Below are positions 1 through 64,000 of a DNA stretch of 64,000 bases, in pieces. Under the pieces are notes generated by a model, which saw nothing but the letters and a program-made list of their open reading frames with translations, was not told the DNA's origin and ran no database searches. The number at the start of each line of letters is the position of its first letter. Position 1 is the stretch's first letter. The position numbers and the translations under genes are program-made. Source of the DNA: Capsulimonas corticalis (GTDB taxonomy: Bacteria; Armatimonadota; Armatimonadia; Armatimonadales; Capsulimonadaceae); contig NZ_AP025739.1 of the NCBI RefSeq assembly GCF_003574315.2, positions 4,898,001 to 4,962,000 of the forward strand. Direction: 5' to 3'.

Positions 1-651
1 GTCACCTGGGATATCGAGGGGGAAGAGTATCCGCAGGCGACGACGTATATCGGCGATCCCAGGCTGACAAAAACACTGGCGCCGGAGATGGACGCCATCG
101 CCGATGAGTACTTCAAGAAGTTCACCGACGCTGGATTGAAGACGGGGCTTTGCGTGCGTCCGCAGATCCTGCGTCACACGGCGGCGGCGACAGAGCAGAC
201 GGAAATTTCCGATCCGGCGAAGGTTGTCGGCGTGCTCTACGACAAGATGGTCTACGCCCACAAGCGCTGGGGCTGCACGTTGTTTTATGTCGATTCCAAC
301 GGCGACCCGAATGTCCCATACGATCCGGCGATCTTCCACAATGTCGCGGTGAAGCTGAAGAAGAGCGGGATTTCGGCGCTGATCATGCCCGAGCACCAGA
401 ACACGCGTTACTACGCCGACACGGCGCCGTACGATGAGCTTCGCCTGGGCGTGACAACGACCCCGGCGGATATCCGGGATGTGTATCCCGGCGCGTTCAG
501 CGCCATCTACGCGCCGGACGGACCGCTGGACAAGGACCACGACGCGCTTGTTGCGGCGGTCAAACGCGGGGACATTTTGATGTTCCGGGGCTGGTGGGCA
601 GATCCGCAAAATCCACAGATTTCCAAGATCTATCAAGATGCGGGGCGGTAA
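1..651 (+). CDS. Probable secreted glycosidase, C-terminal part (5' end outside window)
   Basis: The reading frame is open from base 1 to a TAA at 649-651, giving 216 residues of a larger protein. It aligns by eye with the middle and end of the protein at 4036-6135. Shared landmarks are WDIEGEEYPQ near residue 3, YVDSNGD with its Asp at visible residue 98, MPEH with its Glu at residue 131, and a closing GDILMFRGWW motif. The alternating hydrophobic strand/acidic pattern looks like a TIM-barrel glycosidase, but I do not recognise the family. Unlike its paralogue it stops right after the barrel and has no PA14 domain. A secreted, sugar-directed role is inferred from the paralogue's signal peptide and PA14 domain and from the neighbouring genes. 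Confidence 0.75.
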   Translation, partial: VTWDIEGEEYPQATTYIGDPRLTKTLAPEMDAIADEYFKKFTDAGLKTGLCVRPQILRHTAAATEQTEISDPAKVVGVLYDKMVYAHKRWGCTLFYVDSNGDPNVPYDPAIFHNVAVKLKKSGISALIMPEHQNTRYYADTAPYDELRLGVTTTPADIRDVYPGAFSAIYAPDGPLDKDHDALVAAVKRGDILMFRGWWADPQNPQISKIYQDAGR

Positions 652-680
652 ACGCCGGCCGTTGTGAGAAAAAGAGACCG

Positions 681-3600
681 ATGCAGCGACCCAATACGAT
701 CGTTTATTTTACCCTGACGTCCTTGCTGGCCCTGGCGGCAATGCCGCGCCCGGCGGGCGCCGCCGTGGCCGACGGGTACAAAGCGCCGCAAATCGCGGTT
801 CCCTACGCGTGGAGCAAGCCGACCCTGGATGGCGAAATCCATGAGGATGAGTGGCGCGGCGCCGAAAGCATCAACACGCTTCAGACTCCCGATCACACGC
901 TGGGCTCCCGCCCAACACGCTTCTGGATGATGTGGGACGCGGATAACCTCTATGTGGCGATGCGTTCGCCGCTGCGTCCCGGCGAGCGGCTGATCCAGGC
1001 GCTGCGCGATCCGAGCAAAGACGTCAACGCCGTCATGGACGATTCGTACGAGTTCTGGCTCGACGCCGGATCGCACAGCCCGGACGGCCAGCCGGTCTTT
1101 TTTCAGTATCTGGGCAACTTCGCCGGAGCGCGCTGGGATGTCATGCAGGAGCCGGCCGCCGGCAACTCCCGTCCGAGCTGGACCGCGCACTGGAGCCCCA
1201 AAAACCATCTTACCGTCGGTCCGGATGGCGCTCGCTACTGGGACATGGAGCTGGCGATCCCGCGCGCCAGCGTCTATATCGATCAGCCGTTTCAAGACGG
1301 CTTCTCCTTCACGGCGCTGCTGTCGCGCAACTTCAAGCGTCCCTGGGAGCAGAACTCCATCCCCGGAACCGGCAGCTTCTCCGTTCCCGACACCTACGCG
1401 CAGTACAAGCTGATCAAGCAGGCCCCGGCGGTGCATCTGCTCGCGGCGGGCGATGAAAAAACGAAAACACTTGGGCTTGCGCTGGCGGCGTGGTCCCCGA
1501 AGGATCAAACCCTGCACTGGCGCTACGACAGCGACGGCGGCGTTCACAAAGAGGGTGACCTCGCCGTGAAAGCCGGGCAGGACCTGGCCCCGGCCTCCAT
1601 GCTGGATCTGGACAAGCCCGGCGACGGCGCATTCCGAATCCGGGTTACGAGCGCCGATGGCGCGCAGACCTATCTTGACTGGAGCGCTCATCGCCAGTGG
1701 GGCGACGACAGCGCTCTGACGCAAAAACTGAACGACACCGGAGACAAAGTCGACCTCACGCTTGGTTACAATCCCGCCCGCGACTATGTCCGCGTGACGG
1801 GCGACTTTATCCAGTATGACGACCGCGCCAAAATCGCGCGCGCCCATGTCGCCGTACGGGACAGTCAAAATATGACGCTGGCGGAGAAGGACGTCCATCT
1901 GGACTCGCTGGCCTACGTCCGCGATCTGCTGCAGCTGCCCAATGTCCCCGGCGGCGATTACACCGCGCAATTGACGGCGTATGACGGCGCGAACCACATC
2001 CTTTTCACCCGGGATAGCAAATTCACCAAGAAGGACCCCACATCGTTTCCCTGGTGGAACACGAAGCTGGGCGATATCGAGAAGGTAATCGCGCCCTGGA
2101 CTCCCGTGAGTTACCAGGCCGGAACGTTCGGCGTCTGGGGGCGCACGATGAAGGTCGGAGCCGCCGGTCTGCCCAGCCAGATGACCGCGCAGGGGCATGA
2201 CCTCTTTGCCGGCGGCGCCTATCTCGCCGCCGACTTCGGCTCCGGAGCGCCGGTGAGGACGGGCGCCTCGGCCTTGACCACGCTCTCGTCATCGGCGCAC
2301 CGGGTTGTCGTGCGCGCCGACGATCGACTGGGGAAGATCTCGGTTTCGAGCAAGGTGACGACGGAATTCGACGGCATGTACAAAGTCGAAATGACCCTGA
2401 CGCCGCACGGCTCCGTTTCCGTGAACTCTCTCAAGCTGGTCGTCCCGCTACGCAACGACGCCGCAAATTACCTGCACGCGTGTGGGGAGGGGATCCGCTA
2501 CGGTTTCGACGACCGGTTCCTGCCGCAGGGCAAGACGGGCGCACTCTGGGACTCGCGCCGCGTGGATGGTCAGCCCATGCTGGTGGGCTCGTTCATCCCG
2601 TATCTCTGGATCGGCAATCCCGAGCGCGGCGTCTGCTGGTTCGCCGACAGCGACCAAGGCTGGGTTCCGAGCAATCAAATTCCGGCGATTGAGATCCGGC
2701 GGGATTCGCCGGGCAGCACGGACCTCGTGCTGAACTTGATCGGCGGGAAGTTCACTTTGACTACGCCGCGCACGATCACGTTTGCGTTCCAGGCAACGCC
2801 GGTCAAGCCTATGCCGGAACACTGGCGGATGGACACGTGGTGGACCGGCGACTCGTTCAAAGATTGGGCGCAGATCGAATCGGAGGGCAAGGCGGGCGCG
2901 ATGGGGCTCATCTTCAGCTCTCTGCCGTTTCCGCTCGATCCGCCCAAGAGCCATGAGATGGTCGAGGCGCGGCATAAAGAAAGCAACGCCACCATCTTCG
3001 GCTTCGACAAATACCGCGCGAACGCCGTTCCCTACTTCGAACATATCAATATGGGCGAGCAGTTCGTTCCCGAGCTGACCTACTTCAATGAAGAGTGGCG
3101 CACCCGGGTCAGCCGGGGCCTGTCCTATGGCAAGACGCTTTCGGACTTCATGATCTACAAGCTGAGCCACTGGGTTCAGGACGCCGATATCGACGGGTTC
3201 TATGTCGATAATGTCTTCCCGATCGCCGACGACAATATCGACTCCGGCCATGGCTACCGGCTGCCGGATGGACGCGTGCAGCCCGCCTATCAGATGTTTG
3301 ACACGCGGCGATACTTCCTGCGCATGCGCGCCGCCTTCGCCGAGCGGGGCAAGAGCGGCAAGATCGTACTGCACATGACTAACCACCTGATCGCGCCTTG
3401 GATGGGCGCGGCGGATATCGCGCTCGACGGCGAGCATCACGTGATCTACCCGGAGATGGGCAAGGACTTCATGGATTTCTGGTCGCAGGAGCGTCTGCGC
3501 ATGGACCATCCCGAGCAGTGGGGCTCGCCCGTGAACTTCCTTCAGGAATATCAGGGAAGCTGGGACCACGATGTACTGAAGAAGGCGATGCGCGCCTACA

Positions 3601-4001
3601 CCGGGATGCTGCTGGTGAATGATGTGCTCGCGTCGGCCAACGCCAACAGTCTCAATCAGGAAGCCTGGATCGCGCGCGATCACTTCGGCATGGAGTCGTC
3701 CGATGTCCAGTTCCACGGATACTGGGATCCGGCGAACGGCCTGAAATGCGCGGCGCCCAGCGTGTTTGTCTCCGGCTGGACCCGGCCGGGCAAGGCGCTG
3801 ATCGTCGCTGCGAACATGGGAGAAAAGACGGGTGCGGCCGTAAGGATCGACGCGAAGGCGCTCGGTCTTCCCGCGTCGTCCCATTGGAAAGTATCGGACG
3901 CCGAGACCGGGCAAGCACTCTCGGCCGGCTCCGACGGACAGGTGACGCTCGCCATTGAGCGTCACGATTATCGGCAGATCGTCATCGAGACGGGCGAATA
4001 A
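681..4001 (+). CDS. Secreted CBM9-like plus glycoside hydrolase-type protein
   Basis: This encodes 1106 residues. I chose ATG 681 because it has an AAAGAG ribosome site and begins a clear signal peptide (basic start, a hydrophobic stretch, then PAGAAVADG); the frame is open back to 594 but that would bury the signal. Residues of about 35-230 look like a CBM9/DOMON-type sugar-binding sandwich (DGEIHEDEWRGA, DADNLYVAMRS). The middle is beta-rich. Residues of about 715-1010 resemble a DUF6067/GH123-like barrel, with DIDGFYVDNVFP and a histidine-rich DGEHHVIYP strand. The end is a short beta domain. The substrate is unknown; a role in extracellular polysaccharide breakdown is inferred. It sits 29 bases after the preceding gene and probably in the same operon. 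Confidence 0.72.
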   Translation: MQRPNTIVYFTLTSLLALAAMPRPAGAAVADGYKAPQIAVPYAWSKPTLDGEIHEDEWRGAESINTLQTPDHTLGSRPTRFWMMWDADNLYVAMRSPLRPGERLIQALRDPSKDVNAVMDDSYEFWLDAGSHSPDGQPVFFQYLGNFAGARWDVMQEPAAGNSRPSWTAHWSPKNHLTVGPDGARYWDMELAIPRASVYIDQPFQDGFSFTALLSRNFKRPWEQNSIPGTGSFSVPDTYAQYKLIKQAPAVHLLAAGDEKTKTLGLALAAWSPKDQTLHWRYDSDGGVHKEGDLAVKAGQDLAPASMLDLDKPGDGAFRIRVTSADGAQTYLDWSAHRQWGDDSALTQKLNDTGDKVDLTLGYNPARDYVRVTGDFIQYDDRAKIARAHVAVRDSQNMTLAEKDVHLDSLAYVRDLLQLPNVPGGDYTAQLTAYDGANHILFTRDSKFTKKDPTSFPWWNTKLGDIEKVIAPWTPVSYQAGTFGVWGRTMKVGAAGLPSQMTAQGHDLFAGGAYLAADFGSGAPVRTGASALTTLSSSAHRVVVRADDRLGKISVSSKVTTEFDGMYKVEMTLTPHGSVSVNSLKLVVPLRNDAANYLHACGEGIRYGFDDRFLPQGKTGALWDSRRVDGQPMLVGSFIPYLWIGNPERGVCWFADSDQGWVPSNQIPAIEIRRDSPGSTDLVLNLIGGKFTLTTPRTITFAFQATPVKPMPEHWRMDTWWTGDSFKDWAQIESEGKAGAMGLIFSSLPFPLDPPKSHEMVEARHKESNATIFGFDKYRANAVPYFEHINMGEQFVPELTYFNEEWRTRVSRGLSYGKTLSDFMIYKLSHWVQDADIDGFYVDNVFPIADDNIDSGHGYRLPDGRVQPAYQMFDTRRYFLRMRAAFAERGKSGKIVLHMTNHLIAPWMGAADIALDGEHHVIYPEMGKDFMDFWSQERLRMDHPEQWGSPVNFLQEYQGSWDHDVLKKAMRAYTGMLLVNDVLASANANSLNQEAWIARDHFGMESSDVQFHGYWDPANGLKCAAPSVFVSGWTRPGKALIVAANMGEKTGAAVRIDAKALGLPASSHWKVSDAETGQALSAGSDGQVTLAIERHDYRQIVIETGE

Positions 4002-4035
4002 ACACGCTCGTCTCATTCTTGAAAGGACCGGCGCC

Positions 4036-6135
4036 ATGCATACGTTTCGGCATAAGTCAGGATCGACCTTTAAGAAATCACTCGATGCTTTTGTTACTAT
4101 TGCGACAATGGGCGTAATCGCCGGCCATGCGTCGGCGCAAGGGCTACAAGTGACTTATGGCAACCAGGGACTTGCAACCCTCGTTTATAACGGCGTGACG
4201 CTCGCCGACACGAACGCGAACGGACAGGATGCGTTCGCGGTTTATGAGTACGAGCGCAAGGCTGCGAACGGAACGGTCACGGACAAGTATAGCTGGGACG
4301 GCGGCTATACGACGAGCTGGAACGCATCGACAAAGACGCTGACCCTGACCTACGACTGGGGAACGGTCAAGTGCATCTACACGCAGCCGACGTCCACACG
4401 CCTGAACCTGGCGATTACGGTGACGAACACCACGGCGGGCGATACGATCAACGGTCTTGCCGTTTCTCCTCTGTATGTCCGATTTCCCAACTTTCCGATC
4501 GGCTACGACGCCAACACGCCGCATGTCGGTTATAACTCGGACGGCCCGAACGTGCAGGTCGCCGACTATGGGACCGGCGCGATGGCGTTGTGCAATGACG
4601 ATGTCGTGAAGAATCTGTACAACGGCTTCTTTACCATTTCGCCCGACACGGCGAATTACAAGCGCTACGAGATCTGGACCGGATCGATGCCGCTCTCGTT
4701 CCAGCCCCCGAACTATCCGAAGTTCTACCGGCCGATCGCTCCCGGCGCCTCGGACACTTACAATATCTCCCTGCGCTTTGGCGCGACCGGGTCGACGGCG
4801 CCGACCCTCGCGGGCGATATCTACACCAGCTTCCGCACGGCCTGGCCGTCGCAGGTCAAATGGCCGGACCATCGATCTATCGGCGCGCTGTTCCTGGCGA
4901 CCAGTCAGTCGCACCCCGCGACTAACCCGCGCGGCTGGTTTCTGAACGATCCCTATGTAGACATCACCACCCCGTCCGGCGTTTCGGCGCTCCAGCAGCG
5001 GCTCCTGCAATACGCCGACAACAGCATTCCGATTCTGCAAAGCATGAACTCTCAGGGCATGATTGTGTGGGACGTCGAAGGGCAGGAGTTTCCGCAGCCG
5101 ACGAGCTATGTCGGCGACCCGACTCAGCTCAGCGTCCGCGCGCCGGAGATGGACCCGATCGCGGACCAGTTCTTCCAGAAGTTCCGCAACGCGGGGCTGC
5201 GCGTAGGCGTGACCATCCGGCCCCAGCAGCTCGTGACCAGCCCGTCGCCGCAGCAGAATGAAGTGACAAACCCGGCGCAGCTGATGATCAACAAGATCAA
5301 TTACGCCAAGCAGCGCTGGGGCTGCTCGATCTTCTATATCGACTCGAACGGCGACACCAACGCGCCCTACGATGCGTCGATCTTCAAGCAAGTGGCGGAC
5401 GCCGAGCCGGATGTGCTGCTTATCCCCGAGCACGCCAATCCCAAGTACTACGCCTACACGATTCCATACGGCGCGCTGACGAACGGCGCGACCGGCGACC
5501 CGCTGGCGGCGATCTGGACTTACCCGACGGCCTATAGCGCGATCTATACTCCCGACGGCGATTTGAACGGACAGCACAGCGCTCTGGTCGCATCCGTCAA
5601 GCGCGGTGATCTGCTGATGTATCGGGGCTGGTGGAACGATCCGCAGAACAGCCAGACACAGAGCGTTTACACGGACGCCGCGATTGGAACAGGCCTGAAG
5701 GGCCAGTACTACAACGACCCGAGCGGCGGCGGAACGACCTTCACCACGCTGGCGCTGACGCGGACGGATCCAACGGTCAACTTCAACTGGCCACAAGGGA
5801 CGTCGCCGGCGTCCGCGATCCAAACCTCGTTCTATTCCGCCAAGTGGACCGGATACATCACGGCGCCGATCACCGATTCCTATCAAATCCACGTGACGTC
5901 CGACGACGGCGCGCGGCTTTACGTCAATGGGCAGTCGCTTGTGGACAACTGGGGGCCGCACGCTCCGCAGGATAACTACGGCGTTATCAGCCTGGTCGCC
6001 GGCCAGAGATATACGATCGAACTGGACTTCCGCCAGTTCCAGGGCGGAGCCACCGCGAAATTGGAGTGGCTTGGCAACAGCGGCGCTCTGACGCGGCAGG
6101 TGATTCCCGCCGCAAACTTAACCCCGGCGCCGTAA
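4036..6135 (+). CDS. Secreted probable TIM-barrel glycosidase with C-terminal PA14 domain
   Basis: This encodes 699 residues from ATG 4036, which has GAAAGGA at 4021-4027 upstream. The signal peptide ends near GHASAQ. Residues of about 35-270 are a beta-rich domain and residues 290-545 look like a barrel. Candidate catalytic acids, conserved in the paralogue at 1-651, are Asp346/Glu348 in WDVEGQE, Asp436 in YIDSNGD and Glu465 in IPEH. Residues 553-699 are a PA14 domain (GLKGQYYND, DDGARLYVNGQSLVDNW), a fold that binds glycans in many secreted hydrolases. I do not recognise the barrel family, so the enzymatic role is inferred. It is probably cotranscribed with the gene ending at 4001. Confidence 0.72.
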   Translation: MHTFRHKSGSTFKKSLDAFVTIATMGVIAGHASAQGLQVTYGNQGLATLVYNGVTLADTNANGQDAFAVYEYERKAANGTVTDKYSWDGGYTTSWNASTKTLTLTYDWGTVKCIYTQPTSTRLNLAITVTNTTAGDTINGLAVSPLYVRFPNFPIGYDANTPHVGYNSDGPNVQVADYGTGAMALCNDDVVKNLYNGFFTISPDTANYKRYEIWTGSMPLSFQPPNYPKFYRPIAPGASDTYNISLRFGATGSTAPTLAGDIYTSFRTAWPSQVKWPDHRSIGALFLATSQSHPATNPRGWFLNDPYVDITTPSGVSALQQRLLQYADNSIPILQSMNSQGMIVWDVEGQEFPQPTSYVGDPTQLSVRAPEMDPIADQFFQKFRNAGLRVGVTIRPQQLVTSPSPQQNEVTNPAQLMINKINYAKQRWGCSIFYIDSNGDTNAPYDASIFKQVADAEPDVLLIPEHANPKYYAYTIPYGALTNGATGDPLAAIWTYPTAYSAIYTPDGDLNGQHSALVASVKRGDLLMYRGWWNDPQNSQTQSVYTDAAIGTGLKGQYYNDPSGGGTTFTTLALTRTDPTVNFNWPQGTSPASAIQTSFYSAKWTGYITAPITDSYQIHVTSDDGARLYVNGQSLVDNWGPHAPQDNYGVISLVAGQRYTIELDFRQFQGGATAKLEWLGNSGALTRQVIPAANLTPAP

Positions 6136-6162
6136 TCGTTCCAGAAAGGACGATCGTGCTCA

Positions 6163-6184
6163 GTCGCGGGAGCAAAGCCGCGAC
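6163..6184 (+). other. Leader stem-loop before the beta-helix gene
   Basis: A perfect 7 bp stem (GTCGCGG with CCGCGAC) closes the loop GAGCAAAG, about 43 bases upstream of ATG 6227. The GCAAAGCC followed by GTTACCG at 6188-6194 recalls the 3' half of class I c-di-GMP riboswitches, but the usual 5' half is not evident. It may only be a leader hairpin. Confidence 0.3.
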
Positions 6185-6226
6185 AGCGTTACCGCGGAAA
6201 CCACGACAAGATTTCAAGGAGACGAT

Positions 6227-9200
6227 ATGATACGCGATCCACACGAACACAGCTCGCTCCCGTGGAGCGGCTACGCGGCGAAACTCAGTCAGCGGGCGTC
6301 GCGCCTGCTGGCGCCCTGGGCGGCGGTGCTGGCGACGGCCGTTCTCGCCAGCGCGCCGCTGCACGCCGCGACTTATTATGTGAGCCCATCGGGCAGCGAC
6401 ACCAATGCGGGAACGTCGACGGGCTTGCCCTGGAAGACGTGCGCCAAGGTCAACGCCACACACTTCAACGCGGGCGATTCCATTCTGTTCCAGCGCGGAG
6501 GCGAGTGGCATGAATCCGTGAACCCGACGGGTGGGGACGGCGCCGCTGGAAACCCGATCACCTTCGCCGACTACGGCTCCGGCGCGAAGCCGAAGTTCTG
6601 GGGCAGCGATCCGGTTGCGAACTCCGGCTGGACGAATACGACTGGAACGATCTACACGCACTCCTATACGACGCAGGTCGGAGCAGTGTATGTCAACCAT
6701 GTCGCCCTGGTTCCGGCCAACCCCAATGCGAACCAGCCCGTCGAGAGCATCCCTGGATCGTTTTCGTGGGACGGTAATACGCTCAAGATCAACGTTCCCA
6801 GTAACCCGAACTCGGACGGCAAGCTCTATACGGTCGCCAGCCGCCAGGATGTCATCTGCAACGGCAATGCGCAGACATACAGCCTGCACAATCACCTGGT
6901 CTTCACCAACTTAGTTTGCGATGAAACGGGCGACCTCAACGGCGGATACGGCGTGCGTATCATGAACGGGACCGACATCGTGCTAAACGGCGTCGAATCC
7001 TACCGATGCGGCAAGCACAACTTCGGATGCATCAACGCAACGCAGGTCATCCACAATAACTGCTACGCCGCATATCCCATGCCCAATCAAGACGCGTACG
7101 GCGGCTACACCGCCTACGTCTCTTATGGCGACAACAGCACCGGCATGAGCGGTCAGACTTCGGAATATCACTACTGCGTCGGCGACTATATGGACAACAC
7201 GTACCATACCAGTTCCTACGTCGATACGGGATATGAGTTCTTCACCACGCACGGTTCGAATGTCGGCTCTATCTGGCTCGATCACTGTTCGGCGCTTAGC
7301 ACCGCGGCGGGCGGCCCCGGCGCGCACTGGACGATCAGCAACACCGACTCCGCGCAGGCCGGCCATGCGGCGGCGATCACGATCACCGGCGGCTTCCTTC
7401 AGAACAATCAGCTATATATGCAGGGCACGGGGCTGGTTGTGGACGGTCTCCACATGCAGGGGCCTGGCGGGACGAGCAGCAACGATGCGACGTCGACCAT
7501 CGATATGGAGTGCTCGAACTCCACCGTCCAGAACATGCTGATGGACAAGACCAACGTCGGCTACTGGCTCTATCAGGCGGCGGTTCAGAACAACGGCGCC
7601 AACAACGTCATTCGGTTTAACACGTTCGTCAACGACCCGAACTCCGGAAACGCCATCCTCAAGAACGATGGGGCCAGCCTGAACTTCTATGGCAACATCC
7701 TGGTCGATTCCGGCAACTGGCTGAGCGACAACGCGCCTGCGTCCTCGTCGTACAACCTGATCGCCACTACGGCGAGCACGGTTGGGTTTAACAACGCAAG
7801 CGCCGGCGACTATTCGCTGCTTTCCACATCGGCGGCGGTGAACGCGGTCCCGACTTCGGTTTCGCATCCCAGCACGGATATCAACGGCTCCGCTCGCCCG
7901 CAGGGCTCGGCGGTGGACGAAGGCGCGTACGAATACGGCGGCTCCGGACCGGTCACTCCCGTGATTACCTCCGGCGCGACGGCCAGTGGAACGGTCGGCT
8001 CGGCTTTCTCCTATCAAATCGTCGCCAGCAATGCGCCGACGAGCTACAGTGCGACCGGCTTGCCGGCCGGCGTCACCATCAACAGCGGCACGGGCCTGAT
8101 CTCGGGAACTCCGACCACGGCGGGAACGTCCACCGTCACGCTGGGCGCCACCAACGGCGCCGGCACGGGAAACAAGACGCTGACGATCACGATCAGCGCC
8201 GCCGCGCCTTCAGCTCCGGTAATCACCAGCGCATCCACGGCCTCCGGCATGGTGGGCACGGCGTTCTCGTATCAAATCACGGCGAGCAACAGCCCCACAA
8301 GCTACAGCGCTTCGGGACTGCCGTCGGGCTTGTCCGTCAACACCAGCACCGGTCTGATCTCTGGAACGCCAACGGCGACTGGCACATCCACCGTCACACT
8401 GGGCGCAACCAACGCCGGCGGAACGGGCAACCTCACGCTGACAATCACCATCAGCGCATCAACCGGCACAGCCTACAACGTCAACGCCATCTACACTAGC
8501 GGCACGGCGTTCTCGACCGGCGGTCTGGATACCTACAACCACGCCTACCTGGCAAGCGAACTGGGATCCTCCGCCACCTACAACGGAAGCTCCTTCACCT
8601 TCGCCGCTCCCAACGTCCTCGACGCCTGGAGCAACATCACCGTCGCCCTGCCCGCCGGCAGCTACACCACGCTCAACATGGTCGGCTGTTCCTCGGGCGG
8701 CATCGCCACCAACCAGACCTTCACCGTCAACTACACCGACAGCACCACGCAGGCGTTCACCCTCCAGATGAGCGACTGGACCAACGGCTCGGGCTACTCG
8801 GATGAGACCAATGTGACGACGATGGCGCACTGCATCAACAGTGACGGCACGCTGACCACGCAGAGCCACTACCTCAAGGGCTACACATTCACTCTCAACG
8901 GCAAGTCTGTGGCAAGCATCACGCTGCCCGGCAATCGCGGTGTGGTCGTTCTTGCCTTCGCGGCGAGCGGCGCCGTCGCCTCGCCTCCGGTGATCAGCAG
9001 TGCGGCCACGGCGTCTGGCACGGTTGGCGCGGCGTTCTCTTACCAGATCGTCGCCAGCAACTCTCCGACCAGCTACAGCGCCTCGGGCTTGCCCGCCGGT
9101 CTCTCGGTCAACACGAGCACTGGCGCGATCTCGGGAACGCCGACAGCTTCGGGGACGTCCACGGTCACGCTGGGCGCCACGAATGCTGGCGGCACGGGCA

Positions 9201-10021
9201 ACAAGACGCTGACGATCACGATCGCGGCGGCTCCTCCGGCTGTTCCGGTGATCAGCAGCGGCGCGACGGCTTCGGGCACGGTGGGAACAGCGTTCTCTTA
9301 CCAGATCACGGCGAGCAACAGCCCGACGAGCTACAGCGCTTCGGGTCTGCCCGCCGGCCTGTCGGTCAACACGAGCACTGGTCTGATCTCGGGAACGCCC
9401 ACGGCGTCTGGAACCTCTACGGTTACCCTCGGCGCAACAAACGCCGGCGGAACGGGTAACAAGACACTGACGATTACCATCAGCGCCGCGTCCGGCGCGT
9501 CGCTGACGGGCACTCTGGGAACGCCTGCCTCCTCGGTCAATCTGACCACGGAAGGCACGCTGGACTGGGCGCACTGGGGATCGGACGGCTCCGGAAGCTG
9601 GACGCACAAATCCGGCGCGAACCTGATCGCCAACTGGACCGCGACCGCTACGGTCTTCACTTACCCCGGCAACGCGATCAGCTACATCTGGAGCGACGGC
9701 ACGAACTGGAACGGCACGGCGCAAGCGACCGGCTTCTACTTCTCCAACGCCTCCGGCTACTTCAGCTTCACCGCGCCGGCGGACACCACCACGCACACTC
9801 TTCGAGTGTATGTGGGAACGAACGCCGCGAACGGAACGCTGAGCGCGCACCTGTCGGACAGCTCCGCGCCGGATTACACCAACTCATCGCTTGCTCAGAA
9901 CAGCAACGGCGTTTACACTCTCACCTACCGCGCCGCAAGCGCCGGTCAGACATTGACCGTGAAGTGGACCAACACCAGCGCGCTGGGCAGCATCACGGTG
10001 CAGTCCGCGTCACTGCAATAA
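6227..10021 (+). CDS. Secreted parallel beta-helix protein with putative Ig repeats
   Basis: This encodes 1264 residues. ATG 6227 follows AAGGAGACGAT. The first 48 residues hold a long signal peptide ending LHAATYYVSPSGS. Residues of about 48-560 are a pectate-lyase-like right-handed beta-helix (TYYVSPSGSDTNAG and GDSILFQRGGEW are usual first coils of such proteins; the end has STDINGSARPQGSAVDEGAYEYGG). Four putative Ig (He_PIG) repeats follow, two on each side of a domain of about 160 residues that starts TAYNVNAIYTSGTAFSTGGLD, and a last beta domain of about 170 residues closes the protein. Such proteins bind or cleave polysaccharide. No catalytic residues can be assigned. Its last 1.8 kb is almost identical to the end of the next gene. 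Confidence 0.8.
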   Translation: MIRDPHEHSSLPWSGYAAKLSQRASRLLAPWAAVLATAVLASAPLHAATYYVSPSGSDTNAGTSTGLPWKTCAKVNATHFNAGDSILFQRGGEWHESVNPTGGDGAAGNPITFADYGSGAKPKFWGSDPVANSGWTNTTGTIYTHSYTTQVGAVYVNHVALVPANPNANQPVESIPGSFSWDGNTLKINVPSNPNSDGKLYTVASRQDVICNGNAQTYSLHNHLVFTNLVCDETGDLNGGYGVRIMNGTDIVLNGVESYRCGKHNFGCINATQVIHNNCYAAYPMPNQDAYGGYTAYVSYGDNSTGMSGQTSEYHYCVGDYMDNTYHTSSYVDTGYEFFTTHGSNVGSIWLDHCSALSTAAGGPGAHWTISNTDSAQAGHAAAITITGGFLQNNQLYMQGTGLVVDGLHMQGPGGTSSNDATSTIDMECSNSTVQNMLMDKTNVGYWLYQAAVQNNGANNVIRFNTFVNDPNSGNAILKNDGASLNFYGNILVDSGNWLSDNAPASSSYNLIATTASTVGFNNASAGDYSLLSTSAAVNAVPTSVSHPSTDINGSARPQGSAVDEGAYEYGGSGPVTPVITSGATASGTVGSAFSYQIVASNAPTSYSATGLPAGVTINSGTGLISGTPTTAGTSTVTLGATNGAGTGNKTLTITISAAAPSAPVITSASTASGMVGTAFSYQITASNSPTSYSASGLPSGLSVNTSTGLISGTPTATGTSTVTLGATNAGGTGNLTLTITISASTGTAYNVNAIYTSGTAFSTGGLDTYNHAYLASELGSSATYNGSSFTFAAPNVLDAWSNITVALPAGSYTTLNMVGCSSGGIATNQTFTVNYTDSTTQAFTLQMSDWTNGSGYSDETNVTTMAHCINSDGTLTTQSHYLKGYTFTLNGKSVASITLPGNRGVVVLAFAASGAVASPPVISSAATASGTVGAAFSYQIVASNSPTSYSASGLPAGLSVNTSTGAISGTPTASGTSTVTLGATNAGGTGNKTLTITIAAAPPAVPVISSGATASGTVGTAFSYQITASNSPTSYSASGLPAGLSVNTSTGLISGTPTASGTSTVTLGATNAGGTGNKTLTITISAASGASLTGTLGTPASSVNLTTEGTLDWAHWGSDGSGSWTHKSGANLIANWTATATVFTYPGNAISYIWSDGTNWNGTAQATGFYFSNASGYFSFTAPADTTTHTLRVYVGTNAANGTLSAHLSDSSAPDYTNSSLAQNSNGVYTLTYRAASAGQTLTVKWTNTSALGSITVQSASLQ
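8222..10021 (+). repeat. 1.8 kb direct repeat, copy A
   Basis: The 3' part of the beta-helix gene matches 12111-13913 with few differences, with one codon-sized length difference near 9495. The shared block codes for a putative Ig repeat, the 160-residue domain, two more Ig repeats and the closing domain. Identity is visible at DNA level including silent sites, and highest over about 8450-9330, so recent duplication or gene conversion is likely. Confidence 0.85.
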
Positions 10022-10031
10022 AAAAAGGGGA

Positions 10032-10176
10032 GGAGCCCTCATCCGGCCCTTCGGGCCACCCTCTCCCAGAATTGGGAGAGGGTTAAAAGTAAAATTGGAT
10101 CAAAGATCCAAATAAAACTCCCTCTGACTCCCCCTCTCCCAGAATTGGGAGAGGGGGTAGGGGGGTGAGGGCCTCC
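10032..10176. mobile_element. 145 bp MITE-like element with terminal inverted repeats, copy 1
   Basis: The ends are GGAGCCCTCATCC and GGGTGAGGGCCTCC, near-perfect inverted repeats. Inside are hairpins GGCCCTTCGGGCC, CCCTCTCCCA-GAAT-TGGGAGAGGG, TGGATC-AAA-GATCCA, and the second hairpin again near 10132-10155. It starts 11 bases after the stop of the beta-helix gene and has no coding capacity. The same 145 bp layout lies at 13924-14068. It could be a non-autonomous transposon, or a repetitive hairpin element that also ends transcription. It fills most of the 178 bp gap between genes. Confidence 0.7.
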
Positions 10177-10199
10177 GCGATACCTGAGAAACGATTACC

Positions 10200-13100
10200 A
10201 TGGCATCACCAACTCACCAAAAACCATTCCGAAAGCAATGGGCGCTTCCACTGCTCCTCGGCTTTATACTCGCGCTGATTGGCTCCGTGCAGGCCGCCAA
10301 CGCTACGAAAATTATGTGCATCGGCGACTCGATCACGGCCGGCAACAACTCTCCGAGCTACCGCTGGCCGCTCTTTCAGCGCTTCGCCTGGGCAGGCTAC
10401 GCCCCCAATATCCAGTTCGTCGGCCCCTATACGGGCGGTTCGAATACATCGGACTCCGTACCGAATCCCCAGGATGGCGCTGTCGTGAACGGGCAGACCT
10501 TCCACTCGCATCATGCGGCCATCTGGGGATTCACCTCGGCGGCCATCGCCAACGGCTTTGCGCCTGGCGGAGCGGCCACCGGATACGCCCCCGACATCGC
10601 CATCATCCATCTGGGAACCAACGACTTCTATATCGACGGCAACGCCCAGGATTCGTACCAGCGAAATTACCTGACCAACCCGCAGGCGACGACCGGCAAC
10701 TATGCGACAATCGTTTCCGAACTGCGCCAGGAGAATCCGAACGTCGTCATTCTGGTGTCGCAACTCATTTCGAGGGTGGGGGACCTTTGCGTCAGCCCGC
10801 AGATCAACGCCGCGATTCCGGCGTGGGCGGCGGCGAACACGACATCCAACTCCCCGATCATCGTCGTGGACCAGTATGGCGGCTACGACGCCTATCGGAT
10901 GAACCAATCCGACGGCACGCATCCCGCTACGGACGGCGAGGACTTCATGGCGCAGAACTATTTCAACGCCATACTGCCGTACCTTCCGGCTCCGACCGGA
11001 TCTTATCAGCCGGTCTTCACCACGCCGCTCTACGCGCGAGGCGCGGTCGGCAAACCGTTTTACTATGTCGTCGGGACCACGACGCCCGCGACGAGCATTA
11101 GCGTGACCGGTCTTCCGGCGGGTCTGAGCTACAGCAGCGGGATCATCTCGGGGACGCCGACCGCGGCGACCGCTCCCGCTCCGCCGCCGGGTGGCAACGC
11201 CGACAAGGTCAAGCCGGACCCGGTTGTCCTGACCGCATCGAACAGCGCCGGAACATACTCGGAGACGATCAATCTCGCGATTGCAGCGGCGTATCCTAAT
11301 CCCGCCTCGCCGGCTTCTATTCCCGGTACGATCTACCTGGACAATTACGACTCCGGCGGCCTTTGGGCTGGCTACCAGGCCTACGACAACTCGCTGCCGT
11401 ACTTCCCGGCGAACTTCCCGAACTTCACGTACTCCGGCAACTGGAGCGGGCCCTACCGGTACGATGATGTCGCAATCGCGTCCTGCTCCGACACCGTCAG
11501 CAACGGCTATTGCGTCGCCGCCACGGGAGCGCAGCAATGGACGAACTACACCGTCAATGTCGCCGCAACCGGCGTGTATCAGATGCAGGTCCGGCAGGCG
11601 ACGCCTGGCGCCGCGTCGTTTATCCATGCCTTGGTTGACGGATATGATGTCAGCCTTGGGAGCAATATCGTCGATCAGTACCTCCTGTCGTCCACGGGAA
11701 GCTGGAACACGTTTACTTCGACGGCGGCGCCTTACAACGTCAACCTGGCGGCCGGCGCGCACACGATCCAGATCTGGCAAGATTCCAGCGGCGTCGACCT
11801 GAACTGGATGAGCTTCACCTCCCTGGGAACAGGCTCGTTCCCGGTTTTGAGCGTCCCATCGGTCCTCAGCGCGACCGTTGGATCGCCGTTCTCCCAGACC
11901 GTTTCCGCCACCAATAGCCCCACCAGCTACAGCGTCATCGGACCGGGCTGGCTGAAGATGAGCGGCAATGCGCTGGTGGGGACACCCCCGGCGGCGGCGA
12001 CCTATCAGGCCACCTTGATCGCCGCGAACGGCAGCGGAGTCGGAACTGAGCCGATCACGATCAATGCGACCACGACCGGAAGCGGCGGAGGCGGCCCCTC
12101 GCAGCCCGCGATCACCAGCGCGTCCACGGCTTCTGGAACGGTCGGAACGGCGTTCTCGTATCAGATCACGGCGAGCAACAGCCCCACAAGCTACAGCGCT
12201 TCGGGACTGCCGTCGGGCTTGTCCGTCAACACCAGCACCGGTCTGATCTCTGGAACGCCAACGGCGACTGGCACGTCCACCGTCACGCTGGGCGCAACCA
12301 ACGCCGGCGGAACGGGCAACCTCACGCTGACAATCACCATCAGCGCGTCAACCGGCACGGCCTACAACGTCAACGCCATCTACACCAGCGGCACGGCGTT
12401 CTCGACCGGCGGTCTGGACACCTACAACCACGCCTACCTGGCAAGCGAACTGGGATCCTCCGCCACTTACAACGGAAGCTCCGTCACCTTCGCCGCTCCC
12501 AACGTCCTCGACGCCTGGAGCAACATCACCGTCGCCCTGCCCGCCGGCAGCTACACCACGCTCAACATGGTCGGCTGTTCCTCGGGCGGCATCGCCACCA
12601 ACCAGACCTTCACCGTCAACTACACCGACAGCACCACGCAGGCGTTCACCCTCCAGATGAGCGACTGGACCAACGGCTCGGGCTACTCGGATGAGACCAA
12701 TGTGACGACGATGGCGCACTGCATCAACAGTGACGGCACGCTGACCACGCAGAGCCACTACCTCAAGGGCTACACGTTCGCTCTCAACGGCAAGTCTGTC
12801 GCAAGCATCACGCTGCCCGGCAATCGCGGTGTGGTCGTTCTTGCCTTCGCGGCGAGCGGCGCGGTCGCCTCGCCTCCGGTGATCAGCAGTGCGGCCACGG
12901 CGTCAGGCACGGTTGGCGCGGCGTTCTCTTACCAGATCGTCGCCAGCAACTCTCCGACCAGCTACAGCGCCTCGGGGCTGCCCGCCGGTCTCTCGGTCAA
13001 CACGAGCACGGGCGCCATCTCTGGTACTCCGACAGCTTCGGGAACGTCCACGGTCACGCTGGGCGCCACGAATGCTGGCGGCACGGGCAACAAGACGCTG

Positions 13101-13913
13101 ACGATCACGATCGCGGCGGCTCCTCCGGCTGTTCCGGTGATCAGCAGCGGCGCGACGGCTTCCGGCACGGTGGGAACAGCGTTCTCTTATCAGATCACGG
13201 CGAGCAACAGCCCGACGAGCTACAGCGCTTCGGGTCTGCCCGCCGGCCTGTCGGTCAATACGAGCACCGGTCTGATCTCCGGTACTCCGACCGCTGCGGG
13301 CACGTCCACGGTCACCCTCGGCGCGACGAACGCCGGCGGAACGGGTAACAAGACACTGACGATTACGATCAGCGCCGCCTCCTCGGGCGCCACGCTCACA
13401 GGGTCGCTTGCGACGCCTTCGAGCAGCATCAATCTGACCACGGAGGGCACGGCCGACTGGGCGCACTGGGGCTCGGAAGGCTCGGGCAACTGGGACCACA
13501 AGAACGGCGCGAATTTGCTCGCCAGTTGGGCGTGCACCAGCACGATCTTCACCTACGGCGGCAACGCCATCAGCTACTTGTGGACCGACGCCCTGAACTG
13601 GAACGGCACGGCGCAAGCGACCGGCGTCTACTTCTCCGGCCAGAACAGCTACTTCAGCTTCACCGCGCCGGCGGGCACAACCACACACACACTCAAAGTG
13701 TACATCGGAGCCAACGGAGCGAACGGAACGCTGAGCGCGCACCTGTCGGACAGCTCCGCGTCGGATTACACCGACACATCCGTCGCTCAAAACAGCAACG
13801 GCGTTTACACTCTCACCTACCGCGCCGCAAGCGCCGGTCAGACATTGACGGTGAAGTGGACCAACATCAGCGCGCTGGGCAGCATCACGATGCAGTCCGC
13901 GTCGCTGCAATAA
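10200..13913 (+). CDS. Secreted SGNH/GDSL hydrolase with carbohydrate-binding and putative Ig domains
   Basis: This encodes 1237 residues. A signal peptide (hydrophobic residues 15-31, ending VQAANA) precedes an SGNH esterase domain at about 36-265: block I GDSIT with Ser44, block III GTND with Asn141, and block V DGTHP giving Asp238 and His241. These form the expected catalytic set, so carbohydrate or lipid ester hydrolysis is likely. Then come a putative Ig repeat, a CBM6-like domain at about 370-545 (PGTIYLDNYD, GVDLNWMSF), a degenerate Ig repeat, and from about residue 638 the block shared with the preceding gene. Deacetylation of a plant or microbial polysaccharide is inferred; the natural substrate cannot be told. 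No clear ribosome site precedes ATG 10200. Confidence 0.82.
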   Translation: MASPTHQKPFRKQWALPLLLGFILALIGSVQAANATKIMCIGDSITAGNNSPSYRWPLFQRFAWAGYAPNIQFVGPYTGGSNTSDSVPNPQDGAVVNGQTFHSHHAAIWGFTSAAIANGFAPGGAATGYAPDIAIIHLGTNDFYIDGNAQDSYQRNYLTNPQATTGNYATIVSELRQENPNVVILVSQLISRVGDLCVSPQINAAIPAWAAANTTSNSPIIVVDQYGGYDAYRMNQSDGTHPATDGEDFMAQNYFNAILPYLPAPTGSYQPVFTTPLYARGAVGKPFYYVVGTTTPATSISVTGLPAGLSYSSGIISGTPTAATAPAPPPGGNADKVKPDPVVLTASNSAGTYSETINLAIAAAYPNPASPASIPGTIYLDNYDSGGLWAGYQAYDNSLPYFPANFPNFTYSGNWSGPYRYDDVAIASCSDTVSNGYCVAATGAQQWTNYTVNVAATGVYQMQVRQATPGAASFIHALVDGYDVSLGSNIVDQYLLSSTGSWNTFTSTAAPYNVNLAAGAHTIQIWQDSSGVDLNWMSFTSLGTGSFPVLSVPSVLSATVGSPFSQTVSATNSPTSYSVIGPGWLKMSGNALVGTPPAAATYQATLIAANGSGVGTEPITINATTTGSGGGGPSQPAITSASTASGTVGTAFSYQITASNSPTSYSASGLPSGLSVNTSTGLISGTPTATGTSTVTLGATNAGGTGNLTLTITISASTGTAYNVNAIYTSGTAFSTGGLDTYNHAYLASELGSSATYNGSSVTFAAPNVLDAWSNITVALPAGSYTTLNMVGCSSGGIATNQTFTVNYTDSTTQAFTLQMSDWTNGSGYSDETNVTTMAHCINSDGTLTTQSHYLKGYTFALNGKSVASITLPGNRGVVVLAFAASGAVASPPVISSAATASGTVGAAFSYQIVASNSPTSYSASGLPAGLSVNTSTGAISGTPTASGTSTVTLGATNAGGTGNKTLTITIAAAPPAVPVISSGATASGTVGTAFSYQITASNSPTSYSASGLPAGLSVNTSTGLISGTPTAAGTSTVTLGATNAGGTGNKTLTITISAASSGATLTGSLATPSSSINLTTEGTADWAHWGSEGSGNWDHKNGANLLASWACTSTIFTYGGNAISYLWTDALNWNGTAQATGVYFSGQNSYFSFTAPAGTTTHTLKVYIGANGANGTLSAHLSDSSASDYTDTSVAQNSNGVYTLTYRAASAGQTLTVKWTNISALGSITMQSASLQ
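12111..13913 (+). repeat. 1.8 kb direct repeat, copy B
   Basis: This is the second copy of the block at 8222-10021, offset by 3889-3892 bases, in the same reading frame and strand. It encodes the same Ig, 160-residue, Ig, Ig and closing domains at the end of the SGNH hydrolase. The match continues past the stop codon into the 145 bp element. Confidence 0.85.
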
Positions 13914-13923
13914 AAAAAGGGGA

Positions 13924-14068
13924 GGAGCCCTCACCCGGCCCTTCGGGCAACCCTCTCCCAATTCTAGGAGAGGGTTAAGAGTTGGATGAGGATCAAAGAT
14001 CCTCAAAACAAAAACTCTGACTCCCCCTCTCCCAGAATTGGGAGAGGGGGCCGGGGGGTGAGGGCTCC
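13924..14068. mobile_element. 145 bp MITE-like element with terminal inverted repeats, copy 2
   Basis: The ends are GGAGCCCTCACCC (13924-13936) and GGGTGAGGGCTCC (14056-14068), perfect 13 bp inverted repeats. Inside lie GGCCCTTCGGGC, a CCCTCTCC hairpin, GAGGATC-AAA-GATCCTC and CCCTCTCCCA-GAAT-TGGGAGAGGG. It starts 11 bases after a stop codon, the same placement as copy 1. Compensating changes in the central stem (TGGATC/GATCCA in copy 1, GAGGATC/GATCCTC here) suggest the hairpin is selected. Confidence 0.7.
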
Positions 14069-14118
14069 CCCTCCCATTCCGCAAACTTCGTTTCGCACGA
14101 CCAACCGAGGAGACCGCA

Positions 14119-16146
14119 TTGCACACGATTCAAGACGACTCATTACGCGTTCACATCTATCAAGAAAACGGGGAGGTGCTGGCCGAAGTTTCGGACCTGC
14201 GGAGCGGCGCCGTCTGGGGACCGGCGCCTGCGTTTACATTGGAGGTGTACTCCATTCTCCTGCGCCGCACCGAGACGATGCCCGCACCCGAGGCGCGGAT
14301 CGCACAGGGCGACGATTGGATCGATGTGACGCTCGGGGTGGACAACCAATTTTTCAGCGCGTCGGCGACGGCGCGTTTTTCCCTGGATCAGGGCGAACTG
14401 GTGGTGGAGATTCCCAGCGATCGGGTTCAGGAAGGGCGTCCAGAGACCTCGCTGCTTTCCGGCCTGCACGTGCTGCCTAATCTGCTTAGCACCTCGCCCG
14501 AAGCGCCGGGACATCTGGTGCTGCCGTACCGGGTCGGCGCGCTTTGTTTCCCCGAGCGCCATAGCCGCCATCAGGAAAACTTTTTGATCTACGGCGAGCA
14601 GCACCAGTGGGAGCTGATGCCGATGCTGCCCGCGTGCGGCGCCGTGCGCGAACGTGAGAGCAGCGCCATGCTGCTGATCGCCGATCAGGGCGACTGCGAC
14701 ACGGAGTGCCGGGTCGCGACCGACGGCGTGGGCGGCGGGCAGGTCAGCTTCTCCATGCGTTATCACTACACACGGATCGACCCGGTCGATCCGATCGACC
14801 GCCGCCTGCGCTTTGCGCCGCTGCGCGGCGAGGACGCCAATTACGCCGGCATGGGACGCCGGCTGAACGCGCATGTCTTTGCGAAGGCGGGGCGAGGGAC
14901 TCTTCTGGAGCGTGCGGAGGCGAACCCGGATATCGCCTATGCGTCGAAGTCGCTCGTTCTGAAGATCATGCACGGCTGCAAGGATATCGGCTCGATCACC
15001 GGCAGCGGGCGGTTCCATCTCGCCACCACGTGCGAGCAGGCGATGGAGCAGCTTTCTCTGCTGAAGCATAGCGGCTTCGAACGCGTGATGGTGCAGCTGA
15101 CGGGCTGGAACCTGGAGGGGCACGACGGCTGCTGGCCGACCCGCTTCCCGGTCGAGCCGGCGATCGGCGGCGAGGAAGGGCTGCGCGAGTTGATCGCGCA
15201 CGGCCAATCGCTCGGATTCCAGATGCAGGTACACGACAACTATCTCGACCTTTACGAGCGCTCCTACTGGTTCGATCCCGAACTGTGCACCGGCGACGTC
15301 TACGGCGGTCCGCTCAAGCGCGGCTGCTGGGCCGGCGGCATCAACTACATCGGCTGGCCGCTGGCGTACCCGGACACGCTGCTGGGCGACCAGATGCGGG
15401 AAGTGCAGAAGCTGGGACCGGCCGGCATTTACTACCTGGACGCCATGGGACTGCCGCTGGAGATTTCCTACAACCGCGCCCACGGCGAGCGACGCTACCG
15501 CCGCGCCTGCGCCGACGGCGTCGCGCGCATCCTGCGCGCCAGCCGCGAGGTCTTTGGCTCCGCCGGCACCGAGAACGGCTATCTCTACTGCGCCGCCGAG
15601 TGCGATTATATCGGCTCGCCGTTCCTGGATCTCTTTGGCGAACCGGTCAGCGAGATGATCGACCAGATGGTCCCGCTCTGGTTTATGGCGATGAAGGGCC
15701 ATATCTTCACGAACCTGCACGACACATATAACGCTGTGGTCGATAAGGGTGACCACTCGCCAATCACGGTCGCGCATCGGATGCTCAAGATGGCCGAACT
15801 CGGTCTGCTGCCGCGCAACGAAGGCGTCGCCGTGCGCGGCGATTGGGGGTATCCGCTCGAAGAAACCATCGAAGCGATGCGCCTGGAGTACGACCTGATG
15901 ACTGGCCCGCTCGCGGAGACGATCCTGGCGTCTTTGGTGGATCACCGTGTTATGGCCGGCGATCCGGAAAAGAACGACCACATCACGTATTCCCGCTTCT
16001 CCAGCGGCGTCGAGACCGTCTGCGACTACAAAAACGGGAGTTTGGAGATCAACGGCCAGAAATACCCGCTGCCCAAGGACTTCGCAAAACGCCCCGAAGT
16101 CGCGCGCGGCGCCCGCTCGCCCCTCGCCGCCGAGGCGTGGGTGTGA
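14119..16146 (+). CDS. Cytoplasmic glycosidase-like protein (DUF5696-like), family uncertain
   Basis: This encodes 675 residues. The start is TTG 14119, placed 6 bases after GAGGAGA (14107-14113); no ATG lies nearby in frame. There is no signal peptide. The first 250 residues are beta-rich. The rest looks like a barrel: HLATTCEQAMEQLSLLKHSG, MQVHDNYLDLY, GPAGIYYLDAMG, and GSAGTENGYLYCAAECDYIG. These features recall DUF5696 and GH101-type putative glycosidases; conserved acids in the YYLDAMG and AGTENG strands are candidates for catalysis. It lies just upstream of a sugar-type symporter and a cytoplasmic GH116 enzyme, so hydrolysis of an imported oligosaccharide is inferred. Confidence 0.65.
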   Translation: MHTIQDDSLRVHIYQENGEVLAEVSDLRSGAVWGPAPAFTLEVYSILLRRTETMPAPEARIAQGDDWIDVTLGVDNQFFSASATARFSLDQGELVVEIPSDRVQEGRPETSLLSGLHVLPNLLSTSPEAPGHLVLPYRVGALCFPERHSRHQENFLIYGEQHQWELMPMLPACGAVRERESSAMLLIADQGDCDTECRVATDGVGGGQVSFSMRYHYTRIDPVDPIDRRLRFAPLRGEDANYAGMGRRLNAHVFAKAGRGTLLERAEANPDIAYASKSLVLKIMHGCKDIGSITGSGRFHLATTCEQAMEQLSLLKHSGFERVMVQLTGWNLEGHDGCWPTRFPVEPAIGGEEGLRELIAHGQSLGFQMQVHDNYLDLYERSYWFDPELCTGDVYGGPLKRGCWAGGINYIGWPLAYPDTLLGDQMREVQKLGPAGIYYLDAMGLPLEISYNRAHGERRYRRACADGVARILRASREVFGSAGTENGYLYCAAECDYIGSPFLDLFGEPVSEMIDQMVPLWFMAMKGHIFTNLHDTYNAVVDKGDHSPITVAHRMLKMAELGLLPRNEGVAVRGDWGYPLEETIEAMRLEYDLMTGPLAETILASLVDHRVMAGDPEKNDHITYSRFSSGVETVCDYKNGSLEINGQKYPLPKDFAKRPEVARGARSPLAAEAWV

Positions 16147-16246
16147 GGGTGTTTTCGCTGACGCACTCTGACTTTGCGTGCGACGGCGTTTCGGAAATTC
16201 GGGCATGGCCGCCTCCGCCATTTTCAGATGGAAAAGGAAATTCGCC

Positions 16247-18247
16247 TTGAACTTAAGCTGGATCGATTGGACCATCGTCTTTGTCGCCGTGATCGGGATC
16301 CGCGCGGTCAGCTGGAGCACGCGTTCGCTGATGCGCGGGGTCGCCGACTTTCTTTCGGCGAACCGACTCGCCGGGCGGTATCTGCTCACGATCTCCGGCG
16401 AGGTGGGCGGCTTTGGCGTCATCTCCATGGTGGCGGGTTTTCAGGCGTTTACATCCGCCGGATTTCCCAACTACTGGTGGGGACTGATGTCGGCGCCGCT
16501 CGGGATCATCTTCGTGATGACGGGGTGGGTGTACTACCGATTGCGCGAGACGCGCGCGCTCACGGTGGCGCAGTTCTTTGAGATGCGCTACAGCCGGAGA
16601 TTTCGGATCCTGGCGGGCACGCTCTGCTGGCTCTCGGGGATCATCAACTTTGGGATCTTTCCTGCCGTGGCCGCGCGGTTTTTGATCTACTTCTGCGGCT
16701 TGCCGGACACCTTCCCGCTGCTGGGGCTGCATATTGCGACCTATCCCGTGATCCTGGCGGTCGATCTGGGGCTGGCGCTGTTCTTTGTCAACGCCGGCGG
16801 CCAGGTCTCGGTCATGATCACCGAGTGCGCGCAGGGGATTGTCGCGAGCTTCGCGTTTTTCGCCATCGCGGTGGCCGTCATCGTCATGATCCCCTGGCAT
16901 ACGGAAGTGGCCGCGCTCCAGCTCGCGCCCGCCAACGCGTCCATGCTCAATCCGTTTCACACGAGCGAGATCAAGGACTTCAATGTCTGGTTCTATCTGA
17001 TTGGAATCTTTATCTCGGTCTACGGCTTTCAAAGCTGGCTGGGAACGCAGGGCTTCATGACCTCGGCGCGCACGCCGCACGAGCAGCGCATGGGGCAGAT
17101 CATCCGGGTGTGGCGCTCGGCGCCGCAGGACCTCATGCGCATGGCGTTGCCGCTCGCGGCGTTCACGGCGCTGAACTCGGCGCAGTATGCGCCGCAGATG
17201 GCGGCCGTGCATGAGACCATCAGCCATATCAGCAACAAGGCTGTGCAGAACGAGATGCTCGTGCCGGTGGCGCTCGCGCACATCCTGCCGGTGGGCATCA
17301 AAGGTCTTCTGGTGATGGTCGCCGTGTTCCTTTCGCTCACCTGCCACGACACCTATATGCACTCGTGGGGAAGTATCTTCGTGCAGGATATTGTTCTGCC
17401 GATACGGCAAAAGGCGTTTACGCCGCAGGAGCATATCACCTGGCTGCGCTGGTCGATCTTCGGCGTCGCCCTGTTCTCGTTCTTCTTTAGTCTGCTGTAT
17501 GTGGAATCCGACAAGATCTTCTTCTTCCAGGCGATCACCGGAACGATCTGGCTGGGCGGCGCCGGCGCCGTGATGATCGGCGGGCTCTACAGCCGGTTCG
17601 GGACCACGGCGGGCGCCTACTGCGCCATGGTGTCGGGAGCGGTGCTCGGCATTGCGGGGCTCGTGATTCCCAAGATGTGGGAAGCGCGCCACACCGATCC
17701 GTTCCCGATCAATGGGCAGTGGCTGATGCTGATCGCCAGCCTGATCTCAATCGCGCTGTATGTCGGAGTTTCCGTCGCGACGGGCGGCGCGAAGCGTCCG
17801 TTCAATCTGGAGAAGATGCTGCATCGGGGAGCGTATTCGGACGATCCGCAGCCGGTGGAGGCGAAGACGGCCCTGCGCGGCCGGTGGCTGGAGATGCTCG
17901 GAGTCGGCAAGGAATTCACGAAGAGCGACACGGCGCTGGCGATGCTGCTGACGGTCTGGACGCTGGGCTGGTGGCTGGTGTTCCTGGTCGTCTGCGCGAT
18001 GCATTTCTTCTTCAACGCCATTCCGGACTCCTTCTGGCCGGCCTACTGGCGCGTCAATCTGCTGATCCTGGCCGCGGTCAGCGTTCCGTCGCTGATCTGG
18101 TTCACCGTCGGCGGCGTGCTGGACATGCGCGCGCTGCTGACGGCGCTCAAAACCGCCGTCCGAAACCCGCTGGACGATGGCCGGGTCATCCATGAGACGG
18201 ACGACCGTCTGGATCCCGAGCCGGTCCGGGAGCCTGTGATCCAATAA
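16247..18247 (+). CDS. Sodium:solute symporter family transporter
   Basis: This encodes 666 residues. I prefer TTG 16247 because AAAAGGA lies 8 bases upstream and the protein then opens with the first membrane helix (LSWIDWTIVFVAVIG); ATG 16205 and 16178 are alternatives that add a charged tail. I count about 13-14 hydrophobic segments. Family marks are FLSANRLAGRYLLTISGEVGGFG in the first helices, YRLRETRALTVAQFFEMRYSRRFR after helix 2, and ALNSAQYAPQMAAVHETISHI. SSS proteins move sugars, acids or vitamins with Na+. The next gene is a GH116 enzyme without a signal peptide, so uptake of an oligosaccharide or glycoside is inferred. The long C-terminal extension with extra helices is common in this subgroup. 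Confidence 0.85.
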   Translation: MNLSWIDWTIVFVAVIGIRAVSWSTRSLMRGVADFLSANRLAGRYLLTISGEVGGFGVISMVAGFQAFTSAGFPNYWWGLMSAPLGIIFVMTGWVYYRLRETRALTVAQFFEMRYSRRFRILAGTLCWLSGIINFGIFPAVAARFLIYFCGLPDTFPLLGLHIATYPVILAVDLGLALFFVNAGGQVSVMITECAQGIVASFAFFAIAVAVIVMIPWHTEVAALQLAPANASMLNPFHTSEIKDFNVWFYLIGIFISVYGFQSWLGTQGFMTSARTPHEQRMGQIIRVWRSAPQDLMRMALPLAAFTALNSAQYAPQMAAVHETISHISNKAVQNEMLVPVALAHILPVGIKGLLVMVAVFLSLTCHDTYMHSWGSIFVQDIVLPIRQKAFTPQEHITWLRWSIFGVALFSFFFSLLYVESDKIFFFQAITGTIWLGGAGAVMIGGLYSRFGTTAGAYCAMVSGAVLGIAGLVIPKMWEARHTDPFPINGQWLMLIASLISIALYVGVSVATGGAKRPFNLEKMLHRGAYSDDPQPVEAKTALRGRWLEMLGVGKEFTKSDTALAMLLTVWTLGWWLVFLVVCAMHFFFNAIPDSFWPAYWRVNLLILAAVSVPSLIWFTVGGVLDMRALLTALKTAVRNPLDDGRVIHETDDRLDPEPVREPVIQ

Positions 18248-18285
18248 TCGTTACGTATTCCCCATTCCCATTAAAGGTCGGTTTT

Positions 18286-20886
18286 ATGTCTCTGCTGGAT
18301 TCTCTCAAAACAACGCCGCGTATTTATCGAACGTTCGCCCCGCCCGCGCTTTTGCAAATCGCGATGCCGATGGGCGGCCTTGGCGCCGGATGCATCTGTC
18401 TGAACGGTTACGGAGGCTTGCAGGACTTCGCGATACGCAACAAGCCGGCGACGACCGCGCTGCCGGATGGTCACAGCTTTCATGACGCCGCGTTCGCCCT
18501 CGTGCATATCAAGGGCGAACGGCCGGTGACGAGATTGCTGGAAGGCCCGCTGCCCAAGGAAAAGATCTACGATCAGGCGCTGCAAGCGCAGGGGTATCGT
18601 CATGGCGGACACGAAGGAATGCCGCGCTTTGAGCACGCGGAATTCGACGCGGGATATCCGTTCGGCGTGGTCCGCCTGACGGATCCCGCGCTCCCGCTCA
18701 AGGCGGCCGTGACGGGATGGAGCCCGTTTATCCCCCGCGACGACGTCCACTCCGGAATGCCGTGCGCGATGCTGGAGTACCGATTTGAGAATGTGGGCGC
18801 CGATGATGTCGAATTCGAGTTTTCTTATCATCTCTCGCATCTGATCGGCGATGAAGAGGGCGGCGACGGTTCCGGGTGGCGCGCCGCTCGAACCTCGGTC
18901 TTAACCGGCGAAAACGGACCGCTGGGCGTTCGATACCACAGCGAATTGCCCGCCACTCAGGAGAATTATGGGAGTGCGGCGCTCTGCGCGGTTGGCTGGA
19001 CTCCGCGCGTGAAGGCGATGTGGCTGCGCGGCGGCTGGTTCGACGCCATTTCGGGACTGTGGCGCGAAACATCCACAGGCCGGTTTGTGGAAAATGACGG
19101 TTCCGAGCCTGTCGAGGACGCCGCCAGCCGCACCGGCGGATCGATCCTGGGCGGCGCCGTTTTGAAGCCGGGAGAATCGGCGGTCTTTCCCATCCTGATC
19201 GCCTGGCACTTTCCCAATTCCGACATGACCAGCGGGCAGCTGCCGTGCGGCGGCTCCTGCGGATCGGACTGCGGCTGCGCGGCGTCTCCGGCGTGGAGAA
19301 CGTTTTACGCCGGCCGCTGGCGCGATGCTGAGGCGGTCGCGCGGGACGCCGCCGCGCAATATGGCGCGCTGCGCGCGCGGACGCTGGCGTTCCAGCATGC
19401 GCTTGCGGATTCCACGCTGCCGCCGGATGTCATCGACGCCGTCGTGTCCAACCTCGCCATTCTGAAGTCCGCGACAATATTGCGGCAGGAGAACGGAAAC
19501 CTCTGGGCCTGGGAAGGGTGCATGACGCAATGCGGAAGCTGTCCGGGTTCGTGCACGCATGTTTGGAACTACGCACAGGCCATGCCGCACCTCTTTCCAA
19601 AGTTAGAAAGAACGCTGCGCAACCAGGAGCTGGAGCGCTCGATGGACGAGGAAGGGAATATCAACTTCCGGTCCGCGCTGCCGGATGGTCCCACGCTTCA
19701 TGGCGGCCACGCCGCCGCCGACGGTCAGCTGGGCGGCATCCTGAAACTCTGCCGCGACTGGATGATCTCCGGCGACACGGATTGGATGCGCCGTCTGTAC
19801 CCGCTGGCGCGGCGCAGCCTGGATTACTGCATCGCGACCTGGGACCCCGACCGGCAAGGCGGCCTGTTCGAACCGCATCACAACACCTACGATATTGAGT
19901 TCTGGGGACCGGACGGCATGTGCGGCAGCGTGTATGCAGGCGCGCTCTCGGCAATGGCGCGGATGGCGAATCATCTTGGCGAGGCCGATCAAGCCGACTC
20001 ATACGGCGCCCTCGCGCGCAAGGCCGCCGGATTTATGTCCCGCGAGCTGTTCAACGGCGAATACTACCAGCAGAAAGTCCAGTGGGAGGGATTACGGGAC
20101 CAATCGTTCCTCGCCAGCATCGCCGGCGTCGATGCGAGCAGCACGGAGATGAAGCGTCTGCTGAAAGCCGAAGGCCCGAAGTATCAATACGGCTCCGGCT
20201 GTCTTTCCGACGGCGTGATCGGCGCATGGATGGCGACGATCTACGGGGTCGGCGCGCCCATGGATCGCGCGGAGGTCCGCTCGACTCTCAGCGCGATCTT
20301 CCGGCATAACTTCAAGCGCGACCTGTCCGACCATGTCTGCTTGCAGCGTCCCGGCTACGCCCTCGGCCACGAGCCCGGACTCATCCTTTGCACATGGCCG
20401 CGCGGCGGGAAGCCGACGCTTCCGTTCGTTTACAGCGATGAAGTCTGGACAGGGATCGAACACCAGGTCGCCTCGCACCTGATCGAAGAGGGACTGGTGG
20501 AAGAGGGCCTGACGATCGTCCAGGCGGTGCGCGCCCGTTACGACGGCCACGTGCGCAATCCGTTTAACGAATATGAATGCGGCTCCTACTACGCGCGCGC
20601 CATGGCGAGCTACGCCCTGCTCAATTCGCTCTCGGGATTCCGCTACTGCGCCGTCACCCAAACGCTGTGGTTCGGCCCCAAGATCGGCGGCGGCCGGTTC
20701 CAGGCGTTCTTCTCCGCCGAATCGGGATTTGGGACCGTGCGATTGGCCGACGGCGCTCTCACCGTCGATCTGATCGAAGGCGAACTGCAAGTGGCTAAGC
20801 TCGTCCTATCACAGGGCGGCCAGGAGCGTGAGCTATCCTGGGAAGCGACCGCACGCGTGGGCGCGCCCGTTCAAATTCCCATTTGA
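18286..20886 (+). CDS. GH116 family beta-glycosidase, cytoplasmic
   Basis: This encodes 866 residues from ATG 18286. There is no signal peptide. The N-terminal half is the beta-sandwich of GH116 (MGGLGAGCICLNGYGGLQDFAIRN; WSPFIPRDDVHSGMP; FPILIAWHFPN). The C-terminal half is the alpha/alpha barrel (DUF608). By comparison with human GBA2 and TxGH116, the nucleophile is Glu410 in NLWAWEGC and the acid/base is Asp536 in NTYDIEFWG. The family cleaves beta-glucosides, beta-xylosides or glucosylceramide. A cysteine-rich insert (GGSCGSDCGCA) near residues 321-332 is unusual. The gene follows the symporter by 38 bases, which fits import followed by hydrolysis. Confidence 0.85.
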   Translation: MSLLDSLKTTPRIYRTFAPPALLQIAMPMGGLGAGCICLNGYGGLQDFAIRNKPATTALPDGHSFHDAAFALVHIKGERPVTRLLEGPLPKEKIYDQALQAQGYRHGGHEGMPRFEHAEFDAGYPFGVVRLTDPALPLKAAVTGWSPFIPRDDVHSGMPCAMLEYRFENVGADDVEFEFSYHLSHLIGDEEGGDGSGWRAARTSVLTGENGPLGVRYHSELPATQENYGSAALCAVGWTPRVKAMWLRGGWFDAISGLWRETSTGRFVENDGSEPVEDAASRTGGSILGGAVLKPGESAVFPILIAWHFPNSDMTSGQLPCGGSCGSDCGCAASPAWRTFYAGRWRDAEAVARDAAAQYGALRARTLAFQHALADSTLPPDVIDAVVSNLAILKSATILRQENGNLWAWEGCMTQCGSCPGSCTHVWNYAQAMPHLFPKLERTLRNQELERSMDEEGNINFRSALPDGPTLHGGHAAADGQLGGILKLCRDWMISGDTDWMRRLYPLARRSLDYCIATWDPDRQGGLFEPHHNTYDIEFWGPDGMCGSVYAGALSAMARMANHLGEADQADSYGALARKAAGFMSRELFNGEYYQQKVQWEGLRDQSFLASIAGVDASSTEMKRLLKAEGPKYQYGSGCLSDGVIGAWMATIYGVGAPMDRAEVRSTLSAIFRHNFKRDLSDHVCLQRPGYALGHEPGLILCTWPRGGKPTLPFVYSDEVWTGIEHQVASHLIEEGLVEEGLTIVQAVRARYDGHVRNPFNEYECGSYYARAMASYALLNSLSGFRYCAVTQTLWFGPKIGGGRFQAFFSAESGFGTVRLADGALTVDLIEGELQVAKLVLSQGGQERELSWEATARVGAPVQIPI

Positions 20887-20972
20887 ACGGGCGGCGTGGG
20901 GAGCGGATGTCTGCAAGGTAAGGTATCATTTTGACATCAGTCCGGCGGATCGGCGCCGCGATAGGAGCCGTT

Positions 20973-21839
20973 ATGACATCCCTCCCACATAGCGCGAATC
21001 TCGAAGAAGACACGACACGCCTCTTACAAACTGCGGTCGCCGCTCTCGACGCCGGCGCCGCCGCTAAGCTTCAGGAGATGCTCGATCGGCGCCCAGCAAT
21101 CACGCAGTACCGAACGGAAGTTGGCGATGGCGGTTACTTCGCCAGCGCCACGCTGCTGCATCACATCGCCGGCAATCCGATCCGTTATCCTCTTCCCGCG
21201 AACATCCTGGAGGTCGCCGCGATCGTGCTTCAGCATGGCGCCGATCCCAACGCGCTCTGCGGCGTCCCCGGCAACAGTTATTCGACGATTGGTCTTTTGC
21301 TGACGAGCAAGCAGGCGTCCGAAGCGGGAGTCGCCGTGGCTCTGATCGATCTTTTGCTTGCCGCCGGCGCCAAAGACGAAGTGTTCACCGACGCTGATGT
21401 TCTCTCCAAGCCGCTCTGGAATGGGGGGCGTGCGACGGCGGAAGCGCTCGTGGGGCGCGGCGTTGCGATGGACGCTCGTCACGCGGCGGCGCTTGGGCGA
21501 TTGGATCGGCTTCAGGAAATACTGGACGGCGCACCGATGGAGCGCCGCATTTTGGAAGAAGCGCTCGTTTATGCGAGCATGCAGAACGAGTGGGAAGCCG
21601 TCAGGCTTCTTGTGACGCGGGGAGCGAAGGGCGACGTCAACGCTTCGCCCGGCGGTCAGTCGTCAGCCCTGCACAACGCCGCATGGCGCGGGAATACCGA
21701 CATTGTGAACTTGCTTCTGGAGCACGGGGCCGACGCCTGCGTGCGCGACAATCAGTATCAGGCGAGCCCGGCGGGGTGGGCGGAGCATGGCGGCCACGCC
21801 GAGCTTGCGGCGCTTCTTCGCAGCCGCGAAGGCGGCTGA
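20973..21839 (+). CDS. Ankyrin-repeat protein
   Basis: This encodes 288 residues. ATG 20973 has AGGAG about 6 bases upstream; the frame runs back to a TTG at 20931 but without a ribosome site. Ankyrin-like units occur through the protein: IVLQHGADPNALCG, LIDLLLAAGAKDEVF, VRLLVTRGAKGDVN and the best-conserved SALHNAAWRGNTDIVNLLLEHGADACVRDN near the end. It has no signal peptide or membrane segment. Such proteins bind other proteins; the partner is not predictable. It lies between two GH116 genes but has no obvious link to them. No gene or clear signal is visible in the 166 bases that follow. Confidence 0.75.
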   Translation: MTSLPHSANLEEDTTRLLQTAVAALDAGAAAKLQEMLDRRPAITQYRTEVGDGGYFASATLLHHIAGNPIRYPLPANILEVAAIVLQHGADPNALCGVPGNSYSTIGLLLTSKQASEAGVAVALIDLLLAAGAKDEVFTDADVLSKPLWNGGRATAEALVGRGVAMDARHAAALGRLDRLQEILDGAPMERRILEEALVYASMQNEWEAVRLLVTRGAKGDVNASPGGQSSALHNAAWRGNTDIVNLLLEHGADACVRDNQYQASPAGWAEHGGHAELAALLRSREGG

Positions 21840-22005
21840 CGGGTAAGTGAGGATAGTGCAATGTTTAGATCAGATTTCGTAATGCCGAGACAGATGGGAT
21901 CTGGTATCATCTTAAACAGCAAATACATCAAATCTGGCGTTCAAGCAATAACATCCCATCCACATGAGTTGCTGTTGCTTCAATTGCTGTCTATCTGGGA
22001 GCTTA

Positions 22006-25000
22006 ATGAAAAAGGCAGTCCTTCACGTCCTTTTGTTGTCGTCGCTCGCCGCTGTCCACGCCGCCGCCGCGCAGTCCACGCATTCCTCGTTTGACGCCGC
22101 CACCGGAACGATTGTCGATTCCCGCTGGAAGTCCGGCATGCCGCTGGGTGGTATTGGGGACGGTAAGATCGAGCTGATGACGGACGGTTCGTTCGGCAAC
22201 TTCACCCACCAGCACAACTGGGATCGCCCGTATCGCTGGGCGAAAGGCGCATTCGCCGCGATCCGCGCGCAGGAGGCGGGCGGCGCGCCCGTCGTGCGGA
22301 TCCTTCGGCTTCAGAAGGGCGACGAATATACGGGAATCGCCAATGTGCGGCATACGCGCATGCAGGGATGGTTCCCGCGCGCCCAGATCGACTACGCCGA
22401 CGATGCGCTGCCGGTGAACGTGCGCCTGGAGGCGTTTTCGCCGCTCATTCCCCATGACATCAAGAACTCCAGCATGCCGGTCGCCTTTCTGGACTATCGC
22501 GTGACCAATCCCACGCAAAAGACCGTCAAGGCGAGCATGCTGCTTTCCTGGCCGAACTTGTTAGGGTGGGGCGGCCGTACGGACGCGAAGTGGGACGATA
22601 TCCGCGGCGGCCGCCAAACGCCGGCGCACGCCGGCGCGCTTCAAGGACTGCGATACACGACGGCGCAATCCTACGCCGATCAGCGGCGTAACGTTCTGGG
22701 CGAAGACTTTGTCGGCGTTCGATCGGACAGCGGCCTTGCCGTCAGCTCATGCGCGTCGTGGGACGCCGCCGCGGAAACGCCGGCGTTTTGGAGCGACTTT
22801 GAGAAGACCGGACGCGTTCAGGGAGCGGCGGGGTCGCCCGAACAGTCGGCGGGCGCCGTGGCGGCGGAGACGACGCTGAAGCCGGGCGAAACACGCGTTT
22901 TCCGGTTTCGAGTCGTCTGGGCGATGCCGCAGATGATCACGATGCAGAACCGGCAGGTCGCGAGCAAAAACACCGATGCGTCGAAGACCGATGTCGAAGC
23001 GATTACGGACTCGGACGCCGGATCGCGCTGGGATACCGGCCGGGCGATGCAGGCGGGCGATAACCTGGTCGTCGCGCTCGGACAGTCCGTCACGCCTGCG
23101 TCGATCACGCTCGATTTCGGGCAGGCGGGAACGGACTACCCGCACGGCTTGCGCATCGAAGTCTCTTCGGACGCGAAAACCTGGAAGGAAGTCGCCGTCA
23201 AAACGGCGGACGAAATGAAGGGAGCGTCCCAGACCATCGCACTGGCGCCGATTGCCGGAAAGTATCTGCGCCTGACCAATCTCGGTACGGATTCCTTTTA
23301 TTGGTGGAGCGTCTTCGGCATGAGCGTCCACACGGCGGGGCAGACCGCGCCGCTGAAGCTGGCGCCGGACGCCGTGACCGCCTATAAGATCAAGACGACC
23401 AGTCTCGTCGTGGAGGATGTCGGCCATTATTGGCGCAATTGGTGGAGCGGGGCGCAGGGCATCGCCGCTTACGCCGACAAAAACGAAGACACGCTCCTCC
23501 AGCAGACGAAATCGTGGCAGGATCCCGTTCTCAAGTCGAGCCTTCCGTTCTGGATGAAGCTCAAGCTGATCAACTGCGCGTTCCCAATGTTCGCCAATAC
23601 CGTGCTCACCAAAGACGGGCGCTTTGCCGTCCTCGAAAGCCCGATCGATATGGGCGGCGCGCTGGGCACCATGGATCAGCGCATGGCGTCGCACGCCTTT
23701 TTCACCTCGTTCTTCCCCGAGCTGGACCGGGCGGAGCTGGAGCTGTACGCCGCCTGCCAGCAGCCGGACGGGCGCATTACCCACTTCGACGGCAATATCC
23801 ATGAAGTGATCGGCCGTCCCGATGTCGGATACGGAATCACCGACTGGCCGGACCTTTCGTCTGCCTGGGTCATGCAGGCCGTTAAGCTCTACCGCTGGAC
23901 CGGGGACGCTTCGTTTCTGGAACGTATGAAGCCGCACATCACCCACGCCATGGACTGGCTAGAGAAGGACGGCGCGGACGATAATCTCATTCCCGCCGGC
24001 GGCAGCACTTACGATTACGAGCAGCTCCCGCGCGGCGAGTTTATCTATTCAGCGTCGTGTTATCTGGGGGCGCTGCGCGCGGCGTCGGCGATCTCGGATC
24101 CCGCGCAGGCGTCGGCGTACGACAAGCATCTCGGCGATGTCCAGAAGTCGGTCATGACGGACCTGTGGAACGGAACGTTCTTCCGCAAGTGGCGGCAGCC
24201 CTCCACGGGGAAGACCGTGGAGGACAGCTTTGTCGCGAATCTCGCCGGCGATTGGCTGGCGCGCTTGTCGGGACTGCCGCGTACGCTCGATCCGAAGATC
24301 ATCCATCAGAGCGTGACGCAGACCATCGCGCGGCATCAGAAGCCGTTCTTCCCCACGCCGCCGATGCAGGTGACTCCGGCGGGGAAGCTCACGACGACGT
24401 CGTGCTATTTCCTTCAGCATGAGCCTTATCTGGGCTGCGAGGCGATCTACGAGAACTACGTGGATGACGGCGTGGAGACGCTGAAGCGCGTGTACGACTG
24501 CGCCTGGGAGCTGAACCATAGCCCGTGGGATCAGTCGCTCGCCTACGACGCGCCGTCGGGCGTTCAAAGCGGCCTCGCGACTTACATGACCTGTCCGACC
24601 TCCTGGCATGTGCTCAGCGCGCTCGCCGGAACGTCGCTGGACCTGCCGGGGAAACGGCTTTATGTCTCGCCGCGTCTCATGACGACCGAAACCGAGATGC
24701 ACCTCCCCGTCTTCTTCTCACGATTCTGGGGCTGGCTGGACTATGTTCCCGCCCAGCATCGTCTGGCCCTGCGCGTGGACCGCGTCTTTGCCACGGACAC
24801 GGCGCGGGCATCGCTCTATCATATCGCCGGGGAAGCGGACGCGCCGGATTCCGCGATGACAATCACATCCGTCGCGGCGGACGGCGACGCCGCGCCGATC
24901 GCCCTGGAGGCGCCCTTCGCCGTGAAAGAGGGCGCGACGTTGGATCTCTCCTCCCTGATCGACCGGCTGGCGCCGTCGTCCCGCAGCGAAACGGTGGACT

Positions 25001-25461
25001 TTGAAGTGAAGGCGCCCGCTCCCACGCGGCCAGGCCTGCCCTCGGGAGATTGGGTGCTGAGCGATAACTTGCACGATTCGCCGGAACTGGCCGCCTCCGT
25101 CGGCCAAACGGCGCTCGATGGCGATCCAACTTCCCGATGGACGACGCTGCGCCCCATGCTTCCCGGCGATCAGCTGACGCTCGATATGCGCAAGGTCCAG
25201 CGGATTGCCAGGATCGTCCTCGATAGCGCGAAGTCCCCGGGCGACTACCCCCGAGGGTATCGGCTGGAGACATCCACCGACGGCGCCGCCTGGAGCGAAG
25301 CCGCGCGCGCCGACGCCGGCCAGGTCAGCTCCGCGCAGCAAGCCGGCGTCCTGACGATCGCCATCACGCCCACGGACGCCCGCTACGTGCGGATCACCAA
25401 CGAAGGCGCCGACCCCGGCGCCTTCTGGTCCGTGCATGAACTGATGGTTTACGGGGAGTAG
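22006..25461 (+). CDS. Secreted GH116-like glycosidase with two discoidin-type domains
   Basis: This encodes 1151 residues. ATG 22006 follows GGGAG and begins a signal peptide (MKKAVLHVLLL, ending AAAAQS); the frame also opens at 21964. The N-terminal sandwich of GH116 opens with SGMPLGGIGDGKIELMTDGSFGN. At about residues 329-446 an F5/8-type (CBM32-like) domain is inserted between the sandwich and the catalytic barrel. The barrel has Glu544 (AVLESPIDMGG) and Asp670 (STYDYEQ) where GBA2 has its nucleophile and acid/base. A second discoidin-like domain ends the protein (about 1030-1151, LDGDPTSRWTT). It probably acts outside the cell on beta-linked glycans or glycosides. It is distant in sequence from the cytoplasmic GH116 at 18286. 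Confidence 0.8.
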   Translation: MKKAVLHVLLLSSLAAVHAAAAQSTHSSFDAATGTIVDSRWKSGMPLGGIGDGKIELMTDGSFGNFTHQHNWDRPYRWAKGAFAAIRAQEAGGAPVVRILRLQKGDEYTGIANVRHTRMQGWFPRAQIDYADDALPVNVRLEAFSPLIPHDIKNSSMPVAFLDYRVTNPTQKTVKASMLLSWPNLLGWGGRTDAKWDDIRGGRQTPAHAGALQGLRYTTAQSYADQRRNVLGEDFVGVRSDSGLAVSSCASWDAAAETPAFWSDFEKTGRVQGAAGSPEQSAGAVAAETTLKPGETRVFRFRVVWAMPQMITMQNRQVASKNTDASKTDVEAITDSDAGSRWDTGRAMQAGDNLVVALGQSVTPASITLDFGQAGTDYPHGLRIEVSSDAKTWKEVAVKTADEMKGASQTIALAPIAGKYLRLTNLGTDSFYWWSVFGMSVHTAGQTAPLKLAPDAVTAYKIKTTSLVVEDVGHYWRNWWSGAQGIAAYADKNEDTLLQQTKSWQDPVLKSSLPFWMKLKLINCAFPMFANTVLTKDGRFAVLESPIDMGGALGTMDQRMASHAFFTSFFPELDRAELELYAACQQPDGRITHFDGNIHEVIGRPDVGYGITDWPDLSSAWVMQAVKLYRWTGDASFLERMKPHITHAMDWLEKDGADDNLIPAGGSTYDYEQLPRGEFIYSASCYLGALRAASAISDPAQASAYDKHLGDVQKSVMTDLWNGTFFRKWRQPSTGKTVEDSFVANLAGDWLARLSGLPRTLDPKIIHQSVTQTIARHQKPFFPTPPMQVTPAGKLTTTSCYFLQHEPYLGCEAIYENYVDDGVETLKRVYDCAWELNHSPWDQSLAYDAPSGVQSGLATYMTCPTSWHVLSALAGTSLDLPGKRLYVSPRLMTTETEMHLPVFFSRFWGWLDYVPAQHRLALRVDRVFATDTARASLYHIAGEADAPDSAMTITSVAADGDAAPIALEAPFAVKEGATLDLSSLIDRLAPSSRSETVDFEVKAPAPTRPGLPSGDWVLSDNLHDSPELAASVGQTALDGDPTSRWTTLRPMLPGDQLTLDMRKVQRIARIVLDSAKSPGDYPRGYRLETSTDGAAWSEAARADAGQVSSAQQAGVLTIAITPTDARYVRITNEGADPGAFWSVHELMVYGE

Positions 25462-25517
25462 AACCACCAGCTTCACGTGTGGGGAAAAGTACGTCCATTC
25501 AGTGGAGGAAATTCGGT

Positions 25518-27053
25518 ATGCTTGGCGAAAAGATTCACGTGCCAATCCTTTGCATTCGATCCTCCATCGCCTCCGAGCATCTCATGGACCCCCTCGAAGG
25601 GACCTCAAGCTATATCTTCGAATACTTCGACTCCCAGGTCGAATTGGAAGGCGAGGATGGGGTGCGGGAATATCCGGGAAACGTCTGTATCCTTTATGCG
25701 CCGGGCCAGAGGCAGCTTTACAGGACATCCAAAAGCGTCAGTCACACATGGTTTCATGTGAGCGGCGAGGGGCTGGAAGAGTGCCTGCGGAGATATGAAA
25801 TTCCCACAAATCGGGCGATGGCGGGACCGTTCGAATCGCTGGCGCTGGCGACTTTTCTGGAGGATGTGCGCCGCCATCACGTGCAGCGGGAGCCATACTG
25901 GGAAGACGCCGTGACGCTGCTGTGCCGGACGTTTCTGCGCAATCTCTCTCGCGCGATCTCCCATGGGGTCGTGATGGCGCCGCCGTCGCTCTATCAAAAG
26001 GAAACCTTGATGAGCCTGCGGCGGCTGCGCGCCCACGTCCATTCCAACTTGAAGCACCGATGGAGCATCGACGAGATGGCCTCGCTCGTGCATATGAGCT
26101 CGTCGCATTATCGCAAAACCTTCGCGCATTACTTCGGGGCCAGTCCAATCGAAGACCTGATCAACGCGCGGGTGCGGCAGTCCAAGCTGCTGCTGCGCAA
26201 TTCGACGATGTCGGTCACCGGGATCGCCGAATACTGCGGTTTCACCAGCGCGTCGCAGTTCCATGTCTGCTTTCGCAAGCATACCGGCGGCTCTCCGGGC
26301 GAATTCATCAAGACGGAGCGGCCGTTGTCCGTGGACGAGGGCGCGCGGCCTTCGGCGCATGCGGACGAAGATGTGGACGATCTCTCGCTGCTCTATCTGG
26401 AGCCCGTGGGCTACTGGCGGTTCGACGATGATGAGGCGGGCTGCGATCAGGACTATCACTTTCGCTACAGCCGGGCGATCTTTCACCATGGCGCCGTGTT
26501 AGGCTCCGGGCCGCACGGCGGGGGCGCGCTGCGGGTGGACGGCGTGCGGTCCTATGCGGAAGTCGCCGAGCCGGTGGTCGATACCGCGCAGAGCTTTACC
26601 GTGTGCGCCTGGGTGCTCATCGAAGACGAGGACCCAGGCGCCGAGTGGATGACCGCCGTGAGTGTGGGTAATGACGACCATTGCAGTTTTTATCTCCAAT
26701 ACTGCGCGCCGGAAGACCGTTTCATGTTTACCGTCACGTATTCCGAAACCGACTTCACCACGATCCACGCGCGCGGCGCGGCGAAGCCGGACAAGAAGCG
26801 GTGGACGCATCTTGTCGGCGTTCACGACGGCGAGAAGCGCCAGATAACGCTCTGGGAAAATGGCGAGCTGAGCGAGACGCTTCCGTTTGAGACGCCCTGG
26901 GCCGCGCCGGGGCCGACGCGCTTTGGGGCAGGGGTGTATTGGGGCGCCCTGGTGGACTTCTGGGCAGGGCGGATCGCCGAGATCCGTTTCTTTGACCGGG
27001 CGCTGTCGCCTGCCGAAATCCGGACGGTTTACGGTCACTCCCGAGGCGAATAA
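25518..27053 (+). CDS. AraC-family regulator fused to a C-terminal LamG-like domain
   Basis: This encodes 511 residues from ATG 25518, 8 bases after GGAGGA (25504-25509). GTG 25479 would add 13 residues and lacks such a site. Residues 1-150 are a small effector domain like that of the next gene. Residues of about 167-270 hold the two AraC helix-turn-helix motifs (SIDEMASLVHMSSSHYRKTF; VTGIAEYCGFTSASQFHVCF). Residues of about 295-511 are a concanavalin/LamG-type jelly roll (PVGYWRFDDDE; QSFTVCAWVLIEDED; KRWTHLVGVHDGEKRQITLW; GRIAEIRFFDRALSPAEIRTVY), normally an extracellular sugar- or ligand-binding fold. No signal or membrane segment is seen, so the LamG part must be cytoplasmic. It probably controls nearby glycosidase genes. 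Confidence 0.85.
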   Translation: MLGEKIHVPILCIRSSIASEHLMDPLEGTSSYIFEYFDSQVELEGEDGVREYPGNVCILYAPGQRQLYRTSKSVSHTWFHVSGEGLEECLRRYEIPTNRAMAGPFESLALATFLEDVRRHHVQREPYWEDAVTLLCRTFLRNLSRAISHGVVMAPPSLYQKETLMSLRRLRAHVHSNLKHRWSIDEMASLVHMSSSHYRKTFAHYFGASPIEDLINARVRQSKLLLRNSTMSVTGIAEYCGFTSASQFHVCFRKHTGGSPGEFIKTERPLSVDEGARPSAHADEDVDDLSLLYLEPVGYWRFDDDEAGCDQDYHFRYSRAIFHHGAVLGSGPHGGGALRVDGVRSYAEVAEPVVDTAQSFTVCAWVLIEDEDPGAEWMTAVSVGNDDHCSFYLQYCAPEDRFMFTVTYSETDFTTIHARGAAKPDKKRWTHLVGVHDGEKRQITLWENGELSETLPFETPWAAPGPTRFGAGVYWGALVDFWAGRIAEIRFFDRALSPAEIRTVYGHSRGE

Positions 27054-27056
27054 ACG

Positions 27057-27863
27057 ATGGGCGCGGATTTCGTGGATGGAAAAATCGATGTCGTCGCCTC
27101 GGGGATCCGGCCGTCGCATCCTCCGGATTTCAAGATCGATTGGCCGGTCGGCAACAAAGAATATGGGTTTGTCCAATTCCACGAACCCGTGATCCTGGAG
27201 GACTGCGCCGGACGACGGGAGCGCCCTGCGGGAACCTGTATCGTATACATGCCCTTCCAGCCCAGGTACTACCGGGCGCGGCAGGGGAGCCTGGAGCATA
27301 CCTGGATACTCGCCATCGGCTCCGGCGTGTCCGATTGCCTGGCCGAATATGCGATCCCGACCAACACGGCGCTGGAGCTGGGGGAACTGGAGTTTCTGGA
27401 GCCCTACATCCACAGTGTCCGTCTGGAGCGCCTGCATCTGCATCACCATTATGAAGATGCGATCACGGATCTTTCACGGGAGTTCTTGCGCAGGATCGGA
27501 GTGCTCATCGCCCAGGCCGCTGAGCCTTTGACCGTGATCCAGCGGCGGCGGGCGGATATGCTCAACGAGATTCGGCTCGCCGTGCACTCCGATATGTGCC
27601 GCCGGTGGACCGTGCCCGAGATGGCGGCGATCAGCGGGCTGAACGCCACTAGGTTCGCCACGGAGTACACCAAGCAGTTCGGCGCCAGCCCGATTGACGA
27701 TCTGATCGACGCGCGCCTCAGACGCGCGGAATTTCTGCTCAAGCACCGCTCGCTCACGGTTAAGCAGATCTCGGTGGAGTGCGGCTTCACCAGTCCGGAG
27801 CACTTCAACCGTCTGTTTCATGCCCGGCGCGGCTACTCGCCCGGCCAGTTCCGCAAGCTCTGA
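27057..27863 (+). CDS. AraC-family transcriptional regulator
   Basis: This encodes 268 residues from ATG 27057, 3 bases after the stop of the preceding AraC gene, so translation is likely coupled. Residues 1-150 form an effector domain with the same plan as its neighbour (both have GxCIVYMP/NVCILYAPGQ, H-TW and a Cys/Leu-rich helix then EYAIPTN/RYEIPTN). The two DNA-binding motifs are at about 172-265 (TVPEMAAISGLNATRFATEY; VKQISVECGFTSPEHFNRLF) and end with the usual GYSPGQFRKL. It lacks the LamG part. The pair look like a tandem duplication with domain gain in the first copy. Targets are unknown; sugar-dependent activation of the flanking secreted enzymes is inferred. Confidence 0.88.
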   Translation: MGADFVDGKIDVVASGIRPSHPPDFKIDWPVGNKEYGFVQFHEPVILEDCAGRRERPAGTCIVYMPFQPRYYRARQGSLEHTWILAIGSGVSDCLAEYAIPTNTALELGELEFLEPYIHSVRLERLHLHHHYEDAITDLSREFLRRIGVLIAQAAEPLTVIQRRRADMLNEIRLAVHSDMCRRWTVPEMAAISGLNATRFATEYTKQFGASPIDDLIDARLRRAEFLLKHRSLTVKQISVECGFTSPEHFNRLFHARRGYSPGQFRKL

Positions 27864-27923
27864 ACGCTGTCGTCTGACGAGGCGGCATATGAGAATTGAT
27901 CAAGAATTGCGCCACATTCATAC

Positions 27924-27953
27924 TTGCGCGGAAAGAACGCCGAGTGTTACAAT
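27924..27953 (+). promoter_or_regulatory. Sigma-70-like promoter for the DUF1559 pseudopilin
   Basis: TTGCGC (27924-27929) and TACAAT (27948-27953) are 18 bases apart. The start codon at 27993 lies 40 bases downstream with GCAGGTG as ribosome site. The -35 box is imperfect. Confidence 0.5.
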
Positions 27954-27992
27954 TGGCAACTGAAACGATTCGTAGAAAGCAGGTGAATAATC

Positions 27993-28775
27993 ATGAAGAC
28001 CAATCCAAAGACTATCGGTTTCACGTTGATCGAGCTTCTAGTAGTAATAGCAATAATTGCTATTCTTGCCGCAATTTTATTTCCTGTCTTTGCCCAGGCG
28101 CGGGAGAAAGCGCGCACCATCGCCTGTCTGAGCAATCTCAAGCAAATAGGGATCGCCACCATGCAGTACACCCAAGACTACGACGAGCGCTTTATGTACG
28201 AGTATCGCGACGAAAATGGCGGCGGTACGGCATGGCCGAATAATCCGCCGATACTGCCGAACGGGCAGCTCGCGGGCTGGTATACGGCGCCGCTCAACAA
28301 TCTCGCCAGCTCCAACTGGGCGTATGAATTGCAGCCCTATCTCAAGAATACGCAGGTGATGTCCTGCCCGTCCGCCCCGGACCAGCAGGGGTGGAACCCG
28401 CCGACCAGCACGGACCGGATCAGCTATATCGCCACCTCTTATGTGCTGGACGGATTCACAAATCCGGGAACGCCGATCAATCTCGCGAAGATCGTTGCGC
28501 CCTCGGATTTGATCCTGGTTTTCGACGGCGGCAACGTCACGAAAGTCGCGCAGATCCAGGGATGGAACGGATACGATTTCAACAATCGCTGCGTGGTCAA
28601 CAATAACTTCCAGCCCAGCAACGGCGTGTGTCCGCAGTGCTGGGGCGACTGGATTGCGCGCCACCAGGGCGGCCGCAACTACAGCTTCGCGGACGGTCAC
28701 GCGAAGTGGTTTACGGATTCCAATATATATATCACCACCCATCCTGATCGATGGGATGGTTCTTGCCAGAAATAG
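27993..28775 (+). CDS. Type II/IV pseudopilin-like DUF1559 protein
   Basis: This encodes 260 residues. The N-terminus has the prepilin peptidase signal: a short basic leader, cleavage after Gly9 in [21 protein letters not shown], with Glu at mature position 5 and a hydrophobic helix to about residue 30. Then comes [17 protein letters not shown] with a Tyr-rich segment, typical of DUF1559 proteins. The C-terminus has H-X9-DG ([13 protein letters not shown]), the mark of the H-X9-DG group abundant in Planctomycetes and Armatimonadota. These proteins are thought to be assembled or exported through a type II-like system; their precise role is unknown. It is a stand-alone gene with its own promoter and a strong terminator. 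Confidence 0.9.
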
Positions 28776-28785
28776 TCGTGGAGCA

Positions 28786-28826
28786 TTCGCTTTCATCTCC
28801 CTTTGGGAGATGAAAGCGAAATTTTC
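28786..28826 (+). terminator. Rho-independent-type terminator after the pseudopilin gene
   Basis: A perfect 16 bp stem (28786-28801 with 28805-28820) with a TTT loop is followed by ATTTTC. It lies 11 bases after the pseudopilin stop. Confidence 0.8.
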
Positions 28827-28877
28827 GATATATTACTATTGATATCATTGCAACTCAGAAAGATAAAGGAGAGAATA

Positions 28878-30542
28878 ATGCCGAAGTTATTCCGTCATGC
28901 GCGTTTCGCCGCTGCGCTCTTATGCGTCGCTTCCACGATCTGTCCCCGGCCAGCCCTTGCCGGCAGCCCTCCAGGGGATGTCGTCGGCAAGCTTACCGCC
29001 GCCTATCAGGGGTACTTTAGCTGCAAAGAGCCGACGGCTCCAGATGGACAGGGATGGATCCATTGGTCGTATGACGTCAACAGCCCTCCCAGCTTGACCA
29101 ACTACAGCTGTTCCTCGTGGCCCGACATGCGCCCGTACACCACCGGGACTTACGCCACGAGCTGTCCTAACTTCGGCAACGGTCAGCCCGCGAAGCTCTT
29201 TACCTCCTACAACTCGTCCATCGTCAGCACGCATCTGAATTGGATGAAGCAGAACGGCATGGCGACCGTGGCGATCGGCCGGTTCGATCCCGTCGGGATT
29301 TCCGGTCCGACAACACAGGCGCAGCTGATTCAGGCGGCGGCGCCGGCGGCTGGGATGAAGTACTACATCAGCTACGATCTCTCGGGCTGGAACAACTTCT
29401 CAACCGAGCTGCCCGCCGATTGGACGAACGTCATCGTCAATCAGCTTCATATGCCGACGAACGCAAACTATGCGAAGCAAAACGGCAAACCCGTCGTCGA
29501 GGTCTGGGGCTTGGGGAACGTTAACGCCCACAACGGAACGCCCGCAAGCGAATTGGCGCTGGTAAATTGGCTGAAGTCGCAGGGCTGCTACGTCATCGGC
29601 GGAGTCTCCCATGCATGGCGATGGGGAACGGATATGCAGCCGTTTGTCTCGGTTTTTCAGGCGTGCAATATGATTCAGCCTTGGCAAATCGGAGTCGTCG
29701 GCGACATTGCCAGCGTGGACAGTAATAAGAGCGCACAGGCGGACGACCTTGCCTGGTGCAACAGCAACGGCGTCGACTATGAATGCTGTATTCTTCCCGG
29801 CGATATCAGCGTCCACCAGCGCCAGCATGGCAATTTGATGTGGGAAGAATTCGCGAATCTCCGATCCATCGGCGTTCAGAGCGGCTTCATCACGATGTTC
29901 GACGAGTTCGGCGAAGGGAATCAAATCATGCCGACTGCCGAGGACGCCAGCATGAGCCCGACCAATCCGTCAGGAATTACGATCCCCGCTGCGAACGCCA
30001 ATCACTTCTGGACGCTCGACGAGGACGGAACGCACTGTTCGTCGGATTATTACATGCGGCTGACGGCCGACGGCGGCAAGATGCTGCAAGGGCTGATCCC
30101 GCTCACATACACACGCCCCACGCCTCCGGTCCGCAAGCTTATTCCGGGAACGGTAGTGTCGTTTCAGGCAACCGTCAACAGCAAGTACGTCTGCGCCGAC
30201 AACGCCGGGGCAAACCCGCTGATCGCCAATCGCTCCTCCGTCGGGGCATGGGAGCAGTTCCGCGTGGTCGATATGGGAAACAATAACATCGCGCTGCTGT
30301 CTCTGGCGGATAATCTGTATGTATCCGCCGATAACGCGGGAGCCAGCGCCTTGATCGCCAATCGAAGCTCCGCGGGTCAATGGGAGACCTTCTATGAGTG
30401 CGACGCCGGAAACGGCAACGTCGCGCTGCGCGCCCTCGCCGACAACCAGTTTGTCTGCGCGGACAATGCGGGCGCGAATCCGTTGATCGCCAATCGGACG
30501 ACGTATGGATTGTGGGAGACCTTTACCGTCCGAACCTATTGA
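28878..30542 (+). CDS. Secreted GH71/99-like protein with C-terminal fascin-like repeats
   Basis: This encodes 554 residues. ATG 28878 follows AAAGGAGAG and starts a signal peptide ending ALAGSPPG. Residues of about 35-410 resemble the GH71/GH99-like barrel group (WIHWSYD, MKYYISYDLSGW, KPVVEVWGLGN, and GFITMFDEFGEGNQI, whose acids may be catalytic). Residues of about 415-554 are three copies of a 45-residue unit built on FVCADNAGANPLIANR followed by W-E-F, the pattern of a fascin-like beta-trefoil, which often binds sugar. It probably acts on alpha-linked polysaccharide such as alpha-1,3-glucan or mannan; this is inferred from family resemblance only. Confidence 0.75.
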   Translation: MPKLFRHARFAAALLCVASTICPRPALAGSPPGDVVGKLTAAYQGYFSCKEPTAPDGQGWIHWSYDVNSPPSLTNYSCSSWPDMRPYTTGTYATSCPNFGNGQPAKLFTSYNSSIVSTHLNWMKQNGMATVAIGRFDPVGISGPTTQAQLIQAAAPAAGMKYYISYDLSGWNNFSTELPADWTNVIVNQLHMPTNANYAKQNGKPVVEVWGLGNVNAHNGTPASELALVNWLKSQGCYVIGGVSHAWRWGTDMQPFVSVFQACNMIQPWQIGVVGDIASVDSNKSAQADDLAWCNSNGVDYECCILPGDISVHQRQHGNLMWEEFANLRSIGVQSGFITMFDEFGEGNQIMPTAEDASMSPTNPSGITIPAANANHFWTLDEDGTHCSSDYYMRLTADGGKMLQGLIPLTYTRPTPPVRKLIPGTVVSFQATVNSKYVCADNAGANPLIANRSSVGAWEQFRVVDMGNNNIALLSLADNLYVSADNAGASALIANRSSAGQWETFYECDAGNGNVALRALADNQFVCADNAGANPLIANRTTYGLWETFTVRTY

Positions 30543-30568
30543 TGGCGAAGGAAAGAAAACACTCTCAA

Positions 30569-30610
30569 GCGTAAGGGAGGCAATGGAGCATTCCATTGCC
30601 TCCCTTACGC
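30569..30610. terminator. Long hairpin after the GH71/99-like gene
   Basis: A perfect 19 bp stem (30569-30587 with 30592-30610) has a 4-base loop GCAT. No T-run follows on the plus strand, so it may be a factor-assisted terminator or an mRNA 3' stabiliser. Confidence 0.6.
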
Positions 30611-30643
30611 ATGTCTGAAGGCAGAATTAATGTGAGTTATGTG

Positions 30644-30649
30644 TATAAT
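30644..30649 (+). promoter_or_regulatory. Candidate -10 box
   Basis: TATAAT is a perfect -10 sequence, 64 bases before GTG 30713. No convincing -35 box is placed 16-18 bases upstream. Confidence 0.35.
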
Positions 30650-30712
30650 CGACTTTGATTGCCGGCAATCGGGCCGGCGCATTGACGCTATCTCACTTTG
30701 GAGGAGCCACCT

Positions 30713-31777
30713 GTGAAAATCCGCCTGCTGCTTCTACTGATTCTTGCGCTGGTTTTCCCGACATTTGCCCGTGCGGACGATCTTGTCGGCCCGTACGTCT
30801 ACAAATCCAGCGTGCGCCTCAATACCCAGCACTATTTGGTATATTGGCCCAGTCCGACCGCGAAAGAGCCGCAATATCTTACGGGGAGCTGGGCTCCCAA
30901 ACTGAACTTCAACGTGCAGGGGCCGCTGGAAGGCGGCAGTCAGATCAGTGTCCAGTTCACCAAGCCCGGCGGCGTGAAGTGGATCCATCGCGACCTCAAA
31001 ACGGATGAAACCGACGCCGATTCCTTCCAAAGCTTCAGCCTCGACGGGATCGACCTGGACAAACAGGCGACCATGGCGACGGGAGAATTCACGCTGAACA
31101 TCGTGCTGACCAACGCGCTGAACGGAACCAACAAACCCCTTTACACCGGCAAATTCGAAGTGGCGAAGTTTCACTACGGCGCCGCGCCCAACGAAGTCCA
31201 CCAGGCCGATTACTATGTCAATCACGACTGGACGCTTCCCATCGGGCAGATGTCCTTTGACGACAATCCCGAAAACGCCGAAGCGCCGGCATTGCTGGTA
31301 AAGCTGTGGTTCCGCGGGCCTCTCGATATGCAGATGCTGGCGGGGTATCTGTATTACAACGGCAAGCAGATCAGCAGCACGAAATCGGAGGGAAATGTGT
31401 CCGCCCCGGTCGTCGTGCAGCCCGGCTCGACGCGGCCGGATTTGACCTGGTCGCGCTGCACGTTTGATTTCGCCAAAGTTTCCAAGGGACGCAATGGGGA
31501 CAGCGCCAACAATTACGACAGCATGTTTTTCCTGGACAAGCATCCGGGAGAGTATGAGATCAAAGTGCTGCGCGGCGGCAAGCTGGCCCGCAGCGCGAAG
31601 TTCACGATCGGCCCCGACGGCGCTCTGGTCGATAACGGTCTGGCGGCCTCGAACAAGATGGGCAAGGGCGTCACCCTCATCCCGGTCACGACGGATTTGA
31701 GTCAGGACGCCGGCGCCAGCATCGCCAACTATAAGTCACTGGCCTTTTACGGCAATCCGGTTGTGGGATTCCCCTAA
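30713..31777 (+). CDS. Exported protein of unknown function
   Basis: This encodes 354 residues. GTG 30713 follows GGAGG (30700-30704) and starts a textbook signal peptide (MKIRLLLLLILALVF, ending FARADD). I do not recognise the mature protein. It is beta-rich, with a segment HRDLKTDETDADSFQSF and later an alternating strand pattern (YEIKVLRGGKLARSAKFTIG) that looks like an Ig-type fold. It has no cysteine pattern, membrane anchor or lipobox. A terminator-like hairpin precedes it, so it is probably transcribed alone. It converges on the LacI gene, with 36 bases between the stops. Confidence 0.7.
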   Translation: MKIRLLLLLILALVFPTFARADDLVGPYVYKSSVRLNTQHYLVYWPSPTAKEPQYLTGSWAPKLNFNVQGPLEGGSQISVQFTKPGGVKWIHRDLKTDETDADSFQSFSLDGIDLDKQATMATGEFTLNIVLTNALNGTNKPLYTGKFEVAKFHYGAAPNEVHQADYYVNHDWTLPIGQMSFDDNPENAEAPALLVKLWFRGPLDMQMLAGYLYYNGKQISSTKSEGNVSAPVVVQPGSTRPDLTWSRCTFDFAKVSKGRNGDSANNYDSMFFLDKHPGEYEIKVLRGGKLARSAKFTIGPDGALVDNGLAASNKMGKGVTLIPVTTDLSQDAGASIANYKSLAFYGNPVVGFP

Positions 31778-31813
31778 TCTCCAAAAATCGCGTTCTCCCA
31801 AGGCTTCAGTGCG

Positions 31814-32872
31814 TTAACGGCTTGCCGGCGGGGGAGCGGTCGATTTTCGAACGATCAGGGTCGGGGCCAGCAGATGAGGCTCCGAGGAAGCGGATCCGCC
31901 GCGCAGCATCTGGACGAGCGTCCGCACTCCCTTCATTCCGATCTCGCCAAGGTCCTGGCGGATTGTGGTGAGGGGAGGGTGGACCATCGGGTCCATGCGT
32001 TCGTCATTGAAGCCGATCACGGAGAGATCGTTCGGGACTTGAACGCCGCTGTCGTGCGCGGCGCGCAGGGCGGCGATCGCCAGCGCGTCGGAGGCGGCGA
32101 AGATGGCGGTGGGGGGATGGGGCAGGCGCAGCAGCCTCAAGGTTCGTTCGTATCCCGAAGCGTCTTCATAGGTCCCAGGAAATAAATAATCGGGATCGCA
32201 GGGGGCGCCGGCGGAGGCGCAAACCTCCAGGAAGGTTTGCCGGCGGATCACGGCGCTGCTGAGGTTCTCGTCGCCGGACAGATGGGCGATTCTGCGATGT
32301 CCCAGATCGAGCAAGTGTCTTGTCGCGAGGATGGTTCCGGCCTCGTTGTCGATATCGATCGTCGGCACGCCGGATTCGCCGGACGTCGAGGAAAGGGATA
32401 CCGCCGGCAGCCCCGAAACGCCGAGGGCGGTTAAGATATCGGAGTTGTCCGACGCGGCGATGACGATGACGCCGTCAATACGCCCGTCTCGAAGCGGCCC
32501 CAGCGATTCCGAAGCGTCCTTCCAGGACTCGGTGAAGAGCAGAATATTGTACTTTTCGAGCGACGCCGCCGCGACAATGCCCTCTAACACTGCGAATGCA
32601 AACGGGTTAGCCTCGGCGAGCGTCGCGCGCCGCAGGCCGATGATGACTCCGATCGTGCGCGTCGGATGCCCCGCCAGCGTTCGTCCAATCGCATTGGGAT
32701 AGTATTGCAGCTCGCGCGCGACCTCAAGAATCCGCGCGCGTGTCGCGTCGGATACCCGCGTATTGCTGCTGGACCCGTTCAGCACGGCCGACGCCGTGGC
32801 GACTCCAATCCCCGCCTTGGCGGCGACATCCCGCAGACTTACCCGTTTGATCTTTCCTGGCTGATGGCTCAT
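31814..32872 (-). CDS. LacI-family transcriptional regulator
   Basis: This encodes 352 residues. The helix-turn-helix and hinge lie at about 10-60 (VSLRDVAAKAGIGVATASAVLNG, then ARELQYYPNAIGRTLAG). The ligand domain is a periplasmic-binding fold (TIGVIIGLRRATLAEANPF, DGVIVIAASDN, DLGHRRIAHLSGDE, PTAIFAASDALAIAALRA, LSVIGFNDERMDPMVHPPLTTIRQD). LacI proteins sense sugars and usually repress. The gene is divergent from the ADP-ribosylglycohydrolase gene, whose promoter carries a LacI-type palindrome at 33006-33021, so that gene is the likely target. No strong ribosome site is visible before the ATG. Confidence 0.92.
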   Translation of the reverse strand: MSHQPGKIKRVSLRDVAAKAGIGVATASAVLNGSSSNTRVSDATRARILEVARELQYYPNAIGRTLAGHPTRTIGVIIGLRRATLAEANPFAFAVLEGIVAAASLEKYNILLFTESWKDASESLGPLRDGRIDGVIVIAASDNSDILTALGVSGLPAVSLSSTSGESGVPTIDIDNEAGTILATRHLLDLGHRRIAHLSGDENLSSAVIRRQTFLEVCASAGAPCDPDYLFPGTYEDASGYERTLRLLRLPHPPTAIFAASDALAIAALRAAHDSGVQVPNDLSVIGFNDERMDPMVHPPLTTIRQDLGEIGMKGVRTLVQMLRGGSASSEPHLLAPTLIVRKSTAPPPASR

Positions 32873-32966
32873 TCGGTAATTTTCACAAGTGACGGACGGT
32901 CATTTTCATCGCCATCATAACATTATCTCTCGCCGACTGTCAATGTGAAATCGAATGTGAAGTCTA

Positions 32967-32995
32967 TTGACTCCCGATGCAACTCATGATAGAAT
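32967..32995 (+). promoter_or_regulatory. Sigma-70-like promoter of the ADP-ribosylglycohydrolase gene
   Basis: TTGACT (32967-32972) and TAGAAT (32990-32995) are exactly 17 bases apart. Transcription would start near 33002, about 60 bases before ATG 33062. Just upstream, AATGTGAA occurs twice with 12-base spacing at 32942-32961. Confidence 0.65.
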
Positions 32996-33005
32996 ATGTT
33001 CGGTT

Positions 33006-33021
33006 GACTAAGCGCTTGGTC
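33006..33021. promoter_or_regulatory. LacI-type operator palindrome
   Basis: GACTAAGCGCTTGGTC is a 16 bp palindrome with one mismatched pair and a central CG within AAGCGCTT, the shape of LacI/CcpA-family operators. It starts 11 bases after the -10 box, where a bound repressor would block initiation. A divergent LacI gene starts 134 bases away. Confidence 0.6.
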
Positions 33022-33061
33022 ATCGATCATTCATCAAGGCGCTCATAAGGAGCTATTGGCA

Positions 33062-34552
33062 ATGCAGACAACTTCTTCGCCGGCCCGTCCGGCCATCCGC
33101 CGGCTGCGCGATCGTGTTATGGGATGCTGGCTGGGCAAGGCCGTCGGCGGCACTCTGGGGATGCCGTTCGAGGGGTGGGACGGTCCGCTGGATCTCGATT
33201 TTTACCGTCCCGTTCCGACAGAGATGCTGCCGAACGACGATCTCGATCTTCAGGTCGTTTGGGCCTGCGCGCTTGATAAGATGGAGACGATTGCGGTCGA
33301 TCGTCATGTTCTCGCGCAGGCGTGGCTGGACCACGTCGAATTTCCCTGGGACGAGTATGGGGTCGCGATCCGCAACTTGAAGCTCGGCCTGAAGGCGCCG
33401 CTTTCCGGGGAATACGACAACTACTTCGTCCATGGGATGGGGGCGCCGATCCGCAGCGAGATCTGGGCCTGCCTGGCTCCCGGCGACCCCGCGACGGCGG
33501 CGGCGTACGCCTACGAAGACGGCTGTGTGGACCACGCCGGCGACGGCGTGTGGGGCGAGATGTTCCTGGCGGCCCTCGAAAGCGCCGCGTTTGTGGAGAG
33601 CGATCCGGATATTCTGCTCGACGAGGCGCTTAGCATTCTGCCGCCGGAAAGCGTCACCGGGCGCGCCGTCGCCGACACGCGCCTCTGGTATCGGGAACTT
33701 CGCGATTGGCGCGCCGTTCGGGAGCAGATCATCGCCAGTTACGGAAGCGACAACTTTACCTATGCGCCGATGAACATCGCGTTCACGATTTTAGGCTGGC
33801 TGGCCTCGGAAGGCGATTTCAGCCAGGCGATCTGTATCGCGGTCAACTGCGGCAAGGACACCGACTGCACAGGCGCGACCGTGGGTTCCCTGATGGGCAT
33901 TATCGATCCGGACGGCATTCCCGACAAATGGCTCGCGCCGATTGGTCGCAATCTTGTCTTGAGTCCTGGGATTGTCGGCCTGGACGCCCCCGATACCCTG
34001 GATTCGTTCACCGATTTGGTCCTCGACCTGTCGGCTCGACTGGCGGGCAAAATGCCGGCGGCGCGGAGCTACGAACAGTCGACGGCGGATCTTGCCTTTC
34101 CCGTGCAGCGCGCTTTCGTGGACGCCTTCCCAACTCGCGATGAACCGCCTGTATTTGACGCGCCTCAGACAGTCATGCTGCCCGGCAACTACGCTCGCTT
34201 GCGATCATCGGATTTTCCGAAGGATACGCTTCTGCTGCGCTATGAATTTTCCCTCGGGGAAGCCGGCGAGACGTGCGTCGTGGCGAACACCCGCGAACGC
34301 TCGCGCGTGTGGCTGGACGGTCGTTTCGCATTCGGACGCAGCGGAGGGGAAATGGTTCCCTCGCCGCACCGCGCGCCCGGCGATCAGGTCACAAACCTGC
34401 ATCTGGACGCCGGACGCCATGAGTTGATCGTCGCGATGGAGAAACCGGCCGGCGGCGCGGATCTGGAGTGGGTGGTTGTGGTGGCGGACGGCGGGACAAA
34501 GATCTGGCGTCCCTGGGCGTTTTTGCCCGGTCACCCGTCGAAAGCGGAGTAA
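33062..34552 (+). CDS. ADP-ribosylglycohydrolase family protein with extra C-terminal domain
   Basis: This encodes 496 residues. ATG 33062 is 9 bases from AAGGAG; the TTG at 33056 is too close to it. Residues of about 12-325 are the ADP-ribosylglycohydrolase fold: RVMGCWLGKAVGGTLGMPFEG, the metal-binding segment near NDDLDLQVVWA (usually a TDDT motif), DHAGDGVWGEMF, and GKDTDCTGATVGSLMGI with paired acids for the second metal. Residues of about 370-490 form a beta domain like PA14 or a carbohydrate-binding module (TCVVANTRERSRVWLDGRFAFG). In this family such fusions near sugar regulators are common and may act on N-glycosidic sugars rather than ADP-ribose. No signal peptide is seen. Control by the neighbouring LacI protein is inferred. 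Confidence 0.82.
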   Translation: MQTTSSPARPAIRRLRDRVMGCWLGKAVGGTLGMPFEGWDGPLDLDFYRPVPTEMLPNDDLDLQVVWACALDKMETIAVDRHVLAQAWLDHVEFPWDEYGVAIRNLKLGLKAPLSGEYDNYFVHGMGAPIRSEIWACLAPGDPATAAAYAYEDGCVDHAGDGVWGEMFLAALESAAFVESDPDILLDEALSILPPESVTGRAVADTRLWYRELRDWRAVREQIIASYGSDNFTYAPMNIAFTILGWLASEGDFSQAICIAVNCGKDTDCTGATVGSLMGIIDPDGIPDKWLAPIGRNLVLSPGIVGLDAPDTLDSFTDLVLDLSARLAGKMPAARSYEQSTADLAFPVQRAFVDAFPTRDEPPVFDAPQTVMLPGNYARLRSSDFPKDTLLLRYEFSLGEAGETCVVANTRERSRVWLDGRFAFGRSGGEMVPSPHRAPGDQVTNLHLDAGRHELIVAMEKPAGGADLEWVVVVADGGTKIWRPWAFLPGHPSKAE

Positions 34553-34588
34553 AAACGCGGGTGATCTCTTTTCGCGAAATCGCATATT

Positions 34589-34632
34589 TGTTCACGTTCT
34601 GTTCACGATGTTGTTCACGGTGTGTATACACA
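34589..34632. promoter_or_regulatory. Three phased TGTTCACG repeats and an adjoining palindrome
   Basis: TGTTCACG begins at 34589, 34600 and 34612, spacing of 11 and 12 bases, or one helical turn. It is followed directly by the perfect 12 bp palindrome TGTGTATACACA (34621-34632). The cluster lies 67-110 bases before the cupin gene and looks like a regulator binding region. No promoter boxes can be placed with certainty. Confidence 0.5.
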
Positions 34633-34698
34633 AGGCTTGTAATATAGCGCTGTCGGGGGACGATATACCCCCAAAGTATACATCCGGAGGAAAATGAA

Positions 34699-35208
34699 TT
34701 GAACGAACTGCTGAATGCGACGGAGCAAGAGGCTTCCCATCTGACATCGAATGTGGTGCGCGCAGGCGGCGGCCGCTTTTTCGAGCTCGGCGACCATCGA
34801 GGGTACTGCAAGGTTGTCGCCGAGCAGACGGGCGGGGCCTTCTTATTGGCGGAGGCCCATGCGGACTTCGGCGGCGGCGTGCCGCCGCACATCCACCATC
34901 GCGAAGATGAAACGTTTTATGTTCTGTCGGGCCATTTCGAGTTTTTGGTCGGCGATCAAAACGTCCAGGTCGGCCCCGGCGACACGGTGTATGGTCCTCG
35001 CGATGTGACGCATGCTTGGCGCTGCACTAGCCTGGACGGAGGGCGCATGCTGATCGGCTTCACGCCGGGCGACAACTTCCAGCCGTTCGCGATCGCCATG
35101 GCGCAGATGGGAGCGGATCCACAGAGCGACATGTCCAATCCCGAACGAGCGGCCGCCTTCATGGCTCTCGCGCTGCGTCACGGAATCGAGATGCTTCCCC
35201 AGGGCTAA
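34699..35208 (+). CDS. Cupin-domain protein
   Basis: This encodes 169 residues from TTG 34699, 8 bases after CCGGAGG (34684-34690); the ATG at 34694 leads straight into a stop in another frame. It is a single cupin barrel. The first metal-binding motif is PPHIHHREDETFYVLSGHFEF, with two His, one Glu and the typical Gly; the second is GDTVYGPRDVTHAWRC with its His. Small cupins of this type bind a metal and serve as sugar isomerases, dioxygenases or ligand sensors; nothing here narrows it. It has its own regulatory cluster upstream and a terminator-like hairpin downstream. Confidence 0.88.
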   Translation: MNELLNATEQEASHLTSNVVRAGGGRFFELGDHRGYCKVVAEQTGGAFLLAEAHADFGGGVPPHIHHREDETFYVLSGHFEFLVGDQNVQVGPGDTVYGPRDVTHAWRCTSLDGGRMLIGFTPGDNFQPFAIAMAQMGADPQSDMSNPERAAAFMALALRHGIEMLPQG

Positions 35209-35241
35209 AGGAACGCATTTCGGCTTCACCGATCGATCACC

Positions 35242-35290
35242 GTAACCCCCTTTCGCCGCGCCGACGCCGCCGCGGCGAAAGGGGGGTTAC
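35242..35290. terminator. GC-rich hairpin after the cupin gene
   Basis: GTAACCCCCTTTCGCCGCG pairs with the sequence at 35271-35290 through 19 bp with one bulged G. It lies 34 bases after the cupin stop. No T-run follows, so termination is likely but not certain. Confidence 0.5.
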
Positions 35291-35375
35291 CTATCGTTTG
35301 ACCCTTTGGCTGTCCAATAGCGGGTAGGAGACGAAGCAAGTCTCCAGGTACAATTCCCCCTGAGGTACGAACGAT

Positions 35376-37235
35376 ATGAACTCTGCGCGCAGTTACTTTG
35401 ACGAATTGAACACGCAATATCTCCAGACGCATCAGGCCAAGGAAGATCTGTTCTGGGACACGTACATGGCGATCAGCGACGATCGCGATGGATTTGCTCA
35501 GGCGGAGCACGCTTACCAGGCGTTCCTGTCCGATCCTGAGAAACTCACTCGGGTGCGGTCGCTCCTGGCGGAGTTAGAAACTTCGGCGGACCGGGAGAGC
35601 CGGGAGGACGTCGAATTTGGGCTGCGGGGCTGGCTGGCGATGTTCGAGGCGAATATCATCGACAACGCGGCGGCGGAGCGCAGCCAGCGCGAGCTTGTCG
35701 AGATGGAAACGGAGCTGTTTGGGAAGCGCCGCGATTTCAAGATGAGCCATGTCAATGAGCGCGGTGAGCGGGAAGAAGCGTCGCTTGGAACGCTCGCGAT
35801 CAATATCGCCACGAATCCCAGCGAGGAGGCGCGCAAGGGCTCGCATGACGAGCTGCTGCGGCTGGAGCAATGGGTGCTCGCGAACGGATTCCTGGAGATC
35901 GTCGCCAAGCGCAATGAGTTCGCTCGGGCGCTCGGCTACCGCCACTACTTCGATTACAAAGTGCGCACCGGCGAGAAGATGAGCCCCGAGGATCTGTTCC
36001 GTATCCTCGACGACTTTGAAGAAAGGACGCGCGATGCGAGCCGCCGTTCGCTCGATGCAATGATCGCCGAAAAAGGCGCGTCCGCCGTACTTCCGCACAA
36101 CCTTTCCTTCCATATCAGCGGCGATGTCCGGCGGCAGATGGATCCATATCTGCCGTTCGGAAAAGGGCTGGAGCGCTGGGTCGTGACCTTCCAGCGGCTG
36201 GGCATTGGCTTCCGGGGCGCGGTCATGCAGCTTGATCTGCTGGAGCGCGAAGGCAAATACCAGAACGGCTTCTGCCATGCGCCCGTCCCGGCGTTCTTCG
36301 ACAAGGACGGTCATTGGGTGGCGGCGCATGTCAACTTCACCTCGCTCGCCAAGCCGGGCCAGGTCGGCAGCGGCGCCAACGCGCTGCGGACCCTGTTCCA
36401 CGAGGGCGGCCATGCGGCGCACTTCGCCAACGTCGCGCAGAACGCGCCGTGCTTTTCCCAGGAGTACGCGCCGACATCGATGGCCTACGCCGAAACCCAG
36501 TCCATGTTTTGCGACAGCCTTCTGGGCGACGCCGATTGGCTCAAGCGATACGCCCTCGATGAATCGGGAACTCCCATCCCCGATGAACTGATCCGAACAC
36601 AGATTGAGAAGACGCAGCCGTGGCTCAGCCGGTCCATGCGAAATATGATGGTGGTCCCGTACTTTGAGATCGCGCTCTACGAAATGAGCGACGACGAGCG
36701 CACGCCGGAAGCCGTGCTGGCCCTCGCGCGGCAAACGGAAGAGCGGATCATGGGAACGCCGGTCAACAGCCGCCCCGTGCTCTCGATCCCGCATCTGCTC
36801 AACCGAGAATCGGCGGCGTCCTATCACGGCTATCTGCTCGCCGAGATGGCCGTCCACCAGACGCGCGGATATCTCCTCCAGAAGTTCGGATATCTGACGG
36901 ATAACTCGCGAATCGGGCCGCTGCTCGCCGAGCATTACTGGCGTCCGGGCAACAGCGTCGATCACAACGCCACGCTGATCGGACTGACGGGACAGGGCTT
37001 CTCCGCGAAGTATCTCGCCGACGCCTGCAACCAAACGGTTGAGGAAGCCTGGAAGGAAGCCGCCGAATCGATCGCCGCCGCCGCCCGGCGCCACTACTCC
37101 ACCGACTATCCAGAGACGCTGAGCGCCACGATTCGTATTGTCGACGGCGCGAAGGTGATAACGGACAACGACGTGTCGGACGCCGACATGTGCGCGCGGT
37201 TCGAGGCGTGGGTGGGGGAATTGACGAAAGCCTGA
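35376..37235 (+). CDS. M3-family oligoendopeptidase-like metallopeptidase
   Basis: This encodes 619 residues. The M3 zinc motif is FHEGGHAAHF with His342, Glu343 and His346; the third ligand is probably the Glu in YAPTSMAYAETQSMF, some 25-30 residues on. The long helical N-terminal half (LRGWLAMFEANIIDNAAAERSQRELVEMETEL) and the C-terminal GYLLAEMAVHQTRGYLLQKFG segment fit the oligopeptidase channel fold. The length is usual for the family. It has no signal peptide, so it cleaves short peptides in the cytoplasm. A shared terminator separates it from the convergent gene at 37322. Confidence 0.9.
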   Translation: MNSARSYFDELNTQYLQTHQAKEDLFWDTYMAISDDRDGFAQAEHAYQAFLSDPEKLTRVRSLLAELETSADRESREDVEFGLRGWLAMFEANIIDNAAAERSQRELVEMETELFGKRRDFKMSHVNERGEREEASLGTLAINIATNPSEEARKGSHDELLRLEQWVLANGFLEIVAKRNEFARALGYRHYFDYKVRTGEKMSPEDLFRILDDFEERTRDASRRSLDAMIAEKGASAVLPHNLSFHISGDVRRQMDPYLPFGKGLERWVVTFQRLGIGFRGAVMQLDLLEREGKYQNGFCHAPVPAFFDKDGHWVAAHVNFTSLAKPGQVGSGANALRTLFHEGGHAAHFANVAQNAPCFSQEYAPTSMAYAETQSMFCDSLLGDADWLKRYALDESGTPIPDELIRTQIEKTQPWLSRSMRNMMVVPYFEIALYEMSDDERTPEAVLALARQTEERIMGTPVNSRPVLSIPHLLNRESAASYHGYLLAEMAVHQTRGYLLQKFGYLTDNSRIGPLLAEHYWRPGNSVDHNATLIGLTGQGFSAKYLADACNQTVEEAWKEAAESIAAAARRHYSTDYPETLSATIRIVDGAKVITDNDVSDADMCARFEAWVGELTKA

Positions 37236-37262
37236 CGGGAGTTTTGCGCGGATGCGAAAAAT

Positions 37263-37296
37263 AAGCCCTCGGAAATCGCGAGATTTCCGAGGGCTT
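37263..37296. terminator. Bidirectional terminator between convergent genes
   Basis: AAGCCCTCGGAAATC (37263-37277) pairs perfectly with 37282-37296 around the loop GCGA. It stands between the stops of the M3 peptidase (plus) and the malectin protein (minus), with A- and T-rich flanks. Confidence 0.75.
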
Positions 37297-37321
37297 GAGT
37301 CTGTCTGAGCGCTTTGTTAGT

Positions 37322-40300
37322 TTAGTTCGGCGTCACCTCAATCGCGGCGACCTGGGCGTTGTCAACGGTTGCGTGGAACTGGATAACGATCTGGCCGCTG
37401 GAGTTCACGGTCGTGTCCAGGTCCTTGACGTCGGCCTTGTTGGCGCCTCCGGCGTCCGCGAAGATGTCGAAGTTGGTCATCAGCTGGGTTCCGTTGACCA
37501 CCACGTTGAACTTGCGGTCTCCGGCGGCGGGCCAGTACGTCTCGGCGAAGTGCATTCGCAGATGATACGATGCGCCCACCGGCAGGCTCGGGACCGTGTA
37601 GATGACGTCGCCGCCGTAGCGCGCCGTCGAGTAGACCGCCGCCGGAGCGGCGTTGGTCACGCCGGTCGTCGAAACGGCGGCGCCGCTCACGACGCCCGTT
37701 CCGGCGCTGGTGAAGAACTCATCCGCCACGAACGGGCTGACGGCCGGTCCTCCGCAGTTGATAGCGTAGCTCGGCCCAACGGTTTTGACGTTGAACCAGT
37801 TGAAGTCGTAGCCGTTGTCCGCATCCTCGTAGAGCTGGATGGTGTGATTGCCGGCGGTGAGTGAGACGCTGCCGGAGTTGACCGTGGTGAACGTATCGTA
37901 GCTGCCGGTGCCCGGCACCGCGATCGCGCCGGTCACGTTCGTCCCATCCACGTTGAAATGGATGCTGCCGCCGGAGGAGCCGGAGGAGACCCGCGTCTGG
38001 AACTGGTAGGTCCCGGCGGCGGTGACATTCACCATGTAGTTGAGATATTCGCCGGTGTTCGTCCAGCCGACCTGGTAGCCGCCGCCGGTGTCGCTGACGA
38101 CCGCGCGGATATCCACGTTGTCGCTGCGATAAGCGCCGCCGGTATTGCCGGCGTCGTTATCGTGGTACGCCACGCCTTCGCCGCCCAGATCGTAGTTCTC
38201 GGCTTCGATCTTGCCGGGAATGCTCCATCGCGTACCACCATAGGGCGATTCCACGGGAGTCGCCGGATTGATGGTGATCGTGAGCGTCTTGTTCCCCGTT
38301 CCGCCGGCGTTGGTCGCGCCGAGAGTCACCGTGGATGTGCCGGACGCCGTGGGCGTGCCGGAGATCAAGCCCGTGCTCGTGCTGACCGACAGACCCGCCG
38401 GCAGCCCAGAGGCGCTGTAGCTGGTCGGGCTGTTGCTCGCGGTGATCTGATAAGAGAACGCCGCGCCCACCGTGCCCGTCGCCGTGGCGGCGCTGCTAAT
38501 CACCGGCGCGGCGACGGCGATTGTGATGGTCAGAGTTTTGTTGCCCGTGCCGGTGGCGTTGGTCGCGCCAAGGGTGACGGTGGATGTGCCCGCCGCCGTG
38601 GGCGTTCCCGAAATAAGGCCGCTGCTGGTGTTAACGGACAGTCCCGCCGGCAGTCCCGTCGCGCTGTAGCTTGTGGGGCTGTTGCTCGCCGTGATCTGAT
38701 AGCTGAACGCCGTACCGACCGTTCCCGAAGCCGTCGCGGCGCTGCTGATGACCGGAGCCGAGCCGGCGGTTCCGCCATACTCGTACGCGCCGGCGTCGTC
38801 CGCCGCGCCATGCGGGCGGGCGTTGCCGAGAATATCCGAGGTCGGGTGGGCGACGGAGGTCGGGACAAAGTCAATCGCCGAGGATCCCGACTTCAGCGAG
38901 TAGTCGCCGGCGGCGGCATTGGAGAACAGCGCCGTGGTTGGGCTCGCGACCTGGATGGAATTGGCGTCGTATCCCTGTCCCTGCCACTGGGACAGGTTCC
39001 AGACGGTTCCGTAGTTGATCTGGAAGGTCGCGCCGTTGTTGTAGATGTTGTTGCGGACGTTCGCCGCGCTGAACGAGTTCGTACTGGTGAACGTGTTGAT
39101 CGCGAGCTGGTTGGCGAGCAGGATGTTGCCGTAAACCTGCGCGTTCGTGCCGTACGTGCTGCCGAGCGATGCGAGACACAGGGCGGTGAACCCATTGCCC
39201 GCCGTTGACGCCGTCGAGACCGTGTTGAACCGGAAGATATTGCTGTCGCCCCGGATCCAGACCGCGGAGTTGTAAGGTCCGGCGTTATTCGTTCCCGCGA
39301 TCAGACAGTTCTCGATGGTATTGCCGCTGCCGGCGATGTCCATACTGGCGTAAGGGCCGGTGATGGTCATGCCGTTGACGACGACATTCGGCCCGAGCGT
39401 GTTGACCTGCGCGCTGTAGCAGATACCGCCGTTGACGGTGACGACCGCGCCGCTGGCGCCGTCGAAGGTGCAGTTGTCGCCGGTTCCGTCGCCGCCGGTG
39501 TCGATCGCCTGGAAGTTGTTCAGCGTGACGGACTGGAGCGAGTTGCCGTGGTCCGTGAAGGCCTCATACTCGAAGTCGTTCCGGCCGCCCCAGGTGTCCG
39601 CCTGATGCTCGGCGATACAGTTGTTGTAGTAGGACGTTTCACTCAGGTTCGGACCCTGGTTGCCGAACGAGACGTAAGCCGTCTGCCCGGTCTGGACATT
39701 GGGCATCGGGTAGGCGCAGTAGCAGCTATTGAACGTGACGTTCGATCCGTCGATGACCGCGAAGCCATGGCGGCCGTAGCGATACACCTCGCATCCGTCC
39801 ACCAGCACGTTAACGCCCGTGTTTACGCCGTCGCCTTCAATGCGGACGCCGTAGCCGAGCGTCGGGTTCTGGTTGGACCCGCACTCGTCCACGACCAGGT
39901 TCCGGAACACCAGGTTCTTCGTGTAGTTGGAAGTCAGCTGGTTGCCGTTGCAGATGACGTTGTCGCGGACGCAGACATCATACTGAACGCCGTTCGTGTT
40001 CGGGTTGGAGCCGCTGGTGCTGATGGTGAGAACGCCGCCGCTCCACTTCCAGCAGTTGGCTGTGCTGCTCGGATCGCGGACGACGCTGCCATCCCCCGTG
40101 CCGCCGTTAAAGATGTCGATCAGGAACTGCTGGTTCGCCAGGACGGAGTTCACCTGCTGGGAGTACGAATGCGTGTAGACATTGTTCCCCTGAGAAACCC
40201 ACTGCCCGTCATTGACGGGAATCTGGTTGCTGCCCCAGAACTTCGGCTTGGCGCCGCTGCCGTAATCGGCGAAGGTGATGGGGTTGCCGGTCGCGCCGCT

Positions 40301-41110
40301 GCTCAGCGGGTTCAAAACTTCGCGCCAGCTGTCTCCGCGCTTGAACAGGACCGAGTCGCCGGAGGTCAGCGAGATGCTCTCCGCCTTCGCGACCGTCGCG
40401 AATGGCGACGCCTGCGTGCCCGGATTATTGTCGTTGCCGGTGCTGCTGCTGACGTAATACGTGTGGACGACATGCGGGGTGATCGTGTAGGTATTGATGA
40501 CGAAAATCGCGTTAACATCCGCGATAATCGCCTTCAAAGTGTGCACGCCGGCGGTCAGATGCGCGGACTGATAGGTGGCGACGCCGAAGTTGCCCCAGCT
40601 GCTCGTCTGCGCGAGCGTGATGTTGCCGGGAGTAACGTCCACGCCGTCCAGCTGGAAGTCCATCTGCCGTCCCGCCTGGGCCGGCGCGGCGTTGACCTGG
40701 ATGTCATAGTTGCCGGTCGTGGCGACATTGACGGTATAGGTCAGCCAGTCGCCCTGGACGACATGGTTGCCGACCACATAGCCGTTGCCGCCGACAATCA
40801 CGCCAGTTGCGGTTCCATATTGATTGATGGAGTTGATCGGGACGGGGCCGTTCGTGTCGTCCGCGCGATACACGCCGCTCGAGGCCGGCTGCTGGATATT
40901 GTAGGCGTCCCCCTGCGTTCCAGTATCGTAGTCGACGGCGTTGATCGTGCCTGGAACGGCAACCGGAGTGCCGGTAAACGGGGAGTGCGCCGAACACATC
41001 GCGCCTGTGGTCAGCAGAAGCGCCATGGTGAGAGGAAGACTGCTCAGTCGTCTCTGGCTGAAAGATTTACTTTGTCGGGCGCTGCGAAAGCGCTCCTGGG
41101 AAATTACCAT
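37322..41110 (-). CDS. Secreted beta-helix protein with CBM6-like, putative Ig and malectin domains
   Basis: This encodes 1262 residues. ATG 41110 is preferred because AGGAGGAT sits 5-6 bases upstream; ATG 41137 would add nine residues and place the ribosome site inside the gene. A signal peptide ends near AMCSAHS. In order: a CBM6-like domain (about 45-200), a right-handed beta-helix (about 205-760; TYYVSSSTGNDNNPGTQASPF, GDSVLFKRGDSW), two putative Ig repeats (about 765-935), a second CBM6-like domain with PGKIEAENYDLGGEG (about 950-1085), and a malectin domain (about 1090-1262; INCGGPAVSPFVADEFF, LRMHFAETYW, GDRKFNVVVNG). The domain plan resembles the proteins at 6227 and 10200. It probably binds or cleaves plant or microbial polysaccharide at the cell surface. 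Confidence 0.82.
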   Translation of the reverse strand: MVISQERFRSARQSKSFSQRRLSSLPLTMALLLTTGAMCSAHSPFTGTPVAVPGTINAVDYDTGTQGDAYNIQQPASSGVYRADDTNGPVPINSINQYGTATGVIVGGNGYVVGNHVVQGDWLTYTVNVATTGNYDIQVNAAPAQAGRQMDFQLDGVDVTPGNITLAQTSSWGNFGVATYQSAHLTAGVHTLKAIIADVNAIFVINTYTITPHVVHTYYVSSSTGNDNNPGTQASPFATVAKAESISLTSGDSVLFKRGDSWREVLNPLSSGATGNPITFADYGSGAKPKFWGSNQIPVNDGQWVSQGNNVYTHSYSQQVNSVLANQQFLIDIFNGGTGDGSVVRDPSSTANCWKWSGGVLTISTSGSNPNTNGVQYDVCVRDNVICNGNQLTSNYTKNLVFRNLVVDECGSNQNPTLGYGVRIEGDGVNTGVNVLVDGCEVYRYGRHGFAVIDGSNVTFNSCYCAYPMPNVQTGQTAYVSFGNQGPNLSETSYYNNCIAEHQADTWGGRNDFEYEAFTDHGNSLQSVTLNNFQAIDTGGDGTGDNCTFDGASGAVVTVNGGICYSAQVNTLGPNVVVNGMTITGPYASMDIAGSGNTIENCLIAGTNNAGPYNSAVWIRGDSNIFRFNTVSTASTAGNGFTALCLASLGSTYGTNAQVYGNILLANQLAINTFTSTNSFSAANVRNNIYNNGATFQINYGTVWNLSQWQGQGYDANSIQVASPTTALFSNAAAGDYSLKSGSSAIDFVPTSVAHPTSDILGNARPHGAADDAGAYEYGGTAGSAPVISSAATASGTVGTAFSYQITASNSPTSYSATGLPAGLSVNTSSGLISGTPTAAGTSTVTLGATNATGTGNKTLTITIAVAAPVISSAATATGTVGAAFSYQITASNSPTSYSASGLPAGLSVSTSTGLISGTPTASGTSTVTLGATNAGGTGNKTLTITINPATPVESPYGGTRWSIPGKIEAENYDLGGEGVAYHDNDAGNTGGAYRSDNVDIRAVVSDTGGGYQVGWTNTGEYLNYMVNVTAAGTYQFQTRVSSGSSGGSIHFNVDGTNVTGAIAVPGTGSYDTFTTVNSGSVSLTAGNHTIQLYEDADNGYDFNWFNVKTVGPSYAINCGGPAVSPFVADEFFTSAGTGVVSGAAVSTTGVTNAAPAAVYSTARYGGDVIYTVPSLPVGASYHLRMHFAETYWPAAGDRKFNVVVNGTQLMTNFDIFADAGGANKADVKDLDTTVNSSGQIVIQFHATVDNAQVAAIEVTPN

Positions 41111-41473
41111 TCCGATCCTCCTGCAATTGTGTTGCAATATCGCGAAAAGTACGACTACTGATTACACACGCGCCATTCTCCGAGAGGCGTGACTTACTTA
41201 GGATCGTTTCGCCGCTTCACTCCTTTCTCCGGGTATTTCTTAAATCACACAAACTGTATTGCGATTGTTGCTATTAAACTGAATTTTGAGGATATGTAAC
41301 TTTTCTCCACATCACATCGTGGAGGTTTACTGGGCGGCGTCACAAAGACATGCCAGCAGAGTCGCGCTAATGCGCGAACTGTGCTAGCAGAGCGTGACCA
41401 GTATACAACGCTTCCCGCACTTTGTCAACGACATTTTTTCATGCCGGTCCAATGTTGGGCGCCGTACGATCCG
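41111..41473 (-). other. 363 bp gene-free stretch holding a long leader
   Basis: No ORF here looks real. It contains the promoter at 41400-41428 and, on the minus strand, a leader of about 280 nt for the gene at 37322-41110. In the leader I see two repeats of CTCTGCT(A/G)GCA, a CGCGC-ATTA-GCGCG hairpin near 41366-41379 and a CTCCAC/GTGGAG hairpin at 41305-41324. No known riboswitch was recognised. Confidence 0.5.
41400..41428 (-). promoter_or_regulatory. Near-consensus sigma-70 promoter (minus strand)
   Basis: On the minus strand, TTGACA (41428-41423) and TATACT (41405-41400) are exactly 17 bases apart. Transcription would start near 41393 and read into the beta-helix/malectin gene. Confidence 0.75.
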
Positions 41474-42352
41474 CTATGGCGAGGACAGTGCTTCGAAACC
41501 TGAGACGACGTCAAATAGTTCGTCGTCGATGCTGCCTTGACGCAGACGATGGAATGCGCCATGGAGATCGTCCAGCAACTCGTCGATGTTTCTTTCGGCT
41601 CGCTGCATCGCCGAGAGACGGCTTGCGTTCTCGCTCGCGAGGGATTCGGCGCATGCGCGGAAAAGAGAGATGAAGAGATATTCGTGAATCAGCTTGCGCA
41701 GTGTCTCATCACTGTCCCCCAGGATCTCGGGCAAATTTTCCGATGGCCATGGGATTTTTGCCAGATCCGATTGCCATCGCGCGTCGAGCGGCAGCAGGCG
41801 CTGTCCGGTCGGTTCATAGAGTGATCCGGACCGTGGACGATTGTGGAAGATATAAACGCATCCATTGTCGGTGTTTTCTCGATGCGCTTCACTCGCCATC
41901 TGAATCTGACCGACAAGTGGCGTAATCGCTTGGACGGTATTGGGGGAGGCAAATACTGCAATCACGGAGAGACCCGCCTCCACTAGGCGCTCATGAACGC
42001 GCTCGCCGATGACCCATACTTGGGGTTTGCCAGGCAAAGACGCAAGCGTCTCAATCGCGTAATCGGCCACCACATCGTTAAATTGTCCCACCAACCCCTG
42101 GTCGGAACCGAAAACGATGGCTCCAATTTCCGTTTTCCGTTTCTCTGCGGCCACAAACGGCGTCGTTTCACTTCTATGAAGGCAAGCAGCCAATCCCAGC
42201 TCTACAGTCCGATAGTAATTGACCAGGGCAAGCATCGATTTCTCATATTGTCCGACGCTGGAAGCGGCCACGGCTTTCATCGTGCGCACGACCGACTGCA
42301 AATCGCCGGCGCTATCGATCTTTCGGCGCAGGCTCGCCATGGAATCGCTCAT
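41474..42352 (-). CDS. atpG: N-type ATPase gamma subunit
   Basis: This encodes 292 residues. It is the central shaft of the F1 part: the N-terminal helix ([36 protein letters not shown]) and the C-terminal helix ([49 protein letters not shown]) form the coiled coil, and [17 protein letters not shown] is the conserved Rossmann-like strand. It overlaps atpA by 4 bases and is the last gene of the operon, as in other N-ATPase operons. No clear terminator is visible after it. Confidence 0.93.
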
Positions 42353-43896
42353 GCTTTTTCCTTCGGTTTCGACTGAAAGGGCGCCAGTGATTTGCGGTCA
42401 ATTTCGACGATGGTCTTACGGTCGTCATCGTTCAATTTCGCGGCGCTTTCAAATCCCGCGCATACTTCGGCTGGAATAGAGGCCGACGCCTCCTGTACGG
42501 CGTACTCGGCGTCCGTCATCTGTTCCAACGGGACCTCGTCGAAGAGCCTGGCGGACAGCGCCAATAGGATAGCGATTTGTGCGGGCACGGTGACCTGGGA
42601 GTATTCCGGCTGCTGAAGGCAGGCGCGGATGCGCCGTCCGTGTTTGATCGACTTGAGAGTGTTTTCGTCTAGCCGCGCGCCAAACTTAGCGAATGCCTCC
42701 AGCTCTTCAAACTGCGCATAGGCGAGCTTGAGATCGCTGGCCACCGCGCGATAGGTCGCCCTTTGGGCTTTGCCGCCGACGCGGGACACGGATTTTCCGA
42801 CATCGACAGCCGGCAGCACGCCTAGTTCGAACAGCGATGGCGAGAGATAGATCTGCCCATCCGTGATGGAAATCAAGTTGGTCGGAATATAGGCGGAAAT
42901 GTCCTGCGCTTCGGTTTCGATAATCGGCAGAGCGGTGAGAGAACCTCCGCCGTGCTCGTCGGTGAGATGTGTCGCGCGCTCCAGAAGCCGTGAATGAATG
43001 TAGAAGATATCTCCGGGAAAGGCTTCACGGCCCGGGGGCCGCCGGAGCAGGAGGGAAAGCTCGCGATAGGCGCGGGCGTGCTGCGTGAGATCGTCGTATA
43101 CGATCAGCACATCCCGGCCTCTTTCCATAAAATATTCCGCAATGGTAGTTGCGGCGTATGGAGCGATGTACGTGAGACCCGGCGGATCGTTGCCTTCGCT
43201 GACGACAACGACGGTGTAGTCCATCGCCCCGTGCGCCCGCAAGGTAGCCACAGCCTTCGCCACGGCGGAGGCTCGCTGTCCGATGGCGCAATAGATACAT
43301 ACAACGTCCTGATCCCGCTGATTGAGAATCGAGCCGATCGCGATAGCGGTTTTCCCTGTCTGACGATCGCCCAAAATCAACTCGCGCTGCCCTCGGCCAA
43401 TCGGCAGAAGCGCATCAATGACTTTTATCCCTGTTTGGAGCGGGACAGTGACCGGTGCGCGGTCCATGATTGCCGGCGCCGGACGTTCGATGGGACGGCG
43501 TTCGTGGGCGTCTAACGAGCCGGCGTCGTCGAGTGGCCGGCCGAGAGGGTCAATGATGCGGCCCAGTAGCCCGTCGCCCACAGCTACATCGGTAACACGG
43601 CCCGTGCGCTCGACTTCGTCTCCCGCGTGCAGACGCCAATGCTCACCGAGGAGCACCACGCCGATTTCCTCTTCATCGACGTTGAATGCGACGCCAAGCA
43701 CGCCGCCGGCAAACTGAATTAACTCTTCGAAGCCGACCCCGGGAAGGCCGGAAACCATGGCGACTCCGGTAGAGACACGCGCGACCGCGCCTATCTCACG
43801 CGGCGTCAGGTTCGGCGTGAACTCTTCGCGTGCTTGACGGATATCGGCGAACCCCTGGTCGAAGCCGTCTTGCAAGCTTTCGGCTTTTCTTCTCAT
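42349..43896 (-). CDS. atpA: N-type ATPase alpha subunit
   Basis: This encodes 515 residues. ATG 43896 overlaps the atpF stop by 4 bases (ATGA); the open frame upstream to 44031 lies inside atpF and is not coding. It has the beta-barrel start, Walker A GDRQTGKT, the Walker B strand [19 protein letters not shown] and the [21 protein letters not shown] segment with the alpha-subunit signature near [14 protein letters not shown]. It provides the non-catalytic nucleotide sites of F1. The N-terminal helix that binds the stator is present ([21 protein letters not shown]). Confidence 0.95.
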
Positions 43897-44723
43897 TGTC
43901 GAGACGCGCTTTCGTTCATAGGGAGAGCGCCGGCGTTCGCCTGTGCTGTTGTGATGGTTCCTGAGCCCTTCCGCGCAATAAGCTCGCCGACTCTGCTTTC
44001 CAGCGATATCAGATAATCCGCGATGCTCCACGCCAATTTCTGGCCGTTCGCTGTGAGTTCGACGCCGCCGATCAGATCTGGCGTCGTCTCGAATCGAACG
44101 GGAATATCGGAGGAGAACGTTTCGTTAAGTGCGTTTTGGATCGTCGCGCGCCCCTCCGCCGGCAGATCGAATGCGCTGCGTATTAACACTGGACTGGATG
44201 ATGTTTTGAGGGCGGCGCCAAGGCTTTCTTTCACCGGACCGGTTATGGCGCGCAAACGGCGAGCAAACACGTCCGTCATGCATAACTCCAGGCTTGTCGC
44301 CGCGAGATCCGCCAGCGTCTTTCGCGCGATGGCGAATACTTCCTGCTGAGTACTGAGGCGAATGGCTTGATTGAGGCTGTGGGCTTCGTTGAGGAGCATT
44401 TCCCGTCGTAGCGTGCTCTGGGCGTCGGCCGTCTTTCCTGCTTCCTCAATCAGGCGCTGACGTTCTGCGTTCGCGTCGTTCGTCGCCTGATTGAGAAGTG
44501 TGGCGCGCTGGGCGTCGAACTCCTCGTTTTTATGCTGATACTCATCGCGCTCCTTGTGGGCTTCGGCCATTTTCACTCCGGCGTCCGCGATCTGCGCGGC
44601 GATCCGCTTCTCACGCGAATCCACCGCGTCCAGGATCGGCTTATATAGGAAGCGTCTTAATAGCCAGACGAGTATGAGAAAGTTGAGCGTTTGAGCGATG
44701 ACGGTGAACCAGTCAATTAACAT
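43893..44723 (-). CDS. atpF: N-type ATPase b subunit with delta-like C-terminus
   Basis: This encodes 276 residues, about 100 more than a usual b subunit. Residues 1-28 are a membrane helix ([25 protein letters not shown]) and residues 30-150 a long charged coiled coil. The C-terminal part ([27 protein letters not shown]) resembles the delta subunit. N-ATPase operons lack a separate delta gene and none is found here, which fits this protein serving both stator roles. It starts 4 bases after the atpE stop. Confidence 0.93.
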
Positions 44724-44727
44724 GGAT

Positions 44728-45009
44728 CTACTTCCCTGTTGTCTGGGCGATGGCGTGGTTCCAGAACGGATTGGCGAAAATCAAAATCATCGAGATCACA
44801 AAACAATAAATCGCGATCGATTCGATCATCGCCAAACCGACGAACAGCGTTCGGGTGATCGTGGCGGCGGCGTCGGGCTGCTGAGCCAGTGAACTGAGCG
44901 CCGTCGAGACGGCTTTGCCTTCGCCGAGCGCGGGGCCGATACTTCCGACGGCGATCGTCAGGCCGGCGGTGCTGATTGAGGCGACGGCGATGAGCGTCAT
45001 GCTGTCCAT
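44728..45009 (-). CDS. atpE: N-type ATPase c subunit (rotor ring)
   Basis: This encodes 93 residues and two membrane helices. ATG 45009 has AAAGGA upstream; ATG 45000 is the alternative. Helix 1 has GPALGEGKA with Glu30 where the Na+-type Ilyobacter c subunit has a Gln. Helix 2 has MIESIAIY with Glu63, Ser64 and Tyr68, the pattern of a Na+-type site. Two carboxylates per subunit are a feature of N-type rings; whether the ion is Na+ or H+ cannot be told from sequence alone. The loop has the usual R/QQP (AQQPD). Confidence 0.94.
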   Translation of the reverse strand: MDSMTLIAVASISTAGLTIAVGSIGPALGEGKAVSTALSSLAQQPDAAATITRTLFVGLAMIESIAIYCFVISMILIFANPFWNHAIAQTTGK

Positions 45010-45038
45010 GGTGTGTCCTTTCGCGTTGCGTGAGAATC

Positions 45039-45734
45039 TTAAGTTCGGGGCGCAATCTCCAATATCGGTTCTTGCGTGCGCGTGGCGGCGGCGATATAAA
45101 CGGCCGCAAGGACGGTGAAGATATAGGCCTGCACCATTCCTGTGAGGAGACCAAGCGCCGTCATTACGATGGGAAAAACAAAAGGAGTGATGGTGAGCAA
45201 AATGCCGACGATCATCGCGCCGCTCATCATATTGCCGAAGAGACGCACTGCGAGCGCCAGCGTTCGGGAGATCTCGCTGATGATATTGAACGGCAGCATG
45301 ATCACGGTCGGCTCGGCGTAGGATTTGAGATAGCCTCCAATGCCCTGGTTCTCAATGCCGAAGAGAGGGACGGCTACGAATACGCACAGCGCCAGGGCGG
45401 CCGTGGTTGAGAGCGAACTCGTCGGCGGCTCGTAACCGGGGATGATTGTGCAGAGGTTCGCCGCAGCGACGAATAAAAACAGTGTGCCTAGAAAGCCGAG
45501 ATACCTTTTCGGATCGCCAAGGCCGATGTCTTCTATCTGTTTCACGATGCCGGTGACGAGAATTTCCAGGAGATTTTGCCAACGGGATCGTGTCAGATCC
45601 GTCGAGAGCTTTCGCGTGACCAATATCGATCCCGCCGTCAGCGCGAACATCAGCGCCCAAGTGAACACGATGGTGGCGTTCAGCTTGAGAAAACCATGCC
45701 GCCAGAAGATCATCTCGTCAGGGCTGAGATGCAT
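45039..45734 (-). CDS. atpB: N-type ATPase a subunit
   Basis: This encodes 231 residues and five or six membrane segments. The essential stator arginine is in SRTLALAVRLFGNMMSG; the last helix has GMVQAYIFTVLAAVYI with the conserved Gln. NLCTIIPGYEPPTSSLSTTAALAL is the conserved loop and helix before it. The subunit forms the half-channels that pass the ion to the c ring. Its start overlaps the end of atpR by 17 bases. Confidence 0.94.
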   Translation of the reverse strand: MHLSPDEMIFWRHGFLKLNATIVFTWALMFALTAGSILVTRKLSTDLTRSRWQNLLEILVTGIVKQIEDIGLGDPKRYLGFLGTLFLFVAAANLCTIIPGYEPPTSSLSTTAALALCVFVAVPLFGIENQGIGGYLKSYAEPTVIMLPFNIISEISRTLALAVRLFGNMMSGAMIVGILLTITPFVFPIVMTALGLLTGMVQAYIFTVLAAVYIAAATRTQEPILEIAPRT

Positions 45735-46038
45735 GTCTTGCCTCCCACGCGGCGCCGGGCGTGTTGGCTTCCAATCGCTTGGTTCGCTGCGAAACGATCA
45801 GGCGCGCGATGACAAATCCTAGGAGAGACGCCAGGGTTCGATCCCAGTGACTGCCGGAGACAAAATAGAATCCGATCAGGGCGATGCTCATTCGCGTCAT
45901 GAGGCTGCCGAAGAACCAGAATGCCGGGCGCTCGGATGCGATTCCCTTGCGAACCGTCCACCAGAGGCCTCCGAAAAAGATCGCGCCAAGCAGTCCTCCG
46001 GCGATACCCGCCGCGATCCGAAGCAGTATTTCATTCAT
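45718..46038 (-). CDS. atpR: N-type ATPase accessory membrane protein AtpR
   Basis: This encodes 106 residues. ATG 46038 follows AGGAGGACGCCC; the longer frame to 46116 lies inside atpQ. Three hydrophobic segments are seen (AAGIAGGLLGAIFFGGLWWTV; FGSLMTRMSIALIGFYFVSG; LASLLGFVIARLIV). The Arg in LMTRMS within the second helix is of the kind proposed in this family to face the c ring. AtpR occurs only in N-ATPases and helps c-ring assembly. It overlaps atpQ by 8 bases. Confidence 0.88.
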   Translation of the reverse strand: MNEILLRIAAGIAGGLLGAIFFGGLWWTVRKGIASERPAFWFFGSLMTRMSIALIGFYFVSGSHWDRTLASLLGFVIARLIVSQRTKRLEANTPGAAWEARHASQP

Positions 46039-46361
46039 GGGCGTCCTCCTGTTCCTCATGCATCGCTCGGTCTTCCTTAGCAACCCAATTCCACGCATTG
46101 AAGCAGCCAATTGCAAGTCCCGCCGCCAGCAGCGCCAGCGTCCAGGCGTGCTTACCTGGGTAGTGTTTGTCTAGCCAGAGGCCAAGCATCGCGCCAAACA
46201 ATGTAGGGACAACCACAGACCACCCGATCAGGCCCATCACGCCAAATCCGAGCCAGATAGTGTTTGGCGAGCGACGCCGCGCTTTGAGCTTGCGCGTCGC
46301 CTTTGCGCCGACCCGATCGGCGAATACCGCGCCATGCTTTGAGGCTTGCTTTGCCGGATCG

Positions 46362-46369
<8 letters not shown>
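46031..46369 (-). CDS. atpQ: N-type ATPase accessory membrane protein AtpQ (AtpI-like)
   Basis: This encodes 112 residues from ATG 46369; a TTG two codons earlier is possible. A basic N-terminal tail (KATRKLKARRRSP) precedes two membrane helices (TIWLGFGVMGLIGWSVVVPTLFGAMLGLWLD; TLALLAAGLAIGCFNAWNWVAKE), the plan of AtpI/AtpQ proteins. It overlaps the end of atpC by 8 bases. It is one of two extra subunits that define the N-type operon. Confidence 0.87.
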
Positions 46370-48692
<2,323 letters not shown>

Positions 48693-48727
48693 TTTTTAGG
48701 ATTTCCTGTTCGTTTCACGAATCTGCA

Positions 48728-49276
48728 TTACTCGCTCGAAGTCGGCAGCGGCGTCGTACACTGATAGGTTTCGCCATCCATGATCATGAAGCCGGTCACC
48801 GTCTCGGCCGGTCGGTGGACGATCACCAAGTAATCACCGGATTTGAGTCGGTCGTGGAATTTGAGCGCTTGATATCTGGGAATGCCGGCCGCCATCATCG
48901 CGTTGACGAGCGCGTTGAATCCGGCGCCGCCGACGGCGCCGGCGATCAGTCCCGCCAGCGGTCCGAGCACTGTTACCGCGCCAAACATCGGGAATACAAA
49001 GAACCCCATCGCTCCAGCCATCAATCCAAAGAAACCGCCGAACCAGGCGCCGGCTTCCGCTCCCGCGAGCGCCGCATCCGCCGGACGATAAAAGCCCTGG
49101 ACATCTTCCACCGTCTCGAAGTTGCGGCCGATCAGTGAGATTTGCCGTACTGGAACGCCATCCTCGACAAGAAGGCGCACCGCATCTTCTGCGGCGTTAT
49201 GATTGGAATAGAGCGTCGCGACGGTTTCGTCGGGCGCAGTGGATATTGCGCTTGGATTGGCGATTGTGCTGGACAT
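48728..49276 (-). CDS. Glycine-rich membrane stress protein (GSP17M-like), copy 2
   Basis: This encodes 182 residues, with about half identical to the protein at 48135 along its whole length (ETVATLYSNHNAAEDAVRLLVEDG; SLIGRNFETVEDVQGFYRPADAALAGAEAGAWFGGFFG; YLVIVHRPAETVTGFMIM). The same hydrophobic Gly-rich region lies in the middle. A tandem duplication is likely. The two copies are 35 bases apart and precede the N-ATPase genes on the same strand. No partner or substrate can be named. Confidence 0.8.
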   Translation of the reverse strand: MSSTIANPSAISTAPDETVATLYSNHNAAEDAVRLLVEDGVPVRQISLIGRNFETVEDVQGFYRPADAALAGAEAGAWFGGFFGLMAGAMGFFVFPMFGAVTVLGPLAGLIAGAVGGAGFNALVNAMMAAGIPRYQALKFHDRLKSGDYLVIVHRPAETVTGFMIMDGETYQCTTPLPTSSE

Positions 49277-49294
49277 GGAATGTGCTCCTGTGGG

Positions 49295-50332
49295 TTACGC
49301 TTCGATAATGACTTTGAGCGCATGCGTCTCGGCGGCGCGGCCAAAGATGTCGTAGGCGTCGAGGATTTGGTCCAGCTTGAATCGATGCGTGATCAGCCGG
49401 CCTGGATCGAGCTTCTTGGATTGCACGGTCTTCAGAAGCATGGGCGTCGTGACGGTATCGACTAGGCGGGTCGTGATGGTAATATTTTTGGCCCAGAGCA
49501 GTTCGAGGTGAAGATCGACTTTCACGCCATGCACGCCAACATTGGCGATGACGCCGCCTGGACCAACCAACTCCTCGCAGAGTAGAAAGGTTGCCGGTAT
49601 GCCGACAGCCTCAATTGCCGTGTCGACGCCTCGTCCGTCCGTGAGCGCTCGCACCTTCTCGGCCGCCTGCCCGTCCGCGCTGTTGATCGTTTGCGTCGCG
49701 CCGAACTGACGGGCGATCTCCAGGCGATTGTCATCCAGATCGATCATGATGATCTCGGAGGGAGAGTAAAACTGCGCCGTCAGGAGCGCAGCTAGTCCGA
49801 TTGGTCCGGCGCCCACGATGGCGACCGTCGAACCCGGCGCAACCTTGCCGTTGAGCACGCCGCATTCGAACCCTGTCGGCAGAATATCGCTGAGCATGAC
49901 CATCGCTTCTTCATCGGCTCCTGCTGGGATTGGATAAAGACTGGTGTCAGCGTGCGGAGTTCTGACATACTCGGCCTGAGTGCCGTCGATCTCATTACCG
50001 AGGATCCAGCCTCCCGTGGCGCAATGAGAATACATCCCGCGCCGGCAGTAGTCACATTTGCCGCAGGAAGAGATGCAGGAAATAAGAACACGGTCGCCCA
50101 CATGGAAGGCGGTGACGCCGCCGCCGATGGAGTCGACGATCCCAACACCCTCATGCCCGAGAATGCGGCCTGGAGCGCAAGTGGTGACATCGCCCTTCAG
50201 GATATGCAGATCCGTGCCGCAAATCGTCGTCTTCACGATTTTAACGATCGCGTCGCTGGGGGCCTGGATCTCCGGCTTCGGCCGGTCTTCGATCGCTTTC
50301 AATCCTGGTCCACGGTAAACGAGTGCCTTCAT
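49295..50332 (-). CDS. Zinc-dependent alcohol dehydrogenase family protein
   Basis: This encodes 345 residues. ATG 50332 follows AGGAGA, and the frame to 50455 has no better start. The catalytic zinc ligands are in CGTDLHILKGD and GHEGVGIVDSIG; the structural zinc loop is CISSCGKCDYCRRGMYSHC. The Rossmann motif is VAIVGAGPIGLAALL with DLDDNRLEIARQFGA, where the Asp suggests NAD rather than NADP. It fits the medium-chain dehydrogenase group that contains isopropanol and butanediol dehydrogenases; the substrate is open. It is the first gene of the minus-strand run leading to the N-ATPase operon, 18 bases upstream of the stress proteins. Confidence 0.9.
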   Translation of the reverse strand: MKALVYRGPGLKAIEDRPKPEIQAPSDAIVKIVKTTICGTDLHILKGDVTTCAPGRILGHEGVGIVDSIGGGVTAFHVGDRVLISCISSCGKCDYCRRGMYSHCATGGWILGNEIDGTQAEYVRTPHADTSLYPIPAGADEEAMVMLSDILPTGFECGVLNGKVAPGSTVAIVGAGPIGLAALLTAQFYSPSEIIMIDLDDNRLEIARQFGATQTINSADGQAAEKVRALTDGRGVDTAIEAVGIPATFLLCEELVGPGGVIANVGVHGVKVDLHLELLWAKNITITTRLVDTVTTPMLLKTVQSKKLDPGRLITHRFKLDQILDAYDIFGRAAETHALKVIIEA

Positions 50333-50472
50333 CGGTATTCTCCTGAATTTGTCTGTCGCATGAGCGCGGTGATTCATCAATGATCTTTGAACTGAGTATG
50401 AAGATTCCAACTTTAGAGCGCATCCGCCTAATGGCCGATTGTCCGCAAAAAACATTTCTGGTTCATGTTAAC

Positions 50473-50490
50473 GATAATTGGAGATAATTG
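50473..50490. promoter_or_regulatory. Direct GATAATTG repeats in a divergent AT-rich intergenic region
   Basis: GATAATTG occurs at 50473 and 50483, one turn apart, within a strongly AT-rich patch between the divergent genes at 50332 and 50526. This 193-base gap probably holds promoters for both. A weak plus-strand promoter could be TTGGAG with TAATAA after 18 bases. Confidence 0.35.
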
Positions 50491-50525
50491 TAATAGATTG
50501 TTAATAATTATTAAGGACGGTAACT

Positions 50526-51011
50526 ATGACAGACAGAGGAACGCATGCTCAGGAAATGAATAAGGAAGTTCAGCACTCGAAGACCCAGGCGGATGCGCTC
50601 GCGCTTCGCGGGGTGGGGGAGCGCACGCTGCGCCGGACCGAGGATCGGCTGAGCGACGAGCAGGCCGCACTGTTCGCCCGGATGCGCGACGAAGGCGCGA
50701 AGATCTGCGTGGATGAGATCCCCGGTGTGGCTTCGGACGACCCGGCGGCGCTGAACGCCTTTTTGAGCGCCCGTCTGGCGCGCGGCCGTGAAGTCTCTCG
50801 ATCCGGCGCGATCGATTTTCTTCGGCTGCCGCGCGTGGCCCGGACCACCGCGCTTCGCAGCATCGCCGGCGGGCATATCGAGCGGATCGCCAGCCATGTG
50901 GACAAAACTCATCACTTCTATGGATTGACCGACAGCGGATTAGCCCTGCTGGCGCAGCACCAGACGGTCAAACGACAGGCGGCGGCGCGTTTGGCGAAAG
51001 CGACGAAATAG
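50526..51011 (+). CDS. Protein of unknown function, possible winged-helix fold
   Basis: This encodes 161 residues from ATG 50526, with AAGGA 7-8 bases upstream. I do not recognise the family. The first 80 residues are charged and helical with many Arg and Ala. The segment SGAIDFLRLPRVARTTALRSIAGGHIERIASH followed by FYGLTDSGLALLAQH looks like a winged helix, since the last part resembles the wing end of MarR-type proteins. That is inference only. It is the first gene of the plus-strand signalling block and lies 78 bases before the histidine kinase. Confidence 0.65.
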   Translation: MTDRGTHAQEMNKEVQHSKTQADALALRGVGERTLRRTEDRLSDEQAALFARMRDEGAKICVDEIPGVASDDPAALNAFLSARLARGREVSRSGAIDFLRLPRVARTTALRSIAGGHIERIASHVDKTHHFYGLTDSGLALLAQHQTVKRQAAARLAKATK

Positions 51012-51089
51012 TTCGCGCTTGCTTCTTTCGGGACGCTCTCCTCTTCCTTCCAACGGAAAGTATTGGGTCCCGGCGGCGAGACAGAAACG

Positions 51090-52997
51090 ATGACACGCGC
51101 GCCAGACGACTCGGAACGCCGGAATATCTCCCCTCCACCCTCCACGGAACTGGAAGCATCGTCCCTTAAGGCGATCCTTGCGCATTCCGACGACGCGATT
51201 TTCTGCAAGACACTGGACAATATCGTCACCCTTTGGAGCCGCGGCGCCGAGCGCGTCTACGGCTACAGTTCCGAGGAGATGATTGGACAGTCCATCGATC
51301 GCCTGCTTCCCGCCGACCGCCCTAGCGAAACAAACGAGCTCATGGCGCGCGTCGCCGCCGGAGAACAGATCGAACACTTTGAGACGTTCCGGATGACACG
51401 TTCCGGAGCGCGTATTCCCATGCTTTTGAACTTGACGCCATTGCGGGACGCGGCGGGGCGCATTGTCGGCGCCGTGACCATTGCGCGCGACACATCGGCC
51501 GCGAAGCAGGCGGAAGCGAACGCGCGCGAAGCGGATGAGCGGCTGAAGCCCCTGGAAAAACAGGGGCGAGACCATACGGTCGTGCTGGACACGGCGAACC
51601 GGGTCGCCCTCGGGGTTTTGTCCCAGCTGACGGGCGTGGAGGCGCTTCGGCATATTGCCGGCGCCGCGCGGACATTGGCCGGGGCGCGCTACGCGGCGAT
51701 CGGCGTGGCGCGCTTGGACGGGAAAGGTCTGTCGGAGTTCGTGACCGTCGGGCTGTCGCCGGAGGATGAAGCGCGGCTCGGCCAGCGGCCGGACGGGCTT
51801 GGCGTTTTAGGACATTTGCTGCATCGCTGCGAGCCGCTGCGAATCGATTCCCTGGCGTCTCATCCTTCCTCGGTCGGCTTTCCGCCAAACCATCCGCCCA
51901 TGGAGAGCTTTTTGGGCGTGCCGATCTGCCGTGGCGACGCCGTGGTGGGAAGCCTCTACCTGACCAACAAGGAAGGCGGCGGCGCATTTACCGAAGCCGA
52001 CGAAATCGCGGTGCAGGCGCTGGGCGCGTATGCGGCGGTGGCGATCAATAGCCTGGAGATGATCGCGCGGCAGCGCGGTCTGGTGCGTGGATTGATCGCC
52101 GCTCAGGAGGATGAGCGGCGGGCTGTCGCTTACGATCTGCATGACGGCCTGACTCAGTACGTGATGGCCTCCCAGGCGCATCTGGAATCGTTTCGCCAGG
52201 CCAAGGCGGGGGGCGAAACGGAAAGAGCGGAACGCGAGTTGGATCAAGGGCTCGGATATCTGAAGGACGCGGTCAGTGAATCGCGGCGCATGGTGAACGG
52301 CCTGCGCTCGCTCGCGTTAGACGATCTGGGATTGGCGGGCGCATTGGAGCAGCATCTTGGAGAAGAAAAAGTCCGGGCTGGATGGGCGCAGGCGGAGTTC
52401 GTGCACAACATTGCGGGGCGCCGGTTCGACCAGACGCTGGAGACCGCTGTGTACCGAGTGGCGCAGGAAGCGCTGACGAACGCCCGCAAACACGCACAGG
52501 CGCGGCGTGTCCGATTATTGCTGCTGTTAGAAGAGGATGGCGCGGGCGGCGCGGCGCGGCTGAGTCTGGAGGTGCGCGACTGGGGGCGGGGCTTTGTCCC
52601 GGAAAAGATCGCCGCCGACGCCGGGCGCGTCGGGCTGCACAGTATGTCGGAGCGCGTCGGCCTCTTGAACGGTGTCTACCAGCTTGTCGCCTCGCCCGGC
52701 GAGGGATCCACCGTGCGCGCGCGCTTTCCGCTGGTCGAGGCGCAGGGCGGCGAAGACGAGACGCGGGTGGATTCCGATCCTCTGAAGACGCCGCTGTCGT
52801 TTGTGGCGGCCACTGCGGGACAGGAATCCCAGGAGCTCCGGGAGCTGAACAGCGAAATGCGTCAGATCAACGAACAGCTTTTGATCAACGCATTGAAGCA
52901 GCAAGCGCTCGCCGACAAGAGCCGCGCCGGCGCCGCCAGGCGGCAAGACATGGGTTTGCATCGAATACGCCCCTTTCGACGTATCCGTCTTCTCTGA
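51090..52997 (+). CDS. PAS-GAF sensor histidine kinase (NarL/DegS type)
   Basis: This encodes 635 residues. ATG 51090 is preferred to TTG 51063. Residues of about 35-145 are a PAS domain (AILAHSDDAIFCKTLDNIVTLWSRGAERVYGYSSEEMIG), 150-175 a coiled linker, 175-330 a GAF domain (MESFLGVPICRGDAVVGSLYLTNK). The HisKA_3 helix has His351 in AYDLHDGLTQY, and the ATP-binding part at about 440-550 has RVAQEALTNARKHAQA, DWGRGF and GLHSMSERV. No membrane segment is seen, so it is a cytoplasmic sensor. After the kinase comes an odd tail of about 60 residues with ELNSEMRQINEQLL, a linker motif like that in the phosphatase at 60181. The response regulator gene follows directly. Confidence 0.9.
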   Translation: MTRAPDDSERRNISPPPSTELEASSLKAILAHSDDAIFCKTLDNIVTLWSRGAERVYGYSSEEMIGQSIDRLLPADRPSETNELMARVAAGEQIEHFETFRMTRSGARIPMLLNLTPLRDAAGRIVGAVTIARDTSAAKQAEANAREADERLKPLEKQGRDHTVVLDTANRVALGVLSQLTGVEALRHIAGAARTLAGARYAAIGVARLDGKGLSEFVTVGLSPEDEARLGQRPDGLGVLGHLLHRCEPLRIDSLASHPSSVGFPPNHPPMESFLGVPICRGDAVVGSLYLTNKEGGGAFTEADEIAVQALGAYAAVAINSLEMIARQRGLVRGLIAAQEDERRAVAYDLHDGLTQYVMASQAHLESFRQAKAGGETERAERELDQGLGYLKDAVSESRRMVNGLRSLALDDLGLAGALEQHLGEEKVRAGWAQAEFVHNIAGRRFDQTLETAVYRVAQEALTNARKHAQARRVRLLLLLEEDGAGGAARLSLEVRDWGRGFVPEKIAADAGRVGLHSMSERVGLLNGVYQLVASPGEGSTVRARFPLVEAQGGEDETRVDSDPLKTPLSFVAATAGQESQELRELNSEMRQINEQLLINALKQQALADKSRAGAARRQDMGLHRIRPFRRIRLL

Positions 52998-53014
52998 AAA
53001 ACAAGAAACGAAGA

Positions 53015-53713
53015 ATGCGATGGACGAATGCGATGAATAATGCGCCCACTCTCAAACCTCCAAGCGCGCCGATGGTGGATGTGATGCTCGTGGACGACCA
53101 CGCGATCTGGCGCGGCGGCGTGCGCAGCATGCTGGAGGGAAGCGAGTTCCGCGTGGTGTCCGAGGCGGCTTCGGGGCGCGAAGCGCTGGAAGCCGCCTGC
53201 CGGACGCGCCCTCGGCTGATCCTTCTGGACATCCGAATGGCGGGCGGCGATGGGCTGGACGCGCTCCAGTCCCTGAAAAGGGATTTGCCGAGCGCGGCCG
53301 TGATCATGCTGACGACTTATGACAACCCAACCTATATGGCCCGCGCGGTGGCGGGCGGGGCCGCCGGATATCTGCTCAAGGGGGTTGATCTTGCCGATCT
53401 GCTCTGCGCTCTGCGCGCCGTCACGAAGGGAGAAATGCTGCTCCTGCCCGAGGATCTGACGCGCGCCCTGCGCGATCTCCGTCCCGACTCCGCCGGCGCG
53501 GAAGATCTGATCGAGCCGCTGACAAAGCGGGAGGAAGAGGTCTTGCGCCTCGTGGCGACCGGGCTGCCAAATCGTCAGATCGGGACCATCCTTTTCATCG
53601 CGGAGAGCACGGTGAAGTCGCATGTCGAGCATATTATCGGCAAACTGGGCGTCTCCGATCGTGTCCAGGCCGCCGTTTGGGCCGCGCGGCATGGCGTGAT
53701 GGAAACGCCTTGA
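53015..53713 (+). CDS. NarL/FixJ-family response regulator
   Basis: This encodes 232 residues from ATG 53015; ATG 53033 is also possible and no strong ribosome site decides. The receiver domain has VDDHAIWR, the phosphate-accepting Asp72 (numbered from 53015) in LILLDIRMAGG, TTYDN and the conserved Lys in YLLKG. The LuxR-type helix-turn-helix at about 163-225 is TKREEEVLRLVATGLPNRQIGTILFIAESTVKSHVEHIIGKLGV. It starts 17 bases after the kinase stop and is its obvious partner. The frame is open far upstream within the kinase gene, which is shadow. Confidence 0.92.
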   Translation: MRWTNAMNNAPTLKPPSAPMVDVMLVDDHAIWRGGVRSMLEGSEFRVVSEAASGREALEAACRTRPRLILLDIRMAGGDGLDALQSLKRDLPSAAVIMLTTYDNPTYMARAVAGGAAGYLLKGVDLADLLCALRAVTKGEMLLLPEDLTRALRDLRPDSAGAEDLIEPLTKREEEVLRLVATGLPNRQIGTILFIAESTVKSHVEHIIGKLGVSDRVQAAVWAARHGVMETP

Positions 53714-53823
53714 CCGGCACAACCGGCCATTTCGCGGATTGTTTGTTCCGCGCCACTCGCCTATACTAAGCCTCATTATCGGTCCGCAAGTTTTCCGTTT
53801 TGCGCCGTAAATTGAGGAACGCC

Positions 53824-54702
53824 ATGTTCAGCCATATCCTGTTAGCTACCGACGGCTCGGAGCACGCGCGCCGCGCCGCGGCTGCCGCCGTCGCGCTCGC
53901 CAAGAAGTTTGGAGCGCGGCTCACCCTCGTAAACGTTTATCCGCCTCCACACGTGTTTGAGCCGACTGACGAAACACATGACGCCCACACACTGGGATTA
54001 AGAGAAGTGCGTCAGAACATGGCGCTGAGCTGCGCGGAACAGATCGCCGATGAGGCGGGAATCGTGCGCCAGAGCCTTCGCGAGCAGGGGCACTGTGTGG
54101 AATTGATCGTGAAGACGGCCAAGCAAACGGGCGCCGACCTGATCGTGATCGGTAGTCGAGGGCTGGGGGATATTGGGTCGTTTCTTCTCGGGAGCGTCTC
54201 CGACGGAGTGCTGCATCACGCACACTGTCCCGTCCTGATCGTTCGAACTCCCAGCACATTCCACCAAGACACCCGATTTCAAAATATTCTTCTGGCCTCG
54301 GATGGATCCGATTGCGCCGTCAAGAGCGCCGAAGCAGCCGTCGCGATCGCGAAACAGTTCGAGTCCCGCCTCACGATCGTCAACGTTTACCAGCCGCCGG
54401 TCTACACGGACCCGTACGGCGGCAGCATTATTTGTGATAGCGAGCAAAAGTATATTGTCGATTTCCAAAACGAAGCGATCCGCGCCGCCGGCCAAATCGC
54501 CGAAAAATACGGAGCGCCTTATTGCGGCCGCAAGGAGATCGGCAATACGGCCGCTGTCATTGTGGACGCGGCCGAACAGGAGCACTGTGATTTGATCGTC
54601 TTAGGGAGTCGGGGACTGGGCGGTGTCCAGTCGTTCCTGCTCGGCAGTATCTCCAGACGTATCGCTCACTATGCCCACTGCCCTGTGCTCGTCGTGAAGT
54701 GA
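53824..54702 (+). CDS. Double-domain universal stress protein
   Basis: This encodes 292 residues from ATG 53824, which follows TTGAGGAAC; TTG 53800 is less likely. Two UspA domains are in tandem. Each starts with the ATP-site strand (HILLATDGSEHARRA; NILLASDGSDCAVKS) and ends with the ATP-binding glycine pattern (GSRGLGDIGSFLLGSVSDGVLHHA, then GSRGLGGVQSFLLGSISRRIAHYA, each followed by HCPVLIV/HCPVLVV). Both sites look intact, so ATP binding is expected. It lies downstream of a two-component pair and is likely part of its stress output. Confidence 0.93.
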   Translation: MFSHILLATDGSEHARRAAAAAVALAKKFGARLTLVNVYPPPHVFEPTDETHDAHTLGLREVRQNMALSCAEQIADEAGIVRQSLREQGHCVELIVKTAKQTGADLIVIGSRGLGDIGSFLLGSVSDGVLHHAHCPVLIVRTPSTFHQDTRFQNILLASDGSDCAVKSAEAAVAIAKQFESRLTIVNVYQPPVYTDPYGGSIICDSEQKYIVDFQNEAIRAAGQIAEKYGAPYCGRKEIGNTAAVIVDAAEQEHCDLIVLGSRGLGGVQSFLLGSISRRIAHYAHCPVLVVK

Positions 54703-54749
54703 AAACCTTGGACAGGGGATTCGGCCTCTGAAAATGAGAAGATGTGAAG

Positions 54750-54983
54750 ATGATGATAGCCATCACGGAGGACGGGGTGAAAATCTTGTGTGACAGCGAC
54801 AACTGCAAGGCGACGGCCGACGCCCCGGTCGCTCTGCACCCGGCGCTCAGCAATAGTCTCTCGGCCGTGCAGCCTATTGACGGCTGGCTTTTCGCGGCCA
54901 GCGTCGGCGGAGTCTGGCGGCACTACTGTCCCGACTGCCAGGCGCTGCACCTGGAAGGCCTGCGCGAACAGGCGGCGTATTGA
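54750..54983 (+). CDS. Small protein with two cysteine pairs
   Basis: This encodes 77 residues from ATG 54750 (GTG 54744 is also possible). It has ILCDSDNCKA near the start and YCPDCQALHLEGL near the end, so four cysteines as C-x5-C and C-x2-C that might hold one zinc ion. A neat fit between the Usp gene and the dehydrogenase gene, with its stop 27 bases before the next start, supports it as real. I do not recognise the family. Confidence 0.6.
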   Translation: MMIAITEDGVKILCDSDNCKATADAPVALHPALSNSLSAVQPIDGWLFAASVGGVWRHYCPDCQALHLEGLREQAAY

Positions 54984-55010
54984 TTGCGCGAATTCACCAA
55001 GGACAAAACA

Positions 55011-56018
55011 ATGAGTATTTACTTTTTTGAAACCGATCAGCAGCAGCAAACCTATCTTACGGAGCGTCTTCCGGACGAAACGCTGAACTTCTGTTCGGAG
55101 CCGCTGAAGACTGCGGCGCAGGCTCGCGATATGTTCGACGCCGAGATCATTTCTCCGTTCGTACATTCGCATGTGAGCGCCGATGTTCTGGACGCGCTGC
55201 CGAGCCTCAAGATGATCGCGACACGCTCCACTGGCTTTGACCATATCAATGCGCCATGCGCGGAGTCGCGGGGAATCCCCGTTTGCAACGTCCCGACCTA
55301 TGGCGAAAATACCGTCGCCGAACATACCTTCGCGCTGATCCTGGCGCTGTCCCGAAACCTGCACAAAGCGTATATGCAGACTTCCGCCGGCAACTTTTCG
55401 CTGACGGGACTGCAAGGCTTCGACCTCCAGGGCAAAATCTTGGGCGTGGTCGGCCTCGGCGGCGTCGGCCGATATGTGGCGCAGATCGCGCGAGGCTTTG
55501 GAATGATTGTGCTCGCCTGCGATCCCGTGGAGGACAGTGAGAAAGCGGAGCGGTTTGGTTATACTTACACGACGCTGCCTGACCTGCTGGGGCGCTCGGA
55601 TATCGTAACCTTGCATGCTCCACTCACATCCGAAACGCGTGGCATGATCGGATCGGAAAATCTTTCCCTCTTCAAACGCGGCGCGTTTCTCATTAACACC
55701 GCGCGCGGAGAGCTGGTGGACACCGAGGCCCTGGTGCGCGCTCTCGACGATGGGATCCTGCGCGGCGCGGGCCTGGATGTGATTGCAGGCGAGGAAGTGT
55801 TCAGCGAGGAGCGCCAGCTTCTCCTGAATCCGAACGCGACGGCGGGAAGTCTGAAGACGGCCCTTACCAACCTTTCGCTTCTGCGGCGGCCGGATCTCAT
55901 CATCACGCCGCATATTGCCTTCGACAGCTTGGAGGCGATTGAAAGACTGATGATTACGACCGTCGCCAATATCCAGGCGTTTCGACGCGGCTCACCGCAA
56001 AATGTCGTGCACGGTTAA
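55011..56018 (+). CDS. D-isomer-specific 2-hydroxyacid dehydrogenase (D-lactate dehydrogenase-like)
   Basis: This encodes 335 residues. ATG 55011 follows AAGGA (54999-55003). The NAD fold is GVVGLGGVGRYVAQIARGFGM followed by the ACDP Asp that prefers NAD. The catalytic Arg is in NTARGELVD, Glu in AGEEVF and His in TPHIAFDSLEA. STGFDHINAPCAESRGI and NVPTYGENTVAEHTFALIL are the usual substrate-domain signatures of the LdhA subgroup. It converts a 2-oxoacid such as pyruvate with NADH. Next to stress and redox genes it may help regenerate NAD+ when respiration slows. Confidence 0.92.
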   Translation: MSIYFFETDQQQQTYLTERLPDETLNFCSEPLKTAAQARDMFDAEIISPFVHSHVSADVLDALPSLKMIATRSTGFDHINAPCAESRGIPVCNVPTYGENTVAEHTFALILALSRNLHKAYMQTSAGNFSLTGLQGFDLQGKILGVVGLGGVGRYVAQIARGFGMIVLACDPVEDSEKAERFGYTYTTLPDLLGRSDIVTLHAPLTSETRGMIGSENLSLFKRGAFLINTARGELVDTEALVRALDDGILRGAGLDVIAGEEVFSEERQLLLNPNATAGSLKTALTNLSLLRRPDLIITPHIAFDSLEAIERLMITTVANIQAFRRGSPQNVVHG

Positions 56019-56060
56019 CTCATCCATTCCGTCTGGCGACATTGTCGCGGGAGGCCCATC

Positions 56061-56279
56061 ATGCCAAAGTCAGCAGCCAGCTCTACCGGAGATGACACGT
56101 CGATATTTCTCGCGGGTCATCGGGCGCCGGCGGGAGTTTATCGTCTTGTGGGGACACATCGAGAGGTGCGACTGGACCAGGACGATATCTTGCCGGCGAC
56201 CAATGACGGCCACGTCGCTGTCTACGAACCTCTCGCCCAGACCTGGGCGGATCTGCGCAGTGTGGACGAACCCGCTTGA
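56061..56279 (+). CDS. Small protein of unknown function
   Basis: This encodes 72 residues. ATG 56061 follows GGGAGG with good spacing. It reads PAGVYRLVGTHREVRL, then DDILPATNDGHVAVYEPLAQTWADL, a compact beta-rich pattern of the kind seen in small SH3-like proteins. I do not recognise the family. It lies 42 bases after the dehydrogenase gene and in front of the PP2C phosphatase. Confidence 0.6.
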   Translation: MPKSAASSTGDDTSIFLAGHRAPAGVYRLVGTHREVRLDQDDILPATNDGHVAVYEPLAQTWADLRSVDEPA

Positions 56280-56355
56280 CGTTCGCGCCGGCGCGGATTC
56301 GTGAGGGATCGTCACGGATTTTGTTTCCGCCCGTGCGGAGGAGTAGCAATCGGCT

Positions 56356-57954
56356 TTGCAAATCAAATTGAGGAAAACCGGAGCGGCAGCCAGTGGTTCC
56401 GAAACCTACACGCTGCGTACTCTGGCGGCGCGCGCGCGGGCTGAGGAAGCGATTCGGTTGTCCCAGGCCCGCACCGCAGAAGTGCTGGAGAGTATCGGCG
56501 ACGCGTTTTACGCCGTGGACAGCGAATTTCGGTTCACCTACGTCAACGGGAAGGCGGAGCAGCTCTGGGGCGTCCCGCGCGCGGATCTGCTGGGCGTGCG
56601 GATACAGGACGCGTTTCCACGGTTCGTGGGCAGCCCCTCGTTCGCGCGGATACTGCAATCCATGAAGGAGCGGGCGCCCTGCCACTTCGAGACTCTCTCG
56701 GCCACGCTTGGCAAGTGGATCGAGATCAGCGTTTATCCGAGCGGCGACGGCCTTTCCATTTACTACCGCGACATTAGCGGCCGGAAAGCGGCCGAGGATA
56801 TTCAGCGGGAAATTGAGCTGCGTTTTCGCCAGATGGCGGACACGGTTCCGAATATCCTGTGGACGGCGCGGCCAGACGGCAGCCGCGACTACTACAACCA
56901 GCGCTGGTATGACTATACAGGGCTGACGGAGGCGCAGACGCATGAGTGGGCCTGGCTGGCCGTCGTCCATCCGGAGGATGCGCCGAGGATGGCCGCCTCC
57001 TATCGGGCCGCAGTAGGGCGGGGAGTGGAGTACGCCGATGAATTCCGTTTGAGGCGGTCGAACGGCGAATACGTCTGGCACATGGCGCGGGGCGCGCCGA
57101 TCAAAAACGAGGATGGCGACGTGATCCGGTGGGTGGGCGCCTGCTCCGATATTACGGCGCACAAGCAAGCCGAGCAGCTTCAGGCGGTGTTGTTCCAGCG
57201 CGAGCACACGATCGCGCTGCAGCTCCAAGACGCGCTTCAGCGCCCCGTGCCGATGGACACTCCCGGAATCGCCGTGCATACGTTTTACGAAGCCGCGCTG
57301 CTCGAAGAGGCTGGCGTCGGCGGCGATTTCTACGATGTCTACGCGCTGAATGAAGTCTGCACCGCGCTGGTGCTCGGCGACGTATCCGGTAAGGGGCTGA
57401 AGGCGGCCGCGCAGGTGGCGACTGTCCGAAACATGCTCCGGGCTTTTCTGTACTCCAAGCCCACGGTGGCGGAGGCGGTCGACGATTTGAACGTCGCGCT
57501 CGCCGAAAACAACCTGCTCGACGGTTTTGCAACGCTGTTCGTGGGCGCCTACGACAGCCGCTCCCGGATATTGAAGTACGTCAACTGCGGACAGGAGCCG
57601 GCGCTGCTCCTACGCGCGTCAACGGGGACGGTGGAACGATTGCCGCCGACCGGGCCTATTGTCGGCTGCATGAACGATGGAAGTTATCAGGAATTGACGA
57701 TGACGCTTGCGCCGGGCGATGCGCTGGTGATCTTCTCGGATGGATTGACGGAGGTCGGGCCGTCTCGCCGGAACATGCTGGGCGTGGAAGGGGTGACCGC
57801 GCTGCTGAGCGAAGCGAATTCCTCTGAGAACACGGAGCGCGGGGCGGAGAAGTCGGAGGCCCTGGTTCGGCGCATGATTTCCGGGGTAAATAATGCTGCA
57901 ATGGGCGGCGTCATGCGTGATGATGTGTGTTTGCTGGTGGCGGTCGTTACATAA
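56356..57954 (+). CDS. PAS-PAS PP2C (SpoIIE-type) serine phosphatase
   Basis: This encodes about 532 residues. The start is uncertain: TTG 56356 is the longest choice, TTG 56368 another, and GGAGG at 56336-56342 is a little far. PAS domain 1 lies at about 35-145 (EVLESIGDAFYAVDSEFRFTYVNGKAEQLWG) and PAS 2 at about 155-275 with its PAC segment (DEFRLRRSNGEYVWHMARGAPIKNEDG). The phosphatase domain at about 295-530 has VGGDFYDVYAL, LGDVSGKGLKAA, FSDGLTE and RDDVCLLVAV, the metal-binding acids of the RsbU/SpoIIE group. It probably acts on an anti-sigma antagonist or a similar phosphoprotein. No anti-sigma pair is visible in the window. Confidence 0.87.
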   Translation: MQIKLRKTGAAASGSETYTLRTLAARARAEEAIRLSQARTAEVLESIGDAFYAVDSEFRFTYVNGKAEQLWGVPRADLLGVRIQDAFPRFVGSPSFARILQSMKERAPCHFETLSATLGKWIEISVYPSGDGLSIYYRDISGRKAAEDIQREIELRFRQMADTVPNILWTARPDGSRDYYNQRWYDYTGLTEAQTHEWAWLAVVHPEDAPRMAASYRAAVGRGVEYADEFRLRRSNGEYVWHMARGAPIKNEDGDVIRWVGACSDITAHKQAEQLQAVLFQREHTIALQLQDALQRPVPMDTPGIAVHTFYEAALLEEAGVGGDFYDVYALNEVCTALVLGDVSGKGLKAAAQVATVRNMLRAFLYSKPTVAEAVDDLNVALAENNLLDGFATLFVGAYDSRSRILKYVNCGQEPALLLRASTGTVERLPPTGPIVGCMNDGSYQELTMTLAPGDALVIFSDGLTEVGPSRRNMLGVEGVTALLSEANSSENTERGAEKSEALVRRMISGVNNAAMGGVMRDDVCLLVAVVT

Positions 57955-58275
57955 TCGGGCTTCCGTAAAAATGGGTGTTTCTCGTATCAATAATGGTATA
58001 CTGCAACTGTCGTTTACCTCATAATACGCCGAACTCTTAAGACGGCGTCCTCTCATTTTCACACACGTATTTTTATGCGCGGCAATGTTGATTCACCGGT
58101 CACCTCGCAGTGTCAATCGAATCGTTCAATTCACAAGTAATATAGAGGTTTTCGCATCTTGCTAAGATGCGTTAATCAACCAACCAGGCATCGAGTGTCT
58201 TGTCAGACATTGCGAGACCGATCAAACATCAACCGTCTTAGCATACATTTTGGGGGCTGGACAGGAAGCGATTGA
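57955..58275 (+). other. 321 bp gene-free stretch, probable promoter region of the KaiC-like operon
   Basis: It is AT-richer than its surroundings and no ORF in it looks real. A candidate extended -10 (TGGTATACT, 57994-58002) without a good -35 lies about 275 bases before the operon. A perfect hairpin CGCATCTT-GCT-AAGATGCG is at 58153-58171. Confidence 0.4.
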
Positions 58276-58716
58276 ATGGAGCAGGAAACACCATCACCTA
58301 AAGACCTCGCTCTGCTCTTTGTTCTGAACGAGCAGGCAGCCGGCTCCCTTTCGGCGGGACTCCATGACGCGATACAGCGAACATTCGAGAAGCTGAATGC
58401 GCACCTTTCCAAACGACTGGGCTCCGGCGGATACCATGCGCTTTTGAAGCGCGCGTTCGTGCTTGCCGCCGCCGAACATCCCAAACTATCAATGGCGCAA
58501 GTGGGGGATCACGGAAAACTGGAAGGACTCGATGCAGCCTTTTCAGACCACGAATCCGCCGAGTTAACCGAGGCCTGCGTGGCGATACTGGCGTGTCTCA
58601 TCGATTTGCTCGACATGTTCATTGGAAGAAAGCTGCGGATGCGGATGCTGAATGACGTATGGCCCAGTGCGGCCCTGACCGGCAAAGACGGACCAGAGGG
58701 AGAGAGTCATGGATAG
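58276..58716 (+). CDS. Protein of unknown function, coupled to the KaiC-like gene
   Basis: This encodes 146 residues from ATG 58276. It appears all-helical, with an initial segment (DLALLFVLNEQAAGSLSAGLHDAIQRTFEKLNAHLSKRLG) and a near-C-terminal hydrophobic helix (LTEACVAILACLIDLLDMFIGRKLRMRML). The end overlaps the KaiC-like start by 8 bases, which suggests coupled, stoichiometric synthesis. It shows no KaiB or KaiA pattern and I do not recognise it. A partner or adaptor of the ATPase is inferred from position. Confidence 0.7.
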   Translation: MEQETPSPKDLALLFVLNEQAAGSLSAGLHDAIQRTFEKLNAHLSKRLGSGGYHALLKRAFVLAAAEHPKLSMAQVGDHGKLEGLDAAFSDHESAELTEACVAILACLIDLLDMFIGRKLRMRMLNDVWPSAALTGKDGPEGESHG

Positions 58717-60181
58717 TAGTCAGAGCCGTGTGAGGATCAACGTATTGCCGACCGGAGCGCCGGACCTGGACATTGTGCTGGGCGGGGGCATTCCCGAGTA
58801 TTCATTCAATGTCATCGCCGGCGCTCCCGGTTCCGGCAAGACCACGCTCGCCCATCAGATCGTGTTCGCCAACGCATCGGCGGACCGGCCCTCGCTGTAC
58901 TTTACGGTGCTGGGAGAACCGGCGCTGAAGATGCTTCGGTACCAGCAGAACTACAGCTTTTTCAAGCCGGACATGGTGGAAAGCGAAATTCGATTTATCA
59001 ACCTCAGCGACGAGGTGCTCTCCGGCGATCTCGGCTCCGTGCTCGACCGGATCGTGCGCGAGGTGGAAGCGAGTAATCCCCGGATTGTCGTCGTGGACTC
59101 CTTCCGGACGGTGCTTCGCAGGCAGGGGGAGCCGGCGACGGCGGAGGGGGAGCTCCAGGGGTTCGTTCAGCGTCTCGCTCTTTATCTCACGAGCTGGCAG
59201 GCGACGACATTTCTGGTGGGCGAGTATATGGTCGAAGAGATCCGCGACAATCCCGTTTTTACGGTGGCGGACGGTCTGCTGTGGCTGAGCCAGAGCGTGG
59301 AGCGGAACTCCGTGGTGCGCAAGCTCCAGGTCATCAAGCTGCGCGGACAGGCGTCGCTACCAGGGCTGCATACCTTTCGGATTACCGAACATGGGCTTCA
59401 GGTCTTTCCGCGCACCTTCAGCCTCGTCAACAAGCATGCGCGTAACCCGCACGCCCCACGCCTCTTCACCGGCGTCGCCGGCTTGGATGAGATGATGGGC
59501 GGCGGCGTCCCGGCGGGCGATTCCGTGATTGTGGCGGGACCGTCCGGCTCCGGAAAGTCGGCGCTGGCGACCCAATTTATCGCGGAGGGAATTCGTCTTG
59601 GAGAACCCGGCGTCATCGCCGTCTTCGAAGAGCGCCCGGAAGACTATGTTTCGCGATCCGACAATCTTGGAATGAACCTGCAAGCAGGGATCGACGCCGG
59701 GCTGCTGAAGGTCCTGTACCTGCGCCCGCTCGATCTGTCGGTCGACGAAACGCTGCGCGAGATTCTCGATACGGTTGCGTCGATCGACGCCCGCCGGGTC
59801 GTGATCGATTCCATGAACGGATTTGAGATGGCGCTGGCTCCGGCGTTTCGCGAGGATTTCCGCGAGTCGCTTTACCGTATGGTCGGCGCGCTCAAGGGAA
59901 TCGGCGTGACGATCATGACGACGGTGGAAGTCGTGACCTCCTTCACGGACCTGCGATTCACGCCGCATGGCATCTCATTTCTGACGGACGATATCATCCT
60001 GCTGCGCTATATTGAAATCGAGAGCCAACTGCGCAAGATCGCCACGGTCGTCAAGATGCGCGGCGGACCGCACAGCAAAGACATTCGTGAGTACGACATC
60101 ACAAGCAAGGGAATGGTGATCGGCGAGCGTCTGACGGAGTATCGGCATTTGATTACCGGGACACCGGATAGGACGGAGTAA
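58709..60181 (+). CDS. Double-domain KaiC-like ATPase
   Basis: This encodes 490 residues with two RecA/KaiC domains. Domain 1 begins TGAPDLDIVLGGGIPEYSFNVIAG and has Walker A GAPGSGKT at 38-45; domain 2 begins GLDEMMGGGVPAGDSVIVAG with Walker A GPSGSGKS at 277-284. Walker B-like strands are RIVVVDSF and RVVIDSMNG. Domain 2 keeps the Glu pair (AVFEERPEDY); domain 1 has LGEP instead. The KaiC site corresponding to Ser431-Thr432 reads ISF (Ser423, Phe424), so the paired phosphosite is incomplete. The tail HSKDIREYDITSKGM is typical. Without KaiA or KaiB beside it this is more likely a signalling ATPase than a clock. Its stop overlaps the next start (TAATGA). Confidence 0.9.
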   Translation: MDSSQSRVRINVLPTGAPDLDIVLGGGIPEYSFNVIAGAPGSGKTTLAHQIVFANASADRPSLYFTVLGEPALKMLRYQQNYSFFKPDMVESEIRFINLSDEVLSGDLGSVLDRIVREVEASNPRIVVVDSFRTVLRRQGEPATAEGELQGFVQRLALYLTSWQATTFLVGEYMVEEIRDNPVFTVADGLLWLSQSVERNSVVRKLQVIKLRGQASLPGLHTFRITEHGLQVFPRTFSLVNKHARNPHAPRLFTGVAGLDEMMGGGVPAGDSVIVAGPSGSGKSALATQFIAEGIRLGEPGVIAVFEERPEDYVSRSDNLGMNLQAGIDAGLLKVLYLRPLDLSVDETLREILDTVASIDARRVVIDSMNGFEMALAPAFREDFRESLYRMVGALKGIGVTIMTTVEVVTSFTDLRFTPHGISFLTDDIILLRYIEIESQLRKIATVVKMRGGPHSKDIREYDITSKGMVIGERLTEYRHLITGTPDRTE

Positions 60182-61455
60182 TGAACGCCACCCAAAGCAT
60201 GATCGAGCACTCTCCGCTGGCGATGGCCACCACGGAAGGGCCGTCGCACGTCCTGCGGTCGGTCAATCCGGCCTTCTGCTCGCTCCATGGAAAACAGCCG
60301 GACGAGATGATCGGGCATCCGGTCGCCTTGGCGATTTCCGGCGCGGGCGTCGAGAGCGTTCTGGTGCTGCTGGACCGTGTCTATGACGGCGATCACGGCG
60401 GAGCCGTCCACCGACCGCACTATACCGATCCCATTCTCGGATCCGCGCCCAGTCTCAAGTATCATTCTTATATGGCGTGGAAACTGCCCCCAGGGGAAAG
60501 CAACTCCCAGGGGCTGGTCATCCAGGTGACTGAGATCGCCGAGTCTTCGCTCGCCACCGAGTTGTTTGAACTGGCGACCACGGAAATCCGCGAGCTGAAC
60601 GACGACATGCGGCAGGTCAACGAGCAGCTAATTATCAGCGCGCTGGAGCAGCACGCGGCCGCCGATCGAAACCGGGCGATTGCCGAAGCCCTTCAGTATT
60701 CGATGCTATGGGAGCATTCCGAGAAATCGTTTCACGATCTGAGGGTGGCGGTGTTCTATGAGCCGGCAATGGACGATGCGCTGGTGGGAGGCGATCTGTT
60801 CGACGCCTTCCGGCTGCACAATGGATCGGTCATGCTCATCGTCGGCGATGTGACGGGCAAGGGGCTGCGGGCGGCGGCGCGCACCGTCGAGATTCGTTTC
60901 GCGCTTCGCGCATTCTCACAGGACTATATCGATCCTGGCGACATGGTAAGACGCCTCAATGAGTTTATCTGTGATTTTCACTTCGACGCGGATGATCTGG
61001 GCAATGCTCTCGTAGTGCTCTCGCTGATCGTCATCGATCCCGTGACCGGCGAAGTGCAGGCGGCCTCCGCCGGCGCCGAGCCGCCGATGGTGCTTCGCGC
61101 CTCCGGGGCTATGGAGGAAGTCACGGTTTCGGGCCTCATCCTTGGCATCGATCATAACGCGGCCTATCCCACGACGAAACTCCTGCTCAATGACGGCGAC
61201 CTGCTCATGATGACCACGGACGGGATTACGGAAACGCGCCGCGGCATGGACTTCTTCGGATCGGAGCGCCTGCTCCAAACGGCGAAAAATGTGCTGGAAG
61301 AAGTCAATCTCATGGGCGTTGGAACCTCGATCCTGGACGCGGCCCGCGCCCACGGGGGAGGACGGTTCATGGACGATGTCTGCCTCCTCCTGGCGCGGCG
61401 CGACCGCATTATGTCCAATCCCGTTCAATTGCAATTCTACGACGACGCCGTATAA
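60181..61455 (+). CDS. PAS-PP2C (SpoIIE-type) serine phosphatase
   Basis: This encodes 424 residues; ATG 60181 overlaps the KaiC-like stop. Residues of about 8-125 form a PAS domain (MIEHSPLAMATTEGPSHVLRSVNPAFCSLHGKQPDEMIG). A coiled linker at about 135-165 has EIRELNDDMRQVNEQLIISALEQ. The phosphatase at about 185-415 has VGGDLFDAFRL, VGDVTGKGLRAAA, TTDGITETRRG and MDDVCLLLARR, holding the expected metal-binding acids. It shares a transcript with the KaiC-like ATPase and could dephosphorylate it or act on a regulator under its control; this is inferred. Confidence 0.9.
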   Translation: MNATQSMIEHSPLAMATTEGPSHVLRSVNPAFCSLHGKQPDEMIGHPVALAISGAGVESVLVLLDRVYDGDHGGAVHRPHYTDPILGSAPSLKYHSYMAWKLPPGESNSQGLVIQVTEIAESSLATELFELATTEIRELNDDMRQVNEQLIISALEQHAAADRNRAIAEALQYSMLWEHSEKSFHDLRVAVFYEPAMDDALVGGDLFDAFRLHNGSVMLIVGDVTGKGLRAAARTVEIRFALRAFSQDYIDPGDMVRRLNEFICDFHFDADDLGNALVVLSLIVIDPVTGEVQAASAGAEPPMVLRASGAMEEVTVSGLILGIDHNAAYPTTKLLLNDGDLLMMTTDGITETRRGMDFFGSERLLQTAKNVLEEVNLMGVGTSILDAARAHGGGRFMDDVCLLLARRDRIMSNPVQLQFYDDAV

Positions 61456-61479
61456 TCGGCTCCGGTCCATCGCGATGCT

Positions 61480-62415
61480 TTATGTTGCCGCCTGCCGGCG
61501 GCGCAGCGTGCGCAGGGCTCTCAACGTATTCCATCGGCTGTCGCCGCCCATCTTTTCCATTTCAAAGAGAACCACGCCAGGGATCCGTTTTTCCACTGGC
61601 CAGCGGCCGCTCGGGCGCTGGCGGCTGACGAGCAGGGCGATGGGATCTTGAAGTCTGGTGTCTGCAATGGCGGGGTGGGCGCGCAGGTAATCCAGGCCGC
61701 GCAGCATGGTGTAATGCCAGTGGGACGGGAAGGTCAGGTCGGTAAATCGCTCGTGGATGATCTCGCCGGTCCGGTCAGACCGATACATTTGATGCGCAAG
61801 CATCAACTCAATGGCCCGCAATTCACTCCGGCGAAACTCCTGCGCCGGCACAATGTCTGCATCCGACGCTGCTTGGAGACCTTCCAGGACATTGAACGTC
61901 GTATGGAACGAGCTATGGCGAGTTTGCGGGTAACGGCGCATTCGGCAGTTCCACCCGCCGTCCGGCATCTGCATACGCAGGATTCCGTTCGCCAGGGGCG
62001 GTAGCCGCGCGTCGTCCGGGCAAAAATAAGCGCCGATGCGCAGCCAGAAGCCAAGGTGGCATAGGTCGATACGGGTTTGCAGCCAGGAATCGTCATTTGC
62101 CTGCTTGGTCGTCAAATTTCGATCGATGAATGCGCGTGCGCTGTCACGAGCTCCGGAATGATCGGGAGGCATGCCGCAGTCCATCAGCGTCAGCAGCGTC
62201 CATACGGTATCGGTCCAGCGCCCCGCCGGCCATTCGCCGTTCGGGAGCTGATTTGCAAGAAACTGCGCGCCCCAGCCCTCAAGCGCGACCCGCCCGCGCT
62301 CCGCGCGCCACTCATCCTCCGTGCAGCCGCATAGATCGCGCATGGTTTGCCATCGAATGACCGGGTCGCCGGCCATCAGCCAATGGATCACCTCAGGCGT
62401 TACCGGCTCGCTCAC
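61480..62415 (-). CDS. Prenyltransferase/squalene-cyclase-fold protein
   Basis: This encodes 311 residues. Repeats of the alpha/alpha toroid type are visible: FLANQLPNGEWPAGRWTDTVWTLLTLMDCG, GILRMQMPDGGWNCRMRRYPQTRHSSFHTTFNVLEGL, and VSRQRPSGRWPVEKRIPG. This is the Q-W-type pattern of squalene and terpene cyclases, but the protein is half their length and shows no DXDD motif, so cyclase activity is unlikely. It resembles the many stand-alone prenyltransferase-repeat proteins of unknown function. It overlaps the stop of the upstream YjbR gene by 4 bases. Confidence 0.75.
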   Translation of the reverse strand: MSEPVTPEVIHWLMAGDPVIRWQTMRDLCGCTEDEWRAERGRVALEGWGAQFLANQLPNGEWPAGRWTDTVWTLLTLMDCGMPPDHSGARDSARAFIDRNLTTKQANDDSWLQTRIDLCHLGFWLRIGAYFCPDDARLPPLANGILRMQMPDGGWNCRMRRYPQTRHSSFHTTFNVLEGLQAASDADIVPAQEFRRSELRAIELMLAHQMYRSDRTGEIIHERFTDLTFPSHWHYTMLRGLDYLRAHPAIADTRLQDPIALLVSRQRPSGRWPVEKRIPGVVLFEMEKMGGDSRWNTLRALRTLRRRQAAT

Positions 62416-62780
62416 TCACGATTCTCCAATAATTCGGCCAGCTTCTTCGGCGCAACCGTGCGATAGGCGTCGGCGACGATCTTCGCGATTTCGTCCCAGT
62501 CGACCGGGATGTCCAGCCATACGCCTATCCATCCTCGGCAGCCGACATAGGGAGGCGAGAAGAAACGCGTCGGCTCCGCCTGCACCATTGCGTCCTGCGC
62601 GCCCATGGGCGCGGCGCACCAGAATGCGACGCGATCGTCGTGATGGTGATCCGCATACATCATAAACATCTTCTTGTCGCGTATGAACCATGCCGCTTCC
62701 CCATGGCTGGGGCGCTCGTTGGTTTCCGGCAGCGATAAACATAGTCGCCGCAGCAGATCGAGGGGATTATTCGCTTGCAT
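62412..62780 (-). CDS. MmcQ/YjbR-family protein
   Basis: This encodes 122 residues, the usual family length. It matches the YjbR plan: an N-terminal helix (LRRLCLSLPETNERPSHGEAAWFIRDKKMFMMYAD), then DDRVAFWCAAP, RFFSPPYVGCRGWIGVWLD and the C-terminal helix ending VAPKKLAELL. Proteins of this double-wing fold are thought to bind DNA, but no function is firmly known. It is probably co-transcribed with the prenyltransferase-fold gene. Confidence 0.88.
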   Translation of the reverse strand: MQANNPLDLLRRLCLSLPETNERPSHGEAAWFIRDKKMFMMYADHHHDDRVAFWCAAPMGAQDAMVQAEPTRFFSPPYVGCRGWIGVWLDIPVDWDEIAKIVADAYRTVAPKKLAELLENRE

Positions 62781-62850
62781 ATTGATATTGTATCATCAAT
62801 ATCGCCAGGATGGGGGAAGCCGGATCTTCAGGATTTTCGCGCTGTACGAT

Positions 62851-63519
62851 TTATTGCAGACCGCCGTTGTCGCGCAGAGTCGCCGCGACGATATCATGGG
62901 CTTTCGCGACCGCCATTTTGAGCGGCGTATCGCCATTCGCGAGGCGCGCGTTGGGGTTGGCGCCGTGCTCCAGCAGCAGCCTGGCGATGTCGGGCAGATC
63001 GTTCGCGGCGCAGTAGTGCAGGGGAGACCAATCGCTTCCGTCGCTAGCCGCCTCCACGTTGGCGCCGCGCTCGATGAGCATCCGGGCGATCTCGGCTTTG
63101 CCGCGCGCGAGCGCGCTTTGCAGCGGCGTCACCCGGAATCCACCCGAGACGGCGTTGATGTCCGCGTCGTGTTCGATGAGGAGCTACGCGGCGCCCGGAT
63201 GTCCGAAGAAGCAGGCGAGATGCAGGGGAAGCCAGCCGTCGGGGGATGTCTGGTGGATGATGTTTGGATCTTGTTCGATCTCGCGTGTTATGACCGATGA
63301 CGTTCCCACTGCCGCTGCTTCCCAGATATCCGTCGGCGGTCGGCGCTGGATCAGTTCCTGGACGATCGCGTCCTGGCCCTGGTAGACGGCGGACACGAGT
63401 GGGGTAACGCCGTCTGAGTTTCGAGCGTCCGAGGCGGACGGATCGCCGTCTAATAGCGCCTGGACACGGGAAAGATCGCCGCCGCGAATGGCGTTAAAGA
63501 TGTCGTGGGATTGGGGCAT
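62851..63519 (-). pseudogene. Ankyrin-repeat gene with an in-frame amber codon
   Basis: From ATG 63519 (after GAGGAGA) the frame reads about 111 residues, meets TAG at 63186-63184, and continues in the same frame for a further 111 residues to 62851. Read through, the product is one ankyrin protein: LVSAVYQGQDAIVQELIQRRP, LPLHLACFFGHPGAA-stop-LLIEHDADINAV, ALARGKAEIARMLIERGANVEAA, DLPDIARLLLEHGANPNARL. The stop falls at a variable position between conserved parts of one repeat, so a single C-to-T change of a CAG codon could explain it. It may be a true nonsense mutation, a sequencing error, or a split gene: GTG 63132 could restart the second half. Confidence 0.75.
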
Positions 63520-63533
63520 CGTGATTTCTCCTC

Positions 63534-64000
63534 TCAATCCCTGCTCGCCCAATCCATCAGCTCGCGCACCAGGACTTTGATCGCGCCGGTCACTTCGGGT
63601 TTGGCGAAGGGCAGATCGGCGAGCAAGGCGGGGATATCGCCCGTGGACGGAGACGGGGAGGGCGGCGCGGTTTCGCCGCCGTCGGCGACCCATTCGACGA
63701 TGTCTTTGACGAGGGGTTTGCAGGTTCCGCAGCCGGTGCCGGCGCGGGTGGCGGCCTGGACGGATTCCAGAGTGCGGCAGCCGCCTTCGACGCATTTGCG
63801 GATGTCGCGTTTGGTGACGCCGATGCAGTTGCAGACCTTCACCGCGTCGGGCATCTCCAGCAGCTTGTTCTTCGCGGACGCGGCGGCGGGCGGGGCGCTG
63901 TCGAACAGCAGCTCGCGGCGCAGTTCGGAGAGCGGGGAGGCGTGGTCAAACGCCTGGATCAACGCCGACGCTTTCTCCGTATCGCCGAGCATAATCGCGC
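63534..64000 (-). CDS. NirB-like oxidoreductase, C-terminal part with BFD [2Fe-2S] domain (5' end outside window)
   Basis: The frame is open to the window edge and ends at 63534, giving about 155 residues. The start MLGDTEKASALIQAFDHASPLSELRRELLFD is the usual end of a FAD-dependent NADH-type domain of nitrite or nitrate reductases. After a linker, the BFD-like iron-sulphur motif is VCNCIGVTKRDIRKCVEGG and GTGCGTCKPLVKDIV, with four cysteines as CNC and CGTC. A Pro/Ser-rich linker and a short helical tail follow. It probably belongs to a nitrite reductase large subunit or an assimilatory nitrate reductase electron-transfer subunit. It lies 14 bases upstream of the broken ankyrin gene. Confidence 0.85.
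   Translation of the reverse strand, partial: AIMLGDTEKASALIQAFDHASPLSELRRELLFDSAPPAAASAKNKLLEMPDAVKVCNCIGVTKRDIRKCVEGGCRTLESVQAATRAGTGCGTCKPLVKDIVEWVADGGETAPPSPSPSTGDIPALLADLPFAKPEVTGAIKVLVRELMDWASRD

Follow-up and report, generated by a model that had tools for sequence, protein, structure and literature searches.

The window, a 64,000-nt stretch at 4,898,001–4,962,000 of a single-contig Capsulimonas (Armatimonadota) genome of 7,645,051 bases (7.645 Mb), contains two adjacent genes, hereafter referred to as gene 1 and gene 2, which lie in one run with neighbouring secreted and transport genes. Protein functions were assigned by similarity only. The features of the locus, in window coordinates, are as follows.

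3955–6135, + strand: the preceding secreted gene, with a PA14 domain at 5689..6075, the domain type lost from gene 2
6227..10021, + strand: gene 1, the proposed donor, an ORF encoding a secreted beta-helix-type protein of 1264 aa
8266..9373, + strand: the gene 1 stretch from which conversion tract 1 was putatively copied, sharing 97.7% identity with gene 2
8468..8977, + strand: middle beta-sandwich module of gene 1, with an AziU2/U3-like predicted fold (model plus Foldseek match 8gs1_C)
9485..10018, + strand: CBM-like beta-sandwich C-terminal domain of gene 1, an older paralog of the gene 2 counterpart (79% aa identity to gene 2; Foldseek)
10034..10172, + strand: EL1, an inverted-pair PIT/TM element of a dispersed family, following gene 1 (family alignment; Holder 2015 Table 1)
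10200..13913, + strand: gene 2, the proposed recipient, encoding an SGNH/GDSL esterase of 1237 aa (Pfam Lipase_GDSL_2, CBM_35_2 and He_PIG)
12150..13262, + strand: putative conversion tract 1 in gene 2, in place of the He_PIG/PA14 stretch of the congener ortholog, with borders within He_PIG repeats
12357..12866, + strand: middle module of gene 2, its protein 99% identical to the gene 1 module
13377..13910, + strand: CBM-like C-terminal domain of gene 2, orthologous to that of the congener by site comparison
13800..13960, + strand: possible short second tract, comprising the last ~110 coding nt, the stop, the spacer and ~25 nt at the start of the element
13926..14065, + strand: EL2, of the same family as EL1 but a different subfamily, after gene 2 (nearest relative L024, 96.4%)

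Gene 1 has, besides its N-terminal part, four He_PIG repeats, the middle module and the C-terminal domain. The N-terminal part is similar to the beginning of lacto-N-biosidase chains of the GH136 type (PDB matches 7v6m and 6kqs), which we take to have a beta-helix fold, and the gene also matches choice-of-anchor Q. The PDB matches of gene 2 are to acetyl esterase (5b5l, E 1.2e-13; 5b5s, E 4.8e-14). Elsewhere in the window, a protein encoded at 37322–41137 on the minus strand shares 42% identity with the N-terminal region of the gene 1 protein and also has He_PIG repeats, with 78% DNA identity to those of gene 1; it is a possible additional recombination partner.

No Pfam family above the cut-off was found for the middle module. 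Its predicted structure (pLDDT 86.6) has Streptomyces AziU2/AziU3 as its best fold match in Foldseek (8gs1_C; TM 0.80, 20% identity), so that neither a known CBM sequence family in Pfam nor a CBM-like best fold in Foldseek accompanies it, and the term 'binding module', used in the initial annotation, therefore describes a presumed role. The module is also present in further Capsulimonas proteins and in other members of the Armatimonadota; in the same genome, it occurs twice in a pro-kumamolisin-domain protein (about 295,373–296,728, minus strand; L121). The C-terminal domain, predicted to be a beta-sandwich (pLDDT 85.7), gave Foldseek matches with modest TM scores to many CBMs (CBM61, CBM16, CBM22 and CBM35), and in this modelled form looks CBM-like.

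Local alignment paired positions 8222–10172 with 12111–14065 at 92% identity overall, and a search of the whole genome returned no other match to this block of comparable length. The initial annotation had described a near-identical duplication of 2 kb, silent sites included. The match is real, but near-identity is confined to about 1.1 kb of it, and the identity proceeds in steps of 98, 79 and 91%. Segment 8271–9375 is 97.7% identical to gene 2, with a dS of 0.08 and codon changes of which 23 are synonymous and 2 non-synonymous; here the agreement does extend to silent sites. It does not in the C-terminal domain, where segment 9376–9800 has 79% identity, a dS of 0.57 and a dN of 0.16. Identity rises again to 91% in segment 9801–10021, the final ~110 bp being about 96–98% identical. 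The 5′ halves of the two genes, as had been stated, are unrelated, their similarity not exceeding background. Nor does the identity fall off at the stop codons, as the ~150 bp spanning the stop are ~96% identical between the two genes. Both elements begin about 11 nt 3′ of the respective stop, and the match that had been said to run on into them does so only in part: past the stop, near-identity covers a common 17 nt and ~23–25 nt at the start of the element, and the remainder of the element diverges. Silent differences are clustered within He_PIG repeats at 9119–9152 and 9377–9437, a hint of further small exchanges among these repeats, within and between genes.

Long repeats that are adjacent, as these are, could arise as an assembly artefact. 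The matched coding sequences, however, differ at 141 positions and have distinct unique flanks, the genome is a single contig and a congener carries both genes, all of which makes an artefact scarcely credible.

The ancestry of each piece was assessed by comparison with Capsulimonas sp. RYN_270, the sole same-genus relative found, a metagenome-assembled genome (MAG) that is 69% complete. The ortholog of gene 1 is on contig C296 and that of gene 2 on contig C629. The former includes He_PIG and 47 aa from the start of the module (77% identity), at which point the contig ends, so that the 3′ half of gene 1 is not polarisable. The latter has the order He_PIG-PA14-He_PIG-C-domain (Pfam PA14, E 4e-23), as against He_PIG-module-He_PIG-He_PIG-C-domain in the corresponding stretch of gene 2 in the window. 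The PA14 domain at 5689..6075, in the secreted gene before gene 1, and that of the RYN_270 gene 2 match at 72% of DNA positions.

Sliding codon identity revealed that gene 2 tracks its RYN_270 ortholog up to ~12,150 and gene 1 of the window from there to ~13,260. From ~13,260 to ~13,790 the ortholog is about equally close or closer than gene 1, and from ~13,790 to the stop gene 1 is matched again. Third-position identity of gene 2 upstream of the tract was 40–77% to the ortholog and at background to gene 1; inside the tract it was 80–100% to gene 1. The DNA of the gene 2 flanks is 74–92% (upstream) and 79–87% (downstream) identical to the ortholog. At the 5′ border, informative sites changed from 11:68 upstream to 60:2 inside (p = 1e-25), and at the 3′ border from 44:0 inside to 56:67 downstream (p = 1e-12). 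In the possible short tract next to the stop the count was 14:2, compared with 56:67 (p = 0.002). Both borders of tract 1 fall within He_PIG repeats, and the 3′ border is soft (13,260–13,380) because these repeats resemble each other. Gene 1 is collinear with its own ortholog over the 5′ border without a break, and the contig in the MAG ends before the 3′ border. The C-terminal domain of gene 2, judging from the sequences, predates the species split, as the congener's gene 2 already has it.

These comparisons bear on where the piece came from. Had the module been ancestral in gene 2 and been copied to gene 1, the congener's gene 2 would have acquired PA14 separately. The incomplete 3′ end of the congener's gene 1 leaves room for such a course of events, but the start of the module is already present in that gene, and gene 1, unlike gene 2, is collinear with its ortholog over the 5′ border; we regard the reverse direction as very unlikely. 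Entry of the 1.1-kb piece into gene 2 by horizontal transfer from outside, rather than from the neighbouring gene, is extremely unlikely, given that the piece is 97.7% identical to gene 1 next door and that the other copies, in the same genome and in the phylum genomes searched, reach at most 46% aa identity, except for the gene 1 fragment of the congener (77%).

The elements that follow the two genes belong to a dispersed family related to the PIT/TM intrastrand-triplex motif, which is reportedly due to Hoyne et al. Their stem cores, CCCTCTCCC...GGGAGAGGG, occur at least 94 times as exact matches in the genome, compared with 0 for the reversed control. The right half of the element corresponds to the PIT/TM motif as tabulated by Holder et al. 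2015 (Table 1, PMC4666352): the stem CCCTCTCCC/GGGAGAGGG is accompanied by a third strand, GGGG(T/A)GAGGG, in agreement with the sequence definition of the motif. In nearly all of the copies sampled, two such motifs form an inverted pair of ~140 bp. As single strands, EL1 and EL2 fold far more strongly than shuffled sequences (z −9.6 and −8.5), and neither has, on the plus strand, the T-tract hairpin of an intrinsic terminator. The base of the stem carries neither a GTAG nor a CGTC tag, the ends of the element reading GCCCTCACCC...GGGTGAGGGC. A RAYT/Y1 transposase was considered as the mobiliser and rejected, as none of the five Y1_Tnp loci in the genome has an element within 1.5 kb; Rfam matches of the element to miRNAs were sub-threshold only and were taken as chance. 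Four copies lie within about 7 kb at 3,722,744–3,729,700 of the genome, and another, around 1500–1640 of L029, has a perfect inverted repeat of 15 nt on its two sides (GTGATGGGAATGCAG / CTGCATTCCCATCAC), as though placed into a pre-existing hairpin.

Among 63 extracted copies, the nearest relative of EL2 is L024 (96.4%) and that of EL1 is L005/L006 (89%). When the 62 family members were ranked by similarity, EL1 was 26th for EL2 and EL2 16th for EL1; therefore, the two were not duplicated together as a unit. A palindromic element of a different form already follows gene 2 in the congener, and the earlier proposal that the element was co-transferred with the cassette does not stand. The same results weigh against a single segmental duplication of 2 kb, by which the whole 3′ half and the trailing element would have been placed onto a new 5′ half. 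The match is collinear, spacer and element position included, as such an event would predict, but the identity changes in the steps described above, the C-terminal domain of gene 2, an ortholog of the domain in the congener, is older than the transfer, and neither of EL1 and EL2 is the other's nearest relative; this scenario is highly improbable.

With respect to position, 48 of the 52 well-delimited copies follow the stop of an ORF (100 codons or longer) at a distance of no more than 15 nt, compared with 5.8% of control positions (gene calls near the elements were made with a simple ORF scorer and were supported by a test independent of any gene finder). Just one copy is located between divergent genes. 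EL1 and EL2 thus have equal spacing from the stops because post-stop placement is a habit of the family. The E. coli TM loci that we checked, using the coordinates in Holder Table 1, lie about 10, 12, 12, 21, 53 and 80 nt after stops, with one divergent site; this looser placement indicates that tight post-stop placement is not universal to the motif. E. coli REPs that lie no more than 15 nt from a stop reportedly cause ribosomes to stall and reduce translation (Liang, Rudd & Deutscher 2015, as cited in PMC12306157). These translation-lowering REPs are the best lead to the function of the elements here.

Nine orthologous element sites, that of gene 2 included, could be compared with RYN_270. 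Eight have a palindromic pair in the congener and one (L013) is empty. Half of the eight occupied sites (gene 2, L012, L020 and L015) have kept the motif family with a different left half, and the other half (L005, L011, L008 and L023) are occupied by another long inverted repeat, its arms 30–65 nt in length. The L005 comparison may involve a paralogous locus. No clear target-site duplication was seen among the nine, which include the single clean empty site (L013). In the congener, these post-stop sites (L166–L169, L178–L181 and L118 in RYN_270) thus mostly have palindromic pairs of other sequence (8 of 9). In-place turnover of post-stop elements between congeners is possible. The pattern differs from what simple insertion of a mobile unit would predict, which we offer as an observation and not as a settled mechanism. 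Tentatively, and with less than even confidence, we suggest that the palindromic elements could be positional fixtures directly behind stops, acting as mRNA hairpins instead of being randomly inserting mobile units, with the site kept between species and its sequence exchanged partly or wholly for that of another palindromic family.

Taken together, these results are best explained by a recent interlocus gene conversion in which gene 1 was the donor and gene 2 the recipient, with borders in He_PIG repeats, an older C-terminal domain and elements that were not co-transferred, an explanation that we consider highly probable. Once this lineage had separated from that of Capsulimonas sp. RYN_270, homologous recombination between the He_PIG Ig repeats common to both genes, through gene conversion or an equivalent non-reciprocal exchange, would have placed in gene 2 a copy of ~1.1 kb from its neighbour, gene 1, comprising He_PIG, the middle module and two further He_PIG repeats. 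The He_PIG/PA14 stretch of gene 2 would thereby have been overwritten, and the SGNH esterase would have acquired the module of the beta-helix protein. The C-terminal domains would reflect an older paralogy, modified by no more than one additional short tract close to the stop, and EL1 and EL2 would be independent members of the dispersed family, outside the transfer. The mosaic, the change of ancestry along gene 2, its domain difference from the ortholog and the more distant relationship of EL1 to EL2 are seen directly in the sequences; the recombination mechanism, the direction from gene 1 to gene 2 and any functional gain we infer. The proposal in the initial annotation that a module cassette moved to a gene with a different catalytic domain is supported, and the move would be recent and within the genome. 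The cassette is internal, however, and consists of He_PIG, the ~170-aa beta module and two He_PIG repeats; it is not the whole 3′ half with its element, the C-terminal domain being already present in the congener's gene 2. It is the He_PIG repeats that match the borders as homology tracts; of the trailing element, which had been suggested as a possible homology tract, at most the first ~25 nt belong to the second short tract.

The locus would represent a well-polarised natural case, between two congeners, of a secreted enzyme that changed an accessory domain by recombination between Ig-like spacer repeats, and it suggests that modular secreted enzymes in the Armatimonadota may be re-tooled by such recombination. 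The identical distance of the elements from both genes is accounted for by a genome-wide repeat that hugs stop codons, and caution is needed not to take such element pairs for duplicated units.

As in interlocus (ectopic) gene conversion between adjacent paralogs, a bounded tract in which the paralogs are closer to each other than to their orthologs is found here, and the flanks of the recipient, gene 2, retain ortholog identity. Unlike typical conversion pairs, gene 1 and gene 2 are paralogous only in their modular parts, and the outcome is a domain replacement, with PA14 out and the module in, and not the homogenisation of entire genes. The elements share with PIT/TM the arrangement CCCTCTCCC-loop-GGGAGAGGG with a third purine run, GGGGTGAGGG, after it, the occurrence as inverted pairs and the many copies per genome, but differ in often having an extra GGCCC-type mini-hairpin in one of the halves and GGATC-AAA-GATCC at the centre, and in being almost all ~140-bp inverted pairs placed tightly against stop codons. 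They resemble REP/BIME sequences in being palindromic, in inverted pairs, intergenic and 3′ of ORFs, within 15 nt of stops, and differ from them in having neither a GTAG or CGTC tag nor a RAYT flanked by copies.
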